This document shows positions 1 to 64,000 of a DNA stretch of 64,000 nt, piece after piece (within the stretch, counting starts at the first letter, position 1; each line of letters begins with the position of its first letter). The notes under the pieces were generated by a model, which worked only from the letters and a program-made list of their open reading frames with translations, ran no database searches and was not told the DNA's origin. The DNA lies in NCBI RefSeq assembly GCF_026013565.1, contig NZ_JAPDOB010000002.1, positions 1 through 64,000 on the forward strand. Reading direction: 5' to 3'. The translations under genes and the position numbers were made by a program. This stretch comes from Sphingomonas arvum. Lineage in GTDB: Bacteria > Pseudomonadota > Alphaproteobacteria > Sphingomonadales > Sphingomonadaceae.

Positions 1-196
1 AATTTGACCGATCACCCGAAGCCCAGAGGCCCTCGGAAACCGGGCCGCCGCCCACATGTCCCTTCATCTCAACCGACAATGTCAAAGAGCCAACGCGTTC
101 CTCATCCCGGTCCTTGTGGTTCCGGGCGCCGGTAAATCCGACTGAGAGAGACGCGAAGCGAAGACCGACCCCGGTGAGGCCGTCCCCGCTGCTGTG
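1..196 (-). ncRNA. rRNA operon 5' leader (16S gene lies off the left edge)
   Basis: Read on the minus strand, this stretch follows a strong rRNA-type promoter and contains GGCTCTTTGACA at 80-91, which matches the rrn boxA antitermination element (TGCTCTTTRACA). A GC-rich segment follows that could form the 5' processing stem. No 16S sequence is inside the window, so the mature 16S 5' end must lie a short way beyond base 1. The short + strand open frames here are not coding. Confidence 0.8.
80..91 (-). promoter_or_regulatory. rrn boxA antiterminator element
   Basis: The minus strand reads GGCTCTTTGACA, followed by TTGT. This is the conserved boxA that loads the Nus antitermination complex on bacterial rRNA leaders. 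Its position about 105-115 bases after the predicted transcription start fits a leader element. Confidence 0.8.
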
Positions 197-202
197 ATTG
201 GG

Positions 203-231
203 CATATATGGTGGGCCGTTCCGCCCGTCAA
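203..231 (-). promoter_or_regulatory. strong rRNA operon promoter
   Basis: The minus strand carries TTGACG (231-226), a 17-base spacer, and TATATG (208-203), followed by a short GC-rich discriminator. The predicted start is near 195-198. Upstream lies an A-tract and the inverted repeat TTCAGA-N6-TCTGAA (240-257), placed like an UP element or Fis-type site. This near-consensus arrangement feeding a boxA leader is typical of rrn promoters. Confidence 0.85.
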
Positions 232-257
232 CGCCTTTTTTCAGATTTGTTTCTGAA

Positions 258-573
258 GGTCGGCGTTGGTTCCAAATGCCCGCTTGGACAACCTCAAGGA
301 GGCGGTCCTCACAGCAGCCCGTACAACCTGCCCTGACCTCCTCTCGGAGACTGCAAGCCGTTGCCGCGAAACTGCGTTTCGTGGCCCGACTTACCAGCTG
401 GCTGTTCGGAGCTTCCGGATGCTTTGCGCTAGGCCGCTGCGTCCGTCGCTGAGGGCCATTTAGTCGGGCTGGAGATTCCCGCAAGCCCCCAAATGCATGT
501 TTTTGCTTGGGTCCTCGCGTACGCGCGTGGATCCTTATTAGGGCTGGTCTTGTGCTAATCTGCGGCTGAACCT
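258..573. other. gene-free region upstream of the rRNA promoter
   Basis: No convincing gene lies between the CBS-protein stop and the rrn promoter. A second, weaker promoter-like pair on the minus strand is TTGCGG (484-479), 16 bases, TAAATG (462-457). It could be an upstream rrn promoter. The two overlapping + strand open frames at 198-463 lack a ribosome binding site, recognisable domains and normal composition. Confidence 0.5.
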
Positions 574-1005
574 TCAGGCGCCCTGAATGTACGCGCGCAT
601 CGCCTCGGCCTCGGCCTCGATCCGCTCCACCCGGTACTTCACCAGATCGCCGATCGACACGATGCCGAGCAGCGAATCGTCCCTGGTGATCGGAAGGTGC
701 CGGATGCGCCGGTTGGTCATCAGCGCCAGGGCGCCCAGCACGGGCGTGTCTGCTGCTGCCGTCACCACCTCGCTGGTCATTGCCGTTTCAACGCTGCGGT
801 CAACGGTCTCGCCGCCATGCTCCGCGAGGCACTGTACGAGGTCGCGTTCCGACACGATCCCGACGACCGAGCCACCATCCACCACCACCAAGGCACCGAT
901 TCGCAACCGGGTGAGCTCGGCGGCGGCCTGCCGGAGGCTGGCATCACGCCCGATTGTCGCGACCTCGCTGCCCTTGCTCTTCAGCACCGCGGCGATGTCG
1001 TTCAT
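574..1005 (-). CDS. CBS domain pair protein
   Basis: A 143-residue protein made almost entirely of two CBS motifs (about residues 10-62 and 72-125). Each ends in the typical strand-loop GIVS..DLV (GIVSERDLV, GIVSIGDLV). CBS pairs usually bind adenosine nucleotides and act as energy or redox sensors; no effector domain is attached. The ATG at 1005 is chosen because AGGAGG lies just upstream. The longer frame to 1107 adds unlikely low-quality sequence and runs into the divergent gene. It is the last gene before the rRNA promoter region. The family is certain; the ligand and partner are unknown. Confidence 0.88.
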   Translation of the reverse strand: MNDIAAVLKSKGSEVATIGRDASLRQAAAELTRLRIGALVVVDGGSVVGIVSERDLVQCLAEHGGETVDRSVETAMTSEVVTAAADTPVLGALALMTNRRIRHLPITRDDSLLGIVSIGDLVKYRVERIEAEAEAMRAYIQGA

Positions 1006-1070
1006 GGCGACCTCCTGAAGCTCGAATGACTTGAACGTCTCACTTCCCCGGCACAAAGGGAAGCCTCGCG

Positions 1071-1367
1071 ATGCCCCGACCAGACCCCTTGCCCAGCCCC
1101 CGCGCATCGGCGTGGATGCGCTTCCGCCGGATCATGCGCTGGATGAGCCTGGTTGCGATCCTCGCGGCGGCGGCGGCGGTCTACTTCGTCATGCGGGGTG
1201 AGCCGGACATCAAGATCCACATGCTGATCGCCACCGCGCTTGGCGCCGGCCTCAGCGTGCTGCTCGGCACTGCGCTCATGACCCTGGCCTTCGTCAGCTC
1301 GGGCAGCGGCCACGACGAGCAGGCCCATCGCAGCGGCGACCAACTCCAGCCACGAGAGCCCGAATGA
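1071..1367 (+). CDS. small two-helix membrane protein
   Basis: About 98 residues with two predicted membrane helices (roughly 25-42 and 50-76), a basic N terminus and a polar C-terminal tail. An internal ATG at 1116 (MRFRRIMRW) is an equally good start. Its stop overlaps the thioesterase start by four bases (ATGA), which indicates cotranscription with that gene. I do not recognise the family; such small inner-membrane proteins are common next to lipid-related genes. It is probably real because of the translational coupling and clean hydrophobic pattern. Confidence 0.7.
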   Translation: MPRPDPLPSPRASAWMRFRRIMRWMSLVAILAAAAAVYFVMRGEPDIKIHMLIATALGAGLSVLLGTALMTLAFVSSGSGHDEQAHRSGDQLQPREPE

Positions 1368-1735
1368 CCAATCGTATCCCCATTCTCCGGGTGACCCCCG
1401 GTCCCAGCGACATCAACGCCAACGGTCACATCTTCGGTGGCTGGGTGCTGGCGCAGATGGACATCGCCGCCGGCATCGTCGCTGGTCGCCGCGCCGACGG
1501 CTCGGTCGCGACCGTTGCCATCGAGCGGATGGAGTTCATCGCCCCGATCGAGCTTCGGGACCTGATCAGCGTTTACGCCGACGTCGAGCGGGTCGGTCGC
1601 ACGAGCCTTGGCATCCGCATCGAGGTGGTAGCCGAGCGCGACCGCGGTCAGACGATGGTCAAGGTGACGGAAGGGCTATTCACCTTTGTCGCGCTGGACG
1701 ACCAGCACCGCCCGCGCCTGGTCGACCGGACCTAG
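1364..1735 (+). CDS. acyl-CoA thioesterase, hotdog fold (YciA type)
   Basis: A 123-residue single hotdog domain. The N-terminal NANGHIFGGWVLAQMD segment is the classic YciA/BFIT signature: the Asn/His and Asp contribute to catalysis of acyl-CoA thioester hydrolysis. The family is a cytosolic enzyme that trims short and medium acyl-CoAs. It overlaps the upstream membrane-protein gene by four bases. Its stop codon shares CTAG with the stop of the convergent DUF4139 gene, so no room remains for a terminator. Function assignment is good at family level; the substrate chain length cannot be read. Confidence 0.9.
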   Translation: MTNRIPILRVTPGPSDINANGHIFGGWVLAQMDIAAGIVAGRRADGSVATVAIERMEFIAPIELRDLISVYADVERVGRTSLGIRIEVVAERDRGQTMVKVTEGLFTFVALDDQHRPRLVDRT

Positions 1736-3243
1736 TCGCGATCCGTGTAGCGGTAAGGCAGCGTGGCGTGACCATTGGCGGGAACGGTGACCAGCCATAA
1801 TGGTGCGCCGTTGCGCCGGCCAAGGTTGGTGGCACCAGTGATGCGGCCATCGCCGCTCAGCTCGACTTCCAGCCGAACCGGCACCGTGCGGTCGTTGGTG
1901 ACGGTCAGCACGCGCCCGTGCTTGACGCCATCGGACGGTTCGAGCCGCCACCGCACGCCCGGTGCCTGCGCCAACCGGATTTCCACGTCCTCGCCGACAG
2001 CCAGGTCGTCGATCTGTCCTTCGCCGATCAGGAGCGGGCGTTCCCGACCTTCCCGGAAGATCAGCACGCCGCCGGCCGGCAGCGGTAGTCCCAATCCTTC
2101 GCGCTCCCGGTTGCGGGAAGTCAGCACGAGCTGCGCCGCGCCTTGCTCGTTGTCGTTGCCGGCGTAGAGGCGCACGCGATAGATTGGTGCGACCTGAACG
2201 CTTGGTCGCTCGAGCAGCGCCACCTGCTTTTGGCTGCGGGCGGCCACCGTCACCGGAATCGGAATACGATAGAGCTGGAGATCGCCCAACCGCTCGCGCT
2301 CCGCCATTACCTTGGCGCCCGTGACCACGATGTCCTCGCCCCCGCGCTCGGCCATCGGTGCTGGCGGCGGAGGAGGCGGCGGCGGCGGCGCCAAGGGTGA
2401 CGGCGGCTCCTCTTGCGGGATGTCACTCGTGGTTCCGCTTGGCCAGCAGCGCAGGCTTAGCGGCCGCGCCTCCTGCCGGATCGGCTGTGCATCGCCGCGG
2501 TTGAGCTTGCCGGCCACCGCCTGGGTGTCGGCGTTGGCGAATCCGGTCTCGTCCCCATTGGCGAGCGTCAACCAAGCCGCCAGCCTGAGCCTGCGCTCAT
2601 CGGCCGAGAGGGTGGCGACGTAATCGGCCTGCCAGTCGAAGCCGGTCGCCAGGTAGGACAGGGTCACCGTGGCGCTGAGCGGCTGCGCGCTGCGGACGCG
2701 GACGGACAGGGTCGGCTTGGCCGACAGCCCGGCGGGCACGCGATTGTAGACTGGCGTTTCGGCCAGCCCCGTGCAGCGCAGCGCCTCGACCCCGGCCGCG
2801 GTCTGCAGCACGGCCGCCCCGTCGCTGCCGGAACGGATCACCGCCTGCTCCTCGCGCACCTGGCCGGACGCCCGGCTGGTCCGCCGGATCGACACACGCT
2901 GGCCAAGGCTGCGGTCGAGCAAGGTCCCGGGTGAGAGCAGAAGTGCGTCCTGGTTGCGCTCCACGACGCCATTGGGAAAGCCGGTGACGATCGTGCTCTG
3001 CGGCAGGATGCCGCCGGCTACGCCTTCGAAGCGCAGCTCCGACTCGCCAGCCGGCAGCGCCACCCGACGGGTTTCGCTGATCAGCGCGTAGCCGTTCAGC
3101 CATCGGAGGTTTGGCCGGTCGGTGCCGCGGTTCAGGTCGCGATAGACAGTCACCGCCACCCGCTCCGGCGCGGGCGAGGTCACCGCCGGCTGGGCGACGG
3201 CTGGCGCGGCGGTGACCAGCAGCAGGAAAAAGAGAGCGCGCAC
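1732..3243 (-). CDS. secreted DUF4139 domain protein, copy 2
   Basis: A 503-residue protein starting with a Sec signal peptide (MRALFFLLLVTAAPAVAQ). The rest resembles DUF4139: an N-terminal 'VAVTVYRDLN' strand region, a middle domain (YLATGFDWQADYVA) and a C-terminal beta-rich part. A proline run (about eight prolines) links the halves. DUF4139 proteins are secreted or periplasmic and poorly understood. It lies 11 bases downstream of a paralogue of similar layout (3255-4655), so the two form a tandem duplicated operon. No catalytic motif is evident. Confidence 0.85.
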   Translation of the reverse strand: MRALFFLLLVTAAPAVAQPAVTSPAPERVAVTVYRDLNRGTDRPNLRWLNGYALISETRRVALPAGESELRFEGVAGGILPQSTIVTGFPNGVVERNQDALLLSPGTLLDRSLGQRVSIRRTSRASGQVREEQAVIRSGSDGAAVLQTAAGVEALRCTGLAETPVYNRVPAGLSAKPTLSVRVRSAQPLSATVTLSYLATGFDWQADYVATLSADERRLRLAAWLTLANGDETGFANADTQAVAGKLNRGDAQPIRQEARPLSLRCWPSGTTSDIPQEEPPSPLAPPPPPPPPPAPMAERGGEDIVVTGAKVMAERERLGDLQLYRIPIPVTVAARSQKQVALLERPSVQVAPIYRVRLYAGNDNEQGAAQLVLTSRNREREGLGLPLPAGGVLIFREGRERPLLIGEGQIDDLAVGEDVEIRLAQAPGVRWRLEPSDGVKHGRVLTVTNDRTVPVRLEVELSGDGRITGATNLGRRNGAPLWLVTVPANGHATLPYRYTDRD

Positions 3244-3254
3244 CGCGCGGCTCG

Positions 3255-4655
3255 TCAGAAGCGGGTGTCGAAGGTGGCGGTGACCGTCGCCTCGCCGTTA
3301 GCCGGCACCGCGACCCGCCAGACCGCCTCGTCGGCCGAGCGTCGCTCGCTCTTCTGGCTCTCGGCGGTGATCCGGGTATCGCCCCACAGGCCGCTCTGGA
3401 GCAGGTCCACCGTAACTGGCTGTGGCGACGCGTTGGTAAGCCGATAACGCATCGCTGTGCGCCAGCGGGTGCCGCCTGAATCGACTCGCGTGCGCTGCTC
3501 TACCGTCGGCTGGACCTTGACGTCGAACGCCTGGCCGATAGTCAGGCCGACGTCGGAGCCCATCGGCGTGTGACCGATCTCCGACTCGCCGACGAATTGC
3601 GGATTGCCGCGGCTGTCACGCTGATAGACCCGCACCGTACCTGCGGGCAGCGCATCGCCCAAACCTTGTTGCCGCCCGGTCGAGAAGCGCAGGACGCTGT
3701 TGACGCTCTGCGGCTGTTCGGCCGTCGCAAGCCAGCCGTTGCGATACTCGTACGCGCGTGCGGCGGGCGCGCCGCTGACGTCCAGGAAGCTGACCTGTTT
3801 CTGCTGCTTCTGCGCGATGGTGGTGCGTTCAGGCAGCGGGTAGAGGTAGAAGTCGCCTAGCCGTTCCCGGCCGGCCGTCTCCGTCCCGGCGCGGCGCATG
3901 GGTGGCGGCGGTGGCGGCGGGTAGTAGCCGCCTCGGTCGCTCGTGGTCCGGGCCGCACCGGCAACCAGCACCGTGTTGGCGCTTCGATAGGTGGTGCCGC
4001 TCTCGTTCGCCAGCGTTATCCAGCCCTGCACGTCCATCCGCCCGGCGCGCTCATCGAACAACGCGACATAGTCGGCCGACCAGCTGAGGCCAGGCGTGAG
4101 ATAAGTCAGCGTGACAGGCTGGCGACCTCCGCGCGGCGCCTCCAGGGTCACGGAGAGGGTCGGTCGCGGCCGCAGCCCTTCCGGCACCTTGTCGAAGATC
4201 ACCCGCACCGGCAGCCCGTCGTCGCGCAGCACCTCGATCCGGTCGCCGATCTGCAACACCACGCCGCCGTTCGCCGCCAGCACCCGCGCCCGCTCACGGG
4301 TCTCGGCACCGTTGGCGGGGTTGATGCGGACCAGCGTGATCGTCTCCCCAACAGCCTTTTGCATCAGCGCCGAGGGCGACAACAGGTCATAATCGAAGTT
4401 CTGCTCGACGATGCCCAGGCCGTTGCCGGTCAGCGTGACGGTCTCTGGCCGGATCCGCGCCGATACATCCGGGAACTCCTGCCGGGAGCGGCCGCCCGGC
4501 AGGCTAAGCTCGCGCCGATCCTGCACCAGCGCTTGGTCGTTGTTGTAGATGGTGACTGCCACGTCACCCTGCGCGCTGGCATCCGGCGGCGGCACGGTCT
4601 GCGCCGGAAGAGATGCGGCGGAGACCGCCAAAGCGATACCGAGAGAAAGGCGCAT
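3255..4655 (-). CDS. secreted DUF4139 domain protein, copy 1
   Basis: A 466-residue protein with signal peptide MRLSLGIALAVSAASLPAQ. The start at 4655 is preferred over 4685 because the signal peptide then begins at Met and GGGGAG lies upstream. It shares with its downstream neighbour the pattern 'DVAVTIYNNDQALVQD', a central 'YLTPGLSWSADYVALFDE' segment and a Pro-rich linker, so the pair are diverged paralogues. The beta-rich protein is likely periplasmic or surface exposed. The biological role of DUF4139 is not established, and none can be inferred from the neighbours. Confidence 0.85.
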   Translation of the reverse strand: MRLSLGIALAVSAASLPAQTVPPPDASAQGDVAVTIYNNDQALVQDRRELSLPGGRSRQEFPDVSARIRPETVTLTGNGLGIVEQNFDYDLLSPSALMQKAVGETITLVRINPANGAETRERARVLAANGGVVLQIGDRIEVLRDDGLPVRVIFDKVPEGLRPRPTLSVTLEAPRGGRQPVTLTYLTPGLSWSADYVALFDERAGRMDVQGWITLANESGTTYRSANTVLVAGAARTTSDRGGYYPPPPPPPMRRAGTETAGRERLGDFYLYPLPERTTIAQKQQKQVSFLDVSGAPAARAYEYRNGWLATAEQPQSVNSVLRFSTGRQQGLGDALPAGTVRVYQRDSRGNPQFVGESEIGHTPMGSDVGLTIGQAFDVKVQPTVEQRTRVDSGGTRWRTAMRYRLTNASPQPVTVDLLQSGLWGDTRITAESQKSERRSADEAVWRVAVPANGEATVTATFDTRF

Positions 4656-4774
4656 GCAAGCTCCCCAGGAGGTAATCGTGGGCAAGCTGTTACAATGTTA
4701 CATGGCTGTCAACGGTTCGTTGCCGCGATGCCGCGTTCGCTGTTGCACGCCCGCATCAGTGCCGCCCTAGGCAA

Positions 4775-4808
4775 CGAAAACGGGCCGGACTGTCTGGTCC
4801 GACCCGTT
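4775..4808 (-). terminator. rho-independent terminator of the DUF4167 gene
   Basis: On the minus strand AACGGGTCGGAC pairs with GTCCGGCCCGTT around a six-base loop (one mismatch), followed by TTCGTT. It lies just downstream of the DUF4167 stop at 4831 and is a strong intrinsic terminator. Confidence 0.8.
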
Positions 4809-4830
4809 GTTCTGGTCGCCGAAGCGCCGC

Positions 4831-5547
4831 TCAGGCGGCCGGAGCGATCTCGCCTTCGCCTTCGACGGCGCGGGGCCGACGGGTGCGGCGGCGCGGGCGG
4901 GGCGCCTCCTCGTCGCCGTTGTCGCTCAGTTCCGGCTCGCTGCTCACGCCAATGGCCGGCGGCAGGATGTCCTGCGCAATGCGCGGTGCCTCGGCGGCAT
5001 TGTCCTGCTCGGCGGCACTGTCCCGGCCATCGCCATTGAAGCGCTCGCGCCGGGGCCGACGTTCGTCGCGCGCAAAGCGCTCGCGCCGCTCGCCGCCTTC
5101 ACCCTCGCCACGCTCCTGCCGCTCAGCGCGCTCCGGGCGCTCCGGGCGTTCGGAACGTTCCGGACGCTCGACGCGCTCCGGCCGATCGCGACGACGGTCC
5201 TGACGCTGCGGGCGGGCCTCGGCCTGCTCCTCGTCGCCCTCCTGGCCCTCGCCGTCATAATCCAGCTCGTCGCCGTCCTCGTCCTCGTCGCGCCCCTGCC
5301 GCTGCTCCTCGAAGCGGGGCCGGGTCTCGGCCAGCACGCGGAAATAATGGTCGGCGAACTGCAGGTAATATTCCGTCTGCACCCGGTCGCCGGCGAGCTG
5401 CGCATCCCGCGCCAGGCTCTTGTACTTCTCCAGCAGCTGGGCCGCATTGCCGCGCTGGCGATTATCGCGCGCGTTGCCACCGCCGCCCATACCTTGCGGG
5501 CGTGGGCCACCACGGCCGCGACGGCGGCCGTTCTGACGATTGTTCAT
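4831..5547 (-). CDS. DUF4167 domain protein
   Basis: A 238-residue protein with a basic, Arg/Gly-rich N terminus (MNNRQNGRRRGR). The DUF4167 core follows (NAAQLLEKYKSLARDAQ, then YYLQFADHYFRVL). The long C-terminal half is an alternating Arg/Glu/Asp low-complexity tail. The family is alphaproteobacterial and commonly sits beside prmC-prfA, as here. The composition suggests an RNA-associated or disordered protein, but that is inference. The start at 5547 is favoured over 5616 because AAGGA precedes it and conserved sequence begins there. Confidence 0.88.
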   Translation of the reverse strand: MNNRQNGRRRGRGGPRPQGMGGGGNARDNRQRGNAAQLLEKYKSLARDAQLAGDRVQTEYYLQFADHYFRVLAETRPRFEEQRQGRDEDEDGDELDYDGEGQEGDEEQAEARPQRQDRRRDRPERVERPERSERPERPERAERQERGEGEGGERRERFARDERRPRRERFNGDGRDSAAEQDNAAEAPRIAQDILPPAIGVSSEPELSDNGDEEAPRPRRRTRRPRAVEGEGEIAPAA

Positions 5548-5801
5548 CAAATCCTTGTTCCTTGTCGCACTGGCGCCTGTTCTCCACAGCGCGTGACAAC
5601 CGACCCTTCCGATCACGCGGCAGCCACACGACGCCGGATTAAAGCGCCGTGGTGCCCCTAGTCGTCATGCTTGGCGTCCGTGGAGGCACCGTCACGACCG
5701 ATGTCATCGGGGGGTAGCAAAGGGAGCGTCGGGCTCTCACAAGCGCGGTGCGCGGCCCCCTGCTGATCCTTGATGTAAGGCCTCGGCCGCGCTTTTCCAA
5801 G
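5548..5801. other. 254-base intergenic region with a long perfect stem
   Basis: No open frame with coding character. GCGCGGCC (5750-5757) is perfectly complementary to GGCCGCGC (5785-5792), which is followed on the + strand by TTTTCC. On the + strand this looks like the end of a small transcript; on the minus strand it could be a processing or pausing hairpin between prmC and DUF4167. Nothing matched a known RNA family by eye. Confidence 0.35.
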
Positions 5802-6635
5802 CTAATTGTGATTCACCTGGATCAGTAGGGCTCGCGGCCGGTCGTTGAGATCGTGCGCCAAAGCCGGTTCCAACCCTTCCGCGCGGAAGATGGCGGCGGC
5901 GCTACCCCCCTGGTCCGCGCCAATCTCGATCGCGGCGAGCCCCCCGGGACACAATAGTCGCCCGATCTGCGGCGCGATCCGGCGATAGTCGTCCAGTCCC
6001 TGCGGCCCGGCGAACAGCGCCTCGGCCGGCTCATGCTCCGCGACCCCTGGGCCCAACGCGGCTTCGGTCGCGACATAGGGCGGATTGCACAAGATCAGGT
6101 CGAAGCACTCCTGGATACCGACGGCCCAGTCGCCCAGCCGCCACTCGGTACGCTCGTCCAGCCTCAGCCGTCTGGCATTGGCGGCGGCATAGGACAGGGC
6201 CCGGCGGCTCGCGTCTACTCCCAGTCCTGTCGCCTCGGGCCACAGGTCCAGTGCCGCCAGCAGCAGCGTTCCCGGCCCAGTGCCCAGGTCCAGGATCCGG
6301 CGCGGCGGTGCCCGCCCTTCGAAGTGTTCCAGCGCCGCGGCGATCAGCGTTTCGCTGTCCGGGCGGGGGATCAGCACGCCGGGGCCGACGTGCAGCTCCA
6401 CGTTCCAGAAGGCTCGTCGGCCGGTGATGTAAGCGACCGGCTCCCCGCCCCGGCGACGCTCCACCATGCTCCAGAAGCGCTCGGGTACCGGCCGGTCGGG
6501 CGGGTCGAGCAGCAGCCGGTCGCGTTCGATGCCGAGCGCTTCGGCCATCAGCAGCTCGGCATCCAAGCGAGCCGTATCGCTGCCTGGTGCCAGCGTCCGG
6601 GCAGCGTCGGCGAGCGCCCGGTGCAGTGCCTTCAC
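5802..6635 (-). CDS. prmC: peptide chain release factor N5-glutamine methyltransferase
   Basis: A 277-residue SAM-dependent methyltransferase that modifies the Gln of the GGQ motif in release factors. It has a helical N-terminal domain, the SAM loop LDLGTGPG at about 115-122 and the diagnostic NPPY motif at 184-187, which holds the glutamine amide. Its substrate gene prfA lies immediately upstream and overlaps by four bases, so enzyme and target are translationally coupled. Length and order match the hisS-prfA-prmC arrangement seen in sphingomonads. Confidence 0.96.
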
Positions 6636-7708
6636 GCCTCCTCCAGCCCCGCCAGCCGCTGCGCCTCGTCCTCGGCGATCAGTGCGTCGGTCAGGTCTCT
6701 CAGGCCCGGCCCTTCCAGGATTTCGGGCAGCTTGTGCAAGGTCAGGTTGATGCGGTGATCCGTCACCCGCCCCTGCGGAAAGTTGTAGGTGCGGATACGC
6801 TCGGAGCGGTCGCCGGAGCCGACCATGCTGCGGCGCGCGCCGGCCCGTTCATTCGCCAGCCGCTCGCGCTCCAACTCGAACAAGCGGGTGCGGAGCACCT
6901 TGAGCGCCTTGGCCTTGTTCTTGTGCTGGCTCTTCTCGTCCTGCTGGATGACCACCAGCCCGGTGGGCAGGTGGGTGATCCGAACTGCGCTGTCCGTGGT
7001 GTTGACCGACTGGCCGCCGGGCCCCGACGAGCGATAGACGTCGATCCTGAGGTCCTTGTCGTCAATCTGCACATCGACCTCTTCCGCTTCGGGCAGCACC
7101 GCCACCGTCGCCGCAGAGGTATGGATCCGCCCGCCGCTCTCGGTCGCCGGCACCCGTTGCACCCGGTGGACGCCGCTTTCGAACTTCAGCCGGGCGAACA
7201 CGCCCGCGCCGTTGATCGAAGCGACCGCTTCCTTGTAGCCGCCGACCTCGCTGGCCGAACCGCTGATCAGCTCGAACTTCCAGCCCTGTTCGTCGGCGAA
7301 GCGCTGGTACATGCGCAGGAGGTCGCCGGCGAACAGCGCCGCCTCGTCCCCACCAGTGCCGGCGCGCACTTCCAGCATCGCCGCCCGCTCGTCGGCGGAA
7401 TCCTTAGGCAGCAGCTGCACGGCCAGCGCCCGCTCCGCCTCGGGCAGCCGATCCTCGATCAGCTGCAGCTCCTCTGCCGCCATGGCGCGCAGCTCCTCGT
7501 CGCCGTCGCGAGTCATCGCGGCCAGGCTCTCACGCTCAGCCCGTAGGCGGCGGACCTCGCGCGCCGCCGCGGCGACGGGCTCGACCTGCGCGTATTCCTT
7601 GCTCAGGCGCACGAACTCGTCCGGCGGCAGGGTGCCGGCCGCCATCGCCTCCGACAGTTCCTGCTTCTTCGCCTCGATCTGCGCAATGCGCTCCGAACTG
7701 ATCTGCAT
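6632..7708 (-). CDS. prfA: peptide chain release factor 1
   Basis: The 358-residue class I release factor RF1, which reads UAA and UAG. The codon-recognition PxT motif is PAT (187-189). The peptidyl-transferase GGQ loop is at 231-233 within SGPGGQSVN, and an acidic helical N-terminal domain precedes both. The length is typical. Its start overlaps the hisS stop by one base (TGATG), and its end overlaps prmC, whose product methylates it. It acts at the ribosomal A site. Confidence 0.97.
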
Positions 7709-8955
7709 CAGGCGGTCACCGCGGTGTCGATCAGGTCCAAAGCCACCGCGCGCTGCTCGCCCGTCGCCAGGTCCTTCACCTGCGCCGTGCCGCTCTCCAC
7801 CTCCGCGTCGCCCAAGATCACCGCGTAAGCGGCACCCGCCGCAGCCGCCCGGGCCATCCGCTTCTTCATGTTGCCGCGGAACGCCATGTCGGCAGCGATG
7901 CCTGCACGGCGCAGGTCGGCGAGCAGCCTCACCGCCGCCGCTTCGCCGGCCGCACCCATCGGCACCAGCACCGCGGCCGGCTTCTCAGGCGCCGGCGCGT
8001 CGATCATCATCGACAGGCGCTCGATTCCAGCCGCCCAGCCGATCGCCGGCGTGTGCGGTCCGCCCAATGCCTCGATCAGCCCATCGTAGCGGCCGCCGGC
8101 CAGCACGGTGCCCTGTGCACCCAGCCGATCGGTCATGAACTCGAACGCCGTGTGGCGGTAGTAATCGAGCCCGCGTACCAGCCGCGGCGCTCGTTCCCAG
8201 GTCACGCCGGCGGCATCGAGCCCCGCAGTAACGGCGGCGAAGAAGTCCGCGGCCTCCGGCGTCAGAAAGTCGTCGATCGGCGGCGCAGCGTCGACCACTG
8301 GCCAATCCACGTGCGCCTTGGAATCGAGGATGCGCAGCGGATTGCGCTCCAGCCGGTCGCGGCTCTCCTCGCTGAGGTCCGCGGCAGCCGCACGGAAGTG
8401 CTCATACAAAGCGTCCCGCCAGCGGCCCCGCGTCTCCGGATCCCCCAACGTGTTCAGCTTCAGCACCGCGCCGTCGCCGATCCCCAGCTCCTTCAGCAGC
8501 TGGTCGGCAAACAACAGCACTTCGACGTCCGCCTGCGGCTCGGCCGCGCCGAGAATCTCGGCATCAAGCTGGTGAAACTGCCGGAAGCGGCCCTTCTGCG
8601 GGCGCTCGTAACGGAAGGCGGGGCCATGCGTCGCGACCTTGAGCGGCGCATACTGCTGCCACCCCTCGCTCAGGAAGGCCCGCGCGATCCCGGCCGTGAA
8701 CTCGGGCCGCAGCGTGATGCTGTCCCCGCCCCGGTCCTCGAAGCTGTACATCTCCTTGGAGACCACGTCCGTGGTCTCGCCCAGCGAGCGGGCGAACACC
8801 GCCGTGGGCTCCAGCACCGGCACTTCGACCCGCCTGAATCCGAACAGCCGGCGCACCCGCTCGAAGGCGGACACGACCGCATGGAAGCGCTCGGCCTCGT
8901 CGCCAAGCAGCGATTGGGTGCCGCGAACGGGCTGGGGAATGTTGATCTGGGCCAT
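7708..8955 (-). CDS. hisS: histidyl-tRNA synthetase
   Basis: A 415-residue class II synthetase charging tRNA-His. Visible motifs include the N-terminal '[13 protein letters not shown]' start of the catalytic core, class II motif 2 around '[18 protein letters not shown]', the histidine-binding '[13 protein letters not shown]' and a C-terminal anticodon-binding domain. The start at 8955 is chosen because the family begins with a short MAQ..-type N terminus. The frame extends to 8988 with MRAASG, which is also possible. It is the first gene of the hisS-prfA-prmC operon and is divergent from the M61 peptidase gene. Confidence 0.96.
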
Positions 8956-9011
8956 TGGAAAGTCGTCGGTGCCACTAGCGGCCCTCATCCGGATTGGCTA
9001 GGCGCGCCCTT

Positions 9012-10940
9012 ATGCGCAAACTCCCGCTCGCCGCGCTCTGCTTCGCGGCTCCCCTGGCCCTCGCCGCTGCGTCGCCAGTTCCGCCCCAGAACAGCCGTCC
9101 GCAGCCGGTTCCGATCGTGGACATGATCCCCGCCGCGCGCGACGTGCCCTATCCGGGCACGCTGCAGCTGACCGTCGACGCCACCGACACGGCGCGCGGC
9201 ATCTTCCGCGTCCGCGAGCGGGTGCCCGTGACACAGGCCGGCGACCTCGTCCTGCTCTATCCCGAGTGGCTGCCCGGCAACCATTCCGACAGCGGTCAGA
9301 TCAACAAGGTTGCCGGCTTCCGCCCGACCGCCAATGGTCAGCTGCTCAAGTGGCGCCGGGATCCGGTCGACGTCTATGCCTTCCACATTGACGTGCCGCA
9401 GGGCGTGCAGGCCGTCGACGTAGAATTCCAGTACGTCTCGCCGACCGACGGCAGCCAGGGCCGGATCGTCATGACCCCGGACATGGCGAGCATCCAGTGG
9501 ATCGCCAATTCGCTCTACCCCGCCGGCTACTTCGTCCGCCAGATCCCGATCCAGGCTTCGGTCATCGTTCCGGCAGGCTGGCAGGTCGGCACCGCACTAC
9601 GGCCGCAGGCGCAGACCGGAAACCGGATCGACTATCCGGTCACGAGCTACGAGATCCTGATGGACTCGCCGCTGATCGCCGGGCGCAACTACCGCAACAT
9701 TCCGCTGACCCCGCGGGTCAGCATCGACGTGATCGGTGACACGCCGGCCGACCTCGCCGCCACGCCGGAGCAGGTCGCCGCGCACAAGCGGCTGGTCGAT
9801 CAGGCGGTGAAGCTGTTCGGCGCCCAGCATTACGATCACTACAACTTCCTGCTGACGATCTCAGACAATCTCGGTGGATCGGGGCTCGAGCATCATCGCA
9901 GCTCGGAGGATGGCGTTCGGCGCGGCTATTTTACCGAATGGGACAGCGTGCTGCGCGAGCGCAACTTGCTGCCGCACGAATATGCGCACAGCTGGGACGG
10001 CAAGTACCGTCGCGGCGCGGACCTGTGGACGCCCGACTACAAGACTCCCATGCGCGGCTCGCTGCTGTGGGTCTATGAGGGCATGACCCAGTTCTGGGGC
10101 TATGTGCTCGGCGCCCGCTCCGGCATGCTGTCCAAGCAGGACACGCTGGACGCGCTCGCCGCCACGGCCGCGGCTTATTCCGAAGGCACGCCGGGGCGCA
10201 GCTGGCGGCCGCTGGTCGACACCACTAACGATCCCGCCATCGCCAAGCGTGCGCCGCAGCCGTGGCGCAGCTGGCAGCGGAGCGAGGACTATTACTCCGA
10301 AGGCCAGCTGATCTGGACCGATGTGGACCGGATCATCCGCACCCGCTCGGGCGGTCGGCGCTCGATCGACGATTTTGCCCGCGCTTTCTTCGGCGGGCGC
10401 GATGGCGACTATGGCGAGGTGACCTACGACCTCGATGAAGTCGTCGCGACGCTGAACCGCGTACAGCCTTATGACTGGCGCACCTACCTGACCACCAAGG
10501 TCTACGAGGTCGCCGCCACCCCGCCGCTCGAGGGCCTGACCCAGGGCGGCTACAACCTCGTCTACACCGACCAGCCGACCAAGTGGATCAAGTCGGGCGA
10601 GGCGCGCAGCAAAACGACCGATCTCAGCTACTCGGGCGGCCTGTCGCTCAGCGGCGACGGCCGGATCTCCGGGGTGATCTGGAACAGCCCGGCGTTCAAC
10701 GCCGGCCTCGCGGTCGGCGACACGATCCAGGCGGTCAACGGGCGTAGCTATAGTGGCGATGCCCTGAAGACGGCCATCACCACCGCTAAGGGCACCTCCG
10801 TGCCGATCGAACTGGCGGTTAAGAGCGGCGATGAACTGCGCACCGTCCGGCTGGATTGGCACGGCGGCCTCCGCTACCCGCGCCTGGTCAAGGCCGGCCG
10901 CGGCAAGGGCACTCTCGATCAACTTTTGGAAGCACGATGA
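9012..10940 (+). CDS. M61 family metallopeptidase with PDZ domain
   Basis: A 642-residue exported peptidase. It has a signal peptide (MRKLPLAALCFAAPLALAAAS), an N-terminal beta domain, and a zinc site HEYAH (about residues 322-326) with a downstream glutamate in LLWVYEGMTQFWG. The C-terminal PDZ segment includes 'GVIWNSPAFNAGLAVGDTI'. This is the architecture of M61 glycyl aminopeptidase-like enzymes, which cut peptides with N-terminal Gly or Ala. The start at 9012 gives a clean signal peptide; 8994 is an alternative. Its stop overlaps the pyrophosphatase ATG by four bases. Confidence 0.92.
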   Translation: MRKLPLAALCFAAPLALAAASPVPPQNSRPQPVPIVDMIPAARDVPYPGTLQLTVDATDTARGIFRVRERVPVTQAGDLVLLYPEWLPGNHSDSGQINKVAGFRPTANGQLLKWRRDPVDVYAFHIDVPQGVQAVDVEFQYVSPTDGSQGRIVMTPDMASIQWIANSLYPAGYFVRQIPIQASVIVPAGWQVGTALRPQAQTGNRIDYPVTSYEILMDSPLIAGRNYRNIPLTPRVSIDVIGDTPADLAATPEQVAAHKRLVDQAVKLFGAQHYDHYNFLLTISDNLGGSGLEHHRSSEDGVRRGYFTEWDSVLRERNLLPHEYAHSWDGKYRRGADLWTPDYKTPMRGSLLWVYEGMTQFWGYVLGARSGMLSKQDTLDALAATAAAYSEGTPGRSWRPLVDTTNDPAIAKRAPQPWRSWQRSEDYYSEGQLIWTDVDRIIRTRSGGRRSIDDFARAFFGGRDGDYGEVTYDLDEVVATLNRVQPYDWRTYLTTKVYEVAATPPLEGLTQGGYNLVYTDQPTKWIKSGEARSKTTDLSYSGGLSLSGDGRISGVIWNSPAFNAGLAVGDTIQAVNGRSYSGDALKTAITTAKGTSVPIELAVKSGDELRTVRLDWHGGLRYPRLVKAGRGKGTLDQLLEAR

Positions 10941-11473
10941 ACCTCGATCTCGTACCTGCGGGAAACAACCCGCCCGAATCCATCAACGTCGTCATCGAGG
11001 TGCCGGTCGGCGGCGAGCCGGTGAAGTATGAGCTGGACAAGAAGTCTGGCGCGATCTTCGTCGACCGCATCCTGCACACCGCCATGCGCTATCCGGCGAA
11101 CTACGGCTTCGTGCCGCATACGCTGGGCGACGACGGCGATCCGCTCGATTGCTTGGTCGTGGCCCGCTCGCCCTTTTTCCCGGGTTCGGTGGTCCGCGCG
11201 CGGCCCATTGCCGTCCTGTTCCTGGAGGACGAGGCGGGGGGCGACGAGAAGCTGCTCGCGGTGCCGGAGACCAAGACCTCGCCTTACTACGAAGGCGTCG
11301 AGGAGCGGGCTGACTTGCCGTCGATCGTGATGGAGCAGATCGGCCACTTCTTCACGCACTACAAGGACCTGGAGCCCGAGAAGTGGACCCGTGTCGGCCG
11401 CTGGGGCAGCCGTGAAGAAGCCATGGAAGTGATCCGCGCGGGTCTGAAGCGGGCGGCTGACGCCGAATTCTAG
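10937..11473 (+). CDS. ppa: inorganic pyrophosphatase
   Basis: The 178-residue family I soluble pyrophosphatase, hydrolysing PPi to drive biosynthesis. The conserved acidic metal-binding signature is DDGDPLDCLV, with the surrounding 'YPANYGFVPHTL' and 'HYKDLEPEKW' segments, and the length is typical. It overlaps the M61 peptidase stop by four bases, so the two are cotranscribed. The cytosolic housekeeping enzyme assignment is secure. Confidence 0.96.
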   Translation: MNLDLVPAGNNPPESINVVIEVPVGGEPVKYELDKKSGAIFVDRILHTAMRYPANYGFVPHTLGDDGDPLDCLVVARSPFFPGSVVRARPIAVLFLEDEAGGDEKLLAVPETKTSPYYEGVEERADLPSIVMEQIGHFFTHYKDLEPEKWTRVGRWGSREEAMEVIRAGLKRAADAEF

Positions 11474-11727
11474 ACTTCGGCCCGTGATCCGGCGGCGGGC
11501 GCCGCGCCTTGCCGGCGCGTTGTCGAGCGACCGGTCCGCGGCTGACACCACCGGCTCCTGACAGTCGGGTGTTCAGCAGCTCACCAATGGCGAGGTGGCA
11601 ACAGCAGCCGCTGCCGACACCCGGTCGTGCCGTGGGCGGCCTGCCGCCGCGGCCAAGTCTCTTGCGGCGCTGTGAACAAGCTGGAACAGTGACTGGCAGA
11701 AGCCTGATATCTCTGGAGGATCGACCG

Positions 11728-13302
11728 TTGCGTCTCATCCCGCTTGCCGCCGTTCTGCTCATGTCCACCGCCACGGCCGCCCTTGCCCAGCCGGCCTCGC
11801 CGCCGATCTCCGAGCCGCCCTACGCGGCCTTGGTGCCGCCGAGCCCGCCGGGACAGCAGGGGCGAGCGGAGCGCAATGTGCTCGCAGCACAGGAGCGGAT
11901 CGCTCGCATCGATCCCCAGCTCGGCTCCGTGATCGCACTCGACCCCACCGCCATCGCCCAGGCCCAACGTGTCGACCGCGCAGGACCACGCGGGCCGCTC
12001 GCCGGCCTACCGGTGCTGATCAAGGACAATATCGAAAGCGCCGGGCCGCTGCCGACCACCGCGGGCAGCCTGGCCCTAGCCGGAAACGTGACTGGCCGCG
12101 ACGCTCCGCTTGTCGCGCGGATGAAGGCGGCGGGGCTGGTCGTGGTCGGCAAGACCAACCTGTCCGAATGGGCCAACATCCGCTCGTCCCATTCCATCTC
12201 GGGCTGGAGCGCGGTCGGGGGCCAGACCCGCAACCCGTTCGCGCTCGACCGCAACCCGTGCGGCAGCTCCAGCGGCAGCGGGGCGGCGGTCGCGGCCGGC
12301 CTGACCCGCATGGCCATCGGTACGGAGACGGACGGCTCCATTACCTGCCCGGCGGCAATCAACGGCATTGTCGGGCTGAAACCCACGGTCGGCCTGGTCA
12401 GCCGGACCCACATCATCCCGATAAGCGAAAGCCAGGACACTGCCGGGCCGATGACCGCCAGTGTGCGCGAAGCGGCCCTGCTGCTGACGGTGATCGCCGG
12501 CAGCGATCCCGCCGACCGCGCGACCCGCGAAGCCGATGCCCGCAAGCGCGACTATGCCGCGAACCTCCGCGCCGACGCCCTCCGTGGCCAGCGCATCGGC
12601 GTGATGCGCTTCGCTTCGGGCTTCGGCACGGACGAGCCATTCGAGGCGGCGCTGCGGACGCTCAAGGCGCAGGGCGCGACCTTGGTCGAGATCAAGAAGT
12701 TCGACGAAGGCCAGATGGGCGTCAACGAGTTTCAGGTGCTGCTGACGGAGCTCAAGGCGGGCCTCAACGATTACCTCAAGGGCAGCCCGGCCAACATCCC
12801 CGTCCGCTCGCTGGCCGACGTGATCGCGTTCAACAATGCCCAGGCCGCGCGCGAGATGCCGCTGTTCGGGCAGAAGACCTTCCTCCAGGCCGAGAAGACC
12901 AAGGGCCTGAGCGATCCCGCCTACCGCAAGGCCCGCGCGGCAAGCTTCCAGGCCGCGGGTCCGAACGGCATCGATCGCCTGCTCAAGCAATATGGTGTGG
13001 TGGCGCTGGTCGGGCCGACCATGCCGCCAACGTGGAAGATCGACGCCGTCAACGGGGACCAGATCAGCGGCGGCGGCGCCGGCAGCCTGGCCGCGGTCTC
13101 CGGCTATCCGCACCTCACCGTGCCGATGGGCTTCGTGAAGGGGCTGCCGGTCGGCCTGAGCTTCATCGGCCCGAAGTGGAGCGAGGAGCGGCTGCTCGGC
13201 CTCGGCTTCGCCTATGAACAGGCCCGCGGGCCGCTGCCCGGCCCCCTGTTCTTCCGCTCGATCGAGGAAAGCCCGGCGATCGCGCCGCTGCTCAAGCGGT
13301 AA
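11728..13302 (+). CDS. secreted amidase (amidase signature family)
   Basis: A 524-residue amidase with a Sec signal peptide. A TTG start at 11728 is chosen: GGAGG lies just upstream and translation from it gives a clean leader ending ALAQP. The long frame upstream of it is not coding. Candidate Ser-cisSer-Lys residues are K99 (in LPVLIKDN), the Ser-rich CGSSSGSG loop near 180-184, and S204 in DGSITCPA. The enzyme class hydrolyses amide bonds. Export suggests scavenging of external peptides or amides, but the substrate cannot be deduced. The 254 bases upstream show no other gene. Confidence 0.88.
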   Translation: MRLIPLAAVLLMSTATAALAQPASPPISEPPYAALVPPSPPGQQGRAERNVLAAQERIARIDPQLGSVIALDPTAIAQAQRVDRAGPRGPLAGLPVLIKDNIESAGPLPTTAGSLALAGNVTGRDAPLVARMKAAGLVVVGKTNLSEWANIRSSHSISGWSAVGGQTRNPFALDRNPCGSSSGSGAAVAAGLTRMAIGTETDGSITCPAAINGIVGLKPTVGLVSRTHIIPISESQDTAGPMTASVREAALLLTVIAGSDPADRATREADARKRDYAANLRADALRGQRIGVMRFASGFGTDEPFEAALRTLKAQGATLVEIKKFDEGQMGVNEFQVLLTELKAGLNDYLKGSPANIPVRSLADVIAFNNAQAAREMPLFGQKTFLQAEKTKGLSDPAYRKARAASFQAAGPNGIDRLLKQYGVVALVGPTMPPTWKIDAVNGDQISGGGAGSLAAVSGYPHLTVPMGFVKGLPVGLSFIGPKWSEERLLGLGFAYEQARGPLPGPLFFRSIEESPAIAPLLKR

Positions 13303-13606
13303 GCCGCAGTCCGGCGATCGCGGCGACGATCACCAGGATCAGAAGCACCCGGACGGTGGTGGTCGGCTCGGCGAAGAAGGCCATGCCGACCACCACCGTC
13401 CCGACCGCGCCGATGCCGCCCCACACGGCATAGGCCGTTCCCATAGGGATGGTCCGAGCCGCATATTCGAGCAGCCCCATCGACAGCGTGACGCTGGCGA
13501 GGAAGGCCAACGTCCATGGCCAGTTGCGGAAGCCGTCGACGAACCGCAGCGAGGTGGTGAAGCCGACTTCGAACAGGCCGCCGATGATCAGCAAGAACCA
13601 CGCCAT
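13292..13606 (-). CDS. SMR family small multidrug/guanidinium exporter
   Basis: A 104-residue protein with four closely spaced membrane helices. The family's N-terminal Glu sits in MAWFLLIIGGLFEVG, and a 'PMGTAYAVWGGIGAVG' segment in helix 3 is highly characteristic. Such proteins work as antiparallel dimers that exchange protons for cations. The N terminus resembles the SugE/Gdx guanidinium subgroup more than EmrE, but the subtype is uncertain. The start overlaps the upstream exporter stop (TGATG), so two drug/metabolite superfamily genes form one operon. It overlaps the amidase end by 11 bases, convergently. Confidence 0.9.
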   Translation of the reverse strand: MAWFLLIIGGLFEVGFTTSLRFVDGFRNWPWTLAFLASVTLSMGLLEYAARTIPMGTAYAVWGGIGAVGTVVVGMAFFAEPTTTVRVLLILVIVAAIAGLRLTA

Positions 13607-14520
13607 CAAATCGCTCCCTCGACCATCGGTGACACGTGCCGCGGACGCCGCGCGGCGAGCAGGCAGCCGGCGACGATCAGCACCGCTCCGGCTAGCGTGG
13701 TCGGGCGCAGCGCCTCTCCATAGACCGCGGCACCGAGCAGCACCGCCCACAGGAAGGCGCTATATTCAACCGGCACCAGCGCCTGCGCCTCCGACCGGCC
13801 ATAGGCCCAGCTCAGCAGCCACAGCGAGGAGACGGTCAGGGTGGCAGCCAGCGCCAGCAGTAGCCATTGCGTACCCTCCGGCCAGCCAAGCTGGCCGGGC
13901 CACAGCAGCGCTGCCACCGGCAGGAAGGCCAGCAGCCAGGACCCCGAGATCAGCGATTGGAAGAAGCTCACTTCCGCTGGGCTGGCGACCAGCGCCTGCT
14001 GCCGCATGAGGATCAGATTCCAGGCATAAAGCATCGCCGAGCCGAGGATGGCGAGCACCCCGTCGAGGTGCCGCTCCCCGCCGCCGTCGCCTAGCCGCGC
14101 CGCGAGCAGCACCAGCATGCCGGCGATGCCCAGCAGGGATGCGAATATGCTCTGCCGCGCAATCCGCTCGCCGAGCAGCGCGGCGGCCAGGTAGAGCGCG
14201 ACCAGCGGCGCGATGAACGACAGCGCAATCGCCTCGGCCATGGGGAGGCGCGCCAGGCCATAGAACCAGGCCACCGCCATGACCGCGCTGACTCCGCCGC
14301 GCAGCAGGTGGAAGCGGAAAGCCGGGCGGCTGGGCCAGTTCTCGCGCGACCCGAGGTAGAAGGGTGCGGCGCACAGCACCGCGAACGCCTGTCGCCACAG
14401 CATCGCCGAGTAAGCGCCGAGCGCCAGCGCCAGCCCTTTCATCGCCGCGTCCATCCCCGCGAACAGCGCCACGCCGAGGGTGGCGGCGGCGAACGGCAGG
14501 AGGTGGATGTGACGGTGCAT
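13606..14520 (-). CDS. EamA/DMT family transporter
   Basis: A 304-residue integral membrane protein with about ten hydrophobic helices arranged as two EamA repeats (about 8-140 and 152-290). Repeat 1 ends in a helix with 'AEAIALSFIAPLVALYLAA', typical of the family. It likely exports small metabolites; the substrate is unknown. It is translationally coupled to the downstream SMR gene, and both belong to the drug/metabolite transporter superfamily. Confidence 0.88.
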   Translation of the reverse strand: MHRHIHLLPFAAATLGVALFAGMDAAMKGLALALGAYSAMLWRQAFAVLCAAPFYLGSRENWPSRPAFRFHLLRGGVSAVMAVAWFYGLARLPMAEAIALSFIAPLVALYLAAALLGERIARQSIFASLLGIAGMLVLLAARLGDGGGERHLDGVLAILGSAMLYAWNLILMRQQALVASPAEVSFFQSLISGSWLLAFLPVAALLWPGQLGWPEGTQWLLLALAATLTVSSLWLLSWAYGRSEAQALVPVEYSAFLWAVLLGAAVYGEALRPTTLAGAVLIVAGCLLAARRPRHVSPMVEGAI

Positions 14521-14546
14521 GCGCCGCGCTTAGCGGGTGAATGGCC

Positions 14547-15080
14547 TTAGCGCAGCACCATCTGGTCGCGCTCGATCGAGACATTGTCGAAACCGGCCAG
14601 GAAGTTCTGCCCCAGCAGCGACTGGTTTCCATCCGCCAGGACCATCGCCGGGATATCGCGGGCCGTGCGGCTGCCCAGCGTCACTTCGCGCAGGACCACC
14701 ATCATGCCCATCACCGGACCGGAGGCACCCTCGCCGACCACCTCGAATTCATCATCGTTGATCGTCAGTCCGGCTCGCTCCGCATCCTGCCGGGTCAGCG
14801 CGATGACCGACGCTCCGGTATCGATCACGAAGCGGACGTTGCCGCCGTTCACGTCCGCGTCGGCATAGAAGTGGCCGTCGCCCTGCCGGGCCAGGCTCAT
14901 GATGCCGCTGCCGGACAGTTGGCGCGACCCCGGCGTGGACGGCTGCTGCGAGATCGTGAGGTCCGGAGCGGTCGACGGCGGCAATGGCGCCGGCGACTGG
15001 CTCGACGGCATGAGCACGCCGATCGTGGTCGCGACCGCGATCAGGACAAGGGCACTGCGCAGCATGGCGACAAGCACCAT
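14547..15080 (-). CDS. membrane-anchored retropepsin-like aspartic protease
   Basis: A 177-residue protein with an N-terminal membrane anchor (about residues 6-25), a Pro-rich linker and a C-terminal retroviral-type aspartic protease fold. The catalytic signature is FVIDTGASVIALT, and 'SLLGQNFLAGF' forms the terminal strand-helix. Bacterial members of this clan are single-domain, dimeric and membrane tethered. The in-frame ATG at 15065 is an alternative start. It lies 30 bases beyond the ispG stop on the same strand. The physiological substrate is unknown. Confidence 0.85.
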   Translation of the reverse strand: MVLVAMLRSALVLIAVATTIGVLMPSSQSPAPLPPSTAPDLTISQQPSTPGSRQLSGSGIMSLARQGDGHFYADADVNGGNVRFVIDTGASVIALTRQDAERAGLTINDDEFEVVGEGASGPVMGMMVVLREVTLGSRTARDIPAMVLADGNQSLLGQNFLAGFDNVSIERDQMVLR

Positions 15081-15110
15081 GTCGCCTAGAGGTGAAGAGA
15101 AGGTTAGCCG

Positions 15111-16238
15111 CTACTCGGCGGCTTCGGGCACCAGCGCCTGCGCCGCCTCGATCTCGGCCGCCTTGGCCTCGACCAGCCGGACGATGTGATCGATCATGCC
15201 ATCGTCCTGCACGTGGTGATCTGTGACCCCCGACAGGTAGACCATGTGCCGGCCGTTGCCGCCGCCGGTAATGCCGATGTCCGTCTCGCGCGCCTCGCCC
15301 GGTCCGTTGACGACGCAGCCGAGGACCGACAGCGACATGGGCGTGCGGATATGCTGCAGCCGTTCCTCCAGCCGCTCCACCGTGCGGATCACGTCGAAGC
15401 CCTGACGCGCACAGCTCGGGCAGGAGATCACCCGGACGCCGCGGTTGCGGATGCCAAGCGACTTCAGGATCTCGTAGCCGACCCGCACTTCCTCCTCCGG
15501 CTCGGCCGAGAGCGATACGCGAATGGTGTCGCCGATCCCGCTCCACAGCAGCATGCCCAGGCCCACCGAACTCTTCACCGTGCCACCGATCAGCCCGCCC
15601 GCTTCGGTGATGCCGAGGTGAAGCGGACAGTCGAGCTCGCCCGCGAGCTGCGTGTAGGCGGCGACCGCCAGGAACACGTCGGACGCCTTCACGCTGATCT
15701 TGTATTCGCGAAAGTCATGCTCTTCGAGCAGGCGGACATGGTCCAGCGCGCTTTCAACCAGCGCGTCGGGACAGGGCTCGCCATATTTCTCAAGCAGGTG
15801 CTTCTCCAGGCTGCCCGCGTTGACGCCGATGCGGATGGAGCAGCCGTTGGCCTTGGCGGCGCGGACCACCTCGGCGACCCGCTCGGGCGAGCCGATATTG
15901 CCGGGGTTGATCCGCAGGCAGGCCGCTCCCGCGTCGGCCGCTTCCAGCGCGCGCTTGTAGTGGAAATGGATGTCGGCGACGATCGGCACCTCGGCTGCGC
16001 GCACGATGTCGCGTAGCGCCGCGGTGCTGTCCGCATCCGGGCAAGACACGCGAATGATGTCGACCCCCGCTTCCTCGCAGCGCCGGATCTGGCCGATCGT
16101 CGCGTTGGCGTCGGACGTCGGTGTGTTGGTCATCGTCTGAACGGTAATCGGCGCATCGCCGCCGACGGGGACCTTGCCGACCATGATCTGGCGGGACGGG
16201 CGGCGGTCGATAGTGCGCCAGGGGCGGATCGCGGACAT
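15111..16238 (-). CDS. ispG: 4-hydroxy-3-methylbut-2-enyl diphosphate synthase
   Basis: The 375-residue iron-sulphur enzyme of the MEP isoprenoid pathway, converting MEcPP to HMBPP. The N-terminal TIM-barrel segment ([17 protein letters not shown]) and the C-terminal [4Fe-4S] ligands (CPSCARQG and CVVNGPGEA) are clear. The start at 16238 (MSAIRPW) is preferred to 16322 because homologues begin there. A promoter-like TTGGTT-N17-TATATC ends six bases before this ATG, implying a leaderless or near-leaderless transcript. It is divergent from the TIR operon. Confidence 0.96.
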
Positions 16239-16244
16239 GGGCGC

Positions 16245-16273
16245 GATATAGAGGAGGCGGGTGACAGAACCAA
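16245..16273 (-). promoter_or_regulatory. candidate ispG promoter
   Basis: The minus strand reads TTGGTT (16273-16268), a 17-base spacer, then TATATC (16250-16245). The predicted start falls at or next to the ispG ATG at 16238, so the mRNA would be leaderless. The -10 hexamer resembles the rRNA promoter in this window. Confidence 0.55.
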
Positions 16274-16331
16274 GGCGGGCGAGCGGCGGAAAGCCGCCAT
16301 TGCCGATAGGAGCCCCCTTCATTTTCTGTTA

Positions 16332-18485
16332 TTGCCGCCGCGCAGAGACTCGGGGCCCGACGCAGTGGAAGGATCAGCCGTCCTCAATCGGCAAGGTGCG
16401 GTTCGCTCCCGCCGAGCCGGTCTGCGGCCGCCGTTCGTGCAGCGTTACTGGGCATTCCTCAGCTACAGCCACGTCGACGCGGCCGACGCCGAGTGGCTGC
16501 ACAAGGCGTTGGAAAGTTTCCGGGTGCCGCCCGAACTGGTCGGACGCCGCGCCGAGCGCTTCCTCGTGCCGCGCAAGCTCACCCCCATCTTCCGGGACCG
16601 CAGCGAGCTGGCCGCCTCCAGCGACCTCACCACCGAGATCCGCGAAGCGATCGAATGTTCACGACACCTTATCGTGCTGTGCTCGCCCGCTGCGGCCAAG
16701 AGCCGCTGGGTCAACGAGGAGATCCGCACCTTCAAGCGGCTCCGCCCGGACGGAGAGGTGCTGGCGGCGATCCTCGGGGGCGAGCCGCACGCCACCGACC
16801 CTGACCGGGAGTGTTTCCCGCCGGCGCTGAAAGAGAAGCTGGACGCCCGCGGCCGGCCGACGGGCGAGCCGGCCGAGCCGATCGCCGCCGACCTGCGCGC
16901 GGTGGGTGACGGGCGTGAGGCGGGCCTGCTGAAGCTGGTCGCCGGCATGCTCGATCTCAGGCTGGACGAACTGGTCCAGCGCGACGAGCGGCGGCGGCAG
17001 CGCAAGTGGACGTTGATCAGCGTTGGCTCAGCTGCCGGTATGCTGCTGACCACCGGCCTGGCGGTCACCGCCTTCGACGCCCGGGACGAGGCCCGCGCGC
17101 AGCGCCGCGAGGCCGAGAGCCTGGTCGGCTTCATGATCGGCGATCTGAAGGACAAGCTGGAGCCCGTCGGTCGGTTGGACGCGCTGGACGCGGTCGGCGC
17201 ACGCGTGCTGAGCTACTACGAGAAGCAGGACAAGGCGTCGCTGAGCGACGAGGCACTGGCCCAGCGCAGCCGCGCCCTGACGCTGATGGGCGACATCGCC
17301 CAGCGCCGCGGCGACATGGATGGGGCGCTGCGCCGCTACCGCGAAGGCTTCGTCGGCACGGCCGAAGCATTGCGCCGCGACCCGGCCAACCCGCAGCGCC
17401 TGTTCGACCATGCGCAAAACGTCTTCTGGATCGGCAACATCGCTACCAACCGCGGCGACTATGACGAAGCGGCGCGCTGGTTCGGCGAGTACCGGCGGCT
17501 GGCCGACCGCATGATGGTCCTCGCGCCAACGAATCCCAAGTGGCAACTTGAGGGCGTCTACTCTGCCAGCAACCTTGGGGCGCTGGAACTCAGGCGGCGC
17601 GATTATCGGGCGGCGGTGGCACGGTTCGAGGGCGCCTTGCGTCCCTTGGCCACGCTCCGCCAGCAGGCGCCCGGCGAGCTCGAATATGCCAAGCTGGAGG
17701 TGGAGACCCGCGGCTACCTGGCCGACGCGCTGGAACGCGGCGGCCGGCTTCAGCCAGCGCTCGCCGAACGGTCACGCCAGGTCGGCCTTATTCAACAGCT
17801 GCGACGCCGCAACCCGAACGACTTGGACCTCCAGTCGCGGCTGCTGATCGCGTTACGCTCGGCAGCCCGGGAGCTGAACTCCAGCGGCCAGCGGGACCAG
17901 GCTCTCGCCATGTCGGTGCGCTCCGTCGGCCTGTCCGACAGCCTGCTGCGGACGGAGCCAGGCAACAGCGACTGGCTGGACCGCAGCGCCGGCACCCGGC
18001 TGGACCACGCCGCGCTGCTGATGAAGGCCGGCCGGCTGGACGAGGCGGTCCGCTTCAACGAAGCGGGCTGCGCGGGATCGGCGCGGGTGGCCGGCAAGGA
18101 CCGGGTCGTATTGTGGGCCAAGCACGCGCGCTTGTGCCTTGAGAACCGGGCGCGCCTCAGCCTGGCCGGCGGCAACCGCGGCCAGGCGATGCTCCATGCC
18201 GGGCAGCTGCTTGCCCAGATCCGGACGGAACCGACGGCCGACAGGGTGGAGGACCGTTTCTCGCTCGCAACGGTCGAGATGCTGGTGGGCGACATCGAAA
18301 ACGCGATGGGCGACCGGGCGGCCGCCCGGCGATCCTGGGCCCAGGCACTGGCGCTTTGGCCGAGCGGCGTAGCCGAGACGCCGCGTGAGTTCGCCCGTCA
18401 CCGCGATTTGCTGGATCGGCTGGGCCGCCGCGCGGAGGCGACGGTGATGACGGCACGTCTGCAAGCCATGGGCTGGAAGGACTGA
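16332..18485 (+). CDS. TIR domain protein with membrane helix and TPR region
   Basis: Up to 717 residues, with three parts. A TIR domain (about 39-175) begins YWAFLSYSHVD and carries FRDRSEL (E92 is a candidate catalytic Glu), then LIVLCSPAAAKSRWVNEEI. A single membrane helix spans about 226-248 after a basic stretch. A conserved-looking linker (KLEPVGRLDALDAVG) then leads into a C-terminal TPR-like helical array (about 300-690). Bacterial TIR domains are often NAD-cleaving enzymes or NAD-derived signal generators in phage defence. The start is uncertain: TTG at 16332, GTG at 16365, or GTG at 16437 right before the TIR. It heads a four-gene + strand operon. Confidence 0.85.
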   Translation: MPPRRDSGPDAVEGSAVLNRQGAVRSRRAGLRPPFVQRYWAFLSYSHVDAADAEWLHKALESFRVPPELVGRRAERFLVPRKLTPIFRDRSELAASSDLTTEIREAIECSRHLIVLCSPAAAKSRWVNEEIRTFKRLRPDGEVLAAILGGEPHATDPDRECFPPALKEKLDARGRPTGEPAEPIAADLRAVGDGREAGLLKLVAGMLDLRLDELVQRDERRRQRKWTLISVGSAAGMLLTTGLAVTAFDARDEARAQRREAESLVGFMIGDLKDKLEPVGRLDALDAVGARVLSYYEKQDKASLSDEALAQRSRALTLMGDIAQRRGDMDGALRRYREGFVGTAEALRRDPANPQRLFDHAQNVFWIGNIATNRGDYDEAARWFGEYRRLADRMMVLAPTNPKWQLEGVYSASNLGALELRRRDYRAAVARFEGALRPLATLRQQAPGELEYAKLEVETRGYLADALERGGRLQPALAERSRQVGLIQQLRRRNPNDLDLQSRLLIALRSAARELNSSGQRDQALAMSVRSVGLSDSLLRTEPGNSDWLDRSAGTRLDHAALLMKAGRLDEAVRFNEAGCAGSARVAGKDRVVLWAKHARLCLENRARLSLAGGNRGQAMLHAGQLLAQIRTEPTADRVEDRFSLATVEMLVGDIENAMGDRAAARRSWAQALALWPSGVAETPREFARHRDLLDRLGRRAEATVMTARLQAMGWKD

Positions 18486-18517
18486 CGTCAGGGCGAACGA
18501 GAGAGGGGAGCCAGAAT

Positions 18518-19006
18518 ATGCAGCAATCGGCCAGTGTGCAGGCGAGGTCCGGAGCGCCCGGCAAGGCGCATCCGGCGCGAGTCGCGGTCGTGGCGACGCC
18601 GGACGGGGACGGGTGGCGCTTCGCCATGCGCCAGGATAGTCAGGCCGTGGACCGGCTCGACTTCAGCAAGGATGCGGCCGGCATGCGCAAGGCCGACTGG
18701 CACGAAATCGACTTCATGCTGGAGGACCCAAGCGGGCGCCTGGCCTTTCCGCGCGACAAATGGGACGCGATCTGGGTCGCCCGGGGAACGGAAACGGAGG
18801 CGCCCGACTGCCCCAGAGCGGCCAGCCGCGACCACGACGTCTATCCCTTGTGGGTCAAGGACAAGGTTCTCCGGGTGTGCAATCGCAATTCCGATCGCTG
18901 CCTCCTGAGCTTCGCACTCAACTTCGTCCCAACCGGCAGCCCCGACGGACCGATCGTCGCCACGCTGGACCCGATCATGGGCAATGGTAACGGCGGTCGG
19001 GCGTGA
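18518..19006 (+). CDS. unknown protein A with C-terminal DPIMGNGNGG motif
   Basis: A 162-residue protein, no family recognised, with no signal peptide or membrane helix. It has a strong ribosome binding site (GAGAGGGGAG) seven bases before the ATG. Segments 'ADWHEIDFMLED', 'LAFPRDKWDAIWV' and 'YPLWVKDKVLRV' alternate hydrophobic residues as in beta strands. The protein ends LDPIMGNGNGG-RA. The next gene encodes a diverged paralogue with the same segment order and the identical terminal motif. It follows the TIR gene by 32 bases, so it is probably in its operon. It could be a sensor, adaptor or substrate of the TIR/SLOG proteins; no function is claimed. Confidence 0.8.
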   Translation: MQQSASVQARSGAPGKAHPARVAVVATPDGDGWRFAMRQDSQAVDRLDFSKDAAGMRKADWHEIDFMLEDPSGRLAFPRDKWDAIWVARGTETEAPDCPRAASRDHDVYPLWVKDKVLRVCNRNSDRCLLSFALNFVPTGSPDGPIVATLDPIMGNGNGGRA

Positions 19007-19032
19007 ACTGACCGAAGGAGGGAGCGCAGGCC

Positions 19033-19644
19033 ATGCCAAAGTTCATGCAGGAACGGCACATCAACGTAGCGGTGAAGTTAGCGGTCGGCGGCGGCTACGA
19101 GATCACGCCCTACGAAGGCAGCAGGAACCTCAAGGACCAGGAACTGGTCTGCAGCAAGGAGCCGAAGACGCACCCGCATGATATCGGTAAGGACGACCTG
19201 TTCAAGGAAGGGTGCCATGTTCTCGTCTTCACGGTGGACAACGATGCCCAAGCTGAGCTGCGCTTCCCCGCGGTGCCGGAAGACGCTTATTGGGCACAGA
19301 AGGTGAACCCGACAGGCACAAGCGGTCCCAAGTCGCCGACGCAAGTCGCCGACGTCGTACCGGTCTGGGTAAGCGACGACGGCCAGCAGCTCATTGTTCT
19401 GAACTTCAATAACAAAGCCAAGCGGATCGGGTACACGCTGCGACTATTGGACAAGAACAACAACCCGCACCTTTGCGACCCGATCATGGGCAACGGCAAC
19501 GGTGGCAAGAGCGCCCCCCAGACCCCATCCCCACTCGTTACCGGATCGCTGATCGCGGGCGCGGGCGCGCTGCTTGGAGGGCTGGGCTATGCGCTGGCGA
19601 GCAGCGCGTCCTTGGGCCCCAAGCGACGGCACCGGCGCAAGTAG
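19033..19644 (+). CDS. unknown protein B, paralogue of A, with C-terminal membrane anchor
   Basis: A 203-residue protein with AAGGAGGG upstream. Its core parallels protein A: 'GCHVLVFTVDND', 'ELRFPAVPEDAYWAQ', 'VVPVWVSDDGQ', and then LCDPIMGNGNGG. Unlike A, it continues through a Pro/Ser linker into one hydrophobic helix (about 168-192) and a very basic tail, KRRHRRK, so it is membrane anchored at its C terminus. No signal peptide is present. It sits 26 bases after A and 4 bases before the SLOG/SLATT-like gene, indicating one operon. The family is unknown to me; the paralogy to A is seen directly. Confidence 0.82.
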   Translation: MPKFMQERHINVAVKLAVGGGYEITPYEGSRNLKDQELVCSKEPKTHPHDIGKDDLFKEGCHVLVFTVDNDAQAELRFPAVPEDAYWAQKVNPTGTSGPKSPTQVADVVPVWVSDDGQQLIVLNFNNKAKRIGYTLRLLDKNNNPHLCDPIMGNGNGGKSAPQTPSPLVTGSLIAGAGALLGGLGYALASSASLGPKRRHRRK

Positions 19645-19648
19645 GTCC

Positions 19649-21433
19649 GTGAGCGGCCCTCCCGCGGTACCGTTCGCCCTGACGGTCGGGATCACCGGGC
19701 ACCGGGCCGAGGCCCTGCCAGCCGCCGCCGCGGTCGAGGCGCGGGTGGCCGCTGTGCTGGAGCGGCTGGAACGGGCCGCGTTCGACCTCCTGAAGCGGGA
19801 AGCCGCGCTGTTCGCGGCGGAACCGCCCTGCCTCACCCTGGTGTCGCCGCTGGCGTCGGGTGCCGATCAGCTGGCGGCACGGATCGCCGTCGAGCGCGGC
19901 TGGGCGCTGCAGGCGGTGCTGCCCCTGCCCCGGCAGTCCTATGCCGCCTCGATGGACCCCGCCGGAGCGGCCGAACTGCAGCGCCTGCTGGAGGCCGCGA
20001 CTTGCGTGCTGGAACTGCCCGGCGATCCTGCAAACCCCACCGACAGCTTCGTTATGGCCGGGCGCGCGACGGTGGCCCACTCCGACCTGCTGCTGGCGGT
20101 GTGGGACGGGCTGCCGGCCCGCGGGCGCGGCGGCACGGCCGAGACCGTCGACCTGGCGCTGCTGCGCGGCACGCCCATCCTGCACTTGCCGATCGAGTCC
20201 GACCAGCCTTCGCGCCTGCTGTGGAGCGGGTTCGACCCGGTGGTGATCAGCGCACCCGGCGACCATCACTGCGGCCGCCCGGACGAGGAGGCGGAGCTGC
20301 ACCGCGTGCTCGCCGCCTTGCTGGCGCCGCCGCCGAACCCGCGCGAACGCCAGTTCATCCAGCGCTACCTGGTGGAGCGCGAACGCAAGCTTCGCCTGCG
20401 GCTCGAATATCCGTTACTAATGACGCTCGCCGGCGCGCACCGCATCTCGCGCAAGGACGTCAACGCCCGGCTCGGAGTGGAGGCAGCCCGCAACGAGTGG
20501 CTTGAATATCGCCAGCGCTGCGCTGGTTGCCACGGGGTGGATGCGCCGCTCGATGCGCTGCAACAGGCGTATGAGTGGAGCGACCGGCTGGCCACCCACT
20601 TCGCCCAGACCTACCGGTCGAGCCATGTGTTCAACTTTCTGCTTGCCGCGCTTGGTGCGCTGATCGGCCTGTCGGGGCTGGTGTTCCAGGGTAACCCATT
20701 CGAGCTGGCGATCGCCGAGTTCGCGGTGGTGCTGGCGGTGATCGTCAATACCCAGACCGGCTCGTCCAGTTGCTGGCACCAGCGCTGGCTCGATTATCGC
20801 CAACTCGCCGAGCGGCTGCGACCGATGCGCAGCCTGAAATTGCTTGGGCTGGCCGCGCCCGATCCGCCGGGCAGCCCGGCCGAGCCGATCGCCCGCCGGT
20901 GGATCGACTGGTATGCGGCGGCGATGTGGCGCACGATCGGCTGCCCCGGTGGCCGACTTCAGCCAGCCGACGTCCCGCGCCTGGCGGAAGCGATCGCAGA
21001 GCGCGAGCTGGAGCCGCAGATTGCCTACAACCGGCGCACGGGGGCGCAGATGGCCGCCTTTGATCAGCGGCTCGAATGGGTGGCGCTGGCCATTTTCGGC
21101 ACCACGCTGGCAATCACCTTCGCCACGATCCTGTGCCTGCTGTTCGCGCCGCAGCTGCTGAAGTCGGCCGGAAACTGGACCACCGTCCTGTCCGCCGGGC
21201 TGCCCGCGGTCGGCACCGCCATCTTCGGCATCCGGGTACAAGGCGATTATGGCGCGCTGTCGGCCCGCTCGCGACATACAGCGGACCAGCTGCAGCGGAT
21301 CGCGACCGACCTCACCCGCGCGCGCGACCTGCCGCGCACCGCCGATCTTACCGAGCAGGCCGCGCGGGTGATGCTGGCCGACCTTGGCGAATGGCGGCTG
21401 GTCAACGAGCTTCACGAATTGTCGCTGGGCTGA
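19649..21433 (+). CDS. SLOG-like nucleotide-binding plus four-helix membrane (SLATT-like) protein
   Basis: A 594-residue protein from a GTG start at 19649, 4 bases after the upstream stop. The N-terminal Rossmann-like domain has VGITGHR (about 13-19), SPLASGADQLAA (66-77) and AHSDLLLAVWDG (143-154), the pattern of SLOG/LOG-DprA-type nucleotide-binding domains. The C-terminal half has two pairs of membrane helices (about 329-346, 352-367, 476-499, 513-528). A long charged cytosolic segment separates the pairs, and a further helical segment follows, as in SLATT effectors. In published genome-context work SLOG and SLATT modules belong to nucleotide-sensing conflict systems in which the membrane module is thought to perturb the membrane. 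Domain calls are by eye. Confidence 0.75.
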   Translation: MSGPPAVPFALTVGITGHRAEALPAAAAVEARVAAVLERLERAAFDLLKREAALFAAEPPCLTLVSPLASGADQLAARIAVERGWALQAVLPLPRQSYAASMDPAGAAELQRLLEAATCVLELPGDPANPTDSFVMAGRATVAHSDLLLAVWDGLPARGRGGTAETVDLALLRGTPILHLPIESDQPSRLLWSGFDPVVISAPGDHHCGRPDEEAELHRVLAALLAPPPNPRERQFIQRYLVERERKLRLRLEYPLLMTLAGAHRISRKDVNARLGVEAARNEWLEYRQRCAGCHGVDAPLDALQQAYEWSDRLATHFAQTYRSSHVFNFLLAALGALIGLSGLVFQGNPFELAIAEFAVVLAVIVNTQTGSSSCWHQRWLDYRQLAERLRPMRSLKLLGLAAPDPPGSPAEPIARRWIDWYAAAMWRTIGCPGGRLQPADVPRLAEAIAERELEPQIAYNRRTGAQMAAFDQRLEWVALAIFGTTLAITFATILCLLFAPQLLKSAGNWTTVLSAGLPAVGTAIFGIRVQGDYGALSARSRHTADQLQRIATDLTRARDLPRTADLTEQAARVMLADLGEWRLVNELHELSLG

Positions 21434-21453
21434 GCCTCCGCTACGGCGGGCCC

Positions 21454-22383
21454 GTGCCGATCCTCCGCTTGCTTGCCGCGCTGTGCGCGCTTGTCGCCGC
21501 CGTTCCCGCCAACGCTTACTGGGAATATGGCCACCAGACCGTCGCTGCGGTCGCCTGGGAGTCGGTCAAGCCGGAAACCCGCCGGCAGATACAGGCACTG
21601 CTCAGACAAGGCGCGCTGCTGCAGACGCCGACCTGCCCCACCCGCACGCTGGAGGAAGCCAGCGTTTGGGCCGACTGCATCAAGCCAATGGGCGACCGCT
21701 TCAGCTACCAGTCGAGCTGGCATTACCAGAACGTCAACGTATGCAGGCCGTTCAGCCTCAAGGAGGCGTGCAAGGACGGCAACTGCGTCTCGGCGCAGAT
21801 CGACCGCAACGCCCGACTGTTGGCCGACAAGAGCCTGCCAGTGCGGGAGCGGATTATGGCGCTGGCCTTCCTGACGCACTTCGTTGGCGACCTGGCGCAA
21901 CCGATGCACGCCGGCGACCGCGGCGATCTCGGCGGCAACCAGGTCGCGGCCAACTACGGCGCGATCGGCGGCCGTACCAACCTTCATTCGATTTGGGACG
22001 GCTGGCTTCCGGAACGGGCGATCACCACCGGGCCGGCGGCGCGTTCCGGCGGCGCCAACAACCTCAGCCTGCCCCAACGGGCGCGCGAGCTGATCGCCGA
22101 AGTACCGGCCGGTGAGCGCGCGGTGCTGGTCGGCGGCACGGTTGCCGATTGGAGCCGCCAGAGTTGGGAGAATGCGCGCACCCTAGCTTACGCCTCCTTG
22201 ATCGGTGATCCGTGCGGGCCGTTGCCGAAGGAGCGGCCAACCCTGACCGAGGCCAGGGTGGAGGAGCTGATCGCGCCGGTGCGGCGTCAGGTCACCGCCG
22301 GTGGCCTGCGCCTCGCGCGGCTGCTCGACGATGCGCTGCTGGAGGGCAAGTCCCCGCAACCGCCCAAGCGCGGCGGCAACTAG
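21454..22383 (+). CDS. secreted S1/P1-type nuclease
   Basis: A 309-residue protein from a GTG start, with a signal peptide (MPILRLLAALCALVAAVPANA). The zinc-ligand pattern of the S1/P1 nuclease and phospholipase C fold is present: YWEYGHQTV at the mature N terminus, HFVGDLAQPMHAGDRGDLGGN and NLHSIWDGWL. Members are zinc-dependent single-strand nucleases/3'-nucleotidases acting outside the cytoplasm. It begins 20 bases after the SLOG/SLATT gene, so it may be cotranscribed, but its export argues against a direct role in a cytosolic TIR system. The start is inferred from the signal peptide. Confidence 0.85.
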   Translation: MPILRLLAALCALVAAVPANAYWEYGHQTVAAVAWESVKPETRRQIQALLRQGALLQTPTCPTRTLEEASVWADCIKPMGDRFSYQSSWHYQNVNVCRPFSLKEACKDGNCVSAQIDRNARLLADKSLPVRERIMALAFLTHFVGDLAQPMHAGDRGDLGGNQVAANYGAIGGRTNLHSIWDGWLPERAITTGPAARSGGANNLSLPQRARELIAEVPAGERAVLVGGTVADWSRQSWENARTLAYASLIGDPCGPLPKERPTLTEARVEELIAPVRRQVTAGGLRLARLLDDALLEGKSPQPPKRGGN

Positions 22384-22625
22384 TTGTCCTCACCCCGCCG
22401 CCACCGCCACCCGCCGCGGGTGGTGTTCCGGCAGATGAGCAGGAACAGCGCAGTCAGCGTGACCGTGAAGCTGACGTAGGCGACGATCGACCATGCCAGC
22501 AGCGGCGTGGCGCCGGTGATCAGCACCACGTAGCCGACCAGCACGACCCAGCCCTGCCAGCTGATCGGCGCAGCCGAACCATAGCCGTACCGCTTGGGTG
22601 CGAACCATTCCGGTCCGCCACTCAC
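22380..22625 (-). CDS. small two-helix membrane protein
   Basis: An 81-residue protein with two hydrophobic helices (about 24-42 and 46-65) and a basic Arg/Trp-rich C terminus (RGGWRWRRG). The GTG start overlaps the stop of the upstream hydrolase gene by four bases, so it is the last gene of the SPFH operon. Its stop overlaps that of the convergent S1/P1 nuclease gene. Family not recognised. Confidence 0.72.
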   Translation of the reverse strand: MSGGPEWFAPKRYGYGSAAPISWQGWVVLVGYVVLITGATPLLAWSIVAYVSFTVTLTALFLLICRNTTRGGWRWRRGEDN

Positions 22626-23557
22626 CGCCGCGGCGCCTTGACGAAGGCAGCGATGCGCTCGGCGAGACGAGCGGCCAGCGGCAGGCTCGGGTCGGCGTAG
22701 GTGGCTAGGTTGGCGGCCCGGTCCGCCGGCGCGTCCTTCAGCACATGGTTCATGTTCGCGAACTCGGCAGCGACGACCCCCGGTCGGGCGGCTGCGAGTG
22801 CCGCGGCGTCCGCCTTGCCGACCTGCAAGTCGCGCCCGCCGCTCACCACCAGCACCGGCCCGCGATAGCCGCGGAGCAGCTGCACCGGGTCCTGCCGCAT
22901 CAGGTCAATCAGGAAGTCCTGCACGGCTGGGTTGAACAACCCCCGCGCCAGCGCCGGGTGCATCGCTGATACATCGGCCCGCTGCCCCCCCTCCAGGCTG
23001 GCCAACGCCGCCTCTGCCTGCGGCAGGACCGGCGCGTTTGCCGGATTGGCGCGTAGCTGCTCGCGGATGATCTGCCCCAGCGGCCGCCCGCCGGTGGTCA
23101 GCAGAACCAGCCCACACACGTCCTTCTCCCCGGCTGACGCAAGCGCGATTAGCCCACCCTCGCTGTGCCCCGCCAGCCAGACGCAGCGCGCCCCTGTTGC
23201 GGCCCGTGCAGCGGCGATCCAGGCGCGGGTGTCGGCGACATAATCGGCGACCATCACCTTGTTCGGATCGCCGGCCACCTTGCTGCCGCCGAGCCCGCGC
23301 TTGTCGATGCGCACGCTGGCAACGCCGTCCGCCGCCAATCCCTCAGCCAGCAGGCGATAGCTGTTCGCCTTCACCCCCAACGGATTGTTGCCGTCGCGAT
23401 CGGTTGGGCCGGAGCCGGGCAGGATCAACACCGTGGCTGCGGTCTTGCCAATTGGCTGGACCAGGGTGCCCTTCAGCGGCCCCGCCGCGAGCTCGCTGCT
23501 GCGGACAGCGGGCGCGGCCGCCGCCAGGCTGGCAGCGGCGATGAGGGTGGTGATCAT
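22622..23557 (-). CDS. secreted alpha/beta hydrolase
   Basis: A 311-residue alpha/beta hydrolase with a signal peptide ([17 protein letters not shown]). The oxyanion segment [15 protein letters not shown], nucleophile elbow GHSEGG, and a late Asp/His pair ([15 protein letters not shown]) complete a serine-hydrolase triad. 'Dienelactone-hydrolase-like' or esterase are the nearest descriptions; the substrate is unknown. It is coupled by ATGA overlaps to the ribbon-helix-helix gene upstream and the small membrane gene downstream. Confidence 0.88.
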
Positions 23558-23754
23558 TCCGTTTTCTCCTTGGGGGGTCGGCCGCGCTTGACCGGCTGGG
23601 GCGGGTCGAGGCGGACGCCGCGGGCCTTCAGCGCCTCACGGATCAGCACCTCGGCCTCGGCATTGGCCGAGCGCAGGTTGGCCGTGGCGCAGCGCTCAAC
23701 CGCGGCCCACAGGGCCGGGTCGATCCGCAGCGGAAAGGCCTTGCGCTCGGTCAC
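23554..23754 (-). CDS. Arc-type ribbon-helix-helix protein
   Basis: A 66-residue protein. The N-terminal [19 protein letters not shown] followed by a helix with [11 protein letters not shown] matches an Arc/MetJ-type ribbon-helix-helix DNA-binding fold. The C-terminal tail is Pro/Lys-rich and contains GRPPK, like an AT-hook. It starts with GTG seven bases after the SPFH stop and overlaps the hydrolase start. It is a plausible autoregulator of the operon, perhaps through the TGATATCA palindrome upstream of the SPFH gene; this is inference. No toxin-like partner adjoins it. Confidence 0.78.
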
Positions 23755-23760
23755 GGGCGC

Positions 23761-24663
23761 TTACTGGTACAATGTGCCGGTGTTGACGACAGGCTGGGTG
23801 TCGCGCTCGCCGCACAGCACCACCATCAGGTTGGACACCATGGCCGCGCGGCGCTCGTCGTCCAGCTCGACGACGTTCTTGGCCGACAGCTGCTCCAGCG
23901 CCATCTCGACCATGCCGACGGCGCCCTCGACCAAAGTCTTGCGGGCGGCGACCACCGCCTGCGCCTGCTGGCGGCGGAGCATGGCCCCGGCGATCTCCTG
24001 CGCATAGGCGAGGTGGGTGAAGCCGCACTCGTCGACCGTGATGCCGGCCACCGCCAGCCGCGCGTTCAGCTCTTGCCGGAGCTCGACCCCGACCTCGTCA
24101 TGGTTGCCGCGCAGCGTGACCTCCAGATGCTCGAAGTCGTCGTACGGGTAGCGCGAGCCGATGGTTCGGATCGCCGCCTCGACCTGGACGGTGACGAACG
24201 CCTTGTAGTCGTCCACGTCGAACAGCGCCTGCGCGGTGTCGATCACCCGCCACACGATCTGTGCCGCGATCTCGATCGGGTTGCCGCGCAGGTCGTTGAC
24301 CTTGATCCGGTCGGAAATGAAGTTGTTGGTCCTGACCGACACTTTGCGCCGCATCTCCCACGGCAGCACCCAGCGCAGGCCCGTGGCCCGGTCCGTACCC
24401 CGATATTCACCGAACAAGGTGATTGCCGCCGCCTGGTTCGGCTGCAGCATGTAGAAGCCCGGCAGCAGGAACAGCAGCACCAGCGGCCCGACGATCACCG
24501 CCGCGATCGACAGCGCATCCCGGTAGTCGTTGGCCAGCCGGCCGATGCCGAATACCTGCACCGCAATGGCTACCGCCAGCAGCAGCAAGACGAGATAGCC
24601 GCTGAAGGTACGGGCCCTCCGCTCCCGGCTGGCGGTGAGATGATTGATCGGCTGATCGGTCAT
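23761..24663 (-). CDS. SPFH/Band 7 (prohibitin-like) membrane protein
   Basis: A 300-residue protein with two N-terminal membrane helices (about 21-40 and 52-70). They are followed by an SPFH domain starting [20 protein letters not shown] and a coiled, Ala/Gln-rich C-terminal region ([20 protein letters not shown]). Such proteins oligomerise at membranes and scaffold proteases or lipid domains. It is the first gene of a four-gene minus-strand operon with a ribbon-helix-helix protein, a secreted hydrolase and a small membrane protein. The family is certain; the specific role is not. Confidence 0.9.
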
Positions 24664-24677
24664 GTGAGGTCTCCCTG

Positions 24678-24716
24678 TATGATATCACATTTATATATTT
24701 GCGATGCGTTGCGCAA
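24678..24716 (-). promoter_or_regulatory. candidate promoter and palindromic operator of the SPFH operon
   Basis: The minus strand shows TTGCGC (24716-24711), then an A/T-rich segment ATATATAAAT suited to a -10 element. The perfect palindrome TGATATCA (24687-24680) lies close to the predicted start. This is unusually AT-rich for the window. The palindrome is well placed for a repressor, possibly the operon's own ribbon-helix-helix protein. Confidence 0.5.
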
Positions 24717-24743
24717 GCGGGAGCCGCCGCCTAGGGCCGGCGC

Positions 24744-25643
24744 ATGAACTGGCAATTGGTGATCCACGGCGGCTGCGGCGCGATGCGCCTGTCGCCGGAA
24801 GAGGAGCAGGCAGGGCTTGCGGGCCTGCGCGAGGCGCTTGAGGCAGGCTCGGCCGTGTTGCGCGCCGGCGGAGCTGCGCTCGACGCGGTGGAGGCGGCGG
24901 CGCGCGTGCTGGAGGATGACCCTGCGTTCAACGCCGGGCGCGGCGCCGTGCTGACCCACGAGGGCGCGATCGAACTGGACGCTGCGGTCATGGCCGGAGC
25001 CACGAGGTCCGCCGGCGCAGTGGCGGGCCTGCGCACCATTCGCTCGCCCATCGGCGCCGCCCGGGCGGTGATGGAGCACAGCCCGCACGTCCTGCTGAGC
25101 TTCGCCGGCGCCGAGCAGTTTGCCCGCGAGCAGGGCCTCGAGACGATCGACCCGAGCTGGTTTGAGACCCCCGCCCGGCGCGCGCAGCTGGACAAGGTGC
25201 TGGCGAGCGGCGGCGGGTTCGACGCCGACGTGAAGTTCGGGACGATCGGCGCGGTGGCGGTGGACTCCGCCGGGCATGTCGCCGCCGCCACCTCGACCGG
25301 CGGCCTGACCGCCAAGCGTTGGGGCCGCATCGGCGACTCGCCGCTGATCGGCGCCGGCACCTATGCCGACGATCGCAGCTGCGCCGTCAGCGCCACCGGC
25401 TCGGGCGAGTTTTTCATCCGCACCGCCGCTGCGCACGAGATCGGCGCCCGCATGCGGTTGCTGGGCGAATCGCTGCAGTCCGCGCTCGACTCCGTGCTGG
25501 CCGACATCCAGTCCCTCGGCGGCACCGGCGGGCTGATTGCGGTCTCGCCCGATGGAGACGCAGCGTGGGGCTTCACCACGCGCGGCATGTACCGCGGCAA
25601 GGCCAGCGCCGCCGGCAGCGAGGTGGCGGTGCATGGAGCTTGA
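24744..25643 (+). CDS. isoaspartyl peptidase/L-asparaginase (Ntn hydrolase)
   Basis: A 299-residue plant-type asparaginase, synthesised as a precursor that cleaves itself before a threonine. The N-terminal VIHGGCGA, the nucleophile Thr in KFGTIGAVAVD, and the downstream substrate loop TSTGGLTAKRWGRIGDSPLIGAGTY are all present. It removes isoaspartyl residues from peptides and hydrolyses asparagine. The downstream acetyltransferase gene begins 11 bases before its stop, so the two are coupled. Confidence 0.93.
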   Translation: MNWQLVIHGGCGAMRLSPEEEQAGLAGLREALEAGSAVLRAGGAALDAVEAAARVLEDDPAFNAGRGAVLTHEGAIELDAAVMAGATRSAGAVAGLRTIRSPIGAARAVMEHSPHVLLSFAGAEQFAREQGLETIDPSWFETPARRAQLDKVLASGGGFDADVKFGTIGAVAVDSAGHVAAATSTGGLTAKRWGRIGDSPLIGAGTYADDRSCAVSATGSGEFFIRTAAAHEIGARMRLLGESLQSALDSVLADIQSLGGTGGLIAVSPDGDAAWGFTTRGMYRGKASAAGSEVAVHGA

Positions 25644-26151
25644 GCCCGCCACGCCCGAGGACCTGCCGGCGCTGCACGCGCTGATCGAGCGCGCCTACCG
25701 TGGCGACTCCGCACGCCAGGGATGGACGCACGAGGCCGACCTGCTCGGCGGCCAGCGCACGGACGTGGACGCCCTCGCTGCCATGCTCACGAACCCCGCC
25801 CAGCAGCTGCTCCTCTGGCGCGATGGCGCTCAGCCAGCCGCCTGCGTGGCGCTGACGGACAAGGGCGACGGCCTCGCCTATCTCGGCATGCTCACGGTCG
25901 ACCCGGAACGCCAGGGCGGCGGCACCGGCCGAACGCTCCTCGCCGCCGCCGAACGCTGGGCGACTGACCACCTCCGCGCTCGCCGCATCGAAATGACCGT
26001 CATCTGGCAGCGCCCCGAGCTCATCGCCTGGTACGAACGCCGCGGCTACCGCTTCACCGGCGAGCACCGCCCCTTCCCCTACGGCGACGAACGCTTCGGC
26101 CAGCCCCACCGCACCGACCTCGAGTTCGTCGTCCTGGAGAAGACCCTCTAG
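25633..26151 (+). CDS. GNAT family N-acetyltransferase
   Basis: A 172-residue GNAT fold. The acetyl-CoA loop region is 'LGMLTVDPERQGGGTGRTLL', with the later strand-helix 'AWYERRGYRFTGEHRPF'. The start at 25633 (MELEPATPEDL) overlaps the asparaginase end by 11 bases; longer frames are shadows. The substrate cannot be inferred. Its TAG stop shares CTAG with the stop of the convergent DNA ligase gene. Confidence 0.9.
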   Translation: MELEPATPEDLPALHALIERAYRGDSARQGWTHEADLLGGQRTDVDALAAMLTNPAQQLLLWRDGAQPAACVALTDKGDGLAYLGMLTVDPERQGGGTGRTLLAAAERWATDHLRARRIEMTVIWQRPELIAWYERRGYRFTGEHRPFPYGDERFGQPHRTDLEFVVLEKTL

Positions 26152-27746
26152 GTCACCATCGCCCGCATGGTCTCGATCCGGTCCGCCTCGTGCGCCGGCT
26201 TGTCGGTGCGGATGCGGCTGATACGGGGAAAGCGCATCGCCAGCCCGGAGCGGTGCCGCTTGCTGAGGTGGATGGAATCGAACGCCACCTCCAGCACCAG
26301 GCTCTTCTCGACCTCCCGCACCGGTCCGAACCGCTGCACCGTGTTCTGCCGGACGAACCGGTCGAGCCAGCGCAGCTCCTCGTCGGTGATCCCCATATAG
26401 GCCTTGCCCACCGGCAGCAGCTCCCCGTCCTCGGCCCAGCAGCCGAACGTAAAGTCGCTATAGTAAGACGAACGCTTCCCCGACCCGCGCTGGGCGTACA
26501 TCATCACGCAGTCGGCGGTCAGCGGATCGCGCTTCCACTTGTACCACAAGCCGACCCGCCGCCCGGCGACATAGGGCGAATCGCGCCGTTTCAGCATCAT
26601 GCCCTCAATCGACGCGTCGCGGGCGCCGGCGCGCACCTCGCCCAATTCGGCGAAATCAGCAGCCTCGATCAGCAGCGACAAGTCGAACCGGTCCGGGTCG
26701 AGACGGGGCATGAACGCCTCCAGCCGCGCCCGCCGCTCACTCCACGGCAACGCGCGCAGGTCCTCCGCGCCATCGTAAAGCATGTCGTACAAGCGGACGA
26801 AGGCCGGATATTCCTCCTGCATCCGGCCGCTGACCACCTTGCGGCCGAGCCGCTGCTGCAGCGCGTTGAAGCTGGCCGCGGCGCCGCCATGCTCGTCCGC
26901 GCCCTGCCCCGCTCCCCGCACCAGCAGCTCGCCGTCAAGCACCGCGGCCTCGGTGAACGCTGCCGCTACGTCCGGAAAGCTGCGGGTGATGTCGTCGCCG
27001 GTCCGGCTGTACAGCCGGGTCTCCCCTCCCGCTCGCACTAGCTGCACGCGGATGCCGTCCCACTTCCACTCGGCGGCATAGTCGGCCAGGTCGACCTTGC
27101 CCTCCTCCAGCGGGTGGGCGAGCATGAATGGGCGAAAGACCGGGATGTCGGTCGCGCGCGGCTGTTCGGCCCGGCCCTCGCCCCAGGCGAACAGTTCCGG
27201 ATAGGGCGGCGCGAGGCCGTGCCAGACTTCCTCCACGCCCTCGACATCGACCCCGAACGCGTCGGCGAAGGCCTGCTTGGCATTGCGGGCGTTGATCCCG
27301 ACCCGCAGCTCGCCCGTCGCCAGCTTCAGCAGCGCGAAGCGGCCGGATGCGTCGAGATGGTCGAGCATCCGCGCCAGCTCCGCCGGCGCATCCGAGCGGC
27401 TGACGGCGCGCAGCCGGGTGACCGCCTCGGCCAGGCCGACCGTGCCGTCGTCCATCTCCGGATGCTCGCGGTCGGGCGCGGGCCACAGCAGGGAGACCGT
27501 CTCGGCCAGGTCGCCGACGTAATTGTGGCTCATGCGCAGCAGCAGCGGATCCACCCGGCTTTCCGCCAGGCCGCGGATCACTGCCGCCTTGACCGCCGGG
27601 ATGTCCAGCGATCCGGTCAACGCCGCCAGGGCATAGCCCCGGTCAGGGTCCGGGGTGCGGCGGAGATAGTCGCCGATCAGTTTCAGCTTGGCATTGCGAC
27701 TACGGGTATAGACGAGCGCGTCGAGCAGCTGGGAAAAGGCGCGCAT
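26148..27746 (-). CDS. ATP-dependent DNA ligase (cisplatin-response type)
   Basis: A 532-residue ATP-dependent ligase. It has a helical N-terminal DNA-binding domain (1-200), nucleotidyltransferase motif I EWKWDGIR with adenylated K228, motifs DGELLVRG and MLKRRDSPYVAGRR, and a C-terminal OB fold. It resembles the ligase family usually clustered with a dedicated exonuclease, DEAD/H helicase and metallophosphoesterase. None of those partners is present here. It is likely a repair ligase supplementary to NAD-dependent LigA, which is not in the window. Confidence 0.9.
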   Translation of the reverse strand: MRAFSQLLDALVYTRSRNAKLKLIGDYLRRTPDPDRGYALAALTGSLDIPAVKAAVIRGLAESRVDPLLLRMSHNYVGDLAETVSLLWPAPDREHPEMDDGTVGLAEAVTRLRAVSRSDAPAELARMLDHLDASGRFALLKLATGELRVGINARNAKQAFADAFGVDVEGVEEVWHGLAPPYPELFAWGEGRAEQPRATDIPVFRPFMLAHPLEEGKVDLADYAAEWKWDGIRVQLVRAGGETRLYSRTGDDITRSFPDVAAAFTEAAVLDGELLVRGAGQGADEHGGAAASFNALQQRLGRKVVSGRMQEEYPAFVRLYDMLYDGAEDLRALPWSERRARLEAFMPRLDPDRFDLSLLIEAADFAELGEVRAGARDASIEGMMLKRRDSPYVAGRRVGLWYKWKRDPLTADCVMMYAQRGSGKRSSYYSDFTFGCWAEDGELLPVGKAYMGITDEELRWLDRFVRQNTVQRFGPVREVEKSLVLEVAFDSIHLSKRHRSGLAMRFPRISRIRTDKPAHEADRIETMRAMVT

Positions 27747-27782
27747 GCCCGCTCAACCGAGCAGCGGCGAAATCGTTTCGGG

Positions 27783-28085
27783 TCAGTGCAAGCGCGCGGC
27801 GATGGCGGCAAGGATGGTCGTGCGATCAGCAGTGCCGGCTGCAAGCGCGTCGTCGAAGTGGCTGAGCGCCTCGGCTACAGCCACCCGGCACCCTGGCAAA
27901 AGAGCGAGCTGCGCCGAATGCCCGGCCAGCCCTTCCGCGGCGGACAGCCCGGCCCGGCCCGCAGCGTCGCGGATCGCATCCAGGCGCGCGTGGATGTCGA
28001 GCGGGCTCAGCCGATGCGCCCGGCCGTGGATGTCGGCGATGCGGGCCTTGAGGTCGTTCCGAAGCACATCGAGCGAGTCGCGCAT
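27783..28085 (-). CDS. hypothetical protein, helical
   Basis: A 100-residue, Ala/Leu-rich, helix-forming protein beginning MRDSLDVLRNDLKARIADIHGR. It has no membrane segment or recognised domain. GGAG lies about eight bases upstream of the ATG, and composition matches neighbours better than the opposing frames. It lies upstream of, and on the same strand as, the DNA ligase gene (36 bases), so they may be cotranscribed. Function unknown. Confidence 0.6.
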   Translation of the reverse strand: MRDSLDVLRNDLKARIADIHGRAHRLSPLDIHARLDAIRDAAGRAGLSAAEGLAGHSAQLALLPGCRVAVAEALSHFDDALAAGTADRTTILAAIAARLH

Positions 28086-28114
28086 GAAAGTTCACTCCGC
28101 GTTTGCCCGCCGAC

Positions 28115-28252
28115 TGTTGACCCGCAGGGTTAAGGCTTGGCTAAAGCAGTGTGACTGTTCGACATTGGCGTGCCTGCTGCTTGACACGGGCAGCACCGGG
28201 CGGCATTGGGCGCGGCAGATGCGGGCGGCGTTCAGCGCCGCTCTTTTCGTTT
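28115..28252 (+). promoter_or_regulatory. rpmG upstream region with promoter-like sites and a terminator-like hairpin
   Basis: TTGACC at about 28119 followed after 17 bases by GCTAAA, and TTGACA near 28182, are candidate -35/-10 sites reading toward rpmG. A hairpin GCGGCG-TTCAG-CGCCGC (28225-28241) followed by TCTTTTCG lies 25 bases before the rpmG ATG and looks like an attenuator or leader terminator. Nothing else is seen in this gap. Confidence 0.4.
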
Positions 28253-28276
28253 ACACGCACACTGGGACCTTTCGCG

Positions 28277-28444
28277 ATGGCCAAGCCGGCAACCGTCAAG
28301 ATCAAGCTCGTCAGCACGGCCGACACCGGCTTCTTCTATGTGACCAAGAAGAACCCGAGGAACCAGACCGAGAAGATGAGCTTCCGCAAGTACGACCCGG
28401 TCGCGCGCAAGCACGTTGAGTTCAAGGAAGCCAAGATCAAGTAA
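28277..28444 (+). CDS. rpmG: 50S ribosomal protein L33
   Basis: A 55-residue ribosomal protein. It begins [20 protein letters not shown] and continues with the conserved TKKNPRN and [18 protein letters not shown] segments. The cysteines of zinc-binding L33 forms are absent, as usual for this alphaproteobacterial type. It is transcribed alone, with a leader hairpin before it and a strong terminator after it. Confidence 0.97.
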
Positions 28445-28516
28445 CGACCCGCTGAGGTCGTCACCTCGGACGCCGATCCGGGGTCAAGTAGATGGCAGTC
28501 GCGGCAGCGGCACCGA

Positions 28517-28540
28517 GGGGCGCTTCGGCGCCCTTCTTCG
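28517..28540 (+). terminator. rho-independent terminator of rpmG
   Basis: GGGCGC-TTCG-GCGCCC (28518-28533), a six-base-pair stem closed by a stable UUCG tetraloop, is followed by TTCTTCG. It lies 73 bases after the rpmG stop. The remaining bases to 28693 contain no recognisable gene. Confidence 0.7.
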
Positions 28541-28693
28541 TGCCCGCCTGCGCCATAGGATCACGTCCGCTGTGCTAGCCGGATGCGCCTCGCCACCTTG
28601 CCGCCGCCGCGACGCTTGAGCGACGCGCAGGCTGAGCGGATGGCATCAAAGTTGACCCGATCGGCGCGACAGTGGCGGAGCCTTTGTCGCCGT

Positions 28694-29080
28694 TCAGCCC
28701 GACACCGCCTCGGGCTTGCGCTGCAGTAGTGCAGTTACCTCCTCGACGAAGCGCACGACAGAGATCGGCTTCGACACATAAGCGCTGGCGCCCGCCGCCC
28801 GGACGCGGTCCTCGTCCCCGGCCCCGGCGTAAGCGGTCACGGCCATGATCGGCACTTCCTTCAGCGCCTCGTCCGCGCGGAAATCATGGATCAGCTCCAT
28901 GCCGTTGACGTGCGGCAGCTGGATGTCGGTGATGATCAGCTCCGGCCGGAACTCCCGCGCCCGCTCCAGCGCCTGGCGGCTGTCCGTCACCGCATTGGGC
29001 TCATGCCCATGGGCCGCGAGCAGGTCGCAGAACAGCTTGATGTTGAGGGCGTTGTCCTCGACAACCAGGATCCTGGCCAC
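28694..29080 (-). CDS. divK: DivK-type single-domain response regulator
   Basis: A 128-residue receiver domain without output domain: acidic pocket VVEDN (E8, D9), phospho-acceptor D52 in IITDIQLPHVNG, Thr in MAVTAYA and Lys in YVSKPISVV. Sequence and length match DivK, which controls cell-cycle and polarity kinases in alphaproteobacteria. The GTG at 29080 is the start (AGGAG seven bases upstream). pleD, its usual neighbour in Caulobacter, is absent. Divergent from DUF3572 with only 36 bases between. Confidence 0.88.
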   Translation of the reverse strand: MARILVVEDNALNIKLFCDLLAAHGHEPNAVTDSRQALERAREFRPELIITDIQLPHVNGMELIHDFRADEALKEVPIMAVTAYAGAGDEDRVRAAGASAYVSKPISVVRFVEEVTALLQRKPEAVSG

Positions 29081-29116
29081 GTTCACGCTCCTCAACCTGT
29101 CAGGAGATCATCATAG

Positions 29117-29392
29117 GTGATAATCAGGAAACCCTCAAACTCCGCCGATCCCACGATTGTTGCGTTGCAGGCACTAGCTGTCGCTCTACGGGACTCCCAG
29201 CGGGCCCAGCGGTTGCTGGAGCTGACCGGCTTGACCAGCGATGAACTGCGCGCCCGTGCGACCGAGCCGCACATGCTCGCGGCGGTGCTGAGCTTCCTGG
29301 AAGCGCATGAACCGGACCTCATCGCGGTGGCCGATGAGCTTGGGATCAGCCCGCAGGAACTGGTCGCCGCCCGAAGCGCTCTCGAGGCATGA
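29117..29392 (+). CDS. DUF3572 family protein
   Basis: A 91-residue small helical protein from a GTG start with CAGGAG upstream. It contains 'ALAVALRDSQRAQRLLELTGL' and 'FLEAHEPDLIAVADELGISP', the pattern of the DUF3572 family, known mainly from alphaproteobacteria and often next to divK. The role is unknown. Its stop overlaps the next gene by four bases, making it the first of a run of coupled genes. Confidence 0.82.
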   Translation: MIIRKPSNSADPTIVALQALAVALRDSQRAQRLLELTGLTSDELRARATEPHMLAAVLSFLEAHEPDLIAVADELGISPQELVAARSALEA

Positions 29393-30006
29393 ACCGACCT
29401 CTGCTCGTCACCGACTGTGACGAAGTCCTGCTGCACATGGTGTCCCACTTCTCGGACTGGCTAGACGAGGCGCACGGCGTCCTCTTCCGCCCGGAGGAAG
29501 GCGACATGGCCGGCGCGCTGAAGTTCAAGGATGGCGGCGAGCGCGTGCCCTCCGAGCAGGTGTGGGAATATCTGACCGGCTTCTTCCGCACCGAGATGCA
29601 CCGGCAGACGATCGTTCCGGGCGCAGTCGAGGCGCTTGGTAGCATCGGGGAGGTCGCGGACATCGTGATTCTCACGAACCTCGGCGAGGAGGCCCACGGC
29701 TGGCGAGTCGAGCAGTTGGCCGGGCACGGCATCCACCATGAGGTAGTGTGCAACCGTGGCGGCAAGGGCGAACCGCTGAAAAGCTTGGTCGAGCGGCACG
29801 GGGCCACGCGCAGCGTGTTCGTGGACGATCTCGCCGTGCATCATGCGTCGGTGGCCAAGTACAGCCCGGACACGTTCCGCCTGCACATGGTCGCCGAGCC
29901 TAAGCTGGCGGCGGTGACGGAGACTGCCGCCGCCGCCCACGCCCGGATCGACGACTGGCCAACGGCCACCGACTGGATCCTTGAACGCCTGAAGGACGCC
30001 GCATGA
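29389..30006 (+). CDS. HAD-like hydrolase
   Basis: A 205-residue protein. LVTDCDEVLLH at the N terminus gives the HAD motif I (DxD, with D-C-D), VILTNLGEEA motif II, and FVDDLAVHH motif IV, with Lys around GKGEPLK. It likely acts as a phosphatase on a small metabolite; the substrate is unknown. It overlaps both the DUF3572 stop and the SDR start by four bases. Confidence 0.82.
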   Translation: MNRPLLVTDCDEVLLHMVSHFSDWLDEAHGVLFRPEEGDMAGALKFKDGGERVPSEQVWEYLTGFFRTEMHRQTIVPGAVEALGSIGEVADIVILTNLGEEAHGWRVEQLAGHGIHHEVVCNRGGKGEPLKSLVERHGATRSVFVDDLAVHHASVAKYSPDTFRLHMVAEPKLAAVTETAAAAHARIDDWPTATDWILERLKDAA

Positions 30007-30749
30007 CCAAGACCGCCCTCATCACCGGCGCCACCGCCGGCATTGGCGCCGCCGCGGCGCGCCTGTTTGCCGGCCGCGGCTGGAAAGTGGTCGGAACCGG
30101 CCGCCGCGGCGACCGGCTCCGCGCCATGCAGGAGGAGCTTGGCGCCGCATTCCTACCGCTCGAACTCGACATGCGTGACGTCAACACATTGCGGCAGCTC
30201 GACGGACTCGCCGGCGACTGGGGCGGGCTCGACCTGCTCGTCAACAATGCCGGCCTGGCCCCGCCCGCCGATCCGTTGCATGAACAGGATTGGGACCGGC
30301 TGGACCAGGTGATCGAGACCAACATCACCGGCCTGGTTGCACTGACGCAGGCGCTGCTGCGCAAGCTCATCGAGCGGCAGGGCGGGATCATCAATCTCTC
30401 ATCGGTCGCCGCCACCTACCCCTATCGGGGCGGTGCGGTGTACGGGGGGACCAAGGCGTTCGTGCGCCAGTTCAGCCTCGACCTGCGCTGCGACCTTGCT
30501 GGCACGGGCGTTCGGGTCAGCTCGATCGAACCCGGCATGGCCGAGACGGAATTCACTCTTGTCCGCACCGGCGGCGACCAGGCGGCGAGCGAGGCACTCT
30601 ATTCCGGCATGGACCCGATGACCCCGGAGGACCTGGCCGAGACCATCTGGTGGATCGCCACCCTGCCGTCACACCTCAACATCAATACTCTGGAGCTGAT
30701 GCCCACCCGGCAAAGCTTTGCGGGGTTCAGCGTCACTCGCAAGGGTTGA
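30003..30749 (+). CDS. short-chain dehydrogenase (YdfG-like)
   Basis: A 248-residue SDR. It has the cofactor motif TGATAGIG at the N terminus, NNAGLA, the catalytic Ser in INLSSVAAT, and YxxxK in VYGGTKAF. The latter positions and the C terminus (IATLPSHLNINTLELMPT) resemble the YdfG/serine 3-dehydrogenase subgroup, which uses NADP to reduce or oxidise hydroxy acids. Overlaps the HAD gene by four bases. Confidence 0.92.
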   Translation: MTKTALITGATAGIGAAAARLFAGRGWKVVGTGRRGDRLRAMQEELGAAFLPLELDMRDVNTLRQLDGLAGDWGGLDLLVNNAGLAPPADPLHEQDWDRLDQVIETNITGLVALTQALLRKLIERQGGIINLSSVAATYPYRGGAVYGGTKAFVRQFSLDLRCDLAGTGVRVSSIEPGMAETEFTLVRTGGDQAASEALYSGMDPMTPEDLAETIWWIATLPSHLNINTLELMPTRQSFAGFSVTRKG

Positions 30750-30780
30750 TTCGGGCCGGTCCGGCTGCTTGGGAGAGCGC

Positions 30781-31242
30781 ATGTCCATCGATGCACGCCT
30801 TGCCGAACTCGGCATCACCCTTCCGCAGCCGGCCGCCCCGGTCGCTTCCTACGTTCCCGCGGTGGAGGCCAACGGCCTGCTGCACATTTCGGGCCAGATC
30901 AGCTTCGCCGAGGATGGCAGCCTGATCACGGGCCGACTGGGCGAGAACGTCGACCTGGCCGGCGGCCAGGCCGCCGCCCGCCGCTGCGGCCTCATGCTGC
31001 TGGCGCAGATCAAGGCGGCGATCGGTTCGCTGGACCGCGTGGAGCGGATTGTGAAACTCGGCGTGTTCGTTAACTCGGCGGGCAGCTTCACTGACCAGCC
31101 CAAGGTCGCCAACGGCGCGTCCGACCTGATGCAGGAGGTGTTCGGCGAGGCCGGGCGCCACGCCCGCTCGGCCGTGGGCGTGCCGGTGCTGCCGCTCGGC
31201 GTTGCAGTCGAGGTGGATGCGGTCGTTCAGGTCCGCGCCTGA
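30781..31242 (+). CDS. RidA family protein
   Basis: A 153-residue RidA/YjgF-like protein of the longer 'YoaB/endoribonuclease L-PSP-like' type. It starts MSIDARLAELGITLP and has the 'ISGQISF' strand, 'KLGVFVNSAGSF' and a terminal VEVDAVVQV strand. RidA proteins hydrolyse reactive enamine/imine intermediates. GGGAGAGC precedes the ATG. The GDPD gene begins inside its 3' end. Confidence 0.88.
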   Translation: MSIDARLAELGITLPQPAAPVASYVPAVEANGLLHISGQISFAEDGSLITGRLGENVDLAGGQAAARRCGLMLLAQIKAAIGSLDRVERIVKLGVFVNSAGSFTDQPKVANGASDLMQEVFGEAGRHARSAVGVPVLPLGVAVEVDAVVQVRA

Positions 31243-31936
31243 CCCGCTGAACCCGGGTCGGGTCGGCTTCGCGCACCGCGGGCTGCACGGCCCCGGCGTT
31301 CCGGAGAACAGCCTTGCTTCCGGCCGCGCCGCACTGGCGATCGGCGCGGGCATCGAGTGCGACGTCAGGCTGAGCGCCGACGGCGTGCCGATGGTCTTCC
31401 ACGACGCAGACCTGATGCGCCTCTGCGGCATCGAGGGTGACACCGCCCAACTTACCGCCGCGGCGCTGACGCAGCTCACCTTGCTCGGGACCGCCGAGCA
31501 TGTGCCGACGCTGGCCGAGTGGCTGGCGCCGGTGCCCGTCGACACGCCGGCCCTGATCGAGGTCAAGGCCACCAGCGAGGAGCGCACGGCGGCGCTGTGC
31601 GCGGCGGTGGCGGCCCTGCTCGGGACGGAGCGGCCGCGCACCGCAGTCATGAGCTTCGCACCCGCCGTTTCGTGCTGGTTCGCCGCTCACTCTCCCGAGC
31701 GGCGGCGGGGGCTGGTGGTCGACGGACGCTGGCCGGCGGACTTCCGCGAGTCGGCGGTGGCCATGGCTGAGCCGCAATTCGTGGCAATCGACAAGGCGCT
31801 GCTCGGCGATCCATGGACTGCGGCGATGCGCGAGCGGGTGCCGGTCTATAGCTGGACGATCCAATCGCCCGAGGACTTGCGGCGGGTGGCGAACCACGCC
31901 GACGCTCCTATCTGGGAGGGCGATGGCCGACCGTGA
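31217..31936 (+). CDS. glycerophosphodiester phosphodiesterase
   Basis: A 239-residue GDPD-family TIM barrel. The N-terminal AHRGLHG, PENSLAS, IECDVRL and HDADLMR supply the catalytic His residues and the metal-binding Glu and Asp. It releases glycerol 3-phosphate from deacylated phospholipids. The ATG at 31217 lies within the RidA gene (26-base overlap), and it overlaps the next gene by 14 bases. No signal peptide, so it is cytosolic. Confidence 0.9.
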   Translation: MRSFRSAPDPLNPGRVGFAHRGLHGPGVPENSLASGRAALAIGAGIECDVRLSADGVPMVFHDADLMRLCGIEGDTAQLTAAALTQLTLLGTAEHVPTLAEWLAPVPVDTPALIEVKATSEERTAALCAAVAALLGTERPRTAVMSFAPAVSCWFAAHSPERRRGLVVDGRWPADFRESAVAMAEPQFVAIDKALLGDPWTAAMRERVPVYSWTIQSPEDLRRVANHADAPIWEGDGRP

Positions 31937-33047
31937 GTCCGTAACCGCCCGCATCGCGTCCTCGATCGGGAGCATCGACCAGCAGCTGTGGGATCGGCTG
32001 GCGGGCGACGATCCGTTCCTGGAGCATGCGTTTCTGGCGGCGCTTGAGGAGTCCGGCAGCGTTGGCGGGCGGACCGGATGGTCGCCGCTGCCAATTCTGG
32101 TGGAGGACGAAGGGCGCACGGTGGCAGCCGCGCCTGCTTACCTCAAGAGCCATAGCCAGGGCGAGTATGTGTTCGACCATGGCTGGGCCGACGCGTGGGG
32201 GCGCGCGGGCGGCGATTATTACCCCAAGCTGCAGGTGGCGGTGCCGTTCACCCCGGTGCCGGGTCGGCGCCTGCTCGGTGACCGGCCGCACGCATTGTTG
32301 GCTGCGCTGGAGTCGGTCACAGTGCAGAATGGCCTCTCGTCGGCCCACGCAACGTTTATCGCCGAAACCGACGAAGCGTTCTTTGGTGAGCGTGGCTGGC
32401 TGATCCGCCACGGCATCCAGTACCATTGGTTCAATCGCGGCTACGGCAGCTTTGACGACTTCCTGGGAGTGCTGGCGAGTCGCAAGCGAAAGGCCCTGCG
32501 CAAGGAGCGGGAGGCGGCGGAGGCCGGGCTGGAGATTGTGGCGATGCGCGGGCACGAGATCCGGCCCGAGCACTGGAACGCCATGTGGACGTTCTACCAG
32601 GACACGGGCTCACGCAAGTGGGGTCGGCCGTATCTCAGGCGTGCGTTCTTTGACCTGGTGGCGGAGCGGCAATCGGACCGGCTGCTGCTGTTCCTGGCCC
32701 TGCGTGGCGGCGAGCCAATCGCCGGGGCGCTGAACTGGATTGGCCCGGACGCGCTCTACGGCCGCTATTGGGGCTGTACCGAGGAGGTGCCGCACCTCCA
32801 CTTCGAGCTATGCTACTATCAGGCGATCGACTGGGCTTGCCGGCATGGCTTGTCGCGTGTGGAGGCAGGCGCCCAGGGCGAGCACAAGCTGGCCCGGGGT
32901 TATGAGCCGGTGATCACCCGTTCCGCCCATTTCATTCCCCACCCTGCGTTCCGCGATGCGGTGGAGGACTTCCTCGATGCCGAGCGGCCCGCAATCGCGC
33001 TGGAAATCGAAGCGATGCGGGCGGAGCTGCCGTTCCGCCAGGCATAG
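31923..33047 (+). CDS. FemAB-like GNAT acyltransferase (DUF482/COG3146 type)
   Basis: A 374-residue protein starting MADRESVTARI, overlapping the GDPD end by 14 bases. The first half has 'HAFLAALEESGSVGGRTGW' and 'YVFDHGWADAW', and the second half a GNAT-like core (FLALRGGEPIAGALN, GRYWGC, LHFELCYYQAIDWAC). These features are shared with a family often annotated 'peptidogalycan biosynthesis protein'. The enzymatic substrate is not established. A terminator follows directly. Confidence 0.85.
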   Translation: MADRESVTARIASSIGSIDQQLWDRLAGDDPFLEHAFLAALEESGSVGGRTGWSPLPILVEDEGRTVAAAPAYLKSHSQGEYVFDHGWADAWGRAGGDYYPKLQVAVPFTPVPGRRLLGDRPHALLAALESVTVQNGLSSAHATFIAETDEAFFGERGWLIRHGIQYHWFNRGYGSFDDFLGVLASRKRKALRKEREAAEAGLEIVAMRGHEIRPEHWNAMWTFYQDTGSRKWGRPYLRRAFFDLVAERQSDRLLLFLALRGGEPIAGALNWIGPDALYGRYWGCTEEVPHLHFELCYYQAIDWACRHGLSRVEAGAQGEHKLARGYEPVITRSAHFIPHPAFRDAVEDFLDAERPAIALEIEAMRAELPFRQA

Positions 33048-33048
33048 A

Positions 33049-33081
33049 AAAGGGCTCGCCCGGACAGTCCGGACGAGCCCT
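33049..33081 (-). terminator. bidirectional intrinsic terminator
   Basis: GGGCTCG..CCGGACAGTCCGG.CGAGCCC (33052-33080) forms a stem of about 11-13 base pairs. On the minus strand it is followed by TTTTCT and terminates the cold-shock gene; on the + strand it closes the FemAB-like operon, though with a weak T run. Confidence 0.8.
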
Positions 33082-33110
33082 CGCCCCGCGTGATCCGCGG
33101 TGCTGTCTGC

Positions 33111-33932
33111 TTAGGCCTGCAGCGGCGCCAGGTTCACCGCGGCAGTCTTGCCGCGACGATCCACTTCAAGCTCGAACTCGAGCCGGTCGCCCTCGTTCAA
33201 GGATGGCATGCCCGCACGCTCCACGGCGGAGATGTGCACAAACGCATCGGGCTGGCCGTCGTCGCGCTGGATAAAGCCGAAGCCCTTCATCGAGTTGAAG
33301 AACTTGACCGTGCCCTGAGCGCGTTCGCCGGTCAGCTGGCGCTGCGGCGCGCGCTCGGCCCGCTCCACCGCCATCGGCTCACCGTCGATCCGCAGGTTGG
33401 TCGCCGAAATGCGGCCTCCGCGATCAACCAGCGTGAACTCGAGCGGCTGGCCGTCCGCCAGGTCGGTGAGACCCGCCTGCTCGACCGCGGAAATGTGCAC
33501 GAAAACGTCTTCGCCGCCATCGTCACGGACGATGAAGCCGAAACCCTTCTGCGCGTTGAAGAACTTAACGGTGCCTTTGCCCTCGCCGACGACCTGGGGG
33601 GGCATGCCGCCACCCGCGCCGCCGCCGCCGCCGCCGCGGAAGCCGCCGCCGCCGCCGCCGCCGAAGCGACCACCGCCGCCGCCACCGCCGAAGCGGTCGC
33701 CACCGCCGCCGCCGAAGCCGCCGCCGCCGCCGCGGTAACCACCGCCACCGCCGCCGCCGCCAAACCGGTCACCACCACCGCCGAAGCCGCCACGGTCACC
33801 GAACCCGCCGCCGCCGCCGAAGCCGCCGCCACCGCCGTAGAAATCACCGCCGCCACCGCCGCCGCCGAAATCGTCGCCCTTGCCGCGCCCGCGTCCACCG
33901 CGATCACCCTTGCGCCCTCGATCGTAACCCAT
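33111..33932 (-). CDS. double cold-shock domain protein with Gly-rich N-terminal region
   Basis: A 273-residue protein with two parts. Residues 1 to about 110 are low complexity, almost only Gly with regularly spaced Phe, Arg, Asp and Tyr. Two cold-shock domains follow: GTVKFFNAQKGFGFIVRDDG (about 119-185) and GTVKFFNSMKGFGFIQRDDG (about 208-270), each with the FVHISAVE RNP2-like motif. Alphaproteobacterial double-CSD proteins normally lack such an N-terminal extension. It is expected to bind single-stranded RNA/DNA, with the Gly-rich part resembling RNA-binding or phase-separating tails. Confidence 0.9.
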   Translation of the reverse strand: MGYDRGRKGDRGGRGRGKGDDFGGGGGGGDFYGGGGGFGGGGGFGDRGGFGGGGDRFGGGGGGGGYRGGGGGFGGGGGDRFGGGGGGGRFGGGGGGGFRGGGGGGAGGGMPPQVVGEGKGTVKFFNAQKGFGFIVRDDGGEDVFVHISAVEQAGLTDLADGQPLEFTLVDRGGRISATNLRIDGEPMAVERAERAPQRQLTGERAQGTVKFFNSMKGFGFIQRDDGQPDAFVHISAVERAGMPSLNEGDRLEFELEVDRRGKTAAVNLAPLQA

Positions 33933-34141
33933 GCCCGTTCACACTTCTCCAGCCCGAATAACCAAAACAAACCAACGCGCTGGGCCTCAGGGCGCAACCG
34001 GTTACCGCGCACATTCAGTGGCGCGTACGCTTAAGACGTTACAGCAAAAATGGTTACCGCTCCACCCCGTTCCACCATCGGAGAGCAATGCCGCGTTCAG
34101 CGCACCCTTGCTTATTCGCCCCGAAAGAGAAACAGCGTCCC

Positions 34142-34762
34142 ATGGCCATCCATTTCCACGAAGAAGACCTGCCGTCCGCCGCCCTGTTCGGGCCGGGCCC
34201 GATTGCCGTCGACACGGAGGCGATGGGCCTTCATCCCGGACGCGACCGGCTGTGCCTGGTTCAGCTGTCGGACGGCAGCGGTGACGAGCATCTGGTCCGC
34301 TTCTCGCCGGGCAGCGACTATGCCGCGCCCAACCTCAAGGCGCTGCTTGGCGACCAAGGCCGGCTGAAACTCTACCATTTCGCGCGGTTCGATATCGCCA
34401 TCATGCAATATTATCTCGGGATCATGGCTGCCCCGCTTTATTGCACCCGAACGGCATCGCGGCTGGTGCGGACATATACCGACCGCCACGGGCTGAAGGA
34501 GCTGGTTCGCGAGCTGCTCGGCCAAGATCTCAACAAGCAGCAGCAGACCAGTGACTGGGGCGCGCCGGAGATCAACGACGCGCAGCGCGATTACGCAGCC
34601 AGCGACGTGCGTTACCTGCACGGCTTGAAGGAGAAGCTGGACCAACGGCTCGCTCGGGAGGGCCGAACGCAGCTGGCGCAGGCCTGCTTCGATTTCCTGC
34701 CCGCACGCGCGCTGCTCGACCTTGCTGGATGGGACGAACAGGACATCTTCGCCCATGTCTGA
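34142..34762 (+). CDS. rnd: ribonuclease D-like 3'-5' exonuclease
   Basis: A 206-residue DEDDy exonuclease: motif I IAVDTEAMGL, motif II HFARFDIAIM, motif III YAASDVRYL. Only the catalytic domain is present, without the HRDC domains of enterobacterial RNase D; this short form is usual in alphaproteobacteria. It trims the 3' ends of stable RNAs. The start at 34142 is the family's MAIHFHEEDLP. It overlaps lptC by eight bases. Confidence 0.9.
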   Translation: MAIHFHEEDLPSAALFGPGPIAVDTEAMGLHPGRDRLCLVQLSDGSGDEHLVRFSPGSDYAAPNLKALLGDQGRLKLYHFARFDIAIMQYYLGIMAAPLYCTRTASRLVRTYTDRHGLKELVRELLGQDLNKQQQTSDWGAPEINDAQRDYAASDVRYLHGLKEKLDQRLAREGRTQLAQACFDFLPARALLDLAGWDEQDIFAHV

Positions 34763-35477
34763 GGCCGCCGTTCACCAGCAGGAAGCGCGGGAGCATTGGG
34801 CGGAGCCCGGCAGCCGACACGACCGGCTGGTCCGACTGCTGAAGATCGGCCTGCCAAGCCTGGTTGGTGTACTGGTCGCCTTTCTGCTGCTGGCGCCCTT
34901 GAGCAAGCGGCAGGAAGTGAGCTTCATTCTCGACAAGAACGAGGTCGACACCGCGCCCGAACGGATGCGGATCGAATCTGCGCGCTACACCGGTAAGGAC
35001 GACAAGGGGCAGCCGTTCGTCGTCCAGGCGCAGCGGGCGGTACAGCCCACCTCCGAGCAGCCGATTGTCGATATCCATGGCATGTTCGCACGGCTCGGCC
35101 TGCAGAGCGGGCCCGCCACGATCGAAGCCGACCGCGGCCGCTACAACATCGACCGGCAGCAGGTGGCAGTGCTGGGGCCCGTGCGCGTGAACGGTCCAGA
35201 GGGCGAGCAACTGCTCACACAGAATGTCATCGTCGACCTGCGGAAGCGCACGGTAGTGGGCGGCAGTGGCGCAGGAACTGGACGCCAGGGCGATGTCCAG
35301 GCGGGTGAGCTGAGCGGCGACTTGAAGTCACAGCAGCTTGGATTGGGCGGGGGAGTCCGCGGCCGGTTGGAGTTGGGTGAGTTCCAGGCAGGGCGGGTCC
35401 ACGCCGACCTCGGCACCCGAACGGTCGTGCTGGAAGGCGGCGCCCGGTTGAAAATTCAGCAGGGGGCGGTCAGATGA
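34755..35477 (+). CDS. lptC: LPS export ABC transporter periplasmic protein LptC
   Basis: A 240-residue protein: short cytosolic N terminus, one membrane helix (about 38-52, in IGLPSLVGVLVAFLLLAPL), then a periplasmic beta-jellyroll (IESARYTGKDDKGQPFVV onward) typical of LptC/OstA folds. It passes LPS from LptBFG to LptA. It lies in the order rnd-lptC-lptA-lptB-rpoN, with eight- and four-base overlaps. Confidence 0.9.
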   Translation: MSEAAVHQQEAREHWAEPGSRHDRLVRLLKIGLPSLVGVLVAFLLLAPLSKRQEVSFILDKNEVDTAPERMRIESARYTGKDDKGQPFVVQAQRAVQPTSEQPIVDIHGMFARLGLQSGPATIEADRGRYNIDRQQVAVLGPVRVNGPEGEQLLTQNVIVDLRKRTVVGGSGAGTGRQGDVQAGELSGDLKSQQLGLGGGVRGRLELGEFQAGRVHADLGTRTVVLEGGARLKIQQGAVR

Positions 35478-36025
35478 GGTCCATGGGGCGTTCCGTTCTT
35501 CTTGTTGCCTTCATGGCCACCGCCGCTGCGCTGGGTTCCAGCGCTGGCGCGCAGCAAGGCAAGGAGCCGATCTCGGCGCTTAAAGGTCTTAACAGCAATG
35601 CGCCCGTGGTGGTCAACAGCGATCGCATCGAGGTGCAGGACCGCGCAGATCGGGCCATCTTCTCCGGCAACGTGGTGGCCACGCAGGACCAGCTGACGCT
35701 GAGCACGGCGCGGCTGACCGTGGCCTATTCGAATTCCGGTGGGATCCAGATCGATCGGCTGGACGCGGCCGGTGGCGTGCTCGTCCGCTCACCGTCGGAG
35801 ACTGCCAGGGGTGATTTCGGCGTCTACGACCTCGACCGCAAGCTGATCACGCTGATTGGCAACGTTCAGCTGCAGCGCCAGGGCAATGAAGTTCGGGGCA
35901 ACCGCCTGACCCTGGACCTGAATACGGGCCGTGCGGTGATGGACGGCGGACCCCCGGGCGTTGGCCAAAGCGGTGGGCGGGTAACAGGGCGGTTCACCGT
36001 GCCGCAGCGCCAGAACCGAAGCTAG
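35474..36025 (+). CDS. lptA: LPS transport periplasmic protein LptA
   Basis: A 183-residue OstA-like periplasmic protein with a signal peptide (MRSMGRSVLLVAFMATAAALGSS, cleaved near GAQQ). The beta-jellyroll carries VVVNSDRIEVQDRADRAIFSGNV and 'LITLIGNVQLQRQGNEVRG'. It bridges the inner membrane LptBFGC complex and the outer membrane. It overlaps lptC by four bases. Confidence 0.92.
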   Translation: MRSMGRSVLLVAFMATAAALGSSAGAQQGKEPISALKGLNSNAPVVVNSDRIEVQDRADRAIFSGNVVATQDQLTLSTARLTVAYSNSGGIQIDRLDAAGGVLVRSPSETARGDFGVYDLDRKLITLIGNVQLQRQGNEVRGNRLTLDLNTGRAVMDGGPPGVGQSGGRVTGRFTVPQRQNRS

Positions 36026-36028
36026 CGG

Positions 36029-36802
36029 ATGTTGAACACCCGCAGTCTTGAAGCGACCGTCGGCCTTGCCGAGGGAGCGGTGCGCGGCCTTGAAGTGCGC
36101 TCGATCGCCAAGTCGTATGACAAGCGCGCGGTGCTGCACGACGTCTCGCTCGACGTCAGTCGCGGCGAGGTGGTCGGACTTCTTGGTCCCAACGGCGCGG
36201 GCAAGACGACCTGCTTCTATTCAGTCATGGGGCTGGTGAAGCCGGACGCGGGGCGCATCCTGCTCGACGGTCGCGACATTACACCCTTGCCGATGTACCG
36301 GCGGGCGATCCTCGGACTTGGCTACCTGCCGCAGGAAACCAGCATTTTCCGCGGCATGACAGTGGAGCAGAACATCATCGCCGTGCTGGAGGTCGCTGAG
36401 CCGGACCGGGCCGAGCGCCGGGTGCGGCTCGACAAGCTGCTGGATGAGTTCGGCCTGACCAATTTGCGCGACTCGCCGGCCATGGCCCTGTCGGGCGGCG
36501 AACGGCGGCGGTGTGAAATCGCCCGCGCATTGGCCGCCGATCCCAAGATCATGCTGTTGGACGAGCCGTTCGCCGGCATCGACCCAATCTCGATCGCCGA
36601 CATCCGCGACCTCGTGAAGGATCTCAAGCAGCGTGACATCGGCGTGCTGATCACCGATCACAACGTGCGCGAGACGTTGGATATCGTCGATCGGGCCTGT
36701 ATCATCTATGACGGCCAAGTCCTGTTTCAGGGCACGCCCGAGGCGCTGGTGGCGGACCGCGACGTGCGCCGGCTCTACCTCGGCGAGAGCTTCGAACTGT
36801 AA
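36029..36802 (+). CDS. lptB: LPS export ABC transporter ATPase LptB
   Basis: A 257-residue ABC ATPase: Walker A GPNGAGKT (53-60), the LptB/LivG-type 'GYLPQETSIFRGMTVEQN', signature LSGGERRR, Walker B MLLDEPFAGID and switch His in LITDHNVRE. It energises LPS extraction from the inner membrane; its membrane partners LptF/G are not in the window. It begins three bases after lptA, and rpoN follows. Confidence 0.95.
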   Translation: MLNTRSLEATVGLAEGAVRGLEVRSIAKSYDKRAVLHDVSLDVSRGEVVGLLGPNGAGKTTCFYSVMGLVKPDAGRILLDGRDITPLPMYRRAILGLGYLPQETSIFRGMTVEQNIIAVLEVAEPDRAERRVRLDKLLDEFGLTNLRDSPAMALSGGERRRCEIARALAADPKIMLLDEPFAGIDPISIADIRDLVKDLKQRDIGVLITDHNVRETLDIVDRACIIYDGQVLFQGTPEALVADRDVRRLYLGESFEL

Positions 36803-36820
36803 GCGGCGGGTGCGGCGGCG

Positions 36821-38263
36821 ATGAGCCTTGCTCCCGGCCTTCAGCTCCGCACATCCCAGTCGCTGGTTCTGACGCCGCAGCTGGCGCAGGCAATCAAGCT
36901 GCTGCAACTGTCCAATGTCGAACTCGAAGCGGTGCTCGCCGAGGAACTGGCGAAGAACCCGCTGCTGGAAGCACGTACCGGCGAGAGCGGCGAGGCGGTG
37001 GTCGTGCGCGAAGACCGGGAGCTCGGCGAGGAGGCTCCCGAGCCCCCAGGCGCCGACGTGCTGGCGGGCGCGGGCGACGAGGCACTAGATGCCGACTGGC
37101 GGGAAGCGGCGCTGGAACTGGACAGCGGATACGAGGTCGGTAGCGCGCCGGAAGAGGGGTTCGACTTCGACCGTCTGGCCGCATCGGAGACCAGCCTCTG
37201 CCAGCACCTGATGAGCCAGCTGGAGGGCCATGGCGGCGCGAGGGCGCGGGCGGCCGAGGCGATCATCCACGAGCTTGAAGAGACCGGCTGGCTGACAACC
37301 TCGCTGAGCGACATCGCGAGCGGCACCGGGCTCAGCCTTCACGACGTCAAGGAGGGCCTCGCCCTGGTTCAGTCGTTCGATCCGGCCGGGGTTGGGGCGC
37401 GGAGCCTTGCGGAGTGCCTGGCTCTGCAGGCCAAGGCGGCTGACCGCCACGATCCGGCGATGGCGCGCCTCCTCGACAACCTCGACTTGCTGGCGCGCGG
37501 GCAGATGGCGGCACTGAAACGGATTTGCGGAGTCGACGACGAGGACCTCGCCGACATGATCCGCGAGCTGCGCGCGTACGATCCCAAGCCAGGCTGCCGC
37601 TTCGCCGCCGAACCGGACACCGCGCCCGAGCCTGACGTGATCGTGCGGCGCTCCGCCGGCGGTTGGGTGGTGGAGCTCAACCCGGCCAACCTGCCACGGG
37701 TGCTGGTGAACCGGCGTTACCATGCCGAGCTCAAGCGAACGCCACAGAGCAAGGAAGGGCGCGCGTGGTTGAGCGACTGCCTGGGTCAGGCCAACTGGCT
37801 GGTGCGGGCACTCGACCAGCGCGCCAGGACCATCGTCAAGGTGGCCAGCGAGATCGTAACCCAGCAGGAGGGTTTCTTTAGCGAGGGCGTGGCGAAGCTC
37901 AAGCCGCTGACCATGGGCGCGGTGGCGGAGGCGGTCGGCATGCACGAGTCGACCGTCAGCCGGGTGGCCGCCAACAAGTATCTGCTGTGCGAGCGGGGGC
38001 AGTATGAGCTCAAGTGGTTCTTCCGCTCGGGCGTCGCCGCGGAGAGCGGCGAGGGTGCGTCGGCGGAGGCGGTCAAGGCCGCGATCGGGAAGCTGATCGC
38101 CGCGGAGACCGAGATCCTGTCGGACGACACACTGGTCGAGCTGCTGAAGGAGCAAGGGTTCGATCTCGCCCGGCGGACGGTGGCCAAATACCGCGAAGCA
38201 ATGGGGATTGGCTCGTCTATCCAGCGGCGGCGGCAGCGGGCGATCGCTGGGAAAGCGGCCTAG
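36821..38263 (+). CDS. rpoN: RNA polymerase sigma-54 factor
   Basis: A 480-residue sigma-54. The N-terminal Gln/Leu-rich activator-interacting region I is LQLRTSQSLVLTPQLAQAI, followed by an acidic region II, the core-binding domain, a helix-turn-helix (MHESTVSRVAANKYLLC), and the C-terminal RpoN box ARRTVAKYR near residue 456. It directs transcription from -24/-12 promoters with activator ATPases. It is in its conserved position after lptB; the hpf gene that often follows is replaced by a convergent gene overlapping by four bases. Confidence 0.97.
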   Translation: MSLAPGLQLRTSQSLVLTPQLAQAIKLLQLSNVELEAVLAEELAKNPLLEARTGESGEAVVVREDRELGEEAPEPPGADVLAGAGDEALDADWREAALELDSGYEVGSAPEEGFDFDRLAASETSLCQHLMSQLEGHGGARARAAEAIIHELEETGWLTTSLSDIASGTGLSLHDVKEGLALVQSFDPAGVGARSLAECLALQAKAADRHDPAMARLLDNLDLLARGQMAALKRICGVDDEDLADMIRELRAYDPKPGCRFAAEPDTAPEPDVIVRRSAGGWVVELNPANLPRVLVNRRYHAELKRTPQSKEGRAWLSDCLGQANWLVRALDQRARTIVKVASEIVTQQEGFFSEGVAKLKPLTMGAVAEAVGMHESTVSRVAANKYLLCERGQYELKWFFRSGVAAESGEGASAEAVKAAIGKLIAAETEILSDDTLVELLKEQGFDLARRTVAKYREAMGIGSSIQRRRQRAIAGKAA

Positions 38264-39030
38264 ACTACCAGCCGCGCCCACACGGGCAGGTGGTCGCTGG
38301 CGACCCGCGCCGCTTCGCTGTGGTGGACTCCGGCGGCCTCGATCTTGATATCCCTGTCCACGATGATCCTATCGAGCTGCGCGATCGGGCGGCGGGCATG
38401 GAAGCTCGGGCCTGTCGGCGCGATGCGGAACCCGCCATCTAGGTCACGCAAGCAGCCGGCCGCGCTGCGCCATTCGTTGGTGTCGCCCATCAGCACGCTG
38501 GGCATGCGGTTGGGCCGACGGGCGATCTCATCGAGGATCGCGCGCATCTGCCGACGTCGCCACAGGCCGCTGAGATCGAGGTGGAGTCCCACGACGCGGA
38601 GCGGACAGTCGCCGATCAGCAGCTCGGCGAGCACGGCGCCGCGCGGCTCCAGCGTCGGAAGTTCCAGCGCCGCAACGTCCATGACCTGGACGTGCGGCTT
38701 CACCAGCAGGGCGTTGCCGTGCCAGCCGAGGTTGCGGGTATCGACCTTGAGCAGCTCGTCGACACGCGCACCGACCCGCGGCAGGCGGTCGAGCATTCGG
38801 CGGTTCTTCACCCCGAACGGCACAGGCCGGTAATGGCCATGAGCATCGATCAGCTCATGCGGCACCGCCGCCGCACGGCCGCCGACGCGCTTGTCAGCTT
38901 CCTGCAGCGCGACGATGTCGGCGTCGACCTCCCTCAACACCTGCAGCACCCGCAAAGGGTCGCGGCGGCGATCCGTGCCCACCGCCTTGCGCATGTTGTA
39001 GCTGGCAAGGGTGACCGATCGGGGTTTCAC
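38260..39030 (-). CDS. endonuclease/exonuclease/phosphatase family protein
   Basis: A 256-residue EEP-fold metal-dependent phosphoesterase from a GTG start. Motifs include LASYNMRKAVG, DIVALQEAD (metal Glu), LHLDLSG, MGDTNEW (catalytic Asp/Asn) and SDHLPVWA (terminal Asp-His). Members cleave nucleic acids or phospholipids. It lacks a signal peptide, so it is cytosolic. It lies 19 bases downstream of the gyrB stop on the same strand, so partial readthrough is possible. Substrate unknown. Confidence 0.85.
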   Translation of the reverse strand: MKPRSVTLASYNMRKAVGTDRRRDPLRVLQVLREVDADIVALQEADKRVGGRAAAVPHELIDAHGHYRPVPFGVKNRRMLDRLPRVGARVDELLKVDTRNLGWHGNALLVKPHVQVMDVAALELPTLEPRGAVLAELLIGDCPLRVVGLHLDLSGLWRRRQMRAILDEIARRPNRMPSVLMGDTNEWRSAAGCLRDLDGGFRIAPTGPSFHARRPIAQLDRIIVDRDIKIEAAGVHHSEAARVASDHLPVWARLVV

Positions 39031-39049
39031 GTAGTTGCTAACGCGCGGC

Positions 39050-41587
<2,538 letters not shown>

Positions 41588-41761
41588 TCACGTGCGCGCG
41601 CGTGAGTCAGACGGGCGGGCGTAGCGCGTTTGGTAACAAAGGTAACGGGTCCGTGCGGTCGGTTTGCACCTCGTGACTGTCGCTCCGAACGGCGCGCCGG
41701 GAAGGCGGCGGAAGGGCATGCGCCCCTCTACCGCCTCCCCTGTGCTGCAGGACAGAAGACC

Positions 41762-43300
41762 TCAGGCCGAGCGGCGCTGGCCCGAGGGACGGCCGCGACC
41801 GCGGAAGCCGCCGCCGTTCCCGCCGCCGCCGGGGCGTTCGCCCGTGCTTGGCCGCTGGCCCCCATGCCGCTGCTGCTGGCCGGACGCCGGGGCATGGCCG
41901 CGCACCGGATTGCCGACCGGACCGGAAAGGCCGCCGGGGACGCCGCGTGCGCTGCGCCCGCCTTCGCGCGGGCCGCTCCGCTCCTCCGGCATGTCGCGGC
42001 GCGGATCGGGGCCGCGCGGCAGGCCGAAGCGCTGCGGATCGCCGGAGTGGCCGCGCGCGCCGCTGGCGTTGCGGCGGTTGCGCTGGTTCTGCTGCGGCGA
42101 ACGCTCGCCGCCGCGCTCACCTGCCTTGGGCGCGGGCTTAAGGCGCTTCATCGCCTCGACCGCCTGCAGGAAGCCGCCGGGCAGCTCCTCCACCGTCAGC
42201 TTCTGGCGGGTGAGCTTCTCGATGTCCTTGAGGAACGGGCGTTCCTCGCCGTCGCAGTAGGCAATGGCGATGCCATCGGCGCCGGCTCGCGCGGTGCGGC
42301 CAATGCGGTGAACATACTGCTCCGGCACGTTGGGCAGGTCATAGTTGACCACGTGGCTGACGCCCGGGATGTCGATCCCGCGCGCGGCGATGTCGGTCGC
42401 GACCAGGATCGGCACGCTGCCGTCACGGAAGGCGGCCAGCGCCTTCTCGCGCTGCGGCTGGCTCTTGTTGCCGTGGATCGCATTGGACTTGATGCCGGCG
42501 GCCTCGAGCAGGCGAACGATCTTGTCCGCGCCATGCTTCGTGCGGGAGAAGACCAGCGAGCGGTCGATCTCCTGCGTCTGGAAGAACATGGTCAGCAGCG
42601 CGGTCTTCTCCGCCTGGTTGACGAAGGTGACCCGCTGCTCGACCCGCTCGGCGGTGGTGGCGACGGGCGTCACCGATACTTCGGCCGGGTTGGTCAGGTA
42701 GGTGTCGGCGAGGCTCTTGATCGTCTTCGGCATGGTAGCCGAGAAGAACAGGGTCTGCCGCTTGGCCGGGATCAGCTTCACGATCCGCTTAAGCGCATGG
42801 ATGAAACCGAGGTCGAGCATCTGGTCGGCTTCGTCGAGGACGAGGATCTCGAGGTTCTTGAGGTCGAGGGCACGCTGATCGACCAGGTCGAGCAAGCGGC
42901 CGGGGGTGGCGACCAGGACATCGAGGCCGCGCTGCACGGTGCGGACGCTCTTCGCGTTGGCCACGCCGCCGAAGATCACGCCAACGGTGGTCTTGAGGTT
43001 GGCGCCGTAGGTCTCCGCGCTTTCGGCGATCTGCGAGGCGAGCTCACGCGTCGGGGCGAGCACCAGCATGCGGATCTGACCGGGACGGAGGAACTGTGGA
43101 CGATTGGCGCTAAGCCGCTGCAGCGAGGGCAGCATAAAGGCCGCGGTCTTGCCGGTGCCGGTCTGGGCGATCCCTAAGAGGTCGCGGCCGGTCAGGACGG
43201 TCGGAATAGCCTGCGCCTGGATCGGCGTCGGCTGAGTGTAATTCTTGGCGGCGAGCGCCGAAAGCAGGGGCGCTGAGAGCCCGAGAGTGTCGAAAGACAT
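41762..43300 (-). CDS. rhlE: DEAD-box RNA helicase (RhlE type)
   Basis: A 512-residue helicase: Q motif (NYTQPTPIQAQAIP), motif I AQTGTGKT, motif II LDEADQML, motif III FFSATMP, motif VI HRIGRTARAG. A long C-terminal tail rich in Arg, Gly, Asn, Gln and Pro follows, typical of RhlE-like RNA-remodelling helicases. The start at 43300 (MSFDTLGLS) is the family start. A promoter lies about 160 bases upstream, leaving a long untranslated leader, as seen for cold-induced helicases. Confidence 0.93.
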   Translation of the reverse strand: MSFDTLGLSAPLLSALAAKNYTQPTPIQAQAIPTVLTGRDLLGIAQTGTGKTAAFMLPSLQRLSANRPQFLRPGQIRMLVLAPTRELASQIAESAETYGANLKTTVGVIFGGVANAKSVRTVQRGLDVLVATPGRLLDLVDQRALDLKNLEILVLDEADQMLDLGFIHALKRIVKLIPAKRQTLFFSATMPKTIKSLADTYLTNPAEVSVTPVATTAERVEQRVTFVNQAEKTALLTMFFQTQEIDRSLVFSRTKHGADKIVRLLEAAGIKSNAIHGNKSQPQREKALAAFRDGSVPILVATDIAARGIDIPGVSHVVNYDLPNVPEQYVHRIGRTARAGADGIAIAYCDGEERPFLKDIEKLTRQKLTVEELPGGFLQAVEAMKRLKPAPKAGERGGERSPQQNQRNRRNASGARGHSGDPQRFGLPRGPDPRRDMPEERSGPREGGRSARGVPGGLSGPVGNPVRGHAPASGQQQRHGGQRPSTGERPGGGGNGGGFRGRGRPSGQRRSA

Positions 43301-43489
43301 GTATGTTCCAAACATGACGCGACCGGGCATGACTTTGCACGCCCGGCAGACGGGTGAACAAAGAACCCCGCGTGATGTGGAGAACTTCAAGAGAAAACCG
43401 AGACGCGGGCCGGCCGGTTGGGCCGATCACGCCGCTTATGAGGCGTCTCGCTGGGGAGCCATATAGGTGATTGGTTCCGGTTTGTCCAA
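43301..43489 (-). promoter_or_regulatory. helicase promoter and long structured 5' leader
   Basis: The minus strand carries TTGGAC (43489-43484), 18 bases, TATATG (43465-43460), directly after the recF stop. Transcription would start near 43453, giving a leader of about 150 bases. The leader contains an inverted repeat CCGGGC...GCCCGG (about 43326-43348) close to the start codon. It could confer temperature or translational control. Confidence 0.5.
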
Positions 43490-44542
43490 TCACTCCGGCT
43501 GGGCGGTGCCGTGATCCACGTGGAACATGCTTCCGCCGATACCGTCGAACAGGGCCGCTTCAGTGGCGGTCATCCACACCTGGCCACGTCCCTCGAGGCG
43601 GGCAAACAGGGCGGCGCGGCGGCGCGGGTCGAGGTGGGCGGCGACCTCATCGAGGAGGAGGATGGGTGGTGCGCCGCGGCGTTCGGCAACCAGCTCGGCA
43701 TGGGCGAGGACCAGGCCGAGCAGCAGCGCCTTCTGCTCGCCGGTGGAGCCTCGCGCCGCGGGCTGGCCCTTGGCACGATGGGTGACGGCGAGGTCCTGGC
43801 GATGCGGACCCTGGGTTGCGCGGCCTGCGACGGCATCGCGGCCGCGGTTGGCACGGAGGGCGGCAGCAAGGTCGCCGCCGCTCCAGCCATCGAGCGCGAT
43901 GGCCGGACTGGCGAAGTTGTCGTCCGGAAGCGCGGCGAGGCGCTGGTCCAGGGCGGCCACGGTGCGAGCGCGGGCCTCGGCGAGCGCGCTTCCGTGCTCG
44001 GCCATCCCGGCCTCGAGCGCGGCGAGCCATTGCGGATCCGCGCCGTCGGGCTCGGCCAGCAGCTTGTTGCGCGCGCGCATGGCGGCTTCGTAGCGAGCGG
44101 CGTGGTGGGCGTGGCCTGGCTCCAGAGCCAGCACCAGCCGATCGAGGAACCGCCGACGGTCGCTGGCGGCACCGGTGAACAGGCGGTCCATGGCGGGGGT
44201 GAGCCACAGGACGGACAGCCACTCGGCAAGGCTGTTGACGGCAGCCGGGGCGCCGTTGACCCGGACCTGGCGGCGGTCCGGGGCGGTGGGCTGGGTCCCG
44301 GTGCCGAGGTCCGCGTCGGCCAGGCGGCCATTGATGGCGAAGGCGCCAGGCCCGTTGCTGCGCGCCATGTCGGACAGGGGCGACGCACGCAGGCCCCGGC
44401 CAGGCGCGAGCAGGGAGACAGCTTCGAGGATGTTGGTCTTGCCCGCGCCATTCTCGCCGTGGAGGCAGACGAAGCCCAGGCCGGGCGCGAGCGTCAGTTC
44501 GGCGTAGTTGCGGAAGTCGGTAAGGGTCAGGCGGGTGAGCAC
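43490..44542 (-). CDS. recF: DNA replication/repair protein RecF
   Basis: A 350-residue SMC-like ATPase: Walker A GENGAGKT (29-36), signature region in '[20 protein letters not shown]', Walker [13 protein letters not shown]. It helps load RecA at gaps via RecFOR. The start is a GTG at 44542. It lies downstream of dnaN, separated by 137 bases with no clear terminator. Confidence 0.96.
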
Positions 44543-44679
44543 TCCGCTAGTCCGCTGAGAATCGGCGCGAAGTCAATTCGGGCCGTCGGTCATGTCCGCT
44601 GGGAGGCAGGCCTGCCGGTGTTCGCGGTCTCTGGCGTAACGTGCGCCCGTTGCACTCCGCTTCCGTTACGCTCGGCGGC

Positions 44680-45783
44680 TCACACGCGCATCGGCATCAG
44701 CACGTAGAGTGCGTTCGCCTTGTCGTTCTCGCGCAGCAGTGTCGGGGCGGCGGCGTCTGCCAAGTGCACCTCCACCGTGTCCCCGTCGATCTCGCCCAGG
44801 ATGTCGAGCAGGTAGCGGGCGTTGAAGCCGATCTCGAGCCCGTCGGCGCTATAGTCGGCCGGGACTTCCTCGGTTGCCAGGCCGTTTTCGGGCGAGGTGA
44901 CGGACAGGGTGACGCGGTCGCGGTCGACGCTCATCTTCACCGCGCGCGTCTTTTCGCTAGCGATGGTAGCGACGCGGTCCACCCCTTGCGCGAAGCTCTT
45001 GGGATCGAGCTTCAGCAGCTTGTCGTTGGCGGTCGGGATGACCCGGTTGTAATCGGGGAAGGTGCCGTCGATCAGCTTGCTCGTCAGCACGGCGTGGCCG
45101 AGGACGAAGCGGACCTTGGTCGGTGACAGTGACACTTCGACCGTGCCTTCGACCTCGTCGAGCAACTTGCGGAGTTCCGCAACGCACTTACGCGGCACGA
45201 TCACGTCCGGCATGCCGTCGGCGCCGTCGGGCTTGGCGACCGTCACACGGGCCAGGCGGTGGCCGTCGGTGGCGGCGGCCTTGAGCTGGTCATCGGCGAC
45301 GTGGAGGAAGATGCCCATCAGATAATAGCGGGTCTCTTCGGACGAGATGGCGAAGCGGGTCTTGTCGATGATCTGGCGCAGCGTCGCCGCGGGCAGCTCG
45401 AAGCGGGTCGGCAGCTCGCCCTCGGCGATCACCGGAAAGTCATCGCGCGGCAGGGTCGACAGGTTGAACCGCGAACGTCCGGCGATGACCTGCATCTTGC
45501 CCTCGGCGGCCGTCAGTTCGACCTGGCTGCCTTCCTGAAGCTTGCGGACGATGTCGAAGAAGGTGTGGGCCGAAACCGTGGTCGCGCCGGGCTGGGCGAC
45601 ATTGGCCGCGATTGTCTCGTCCACCTGCAGGTCGAGGTCGGTAGCCATGAGCCGCAGCGAGCCATCCTCGCGAGCGTCGAGCAGGACGTTCGACAAGATC
45701 GGGATGGTGTTGCGGCGCTCCACCACCGACTGGACGTGGCCCAGGCTCTTGAGGAGGGTTGCCCGTTCGATCGTCGCCTTCAT
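44680..45783 (-). CDS. dnaN: DNA polymerase III beta sliding clamp
   Basis: A 367-residue clamp with three repeated domains. The start MKATIERATLLKSLGHVQSVVERRNT and the C-terminal YVLMPMRV (canonical MP-R) are characteristic. It encircles DNA and binds polymerases and repair proteins through a hydrophobic pocket. The start at 45783 rather than 45819 follows family convention. dnaA and an obvious origin are absent from the window. Confidence 0.97.
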   Translation of the reverse strand: MKATIERATLLKSLGHVQSVVERRNTIPILSNVLLDAREDGSLRLMATDLDLQVDETIAANVAQPGATTVSAHTFFDIVRKLQEGSQVELTAAEGKMQVIAGRSRFNLSTLPRDDFPVIAEGELPTRFELPAATLRQIIDKTRFAISSEETRYYLMGIFLHVADDQLKAAATDGHRLARVTVAKPDGADGMPDVIVPRKCVAELRKLLDEVEGTVEVSLSPTKVRFVLGHAVLTSKLIDGTFPDYNRVIPTANDKLLKLDPKSFAQGVDRVATIASEKTRAVKMSVDRDRVTLSVTSPENGLATEEVPADYSADGLEIGFNARYLLDILGEIDGDTVEVHLADAAAPTLLRENDKANALYVLMPMRV

Positions 45784-45896
45784 CGTGTGTTCTTCCGCCC
45801 CTTTGCCGGCAGCTCGCAATGTCGCCGCCGCCCGTCTTGTCCCCAGCGGTTATAGCGAGCGGATGCGGGCTTGCCAGTGCCTTCGCGCGGCGTTCG

Positions 45897-46271
45897 TCAT
45901 GCGGCCGCCAGGGGCTCGCATTGGCAGGCGGGCGCCAGCGCAGAGGCCGTTTCGGCTGCTGCCGCGTCGAGCTGGCGCAGGGCATGGTGTAATGCGGTGG
46001 CGCCCTGATGGGCACGGGGATCGAGCACCATCTGCAGCATGCGAGCGGCGCTCGCGACCGCTCGGCCGCCGATGTTGAGCGAGGCCCCGGCGATGCTGTG
46101 GGCTGCGGCGGCCGCGCCGGCGAGGTCGCAGCGGCCGAGCGCCGCCCGCAGGTCCGCCCGGTCGGAGGCAAGCTCCGCCAGATAGAGAGCAACCAGCCCC
46201 GCCGTCCGCTCCTCCCCCAGCACGGCGCGGATCTCGTCCAATTGCGCCATGTCGATCAGTTGTTCCGCCAT
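45897..46271 (-). CDS. histidine phosphotransfer (HPt) domain protein
   Basis: A 124-residue four-helix HPt protein. The phospho-acceptor motif is AAHSIAGASLNIG with H58, in the family's HxxKG position (here HSIAG). The Lys normally two residues before Gly is Ala, which is unusual. The start at 46271 (MAEQLIDMAQ) has GAGGG upstream. It would relay phosphate between a hybrid kinase and a response regulator; no such kinase is nearby. Confidence 0.78.
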   Translation of the reverse strand: MAEQLIDMAQLDEIRAVLGEERTAGLVALYLAELASDRADLRAALGRCDLAGAAAAAHSIAGASLNIGGRAVASAARMLQMVLDPRAHQGATALHHALRQLDAAAAETASALAPACQCEPLAAA

Positions 46272-46396
46272 GTCCCTCGCTCCCTTGGGTGAGGAGGTGA
46301 GGCTAGATGGTCGGAACCGGCTGAACGTTACCAATGCCTCCGCTTCGGCTCGAACCGGCCGCGAAGGTCGCAAGATCGTGCCGGATCGGACCCATT

Positions 46397-46945
46397 CTAA
46401 CCTGCCGGCTTCAGCACCGCGTCGATCCGGTGGACGATGCCGTTGCCCACCACCTCCTCGGCGCCGGTCACCGTTGCCGCGCCGTTCGGGCCGGAGAGGC
46501 GAATGGCATTGCCCTGGCGGGTGGCGGTCAGGGTGGTGCCGGCCATGGTTGCGAGCTGGGCCTTGCCGCCGTGCCCGTCGATCGCCTTGCCGATGTCGGC
46601 GGCCGTGATGGTGCCCGGCAGGACATGGTTGCTGAGCAAGCGGGTTAGCTTCTGCTTGTCGGTGCCGAGGTCGCCGGCGGCGTTCATCGCCGCGTCGGTC
46701 GGCAGCAGCAGGGTGTAAGGACCCGGACCTTTCAGCACCGGCTCCATGCCGACGGAGCGGACGGCAGCCGCGAAGCGGGCGGCGTCAGGGCGGGCGATCA
46801 GGTCGGCGAGCGTGCCCTTGGCCGCGGAAGGTGCGGCAGCGTTGGTTCCGGCCTGATTGGCAGTGGCGGCGTTGCCGTCGGCGCCCTTGTTGCAGGCGCC
46901 GAGCGCCAGCGCCGCCGCCCCGAGCAGCGTCACACGTGCGATCAT
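46397..46945 (-). CDS. fasciclin domain lipoprotein
   Basis: A 182-residue protein with a lipobox LGAC at the end of the leader (MIARVTLLGAAALALGAC), a short Ala/Asn linker and one FAS1 domain: 'GPYTLLLPTDAAMNA', 'LLSNHVLPGTITAADI' and the terminal IVHRIDAVLKPAG. Such proteins are lipid-anchored cell-envelope adhesion-type proteins. GGGAG precedes the ATG. Confidence 0.9.
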   Translation of the reverse strand: MIARVTLLGAAALALGACNKGADGNAATANQAGTNAAAPSAAKGTLADLIARPDAARFAAAVRSVGMEPVLKGPGPYTLLLPTDAAMNAAGDLGTDKQKLTRLLSNHVLPGTITAADIGKAIDGHGGKAQLATMAGTTLTATRQGNAIRLSGPNGAATVTGAEEVVGNGIVHRIDAVLKPAG

Positions 46946-47004
46946 TTCATTCTCCCTGTTGCGGCGGGCGGTCGCCGGTGGCGCCGCCCGCTCTCCCTTT
47001 CGGC

Positions 47005-48147
47005 TCAGACCAGCGCCTGGATGACGGCGGTGATCAGCTGGGTCTTGGGATCGACCCCGTAGATGTAGCCGTCGTTGTACCGGTACCAGTTGTCGGCCGT
47101 GTCGTAGTAACGGTCGCGATACTGGTAGGGCACGTTGTAGACATCGTAACCGGCCGGCAGCGGCTGCCCCATGGCGAGGTCGCCGGCGAGCAGCTGGACG
47201 ATCGAGTCCACGGTGCCGTTCGACTGGTTAACCCGGTAGATGCCACCGTCCCCATAGCGGTACAGCCAGTCGCCCTCATCCTGGTAGTAGCGCTGGTACT
47301 GTGTCGGCACGTTGTAATAGCTGACGTAATCCAGCGGGTACTGCTCCCCAGCATAGTAATAATCGGGGACGTAGTCGGGACCGTAGGCGTAGAGCGGCGC
47401 GTAGCCGAGGACGTCGTCCGACCGGCGATCGATCCGGTAGATGTAGTCGTCTCGGGTCCGATAGTAGTAATCGGACGTGTCCGGATACCAGCTGCGGTAA
47501 GCCACCGGTAGTAGGCTGCTCAGCAGGACCTGCGGCGCGCGCTGGCCGACCAGCTTCTTCGCCTGACCGGGCGGAAGGCACCCGTTGCCCTTGGCCGCGA
47601 GGCCGGGCGGGCAGCCATCGTAGCTGTAGCGGCGGTCATTGCCGGCGTAGCTGACTGGATAGTCGTTGCGAACGCGGACCTCCTGCTGGACGATGCGGCC
47701 GGCCTGGTTGCCGCCGCGCTGTTCGAAGCGCCGGGCCTGCGCCTCACGTTGCGGTTGACGACGCTCGACCCTGGCCTGCCGGTGCTCGGCCTTGCCGTGG
47801 CCGTGAGCGGCCTGGCGGTGCTCGGCCTTGGCCTGGCGGCGCTCGGGCCCGCGCTGGCGTTGAGCCTGCTGGCGGAACTGATGCTTGCCGCCGCCTTGCG
47901 CGTGCTGGCCACCGCCCCCGCGCTGCTGCTGACCACCGCCGCCGCCATGTTTGCCACCGCCGCCTCGATTGTCACCGCCGCCGCCATGTTTGCCACCGCC
48001 CTGGCCTCCGCCCCCGTGGCCGCCTCCTCCGTGACCACCGGGGGGACCGCCACCACCGCCGCCACCATGGCCGCCACCGGGCTTTGCCAGTCCGGGACTG
48101 GCCAGCGCCAGCGCCACCGCGCCAGCGCCAAGCAGGAAAACGCGCAT
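47005..48147 (-). CDS. exported Gly-rich protein with three C-terminal tandem repeats
   Basis: A 380-residue protein with AGGAGA before the ATG and a signal peptide (MRVFLLGAGAVALALASPGLA). A Gly/His-rich tract, then an Arg/Gln/His-rich basic segment (to about 150), precede a C-terminal part made of three diverged units of about 50 residues: DYIYRIDRRS, GGIYRVNQSNGT and GYIYGVDPKTQ mark their ends. Tyrosine is very abundant. The repeat form resembles RcnB-like or 'YXXD-type' envelope proteins of sphingomonads. Function unknown; likely an envelope structural or metal-related protein. Confidence 0.78.
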   Translation of the reverse strand: MRVFLLGAGAVALALASPGLAKPGGGHGGGGGGGPPGGHGGGGHGGGGQGGGKHGGGGDNRGGGGKHGGGGGQQQRGGGGQHAQGGGKHQFRQQAQRQRGPERRQAKAEHRQAAHGHGKAEHRQARVERRQPQREAQARRFEQRGGNQAGRIVQQEVRVRNDYPVSYAGNDRRYSYDGCPPGLAAKGNGCLPPGQAKKLVGQRAPQVLLSSLLPVAYRSWYPDTSDYYYRTRDDYIYRIDRRSDDVLGYAPLYAYGPDYVPDYYYAGEQYPLDYVSYYNVPTQYQRYYQDEGDWLYRYGDGGIYRVNQSNGTVDSIVQLLAGDLAMGQPLPAGYDVYNVPYQYRDRYYDTADNWYRYNDGYIYGVDPKTQLITAVIQALV

Positions 48148-48270
48148 CGGAAATCTCCTCTTCATGAGAGTTCCAACGGCTCGTCGCATTGCTCGTTCCG
48201 GCGCTCACCGGACGGGCACGGCAGACGGTCGCGCTAGCGTGAACGGCAGATTACTACCGGAAAGTGCAAG

Positions 48271-49548
48271 CTAGGCCGCGGCGTCCTCGACCCAATCGGC
48301 GGCGAGGCGGCGGCTGGCCAGCCAGCCGAGCACGGCGGCTATGAGGTAGAAGCCGATCACGCCCATCGCCGCATAGCGCAGCGACTCGGGACCGTAGCTC
48401 TGCTTTAGGCTGGTAGAGATATAGCCGATCAGTTTGGGCCCGACGCCAAGGCCGATCAGGTTGTTGATGAGGAGGAAGAAACCGGCTGCAGTCGCACGCA
48501 TCGGCTGGGCGACCAGATGCTGCACGGCGGTGGTGATCGGGCCCAGCCACAAGATGTTGAGCGCATTGGGGATGAGCAGCAGCGGCCACGCGAGCCAGGG
48601 GCTCGGGGTGAGGAAACCAAACAGGAAGAAGGGCGCGGTGATCGCCCAAGCGATGGCGGGAAGGAGCGCGTACCAACGTTTATCGAGGTGGCCGAGGCGG
48701 TCGGCCAGGATACCGCCAGCCAGCACGCCGGCAGTACCGCCGATAAGCAGCAGCGAGCTCATGAACTGGCCCGATTGGATCAGCGTCATATCGAACGAGC
48801 GGATCAGAATGGACGGGGTCCACAGTGCCAGGCCGTAACCGCACAGCGAACTCATGGAAGCGGCAAGAGCCAGCAGCCAGAAGGTCGGCTTGGGCGCGAG
48901 GATGCGGAACACCGCGCCGATACTCGGGCGAGCGGCGTTCGGCGCTGCCGCCGGGCGCGGCAGGTCGCGCACGACCCACTTGAGGAACGGGGCAAGCACC
49001 AGGCCAAGCAGGCCCATGATGAAGAAGGCGGTCTGCCAGTTGAATTTGCTGGCGAGGATGGCGCCGATGATGGTGCCGCCACCGAGCCCCACGGGAACAC
49101 CGAGGGAATAGATGCCGAGCGCCCGGCCGCGCCGCTCGGGCGGGAAGTAATCGGAGATCAGCGCGTAGGACGGAGCCACGCCGCCCGCTTCGCCGATGCC
49201 GACGCCGAGTCGGCACAGGAACAGCTGCCAGAAGCCGGTCGCCGCCCCGCACAAGGCGGTGAACCCGCTCCAGATCGCAAGGCTGGCGGTGACGACCCAG
49301 CTGCGGCTGGTGCGGTCGGCCAGGTAGGCGAGCGGCACGCCAAGCACCGAGTAGAGCAATGCGAAGGCGACCCCCGCGATGGTGCCGAACTGGTCGTCGG
49401 TGAGCTGGAGATCGGCCTGGATCGGAGCGGCCAAGATGCCGAGGATCTGCCGGTCGAGGAAGTTCAGAATGTAAGCCGCGAGGAGGAAGGCCAGAACAAG
49501 GCCCGGGCTGCGGGTCGGCGCGGTGGCGCTCGCGGTCGGCTGCTGCAT
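48271..49548 (-). CDS. MFS transporter, spinster-like
   Basis: A 425-residue twelve-helix major facilitator. The loop 2-3 motif is GVPLAYLADRTSRS, helix 5 reads GVGIGEAGGVAPSYALISDYFPP, and the helix-1 region has 'LNFLDRQILG'; these match spinster-family MFS members in sphingomonads. It lies 55 bases after the TonB-dependent receptor stop, so outer- and inner-membrane uptake steps for one substrate are probably cotranscribed. The start at 49548 (MQQPTASAT) or 49584 cannot be separated. Confidence 0.9.
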   Translation of the reverse strand: MQQPTASATAPTRSPGLVLAFLLAAYILNFLDRQILGILAAPIQADLQLTDDQFGTIAGVAFALLYSVLGVPLAYLADRTSRSWVVTASLAIWSGFTALCGAATGFWQLFLCRLGVGIGEAGGVAPSYALISDYFPPERRGRALGIYSLGVPVGLGGGTIIGAILASKFNWQTAFFIMGLLGLVLAPFLKWVVRDLPRPAAAPNAARPSIGAVFRILAPKPTFWLLALAASMSSLCGYGLALWTPSILIRSFDMTLIQSGQFMSSLLLIGGTAGVLAGGILADRLGHLDKRWYALLPAIAWAITAPFFLFGFLTPSPWLAWPLLLIPNALNILWLGPITTAVQHLVAQPMRATAAGFFLLINNLIGLGVGPKLIGYISTSLKQSYGPESLRYAAMGVIGFYLIAAVLGWLASRRLAADWVEDAAA

Positions 49549-49603
49549 CAGAACAGGGGTGGCACGGGGCGCCGGCAATGCCAAGCGCCCCGGTCCGTTA
49601 TCA

Positions 49604-52213
49604 TCAGAACTTCATGTCGAGCGACAGGTACACCTGCCGCGGCGCGCCGTAAAAGGCGGTGACCACGCCCTCAAGGCCGAGCGACGAGGACGTGCCCGGC
49701 ACGCCGAACACCGGGCTGGTCGGTGTCACCGAGAGGACCGGCTGACCGGTCACCGGGTTGACGTTCAGGAACTGGTAGCCCGACGTGATGTAGCGCTTAT
49801 CGAGCAGGTTCTTGCCGTGCAGCCCGACGGTGAACCGGCCGATGCTGTAGATGAGGTTGGCATCCAGCAGCGAATAGCTCTTCTGGTCGAGGAAGGGGCT
49901 GGGCGTCTCGAATTGATAGGTCTTGCTCTTGTAGGACAGGGTTGTGTTGGCCGAAAGCAGGCCGTCGCCGGCTGGCACCGCGAAGTCCAGCGACGCCGAG
50001 TTGCTCCACTTGGGCGTATTCTGGATCTTGCGGTAGGCCGCAACGTCGACGGGACGAGCCCGCGTCGCTGGTGACGGCGTGCCGTTTGCGGTGAAGCCGG
50101 CAACGTTGGTCTCAAACTGCTGGTACTTGGCATCGATGTAGCCGATCGTACCGCCTAGGCTGACGCGCGAGCCGGTGCCGGCAAAGCCGCGGGCGAGGAC
50201 CGCATTTGCTTCCACCTCAACCCCGTTGAAGCGGGCCTTGCCGGCGTTAGTCGTGATCCCGACGAATGTGGGCACTCCGTTGATCTCGGCGCCGGCCGAG
50301 CCGGGCACCTGCACGTCCTTGTAGTTGGCGTGGAACACGGCGGCGGCCAGGCGCAGGCGGCGGTCGAACAGGCTAGCCTTGTAGCCGGCCTCGTAGCTGG
50401 TCACCTGCTCTGGGTCGAACAGGAAATAGTCGAAGATCTCATCCGCTTCCCGGACTCCGTTGCCGTTGAGATCCGGCGCCACGGTGGACACGCCCCGCGG
50501 GTCGAAGCCGCCGCCCTTGAAGCCCTTAGCCCAGCTTACGTACAGCGTGTTGTTCTCGTCCGGCTCGAAGGCGAGCGAGGCGCGCGGAGTGAACTGCTTA
50601 AAGGTCTTCTCACCGGTGAAGTTCGAGGAGAGCGGTCCTAGCTGACGGCCAGTCGGATTGGTGACCGGATCATAGAGACCGTTGAGTGGCAGACCGCCAA
50701 GCTCCGGCAGCGGTCCGCGGAAGATATTGCGACGGACGACCTGCGCATCGCGCTTGTCACGGGTATACCGGCCACCAAGCGAGAGCGAAAGCTGGTCAGT
50801 GAAGCGATATGTGAAATCGCCGAAGATCGCCCAAGTTTTCGTGTCCACGTCACCGAACGTCGAGGCGGCGAAGCCGGGAAACGGACCCGCGACAAAGCCG
50901 GTGCCGGCTGCGCAGGCCGCCAGCGGAATGCCCTGGCCGGGCAGGCACAGACCTGGTGTGATCCTGCCGGTGGTGTCCAGCACCACGTCAAACACGTTGT
51001 TGGCGTTGGCCTTGAGGTAATAAGCGCCGACCAAGCCGTTCAGCGGGCCGCGGTCAATCAGCAACTGCACTTCCTGGCTGAACTGCTTGTTCCGGTAGAT
51101 GGCGGGCACGTCCACGTCGGCCGCGGGTAGCGCGTCGAAGTCGATCGGCGTGGTGCTCTTGTCCTTGCGGAAAGCAGTGATTGAACGAAGGGTCAGCCCT
51201 TCGGCGATCTCTCCCTGACCCTGCAGGCTGAGGCCGCCGCCAGTGATCTTCTGGCGCGGCAGGACGAGGCCGCCGCGGCTGTCGAACTCGTCATCCAGTA
51301 CCGGGAACTGCACCGGCGGGAACAGGTCAGCGATCAGCCGGTGGCCGCCGCGCGTGTTGCTGCGGTCCCAGGTATAGTCGCCCGACAGGCGGAAGAAGGC
51401 GCGGTCTGCTGGCTCGAACTCGATCGTACCGCGGGTGGCGAGGATATCCTTGTCGTAGTTCTCCTTGCCGGTAGTCAGGTTCTTGCCGAAGCCGTCGCGC
51501 GACAGCCGCGCCACCGCACCGCCGATGCGAAGCGTGTCGGTCAGCGGGGTCGAGGCGCTGATCACGAGATCGGCCTGCTTGTAGGTGCCGACGTTGGCGC
51601 GCACCCGGCCTTCCGTGGTGGTGGCGAGCCGGCGAGTGACATACTTCACCGCGCCGCCAATGGTGTTGCGGCCGTAGAGCGTGCCCTGCGGCCCGCGCAG
51701 CACCTCGATCCGCTCCACGTCGTAGATGTCGAGCAGCGCGCCTTGCGGACGGTTGAGGTAGACGTCGTCGAGGTAGATGCCGACGCCGCCTTCAAAGCCG
51801 GCAACCGGGTCCTGCTGGCCGACGCCGCGGATAAAGGCAGTCAACGTGCTGTTGGTGCCGCGGGAGGTTTCCAGCGTGACGTTGGGGGTGGTGTCCGCGA
51901 CGTCGGTGATGTCGAGCGCACCTTGCCGGTCGAGTTGCTCGCCCGAGTAAGCCGTGACGGCGATCGGCACGTCCTGCAGCGATTCCTCACGGCGCCGCGC
52001 GGTGACCACGATCTCCGAGTCGCTGGCAGTGGCTGCCTGGTCCTGGGTGGTGGCGTTGTTCTGGCCCGCCGGAGTTTCGGCGGAGGCCGGGTCAGGCTGG
52101 GCTGGTGGGGTGGGCTGACCCGTGGTCGTGTCCTGGGCGAGCGCGGCGGCCGGCAGCAGGGTAACCAGGGCGACGGTGCCCAGCAGATGGCGAGCGAAAC
52201 GGTTGAGCGACAT
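49604..52213 (-). CDS. TonB-dependent outer membrane receptor
   Basis: An 869-residue receptor with a signal peptide (ending ALAQ), a TonB-box-like EIVVTARRREESLQDVP, a plug domain (GVGIYLDDVYLNRPQGALLD, then the VERIEVLRGPQGTLYGRN signature) and a 22-strand-type barrel ending in the C-terminal Phe of QVYLSLDMKF. GGGGGAG lies before the chosen ATG. The substrate is unknown; no siderophore genes adjoin it. It forms a unit with the MFS gene and is divergent from a TetR regulator across a palindromic operator. Confidence 0.95.
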   Translation of the reverse strand: MSLNRFARHLLGTVALVTLLPAAALAQDTTTGQPTPPAQPDPASAETPAGQNNATTQDQAATASDSEIVVTARRREESLQDVPIAVTAYSGEQLDRQGALDITDVADTTPNVTLETSRGTNSTLTAFIRGVGQQDPVAGFEGGVGIYLDDVYLNRPQGALLDIYDVERIEVLRGPQGTLYGRNTIGGAVKYVTRRLATTTEGRVRANVGTYKQADLVISASTPLTDTLRIGGAVARLSRDGFGKNLTTGKENYDKDILATRGTIEFEPADRAFFRLSGDYTWDRSNTRGGHRLIADLFPPVQFPVLDDEFDSRGGLVLPRQKITGGGLSLQGQGEIAEGLTLRSITAFRKDKSTTPIDFDALPAADVDVPAIYRNKQFSQEVQLLIDRGPLNGLVGAYYLKANANNVFDVVLDTTGRITPGLCLPGQGIPLAACAAGTGFVAGPFPGFAASTFGDVDTKTWAIFGDFTYRFTDQLSLSLGGRYTRDKRDAQVVRRNIFRGPLPELGGLPLNGLYDPVTNPTGRQLGPLSSNFTGEKTFKQFTPRASLAFEPDENNTLYVSWAKGFKGGGFDPRGVSTVAPDLNGNGVREADEIFDYFLFDPEQVTSYEAGYKASLFDRRLRLAAAVFHANYKDVQVPGSAGAEINGVPTFVGITTNAGKARFNGVEVEANAVLARGFAGTGSRVSLGGTIGYIDAKYQQFETNVAGFTANGTPSPATRARPVDVAAYRKIQNTPKWSNSASLDFAVPAGDGLLSANTTLSYKSKTYQFETPSPFLDQKSYSLLDANLIYSIGRFTVGLHGKNLLDKRYITSGYQFLNVNPVTGQPVLSVTPTSPVFGVPGTSSSLGLEGVVTAFYGAPRQVYLSLDMKF

Positions 52214-52283
52214 GAGCAAGGACTCCCCCTGTTGGGCGCCCGCCTTCACGCGACTTGCGCCAATCAGACCCGACCGTTACTGA

Positions 52284-52305
52284 AAGTTGAACCGGGTTTC
52301 AACTT
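52284..52305. promoter_or_regulatory. palindromic operator between TonB receptor and TetR genes
   Basis: AAGTTGAA (52284-52291), a six-base spacer CCGGGT, then TTCAACTT (52298-52305): a perfect 8+8 inverted repeat in the 135-base divergent region. Size and symmetry fit a TetR-family operator. Confidence 0.7.
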
Positions 52306-52348
52306 GCTTCGTTCGGCAGGTTGAGTCAGGGCCAAGGGGGAGGCCACG

Positions 52349-53023
52349 ATGGAAGACACGAAGGTGGCCGGCGCCGCCGAGCTCGAGCTGGCCGAAGCGG
52401 GCGTGGAGGCCGGGCGCTTCGCCAGCGACGGCAAGGCGCCACGTACCCCGCGTGGACAACGAACGCTGCGCAAGATCCTGGACGCGGCGCTGCACGAGTT
52501 CGGTGAACGCGGGTTTGCCGACAGTTCCATTGTCGGGATCACGGCCCGGGCCAAGGTCGCGCTGGGCACCTTCTACACCTACTTCGACAGCAAGGAGGCG
52601 CTGTTCCGGGCGCTGGTCCGCGATATGTCGGAACAGGTGCGCGACAATGTGGCGCCGAGCTTCGCCGGGGCGGCGGACGCGCTGGACGCCGAGCGGCGGG
52701 CCCTGGCGGCGTTTCTGCAGTTCGTGCGGCGCAACAAGCAAGTCTACCGGATCATCGACGAAGCCGAGTTCGTCGACCCAGAAGGGTTCCGCCAGCATTA
52801 CGAGAGCACGGCCGAGCGCATCGCAGCGCGGCTGCGCGCCGGCGCCGAGCAAGGTGGAGTGGCGGGCGAACTCGACAAGCTGGACAGCGAAGTGCGGGCC
52901 TGGGCACTGATGGGCGCGAACGTGTTCCTGGGCCTGCGCTTTGGCGTGTGGGGCAAGGAAGACGCCGACAAGGTCGCGGCGGCCGCGAGCCGGCTGATCC
53001 GCGACGGACTGGCCGTGCGCTAG
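52349..53023 (+). CDS. TetR family transcriptional regulator
   Basis: A 224-residue regulator. The N-terminal helix-turn-helix includes RTLRKILDAALHEFGERGFA and GTFYTYFDSKEALFRAL, preceded by a roughly 35-residue extension. The C-terminal ligand domain includes 'WALMGANVFLGLRFGVWG'. It is divergent from the TonB receptor/MFS unit and probably controls it through the inverted repeat at 52284-52305. Inducer unknown. The in-frame ATG at 52349 is used. Confidence 0.9.
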   Translation: MEDTKVAGAAELELAEAGVEAGRFASDGKAPRTPRGQRTLRKILDAALHEFGERGFADSSIVGITARAKVALGTFYTYFDSKEALFRALVRDMSEQVRDNVAPSFAGAADALDAERRALAAFLQFVRRNKQVYRIIDEAEFVDPEGFRQHYESTAERIAARLRAGAEQGGVAGELDKLDSEVRAWALMGANVFLGLRFGVWGKEDADKVAAAASRLIRDGLAVR

Positions 53024-53024
53024 G

Positions 53025-54185
53025 CTAGAGCTGGCGCGCGAGGACGGCGAAGCGGTCGATATCGGCCGGATTGTGATAGAGGCCGAGCCCGATCCGCAGC
53101 ACGTCGCCGCGCACATCCGTGACGCAGTTCTGGGCGGCGAGCGCCTGCTGCCAGCGGGCGGCGTCGGGTGAGCGAAAGGCGAGGAAGCGAGCGTGCGGCC
53201 CCTCAGTCAGGGGGTTCAGCAGCTTCGCGCCGGCGAGAGGGGTGCCACGAGCGGCCACGAGCAGCAGCGAATGGAGGCCTGCTACCTGCGCGGAGATGCT
53301 CGCCGTGGTGAGGCCGTTGTCGGTCAGCGCCCGGCGTACGGCAAGGAAGCGATAGAGCGCGCTAGGGTCGAAGGTCGCGCCCATGAAGCGCATGGCGTCG
53401 GGCGCATAGCCAACCATTCCCGGCGGCAGGGTCAAGTCGGCGAACTCGGCATACCACCCGGTGACCGGCGGGCGCGGACCGAAACCGGGCGGGCAATGCA
53501 TCACGCCCATGCCCTCCCCCGACATGGCGTATTTGTAGCCGCCGCCAAGGAAGAACAGCTTATCCGCTACGGCCGCAGGCAGCGGCGAATCGACTGCCAT
53601 GAAGCTATGGTAGCCGTCGACCACGACCCAAGGGCCTGCGGGGTCGGCCAGTTCGGCCAAGGGTGCGAGGTCACCGAACAGGCGGCCGCTGCCGAACAGG
53701 ACTTGGCTGACCAGGATAAGGTCATGCTCGCGCGTGCGGGCTGCGGCAAGGAAGCGCTCTGCCAGCGTGTCGAACGGTTCGGCGGCGACCACTGTCTGGA
53801 CGATGTCGCCGCTCTCGCTCCAGCGGGCGAACTGGCGGCGGGCGCTGTGGAACTCGCCGTCAGTGGTAAGCACCCGCAGCGGCTGGCCGGAACGCCGCGG
53901 GCAAGCGGCGGCAAGGCGGACCAGGAAGTCGTGGGTGTTGGCGGCGAACACGACGGCGTCGGGCCGGCCGGAGCCGAGCTCCGCCGCGACCTCCGCCTGG
54001 GCCGCAGGCCAGACCTCGCCCATGATCCGGTCCCACTTGGCGTCCGCCAGGCGCGCCGCATCCTCCCAACAGGCTAGCTGGCCGTCCCGGCTGGCGTCGG
54101 GCCACAGGTGGTGGCTGTGCGCGGCCAGGTGCAACCGGTCGGGCGCGGCGGAAAGCGTCCGGGAGAAGAGGTGCTTGAAGCTCAC
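53025..54185 (-). CDS. kynU: kynureninase (class V aminotransferase fold)
   Basis: A 386-residue PLP enzyme cleaving kynurenine to anthranilate and alanine. 'LHLAAHSHHLWPD' at the N terminus, the Asp in VVVDGYHSF and the PLP lysine in FFLGGGYKYAMSGEG are visible. The GTG at 54185 overlaps the kynA stop (GTGA); an ATG seven codons earlier (54206) is an alternative. Immediately after tryptophan 2,3-dioxygenase, it supports a tryptophan-to-anthranilate route, although kynB (formamidase) is not in the window. Some homologues are labelled only 'aminotransferase class V'. Confidence 0.88.
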   Translation of the reverse strand: MSFKHLFSRTLSAAPDRLHLAAHSHHLWPDASRDGQLACWEDAARLADAKWDRIMGEVWPAAQAEVAAELGSGRPDAVVFAANTHDFLVRLAAACPRRSGQPLRVLTTDGEFHSARRQFARWSESGDIVQTVVAAEPFDTLAERFLAAARTREHDLILVSQVLFGSGRLFGDLAPLAELADPAGPWVVVDGYHSFMAVDSPLPAAVADKLFFLGGGYKYAMSGEGMGVMHCPPGFGPRPPVTGWYAEFADLTLPPGMVGYAPDAMRFMGATFDPSALYRFLAVRRALTDNGLTTASISAQVAGLHSLLLVAARGTPLAGAKLLNPLTEGPHARFLAFRSPDAARWQQALAAQNCVTDVRGDVLRIGLGLYHNPADIDRFAVLARQL

Positions 54186-54916
54186 AGCTGAGTCCGCAGT
54201 TCCCATAATTCAGGGAAGGCGCGCTTGGTGAGCGTGGACTGGAGATAGGCGACGCCGGCCGAGCCGCCCGTCCCGGTCTTGCCGCCAATGATTCGCTCCA
54301 CCGTCAGCACGTGCTTGTGCCGCCAACCGGCCAGGGCGTCGTCCATGTCGACCAGCTTCTCGGCCAATTGGTACAGTTCGAACCAGCGGTCGGCATCCCG
54401 GTAGACACTCAGCCAGTCAGGCGCGCCGGCGCGCTGGCGGGCGGCGTCGGCGACGTCCCACAAGCTGGGCGCCTCGAAGGCGCTCACCAACCGCTGGTGC
54501 TCCTCACTCCCTTGCGGATAATGCTCCAGGAACGACGGGTGGCGGACGCCAAGGCGGAACTCCAGCTCGCGGAACTGGGCCGACTGGAAGCCCGACGAGC
54601 TGCCCAGCACGTCCCGAAAGCGGCTGTAGTCGACCGGGGTGAGCGTCGCGAGCACGTCCCAGGACAGGGTCATGACCGACTGAATTCGGCTGACCCGGGC
54701 CAGCGCCTTGTAGGCTTCGGCGAAGCGATCCCCGCCGATCAGCCCGATCGCCAGCCCGACCTCATGGAGCATCTGCTTGAGCCACAGCTCCTTGGTCTGG
54801 TGAATGACGATGAACAGCATCTCGTCGTGCAGCGACGACAGGGGGTGCTGCACCGACAGCAGCTCGGGCAGGTGCAGGTAATCGGCATAGGTCATGCCGG
54901 CAGGCGTTGCGGTCAT
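54182..54916 (-). CDS. kynA: tryptophan 2,3-dioxygenase
   Basis: A 244-residue haem dioxygenase that opens the tryptophan indole ring to N-formylkynurenine. The N-terminal YADYLHLPELLSVQHP, the haem/substrate region DEMLFIVIHQTKELWLKQ and the C-terminal HKHVLTVERIIGGKTGTGG signature are clear. The length is slightly short but typical for alphaproteobacteria. It is first in the kynA-kynU unit. Confidence 0.96.
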   Translation of the reverse strand: MTATPAGMTYADYLHLPELLSVQHPLSSLHDEMLFIVIHQTKELWLKQMLHEVGLAIGLIGGDRFAEAYKALARVSRIQSVMTLSWDVLATLTPVDYSRFRDVLGSSSGFQSAQFRELEFRLGVRHPSFLEHYPQGSEEHQRLVSAFEAPSLWDVADAARQRAGAPDWLSVYRDADRWFELYQLAEKLVDMDDALAGWRHKHVLTVERIIGGKTGTGGSAGVAYLQSTLTKRAFPELWELRTQL

Positions 54917-54963
54917 GCCACCGTGTTATGCCAGTTGCCGGGGCTTTTCACCCCCGGGCAGGC

Positions 54964-55422
54964 TTATTGCGCCGGTGCGTTCCCAGCGCCGGGCACACCG
55001 GCTCCGGCGATGCCGATCCCGCCGAACACGTCCTCGAAGAAGCTCTTGCGCCGCCCGAGCGTGGGGGTCTGCCGGCCGTAGGGGTCGATGCTGGCGACCA
55101 GTTCCTTGCCGGTGCGGTCGATGCCCGCAACGTTGCCCGCCTGATCGAACCGGATTCGCAGCACGGTCTGGTCGGTCACCCGCGGCAGGCGAAAGGCGAG
55201 CGTCGCGGTGTTGCGCGCGACATAATACCATTCGTTCTCGTTGAACTGGCCGGTGAAGGTCGGCCGGCCGAGCGTACGCGAGACCGAGTCCTTGTTGTCC
55301 ACGCCGACCTGGATGGCCGAGGCCAGCTCCTGATCAAGGATGTAGCCCTTGCGCTCGCGGCTTCCCGCGCAGCCCGCGAGCAGGGCGGCGGCAGCGGCGG
55401 CGACGAGGATGGTACGGGTCAT
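54964..55422 (-). CDS. bamE: outer membrane assembly lipoprotein BamE (SmpA/OmlA)
   Basis: A 152-residue lipoprotein with lipobox LAGC (MTRTILVAAAAAALLAGC) and the SmpA/OmlA fold: VGVDNKDSVSRTLGRPTFTG and the NEWYYVARN motif. It supports BamA in outer membrane protein insertion. A C-terminal Gly/Ala-rich tail extends beyond the domain. The start at 55422 is dictated by the lipoprotein leader; longer frames are not credible. Divergent from the ubiquinol-cytochrome c chaperone gene, as usual in alphaproteobacteria. Confidence 0.92.
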   Translation of the reverse strand: MTRTILVAAAAAALLAGCAGSRERKGYILDQELASAIQVGVDNKDSVSRTLGRPTFTGQFNENEWYYVARNTATLAFRLPRVTDQTVLRIRFDQAGNVAGIDRTGKELVASIDPYGRQTPTLGRRKSFFEDVFGGIGIAGAGVPGAGNAPAQ

Positions 55423-55565
55423 GGCAACCTTCAAGCGTTCAGTGGCCGCGAGCGGCGGATCGGCCTTGCGCGGACCGGGCCGGGGGTCAATATCCCTAGG
55501 CGTGCGGCAGGCGCAAGTGTGTGGCGGGCTCCCTGCCTCGCCGCTGCTGAATGGAGGATAAACCG

Positions 55566-56078
55566 ATGGCGTCGCTGATGCGGCTGTTCCGGCGCGAGGA
55601 GCCGATGGCGGACAAGCTGTACCGGGCGGTGGTGGCGCGGGCGCGCGACCCGCTATGGTATGTCGCGGGCGAGGTGCCGGACACGCTTGAGGGACGCTTT
55701 TCGGTGCTGGCGACACTGCTGGCACTGACGGACGTGCGGCTGGAGCGTGGCGGCGAGGCTGCGCGCTTTGCGAGCGTCAGCCTGGCCGAGGCGTTCGTCG
55801 GCGACATGGACGCGCAGCACCGACAGCTTGGCACCGGCGACCCGGTCATGGGCAAGAAGGTCGGCGGCCTCGTGGGAGCGTTGGGCGGCCGAATTGGCGC
55901 CTGGCGGCGGGCAGTGGATGGAACGGAAAGCTGGACCGCGGTGACGGTGCGCAGCGTTTATCGGGGCGAGGCGAAGAACGTGGATGCGCTGGATCATGTC
56001 GAGCGCCAGCTGCGCGGCTACTGGGCTGGGCTGGAGGGGACGTCGGACGAAGCGCTGATCGCGGGGACGCTGCCGTGA
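55566..56078 (+). CDS. ubiquinol-cytochrome c chaperone (CBP3-like)
   Basis: A 170-residue protein of the ubiquinol-cytochrome c chaperone family: 'LYRAVVARARDPLWYVAGEVPDT' and 'DTLEGRFSVLATLLAL' are its hallmark. 'FVGDMDAQHRQLGTGDPVMGKKV' resembles the conserved second part. It assists assembly of complex III (cytochrome b). GGAGG precedes the ATG. It overlaps the DUF177 gene by four bases (GTGA). Confidence 0.9.
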   Translation: MASLMRLFRREEPMADKLYRAVVARARDPLWYVAGEVPDTLEGRFSVLATLLALTDVRLERGGEAARFASVSLAEAFVGDMDAQHRQLGTGDPVMGKKVGGLVGALGGRIGAWRRAVDGTESWTAVTVRSVYRGEAKNVDALDHVERQLRGYWAGLEGTSDEALIAGTLP

Positions 56079-56581
56079 GCCGCTTCTCCGATGCACTGCC
56101 GCTTGGCACCGTACGCGACGGCATGCGGCTGGACCTGTCGGCAAACGAGGGCGAGCGGCACATGATCGCCGAGCGGCTGGGACTGGCGGCGCTGGAGCGG
56201 CTGGAGGCCCATGTCGCGCTGGAGCGGGACGGCGAGCGGGTGCACGCACGCGGCCGGATCAAGGCGGCGTTGGAGCAAAGCTGTGTGGCGACCGGCGAGT
56301 CGGTGCCGGCCAGCGTCGACGAGCCCTTCGACATCCTGTTCATGCCCGAACCGACCGGAACGCCCGACGAAGAAATCGAGCTAAGCGAGGCCGATTGCGA
56401 CGTCGTGTTTCACGACGGCTCAAGCATCGACCTGGGCGGTGCGCTCGCCGACACGCTGGCGCTAAGCCTCGACCCCTACCCTCGCTCGCCCGAGGCGGAA
56501 ACGGCGCTGCGGGAGGCCGGAGTGCTCAGCGAGGAGCAGGCCGGTCCGTTCGCAGCGCTGGCGGCGCTGAAAAAGGGCTGA
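56075..56581 (+). CDS. DUF177 (YceD) domain protein
   Basis: A 168-residue protein from a GTG start. The DUF177 core is 'ARGRIKAALEQSCVATGESVPASVDEPF', with the conserved Cys, and 'GGALADTLALSLDPYPRSP'. YceD homologues are linked to 23S rRNA accumulation; in many alphaproteobacteria rpmF and plsX follow, but here ssb is convergent. Function is not established for this clade. Confidence 0.88.
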   Translation: MSRFSDALPLGTVRDGMRLDLSANEGERHMIAERLGLAALERLEAHVALERDGERVHARGRIKAALEQSCVATGESVPASVDEPFDILFMPEPTGTPDEEIELSEADCDVVFHDGSSIDLGGALADTLALSLDPYPRSPEAETALREAGVLSEEQAGPFAALAALKKG

Positions 56582-56594
56582 CCCCTTCCAGCGC

Positions 56595-57131
56595 TTAGAA
56601 CGGGACGTCGTCGTCCAGGTCGTTGTCGAACGCCGCGGGCTGCGGGCGCGAACCGGAGCCGCCGCCGCGCTTGTTGCCGCCGCTGTAACCGCCCGAGCCA
56701 AAGCCGCCGTCATCAAAATCGGACCCGCCACCGCGGCTGCCGCCGCCGAAGCCGCCGCCGCCACCGCCACCGCCACCGCCTTCACGGCCGTCCAGCATGA
56801 CCAGCGTGCTGTTGAAGTTGCGAAGGACGACCTCGGTCGAATAGCGGTCTTGGCCGTTCTGGTCCTGCCACTTGCGGGTTTCCAGCTGGCCTTCGAGATA
56901 GACCTTGCTGCCCTTGCGGAGGTAGCTCTTGGCGACCTTGCCGAGCCCTTCGGAAAAGATGGCAACGGAGTGCCACTGGGTCTTCTCCTGGCGATTGCCG
57001 TCGCGGTCCTTGTAGCTCTCGCTGGTGGCGATGCGCAGGTTCACCACCTCGCCGCCGTTCTGGAAGCTCCGGCTTTCGGGATCCGCCCCGAGATTGCCGA
57101 TCAGGATGACCTTGTTGACGCTGCCCGCCAT
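56595..57131 (-). CDS. ssb: single-stranded DNA-binding protein
   Basis: A 178-residue SSB: N-terminal OB fold ([21 protein letters not shown], then TQWHSVAIF and [16 protein letters not shown]), a Gly/Ser/Phe-rich disordered linker (about 115-160), and the acidic protein-interaction tip DDDVPF. It coats ssDNA during replication and repair. It is just upstream of feoB on the same strand only in layout; feoB is not in its operon. Confidence 0.97.
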
Positions 57132-57159
57132 GAATGAAATCTCCTCGTTCGCCGGGCAG

Positions 57160-58995
57160 CTATAAGCCGAGCGCCACCGCCGTCCAGTAGGTCAGGCCAG
57201 CCGCGATGTAGGCAAGGGCAAACAGATAGCCGACCATGAACAATGGCCATTTCCACCCATTGGTCTCCCGCCGGGTGACCGCGATGGTCGAGATGCACTG
57301 CGGCGCGAACACGAACCAGGCGAGGAAGGCCAAGGCGGTGGGGAGCGGCCAGCTGCCGCCCAGGCGCTGAGCCAGGGTCTGCTCCGCCTGCGCCTCGTCG
57401 GACTGGTCAATGGCATAGACGGTGGCGATGGCGCTGACCGCCACTTCGCGGGCGGCCATGGAGGGCAGCAGGGCGAGCGCGATGTCGTGGTTGAAGCCGA
57501 TCGGCTTGACGACCACCTCGATGCCGCTCGCGATCTTGCCGGCAATCGACACCTCGCTCTGTTTCTGGCCCGGGCCGGCCTGAGGAAAGCTGGCCAGCGC
57601 CCACAGAGCGACGGTGGTCAGCATGATGATCCCGCCGGCGCGCTTGAGAAAGATGATCGCACGCTGCCACAGGCCGAGCGCCACGTCCTTGAAGGCGGGC
57701 AGCTGGTACTTGGGCAGCTCCATCATGAAGAAGCTGGAGGCGCCTCGCGCCACCGTCTTGCGCAGCAGCAGCGCGGCGCCGAGCGCGCCGACGATGCCAG
57801 CGAGATAGAGGCCGAACATGACGGCGCCCTGCAGGTTGACGCCGGGCAGGATGTCGCGGTGCGGGATGAAGGCCGCGATGATCAGGGTGTAGACCGGCAG
57901 GCGTGCCGAGCAGGTCATCAACGGCGCGACCAAGATGGTGGTCAGCCGGTCCTTTTCATTGTCGATGGTCCGGGTCGCCATGATGCCGGGCACGGCGCAG
58001 GCGAAGCTCGACAGCAGCGGGATGAAGGCGCGGCCGGACAGGCCGGCGCGGCTCATCAGCCGGTCCATCAGGAAGGCGGCCCGGACCATGTAGCCGGTGC
58101 CTTCGAGGAGCAGGATGAACAGGAACAGGATAAGGATCTGCGGCAGGAAGACGACGACCGAGCCGACGCCGCCGATCACGCCATCGACCAAAAGGGAGCG
58201 GAGCGCGCCTTGCGGCAGCGCGCCGGTGATCATGTCGGCTAGCGCCGCCATGCCGCTCTCGATCCAGCCAATTGGTGCTTCGGACCAGGCGAACACCGCT
58301 TGGAACATGACGAACATGATGGCGGCGAGGATCAGCGGACCCGCGAGCGGGTGCAGCAGGAAACGGTCAAGCCGGTGCGACCAGCGGCGAACGGGCGTCT
58401 CGCGGACGATCGAGGCGGCGGCGATTCGGCGCGCTTCGCGCGCGAGATTGTCGGGTTCCGGGCGAGCCACCGGCTTGGCGTGGAGCAGTTGTTGCTGCAG
58501 GCCCGCGCGAAGCTCGTCCATGCCTTTACGGCGGACGGCCACTGTTTCGAAAACCGGCACGCCGAGCTCGATGGAGAGCAGGTCGGCGCTGACGTCCAGC
58601 CCGTCGCGGCGGGCCATGTCGATCATATTGAGGGCGACAACCGTGGGCAGACCCAGCCCTAACAGCTGCAAGGCGAACCGCAGGTGGTTGTCGAGGTTGG
58701 AGGCGTCCAGAACGATCAGCAGGCCGTCGGGCTTGCGTTCGCCGGCGAAGCGGCCGGTCAGGACGTCACGGGTGACCGCCTCGTCGGGGCTGGACGGGTC
58801 GAGGCCGTAAGCACCGGGCAGGTCGACCAGCTCGACCGGGCGACCGTCGGCCAGCGCCGTGCGACCCGTCTTCCGCTCCACGGTGACACCGGGATAGTTG
58901 CCGACCTTCTGGCGGGCCCCAGTCAGTGCGTTGAACAGCGCGCTCTTGCCGGCGTTGGGGTTGCCGACAACGGCGACGAGTGGCGCCGGGTTCAT
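57160..58995 (-). CDS. feoB: ferrous iron transporter FeoB
   Basis: A 611-residue protein with an N-terminal GTPase (G1 GNPNAGKS at 11-18, G3 [14 protein letters not shown]) and a GDI-like spacer. The membrane region has the two Gate motifs (about ten helices), including '[18 protein letters not shown]' and '[13 protein letters not shown]', both with the pore Cys. It imports Fe(II). It lacks FeoC and the long tail of enterobacterial FeoB. It follows feoA by 15 bases. Confidence 0.96.
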
Positions 58996-59010
58996 GGGAT
59001 TAGCGTCCGC

Positions 59011-59283
59011 TCAGGCGGCGGGAACGACCCGGACCGCACGGGCATGCGTCCGGCGAATCGCCACCGTCATGCGGCCCACACGCACCGCCAGCGGGTCACG
59101 ACCGACGGGGCCGCTGTGCAGCGGCTCGACCATCACGCCTTCGTCGAAGCCGAAGTGCCGCAGGCGGCACGCCTCGCTCGCCTCCAACGCCGTCCAGTCA
59201 ACGATCTCAATACGCGCCCGGCGGCCAAGACGAAGTTCGTCGAGCGGGAGCGCGAAGGTGGATGCGGAAGGAACGGCAGTCAT
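59011..59283 (-). CDS. feoA: ferrous iron transport protein FeoA
   Basis: A 90-residue SH3-like FeoA: 'LPLDELRLGRRARIEIVDW', 'RLRHFGFDEGVMVEPLH', and 'LAVRVGRMTVAIRRTHA'. It is a small cytosolic partner needed for FeoB activity. It begins the feoAB operon under a Fur-box-like site. Confidence 0.92.
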   Translation of the reverse strand: MTAVPSASTFALPLDELRLGRRARIEIVDWTALEASEACRLRHFGFDEGVMVEPLHSGPVGRDPLAVRVGRMTVAIRRTHARAVRVVPAA

Positions 59284-59289
59284 TGCTGC

Positions 59290-59310
59290 AACTGATTATC
59301 AATAACGATA
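59290..59310 (-). promoter_or_regulatory. Fur-box-like site upstream of feoAB
   Basis: The minus strand reads TATCGTTATTGATAATCAGT, containing GATAATCA and matching the 19-base Fur consensus GATAATGATAATCATTATC at about 14 of 19 positions. It ends seven bases before the feoA ATG, suited to iron repression. Confidence 0.65.
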
Positions 59311-59363
59311 GCCGCCGTCCAGTGGCTTCGCCGATCACAGCCAACAATGATCTCGATCAAAGC

Positions 59364-60017
59364 TCAGCGCGGTGGATAGCGCAGCCGACCGAGAAAGCGG
59401 GTAAGGCTGGGACGACGCTCCGACCCTTGGCCCCAGCGTGCCTTGAACTGCTCGAAGCGCATGACCTCGTCGATGCGACGGTCGAGAAAGGCAGCGGCGT
59501 CCGATTCGCCTTCGCTGTCGTCGCTGAGCCACGCGAGCAGGGTTGAGCCGTAGACCGCGGAGAGCGTCGCACGCTTGGTATAATGGTTGTAGTCCGTCGC
59601 CGTATCTCCGGCGAGCCGCCAGACGTGGTCAGCGGTACGCCACGACAGCTTTGCGGCGGCGGGCAGGTTCTGCGGCATGGCGAGGATGGCGAGCGCGCGG
59701 CGGATCGACTCCTTGGCCGGCGCCTGGAGGCGCAGCCGTTCCCACAGCAGGTCGCGAATGCGAGCCCGGATCTTCATGGTCGCAACCCGCTCGGGCGGGA
59801 ATGCCGCCGCGAGATCCCGGTCGATCGCCTGGCCGTACAGATCGATCAGGCCGACCGCGTTCTTGGGCATGGCGAGCCGCGCCTGTTCGAGCGGCACGCC
59901 CGCCTGCTCGGCCGCGAGTTCGACGGCCGCCGGCGTCCAGCCGTCGAACGCCGCATTCTCCGCCACGGCGAGCGCCAGCTGACGGCGGATGCGCTCAAGC
60001 GGGGTGACCTCTTCCAT
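59364..60017 (-). CDS. COQ9 family protein
   Basis: A 217-residue protein with a TetR-like all-helical fold and a C-terminal 'YTKRATLSAVYGSTLLAWLSDDSEG' segment diagnostic for COQ9-family proteins. These help ubiquinone hydroxylation by binding lipids. The ATG at 60017 (MEEVTPLERIR) is used; a TTG three codons earlier overlaps the upstream EamA stop. It is not a TetR regulator because the DNA-binding helix signature is absent. Confidence 0.9.
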   Translation of the reverse strand: MEEVTPLERIRRQLALAVAENAAFDGWTPAAVELAAEQAGVPLEQARLAMPKNAVGLIDLYGQAIDRDLAAAFPPERVATMKIRARIRDLLWERLRLQAPAKESIRRALAILAMPQNLPAAAKLSWRTADHVWRLAGDTATDYNHYTKRATLSAVYGSTLLAWLSDDSEGESDAAAFLDRRIDEVMRFEQFKARWGQGSERRPSLTRFLGRLRYPPR

Positions 60018-60022
60018 GCGGC

Positions 60023-60949
60023 TCAAGTGGTCGTTTCGGCGGGCGAGCGCAAGCGGACGAGTACCAGGGCCGCGGCGATCGAAAGCGCGCCGACGAGATC
60101 CAGGAGTGTCAGACGCTCGTCATAGACCAGCCACCCATTAAGGGCCGAAATCGCCGGCTGAGTCAGCAAGGCCAGACCGACCACCAGCGGCGGCACTTCG
60201 CCCAGAGCGTAGACCAGCAAGCCCTGGCCGACGACCTGGCTGCCCAGCGCCAGCAGCAGGACGCCGGTCCAGTCATGCGGCACAATCTGTTCGCCCGTTA
60301 CGAGGGCGAAGGGCAGCAGGTAGGCCGAGCCGAACAGGGTGGCGAGGATCAGCACCGGCATCGGCTGAAGCGTGCCGCGGACCCGCTCCACCCCGATCAG
60401 GTAGCCGGTATAGAGCAGGCCGGCGCCGAGCGAGAGCAGGTCACCGTGGAGGTGCGCAGCGCTGAGTTCGGCGCTGCCGGCCATCAACAAAGCGGTCCCG
60501 AGTGCCGCAAGGGCGAGCGCGGTTCCCTGAAGCCACGTCGGCCAGCGGCGTGCCAGCCACAATCCCCAGGCGGCGAACGCGAAGCTCGCGACATTGCCGA
60601 ACAGCGTGGCATTACCGAGCTTCGTCAGGTGAATACCCGCGTTCCAGGCGGCGAGGTCCGCGGCGAAGAAGAAGGCGGCGACCGCAATGGCAGCCGCCAT
60701 CGCACGGCCGGGCCAGTGCGGCGCCTGCTTCAGGAGGACGGCGATCAACCACAGGAACGGCAGCGCGAGCGTCAGGCGCCAGAAACCCGCTGCCGCCGGT
60801 CCGACCTGGGACAGGCGCACGGTCCAGGGGCCGAACGCCAGGGCGGCGTTGCCGAGCAGCAAGGCGGCAAACGCACGGGGCCGAATGGTTGAACCAGTCA
60901 CGGCCGGTGCTGTAGCGGCGGCGCATGGTTGTGCGAAGGGCAGGCACAT
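60023..60949 (-). CDS. EamA/DMT family transporter
   Basis: A 308-residue membrane protein with about ten helices in two EamA repeats; 'LGNATLFGNVASFAFAAWGLWL' and 'LTQPAISALNGWLVYDERLT' are typical of the family. It likely exports a metabolite; the substrate cannot be read. The start is uncertain (ATG at 60949 or GTG at 60958). It is upstream of and nearly overlaps the COQ9 gene. Confidence 0.88.
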   Translation of the reverse strand: MCLPFAQPCAAATAPAVTGSTIRPRAFAALLLGNAALAFGPWTVRLSQVGPAAAGFWRLTLALPFLWLIAVLLKQAPHWPGRAMAAAIAVAAFFFAADLAAWNAGIHLTKLGNATLFGNVASFAFAAWGLWLARRWPTWLQGTALALAALGTALLMAGSAELSAAHLHGDLLSLGAGLLYTGYLIGVERVRGTLQPMPVLILATLFGSAYLLPFALVTGEQIVPHDWTGVLLLALGSQVVGQGLLVYALGEVPPLVVGLALLTQPAISALNGWLVYDERLTLLDLVGALSIAAALVLVRLRSPAETTT

Positions 60950-60993
60950 GGATGACACTGGACCGCGATCGTCCCGGCACTAAGTCCGCCGCC

Positions 60994-62085
60994 ATGACCA
61001 GCCTGTTTGACCCCATCCGCATCGGCGACCTCGATTGTCCGAACCGCATCTTCATGGCCCCGCTGACCCGCGGCCGCGCGACCCGCGAGGGCGTGCCGAC
61101 CGCGATCATGGGCACCTATTATGCCCAGCGCGCCGCCGCCGGATTGATCATCTCCGAAGGGACGGGCGTCAGCCGCGAAGGGCTCGGCTGGCCGTTCGCG
61201 CCCGGGCTGTGGACGGACGAACAGGTTGAGGGCTGGAAGCCGGTGCTGGAGCAGGTGCACCAGGCCGGCGGGCGGATCGTCGCGCAATTGTGGCACATGG
61301 GCCGGCTGGTCCATCCCGACTTCCTGGATGGCGCAGCCCCGCTGTCGGCCAGCGCGACCACCGCGCCAATGAAGGCGCATACCTTCGACGGCAAGAAGCC
61401 CTACGAGCAGGCGCGCGCCGCGACTCTCGACGACATCCGGCGGACGGTGGACGATTTTGCCAGCGCCGCGCGCAACGCGCTGGCGGCCGGGTTCGACGGG
61501 GTGCAGCTGCACGGGGCCAACGGTTATCTGATCGACCAATTCCTGCGTGACGGCACCAATCGGCGCGAGGACGAATATGGCGGCTCGATCGACAATCGGG
61601 TGCGGCTGTTGCGCGACGTGGTGGAGGCGCTGGTCGCCGAAGTGGGCGCCGGCCGCACGCATGTCCGGCTGAGCCCGAACGGCGAAGTGCAGGGCTGCGA
61701 CGACAGCAACCCGCACGAGCTGTTCACCGCCGCCGGCCGGGTGCTGGGCGAGCTGGGCATCGCCAGCCTGGAGCTGCGCGAGCCCGGCAGTCAGTCGAGC
61801 TTCCTAGCGACCGAGGTGGAGCCGGTGAGCCCGCTGATCCGGCCGCACTTCAAAGGCGCGCTGATCCTCAACAGCGATTACGTCCACGGCACCGCTACCG
61901 AGCGGCTGGCCGAGGGGGTGGCCGACGCCATCACCTTTGGCCGACCATTCCTGGCCAATCCGGACCTGGTCGAGCGGTTCCGGCGTGACGCCGAGCTCAA
62001 CCAGCCGAACCCCAGGACCTTCTATAGCGCGGGCGAGGAGGGCTACACCGACTATCCGATGCTGGGGGAACAGCAGGCCGCCTGA
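60994..62085 (+). CDS. Old Yellow Enzyme family alkene reductase
   Basis: A 363-residue FMN-dependent TIM-barrel reductase: 'NRIFMAPLTRGRA', 'GRIVAQLWHMGRLVHPD', the substrate His/Asn pair in VQLHGANGYLIDQFL, 'RREDEYGGSIDNRVRL', and 'ITFGRPFLANPDLVERF'. Reduces activated C=C bonds or nitro groups (NemA/NADH:flavin oxidoreductase type). The start at 60994 follows the family N terminus MTSLFDPIRIG. Divergent from the EamA gene. Confidence 0.95.
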   Translation: MTSLFDPIRIGDLDCPNRIFMAPLTRGRATREGVPTAIMGTYYAQRAAAGLIISEGTGVSREGLGWPFAPGLWTDEQVEGWKPVLEQVHQAGGRIVAQLWHMGRLVHPDFLDGAAPLSASATTAPMKAHTFDGKKPYEQARAATLDDIRRTVDDFASAARNALAAGFDGVQLHGANGYLIDQFLRDGTNRREDEYGGSIDNRVRLLRDVVEALVAEVGAGRTHVRLSPNGEVQGCDDSNPHELFTAAGRVLGELGIASLELREPGSQSSFLATEVEPVSPLIRPHFKGALILNSDYVHGTATERLAEGVADAITFGRPFLANPDLVERFRRDAELNQPNPRTFYSAGEEGYTDYPMLGEQQAA

Positions 62086-62101
62086 GCCGGTTGGGGCCGG
62101 C

Positions 62102-62743
62102 ATGAGTGACACGGACACACGCAATTGGCGGGTCGGGACCGCCGTCGCGCTCGCCGGCGGGATCGTCGGTCTGGGTATCGCCTATATCCTGCGGGAGAAG
62201 GCGACGCCCGAGCCCGGCTACCGCCTGCTGGTGAGCGAAAAGGGCCTAGAGATCCGCGCCTATGAGGCGGTGACGGTGGCCGAGACGGTCGTGCAGGGCG
62301 AGCGCAAGCGGGCGCTGAACGAGGGTTATCGCATCCTGTCGGACTATCTCACCGCCAAGTCGCGGCCGGGCGAGCGGCTGCCGATGCGGGTGCCGGTGCT
62401 GCAGGATGCCGGCAATCCGATGGGGCAGCAGCCGCCGACCTTCGACGATGCGCTGGGCGACGCGGGGTGGCGGGTGCGCTTCACCCTGCCCGAGGATCAC
62501 GAACTGCCGCCGGCGCCGGACGGGGTGGCGGTGGTTACCATTCCGGCCCGGCGGGTCGGGGCGGCGACGTTCCACGGCACGGCTGACGACGCGCGGCTGG
62601 CGGAGGCGGAGGACCGGCTGCGCGGCTGGCTGGAGCGGCATGGCGAGAAGGCGCTCAGCGTCGAGCCGGAGTATGCCTTCTACAACTCCCCCATGATCCC
62701 GCCGCCGCTGCGCCGCAACGAGGTGCTGCTCGCGCTGAGCTAG
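62102..62743 (+). CDS. SOUL family haem-binding-like protein
   Basis: A 213-residue membrane-anchored protein: one N-terminal helix (about 11-29), then a SOUL domain: '[17 protein letters not shown]', 'LPMRVPVL', '[18 protein letters not shown]' and the terminal '[23 protein letters not shown]'. Members bind haem or porphyrin in eukaryotes; the bacterial role is less clear. It lies 16 bases after the OYE gene in the same direction. Confidence 0.9.
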
Positions 62744-63153
62744 GCGAAGCGGTCCTGGATTTGCAGCAGGGCCAGCGCGGCGCGGGCCGCGTCGCCGCCT
62801 TTGTCCCCCTGGGCCGGGTCGGCGCGAACGATCGCCTGCGCCTCGTTCTCGGTCGTGAGGATGCCGTTGCCGACCGGCAGCCCGTCCATGGTCAGGGCCA
62901 TGATGCCTCGGGCGCTTTCGCCGGCGACGATCTCGAAATGGTAGGTCTCGCCGCGGATCACGACCCCCAGGCCGACATAAGCGTCGAACTCGCCGCCGTC
63001 AGACGCGAGGCTGATGGCGCCGGGCACCTCCAGTGCGCCGGGGACGGTGATCACCTCCACCTCATGACCGTCGAGCGCGCGACGGGCGCCGGCGAGCAGC
63101 ATGTCGTTCAAGTGGGCGTAGTAGCGAGCCTCGACGATGAGGATCCGGGCCAT
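62740..63153 (-). CDS. ribH: 6,7-dimethyl-8-ribityllumazine synthase
   Basis: A 137-residue lumazine synthase. The N-terminal [17 protein letters not shown], substrate loop '[12 protein letters not shown]', '[17 protein letters not shown]' (catalytic His) and [11 protein letters not shown] are clear. It makes the precursor of riboflavin with RibB's product. The ATG overlaps the ribB stop by one base (TGATG). The stop overlaps the convergent SOUL gene. Confidence 0.95.
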
Positions 63154-64000
63154 CAGTTCAGCTCCACGGGAATGCACCGTTCCTCGACGATCGACAGGCC
63201 GTAGCCGGACAGGCCGACCGGCTGGTGACGAGTATTGGTGAGCAGGATCATGTCGTGGATACCAAGCGCGGCCAGCATCTGCGCGCCGACGCCGTAGCCA
63301 CGCAGCATTTCGCCTTCCTCCACCTCTTTGCCGGAGCGGCGGTCGGCCGAGCGGCTGAGCGAGCCGGGTGCGGCGGCGTGAAGCGCGATGATCACGCCGG
63401 AGCCTTCGGCCTCGATCATCCGCATGGCGCCCTCGAGCAGTCCGCTACGGGGACCTTGCTCGCCGAGTACGTCAGCGAACAGGTCGAGGCTGTGGACACG
63501 AACCAGAACCGGCTGCCCGGGGTCCAGAGGGCCAAGCACGAGGGCAAGCTGTTCTGCGCCGGTCGCCTTGTCGCGAAATACCTGAGCTTGCCACTGGTGC
63601 CCACCCGGGCTGGTGAAGCCGGTCTCTGCCACCCGCTCGACCATATTATCTTGGCGCAGGCGGTAAGCGATGAGGTCGCGGATGGTGCCGATCTTGAGCC
63701 CATGGGTGCGCGCGAACTCAATCAGCTCGTCAAGGCGAGCCATGGTGCCGTCCTCGTTCATGATCTCGCAGATCACGCCCGAGGGGTTGAGACCGGCGAG
63801 GCGCGATACGTCCACCGCGGCCTCCGTATGGCCGGCTCGGACCAGTACGCCGCCGGCGCGCGCAACCAGGGGAAAGACGTGCCCGGGGCTGACCAGCGCC
63901 TCCGGGCCGTTGCCGGAGTCGATTGCCACCGCAATGGTGCGGGCGCGATCGGCGGCGCTGATGCCGGTGGTTACACCCGTTCGGGCCTCGATCGACACGG
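63153..64000 (-). CDS. ribB: 3,4-dihydroxy-2-butanone 4-phosphate synthase, partial (runs off right edge)
   Basis: The C-terminal 282 or so residues of RibB or RibBA. Visible are [13 protein letters not shown], '[28 protein letters not shown]' and [15 protein letters not shown] of the DHBP synthase active site. A C-terminal domain resembling GTP cyclohydrolase II follows; its Cys-rich zinc motif is not seen, so this half is probably degenerate as in many alphaproteobacteria. The true start lies beyond 64000; GTG at 63998 is internal. Coupled to ribH. Confidence 0.92.

Follow-up and report, generated by a model that had tools for sequence, protein, structure and literature searches.

The Shewanella oneidensis protein SO1698, a beta-sandwich member of the DP-EP family (Pfam PF08985) with PDB entries for the wild type (3n55) and mutants, is the closest described relative of the two proteins analyzed here. 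In a 2012 J Biol Chem study, SO1698 was reportedly found to be self-assembling and to cleave itself between Asp116 and Pro117. The lengths of the deposited chains agree with this account: PDB chains end at Asp116 in the wild type, Y26F, K98A, P115A, and Q118A (119 residues with the tag), and run on (128 residues) in D37A, S114A, D116A, and P117A. No biological role for DP-EP/SO1698 was found in the literature searched, where most subscription papers were outside reach. The names SO1698, DP-EP family, and pNTSase1 were not found there, and DUF1888 was named in one unrelated work, as far as the accessible text goes.

Three further described groups bear on the genes around these proteins. Thoeris combines a TIR protein (ThsB) with a SIR2-SLOG protein (ThsA). 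pNTSase1 (PF20301), a predicted novel nucleotide synthetase, resembles our proteins in its gene position behind a TIR-TM-TPR gene and in a C-terminal DPD; its function is itself a prediction. SLATT proteins are predicted to be pore formers responsive to nucleotide signals (PMC7159879), a prediction also made with ADP-ribose derivatives (PMC9503650). Since PF20301 already names a branch at the same position, part of this gene neighborhood is known. The link to SO1698 and the matching of C-terminal tails, which is the surprising part, were not met in the accessible parts of the literature searched.

Here we analyze two adjacent genes in a window of 64,000 nucleotides, the whole stretch studied, from Sphingomonas arvum. 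Their products, P1 and P2, share the motif DPIMGNGNGG. We propose, with a probability of about 0.5, that they are regulators and the variable parts of a TIR-TM-TPR/SLOG-SLATT signaling cassette, perhaps one of defence, with a tail that serves as a recognition peptide specific to the cassette.

Organization of the cassette and its distribution

Table 1 Cassette genes, motif positions, and flanking genes in the window
Feature	Position	Strand	Remarks
ispG (GcpE)	15111-16322		Divergent, upstream of cassette
TIR-TM-TPR gene	16332..18485	+	717 aa from the called start codon, which is uncertain; TIR from about residue 38
P1, DP-motif beta-sandwich protein without membrane tail	18518..19006	+	ORF, 162 aa; C-terminus DPIMGNGNGGRA
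DPIMGNGNGG codons in P1	18968..18997	+	
P2, DP-motif protein with C-terminal hydrophobic tail	19033..19644	+	ORF, 203 aa
DPIMGNGNGG codons in P2	19477..19506	+	4/10 codons synonymously different from P1
Hydrophobic tail segment of P2, then basic end	19534..19602	+	From sequence and tail analysis
SLOG-like + SLATT membrane protein	19649..21433	+	GTG start taken; longest ORF from 19574
S1/P1 nuclease gene	21466-22383		Directly after cassette

The TIR protein matches Pfam TIR_2 (5.9e-12) and ThsB_TIR (8e-9), both above their cut-offs, and several TPR models below theirs. A hydrophobic peak at residue 227 is preceded by RRRQRK. Glu130 in WVNEE, invariant in 8/8 aligned relatives, is presumably the catalytic Glu. 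The last gene of the cassette matches NCBIfam SLATT_1 (1.4e-14), Pfam DUF4231 (1.6e-5), PADLOC ShosA (3.9e-4), and, weakly, a DprA-like model. The pairing of a TIR protein with a SLOG-like partner is shared with Thoeris. The cassette differs from Thoeris in the TM-TPR part of its TIR protein, in SLATT in place of SIR2, and in the additional DP proteins; the neighbor is not a ThsA of the SIR2-SLOG or TM-macro type, and no Thoeris model was among the PADLOC matches at E ≤ 1.

When P2 was searched against 100 related genomes, matches were obtained in 13, its own included, all of the same genus. The genus cassettes contain one or two very divergent DP genes. At the end of their products, DP is followed by a few variable residues, usually by Asn, and frequently by a stretch rich in Gly; loci with a single DP gene are numerous and retain the motif. 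The motif table leaves out one ORF without the pattern (L136, DPIIIHT). The order TIR-TPR, one or two DP genes, SLATT was found in 31 loci among the genus stretches fetched at length, and a SLATT gene is present in 50/71 genus genomes. Three loci (L019, L121, and L122) have TIR-TPR and DP genes only, and three others (L070, L072, and L073) have TIR-TPR, SLATT, and a small DP-tail gene that the profile missed. In thirteen loci whose SLATT gene is divergent, the stretch lacks a TIR-TM-TPR gene; these are the divergent SLOG-SLATT genes of L059-L066, L068, L069, L071, L074, and L076, and in L061, L062, and L071 another ORF just upstream has a weak TIR match. An orphan DP gene (L020, 8925-9410; DPIINNRDGG) has neither TIR-TPR nor SLATT in its stretch; the main cassette of the same genome, G060, has the different tail DPVITNGGKT (L078). 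Among plasmid sequences, P2 had no match, and the TIR-TPR protein had matches in four records, none covering 80% of the query. P2 alone against a collection of genome contigs gave no confirmed relative.

ispG is present at 32/33 genus loci that carry a DP gene. This fixed position, unlike that of many defence genes or of a mobile defence island, counts against the preferred reading. By eye, a gene similar to the S1/P1 nuclease gene also lies beside the cassette in L018, L019, L121, and L122.

Relation of P1 and P2 to each other and to SO1698

P1 and P2 align over 118 columns with 31% identity (BLASTP, E 3e-11), and DPIMGNGNGG is aligned on itself. The divergent paralogy proposed in the sequence-only reading is thereby borne out, and the ordered pattern described there (L.FP, DA.W, and P.WV, followed by the motif) can be traced in the same alignment. 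As also noted there, one protein stops at the motif and the other continues: P1 ends two residues past it, and P2 runs on through a linker and a hydrophobic stretch to GPKRRHRRK. The worry that the motif is a low-complexity coincidence can be set aside, since the back-translated motif with ≤3 mismatches is found at just two places in the 2.75 Mb genome, and its reversed control at none. In an alignment of 41 genus members, Met1, Pro99, Asp149, Pro150, and Asn154 (P2 numbering) are invariant. The last three are the Asp, the Pro, and the first Asn of the motif. The C-terminal element looks functional, as the sequence-only reading suggested. Outside the tail, conservation in ≥90% of the 41 rows is limited to Met1, Pro99, Phe78, and Asn126.

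The same alignment bears on the loop for calcium, another metal, or a nucleotide that the sequence-only reading considered for the motif. Its Asp, Asn, and Gly content would suit such a loop, but only Asp, Pro, and one Asn of the motif are invariant, and the Gly-rich part varies across the genus and is missing in several members (DPIIKNIA, DPIIIRD). In the models, moreover, the motif lies on two paired strands at the end of the beta-sandwich, with Asp-Pro on Asp116-Pro117 of SO1698. We dropped the loop on account of the unconserved Gly-rich part and the strand pair, and consider it extremely improbable.

At E ≤ 1, neither protein is matched by any model of Pfam, NCBIfam, or PADLOC. This includes PF08985, which reaches one of the 41 genus members at 0.059. 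The earlier statement that no described domain has this signature thus stands for sequence models; it fails for profile and fold comparison, which put both proteins beside SO1698. A profile of the 41 genus members against all PDB sequences (E ≤ 5) retrieved only SO1698 entries (E 0.005 to 0.4 for 8 distinct sequences) and aligned Asp-Pro exactly with Asp116-Pro117. When the genus family was compared by hhalign with a set of 15 DP-EP proteins encoded in other genomes, the result was 96.9% and E 1.4e-10 over 115 columns. DPxxxN is invariant in 41/41 genus rows and in the 15 aligned DP-EP rows; the sixteenth DP-EP gene (L146), which the search pattern overlooked and which was left out of the DP-EP alignment, has the tail DPQVIC.

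AlphaFold models were obtained with a pLDDT of 90.4 and a pTM of 0.83 for P1, and with a mean pLDDT of 72.4 for P2, where blocks within residues 61-150 are mostly at 88-97. In Foldseek searches of the PDB, the first 11 matches for each protein were SO1698 and its mutants (E 1.5e-6 to 2e-4 for P2; 4.6e-6 to 1.8e-3 for P1). VIA-align superposed the P2 model on SO1698 3njh_C (Z 11.7, rmsd 2.5, 118 residues) and the P1 model on 3nji and 3njk (Z 12.7, rmsd 2.5, 115-117 residues), with P2 Asp149 and P1 Asp151 on SO1698 Asp116 to within one residue. MakC/MakD (Z about 10) and PixA (PF12306; Z about 8) follow, and the remaining rows are below 7.6; these structures are similar beta-sandwiches, compared by fold alone, and farther than SO1698 (11.7-12.7). 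A viral fold library gave three matches to the P1 model at E ≤ 0.001 with low TM-scores, which were not used.

P1 and P2 are thus, as modeled, beta-sandwich proteins distantly related to DP-EP/SO1698, with which they share the C-terminal DPxxxN and a gene directly behind that of a TM-TPR receptor. They differ from DP-EP proteins in the membrane tail of P2, in the missing Pfam-level match, and in the residue two before the Asp. The latter is Ser (Ser114 in SO1698) in the 15 aligned DP-EP rows and in L146, Thr in P1, and Leu in P2. Since there is no Pfam match and Ser114, needed for SO1698 cleavage, is absent, we do not claim DP-EP membership.

Matching of tails within a locus

The proteins of loci with two DP genes were compared at the variable tail positions +3, +4, +5, +7, +8, and +9. 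Across 13 genus loci, tail agreement was 0.78 within a locus and 0.37 across loci (p ≤ 1e-5, 100,000 permutations; with a small sample of related loci, the p-values are guides), and the rest of the domain gave 0.279 within versus 0.261 across (p 0.08; by alignment score, p 0.002). A set of 17 loci, all with two DP genes behind one receptor, was made up of these 13, L119, and, from other taxa, L178, L197, and L210, which carry DPKIRNP, DPKVQNGGVGNR, and DPAIKNKGHP, respectively, twice each. Tail agreement here was 0.784 within and 0.300 across (p ≤ 1e-5), and positions +3 to +5 were identical in 11/17 loci versus 0.040 across; the 13-locus figure is the less selected one, because the three added loci were picked up by their look-alike tails. 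The values before Asp-Pro were 0.18 within versus 0.12 across at -1 and 0.06 versus 0.06 at -2; after it, they were 0.88 versus 0.35 at +4, 0.76 versus 0.14 at +5, and 0.88 versus 0.29 at +7. The matching begins sharply at Asp-Pro. Over the whole domain, agreement is slightly higher within the 17 loci as well (0.292 versus 0.251, p 0.0004), which counts against the preferred reading.

The set of 17 excludes L116, since both of its DP genes have a receptor gene of their own; when L116 and L119 are added to the 13 genus loci, agreement is 0.72 within and 0.33 across. Exceptions to the matching are L119, a true exception, L027, L141, and the two DP-EP genes of genome G501, which agree by eye at 3/6 tail positions and stand outside the test. 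L116 (7819-13175) has tandem TIR-TM-TPR genes, each followed by its own DP gene, and the tails differ (DPKIINKTIK, DPVIRDRVNG); these are natural side-by-side cassettes. In L197 (2079-3536; Marinicaulis), both DP genes have lipoprotein-like starts, and the last twelve residues are the same in the two, with synonymous changes at several codons.

A tree of 47 genus proteins with the motif removed draws 0/13 locus pairs as sisters, with 15/44 inner branches without resolution. Among 15 members with a well-supported nearest relative, the tail is closer to that of the locus partner in 11, tied in 2, and closer to that of the sister in 2. P1, for example, has the first gene of L018 as its sister (100/98); both L018 genes have DPIMNNQNGG, and P1 and P2 have DPIMGNGNGG. 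Common ancestry does not explain the tail matching.

The matching might instead be a functionless trace of repeated gene conversion between neighbors. Identical codons are somewhat commoner within the 13 genus loci (65/98 shared residues) than across them (459/810), with Met and Trp left out and invariant positions included. However, 33/98 shared residues use different codons, the codons of the identical tails differ synonymously at several places in the three loci from other taxa, and the nucleotides just upstream are no more alike within loci (identity 0.318) than across them (0.331). The codon counts make it unlikely that recent gene conversion alone accounts for the matching, and we regard this explanation as very improbable.

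Which partner might read the tail was approached through 29 loci (405 locus pairs). Motif distance did not correlate with TIR, TPR, or SLOG divergence (rho 0.07-0.11, p 0.10-0.19) and correlated weakly with that of SLATT (rho 0.14, p 0.04, uncorrected for four tests). Since the motif distance barely tracks any of these parts, no tail reader is singled out, which also counts against the preferred reading.

Association with TM-TPR receptor genes

PF08985 genes occur in 6/398 genomes of the phylum and in 15/148 genomes of one order, the six included, with 16 genes. A TM-TPR homologue lies directly upstream in 15/15 genomes. The profile used to detect it was trained on eight proteins, all from sphingomonads, and these partners match at E 4e-32 or better, except at the second G501 copy, where the stretch is cut. 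The start of this second copy resembles a Sec-type signal peptide. TIR proteins had been considered as the DP-EP partners, but Pfam gave Trans_reg_C-nSTAND1 instead: the six partners scanned (L108-L113) are Trans_reg_C-nSTAND1 + TPR proteins. The receptor head is thus TIR at the P1/P2 cassette and wHTH-nSTAND1 at the DP-EP genes (6/6 scanned). The TIR-TPR protein of the window aligned with the nSTAND1 partners (BLASTP, E 8e-26 to 4e-32) only over TM and TPR, within residues 191-575. Since the heads differ, the common partner part is TM + TPR.

For a test independent of the DP genes, genome contigs were scanned with TIR-TM-TPR proteins and the best 80 of at least 457 relatives were taken, a best-scoring sample that favors close relatives. 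Three were too short downstream, leaving 77 usable loci. An ORF with a strict DPxxx[ND] tail lies directly downstream in 56/77 of these loci (from the best 80 of at least 457), one with a relaxed tail in 10/77, and none in 11/77. In the background of other ORFs of the same loci, strict tails occur in 11/482 and relaxed ones in 8/482. The coding filter was stricter for the background (bias over 0.15, 90-330 aa) than for the downstream ORFs (bias over 0); under the background filter, the downstream strict tails number 51/77 (from the best 80 of at least 457) versus 11/482. Among the taxa with strict-tail loci are Sphingomonadales, Caulobacter, Lysobacter, Dokdonella, Rhodanobacter, and Rhizobacter, and a Maricaulis isolate (L202) has a relaxed DP tail. 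A SLATT gene is present in 26/77 usable loci of the best 80 of at least 457.

The 11/77 loci without a DP tail by this rule, in the best 80 of at least 457, count against the preferred reading. Five of them were kept in this count: in L200 the TIR-TPR gene is split and DPEFKNGGT follows at some distance, the DPEFKNEG of L174 belongs to an ORF rejected by the coding filter, and L175, L180, and L205 have altered tails, in which the Asp of Asp-Pro is replaced with His, Gly, or Glu and the residues after it stay similar.

The branch at the same gene position raises another explanation, namely that the DP family is an enzyme making a nucleotide messenger, as the Pfam name pNTSase1 suggests. PF20301 matches the downstream proteins in L204, L216, L228, and L186 and occurs in 6/59 family genomes, in 6/6 directly behind the TM-TPR gene, and the proteins of this branch carry a C-terminal DPD or DPDV/DPDI. 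On the other hand, PF20301 does not match P1 or P2 (E ≤ 1), hhalign of four pNTSase1 members against the genus family was not significant, and no catalytic set is visible beyond the tail in the 41-row alignment. We consider such an enzymatic role highly improbable.

Possible roles of the DP proteins

In the preferred reading, the TIR protein would make an NAD-derived signal, which the SLOG-SLATT protein would sense and answer by acting on the membrane, possibly as a pore. The DP proteins may contact the TPR part and restrain or trigger the TIR-TM-TPR receptor, P1 probably in soluble form and P2 at the membrane. The peptide after the invariant Asp-Pro (here PIMGNGNGG) would be a cassette-specific docking element, and the need to be read by the same partner would keep the two tails of a cassette alike. 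Such a role makes a sharp recognition prediction, in that a ten-residue swap between cassettes should change the receptor that responds. For DP-EP/SO1698, which has a structure and a proposed self-cleaving chemistry, the constant place behind TM-TPR genes offers a testable role, and the TM-TPR receptors of DP genes carry two unrelated cytoplasmic heads, TIR and wHTH-nSTAND1.

The matching tails could also reflect a fit of P1 and P2 with each other. The two proteins would then co-assemble via the C-terminal strand, by strand exchange or sheet extension, and P2 would anchor the assembly in the membrane. The tail is the last strand in both models, the matching is between paralogues and does not track receptor divergence, and SO1698 itself is reportedly self-assembling. 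The many loci with a single DP gene, however, keep the motif all the same, and we find co-assembly a rather unlikely account, if a serious rival of the preferred one.

A further possibility is that P1 and P2 cut themselves at Asp-Pro, as is thought for SO1698, which would split off PIMGNGNGG(RA) from P1 and detach the domain of P2 from its anchor in the membrane. In the alignments, Asp-Pro falls on Asp116-Pro117 (structurally within one residue), the SO1698 chains stop at Asp116 in the wild type and four mutants but run on in D37A, S114A, D116A, and P117A, and the tail matching starts exactly at Asp-Pro. The place of Asp37, on the other hand, has a consensus Lys in the genus profile, in what is a remote alignment and at a place that varies among DP-EP proteins too, and L175, L180, and L205 carry His-Pro, Gly-Pro, or Glu-Pro instead of Asp-Pro. 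With the Ser missing in P1 and P2, and the Asp37 place perhaps altered as well, cleavage is not to be assumed for these proteins and seems to us unlikely, although it too is a serious rival of the preferred reading. An extension of the preferred reading, about which we are similarly skeptical, combines both ideas: the DP tail, exposed or released by self-cutting at Asp-Pro, would be a private peptide password accepted only by the TIR- or nSTAND-headed TM-TPR receptor of its own cassette. If this were true, neighboring or foreign cassettes could work without cross-talk, and the DP-EP fold would be the ligand half of a widespread bacterial receptor family.

The membrane topology bears on where tail and receptor could meet. 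The TIR, wHTH, and nSTAND heads must be cytoplasmic; given a single TM helix preceded by basic residues, the TPR part would come to lie outside. Fifteen of 56 members have a tail helix, with basic residues mostly after it, an arrangement that would place the DP domain outside as well. In P2 and the 14 other tail-anchored members, the motif is internal, which counts against the preferred reading. So does the observation that P1, P2, and most other DP proteins have no signal peptide by eye, if a single-pass topology puts the TPR part outside the cytoplasm. A C-terminal sorting signal (GG, helix, basic tail), which P2 resembles, was considered and rejected as a general rule in view of the 15/56 count; most members without a tail helix terminate within about 20 residues past the motif. 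Disulfides were also considered as evidence for export, but gave no signal: of 41 members, 21 have an even number of cysteines and 20 an odd one. By eye, an export signal is seen in L102, and lipoboxes are seen in L025, L028, and both DP genes of L197.
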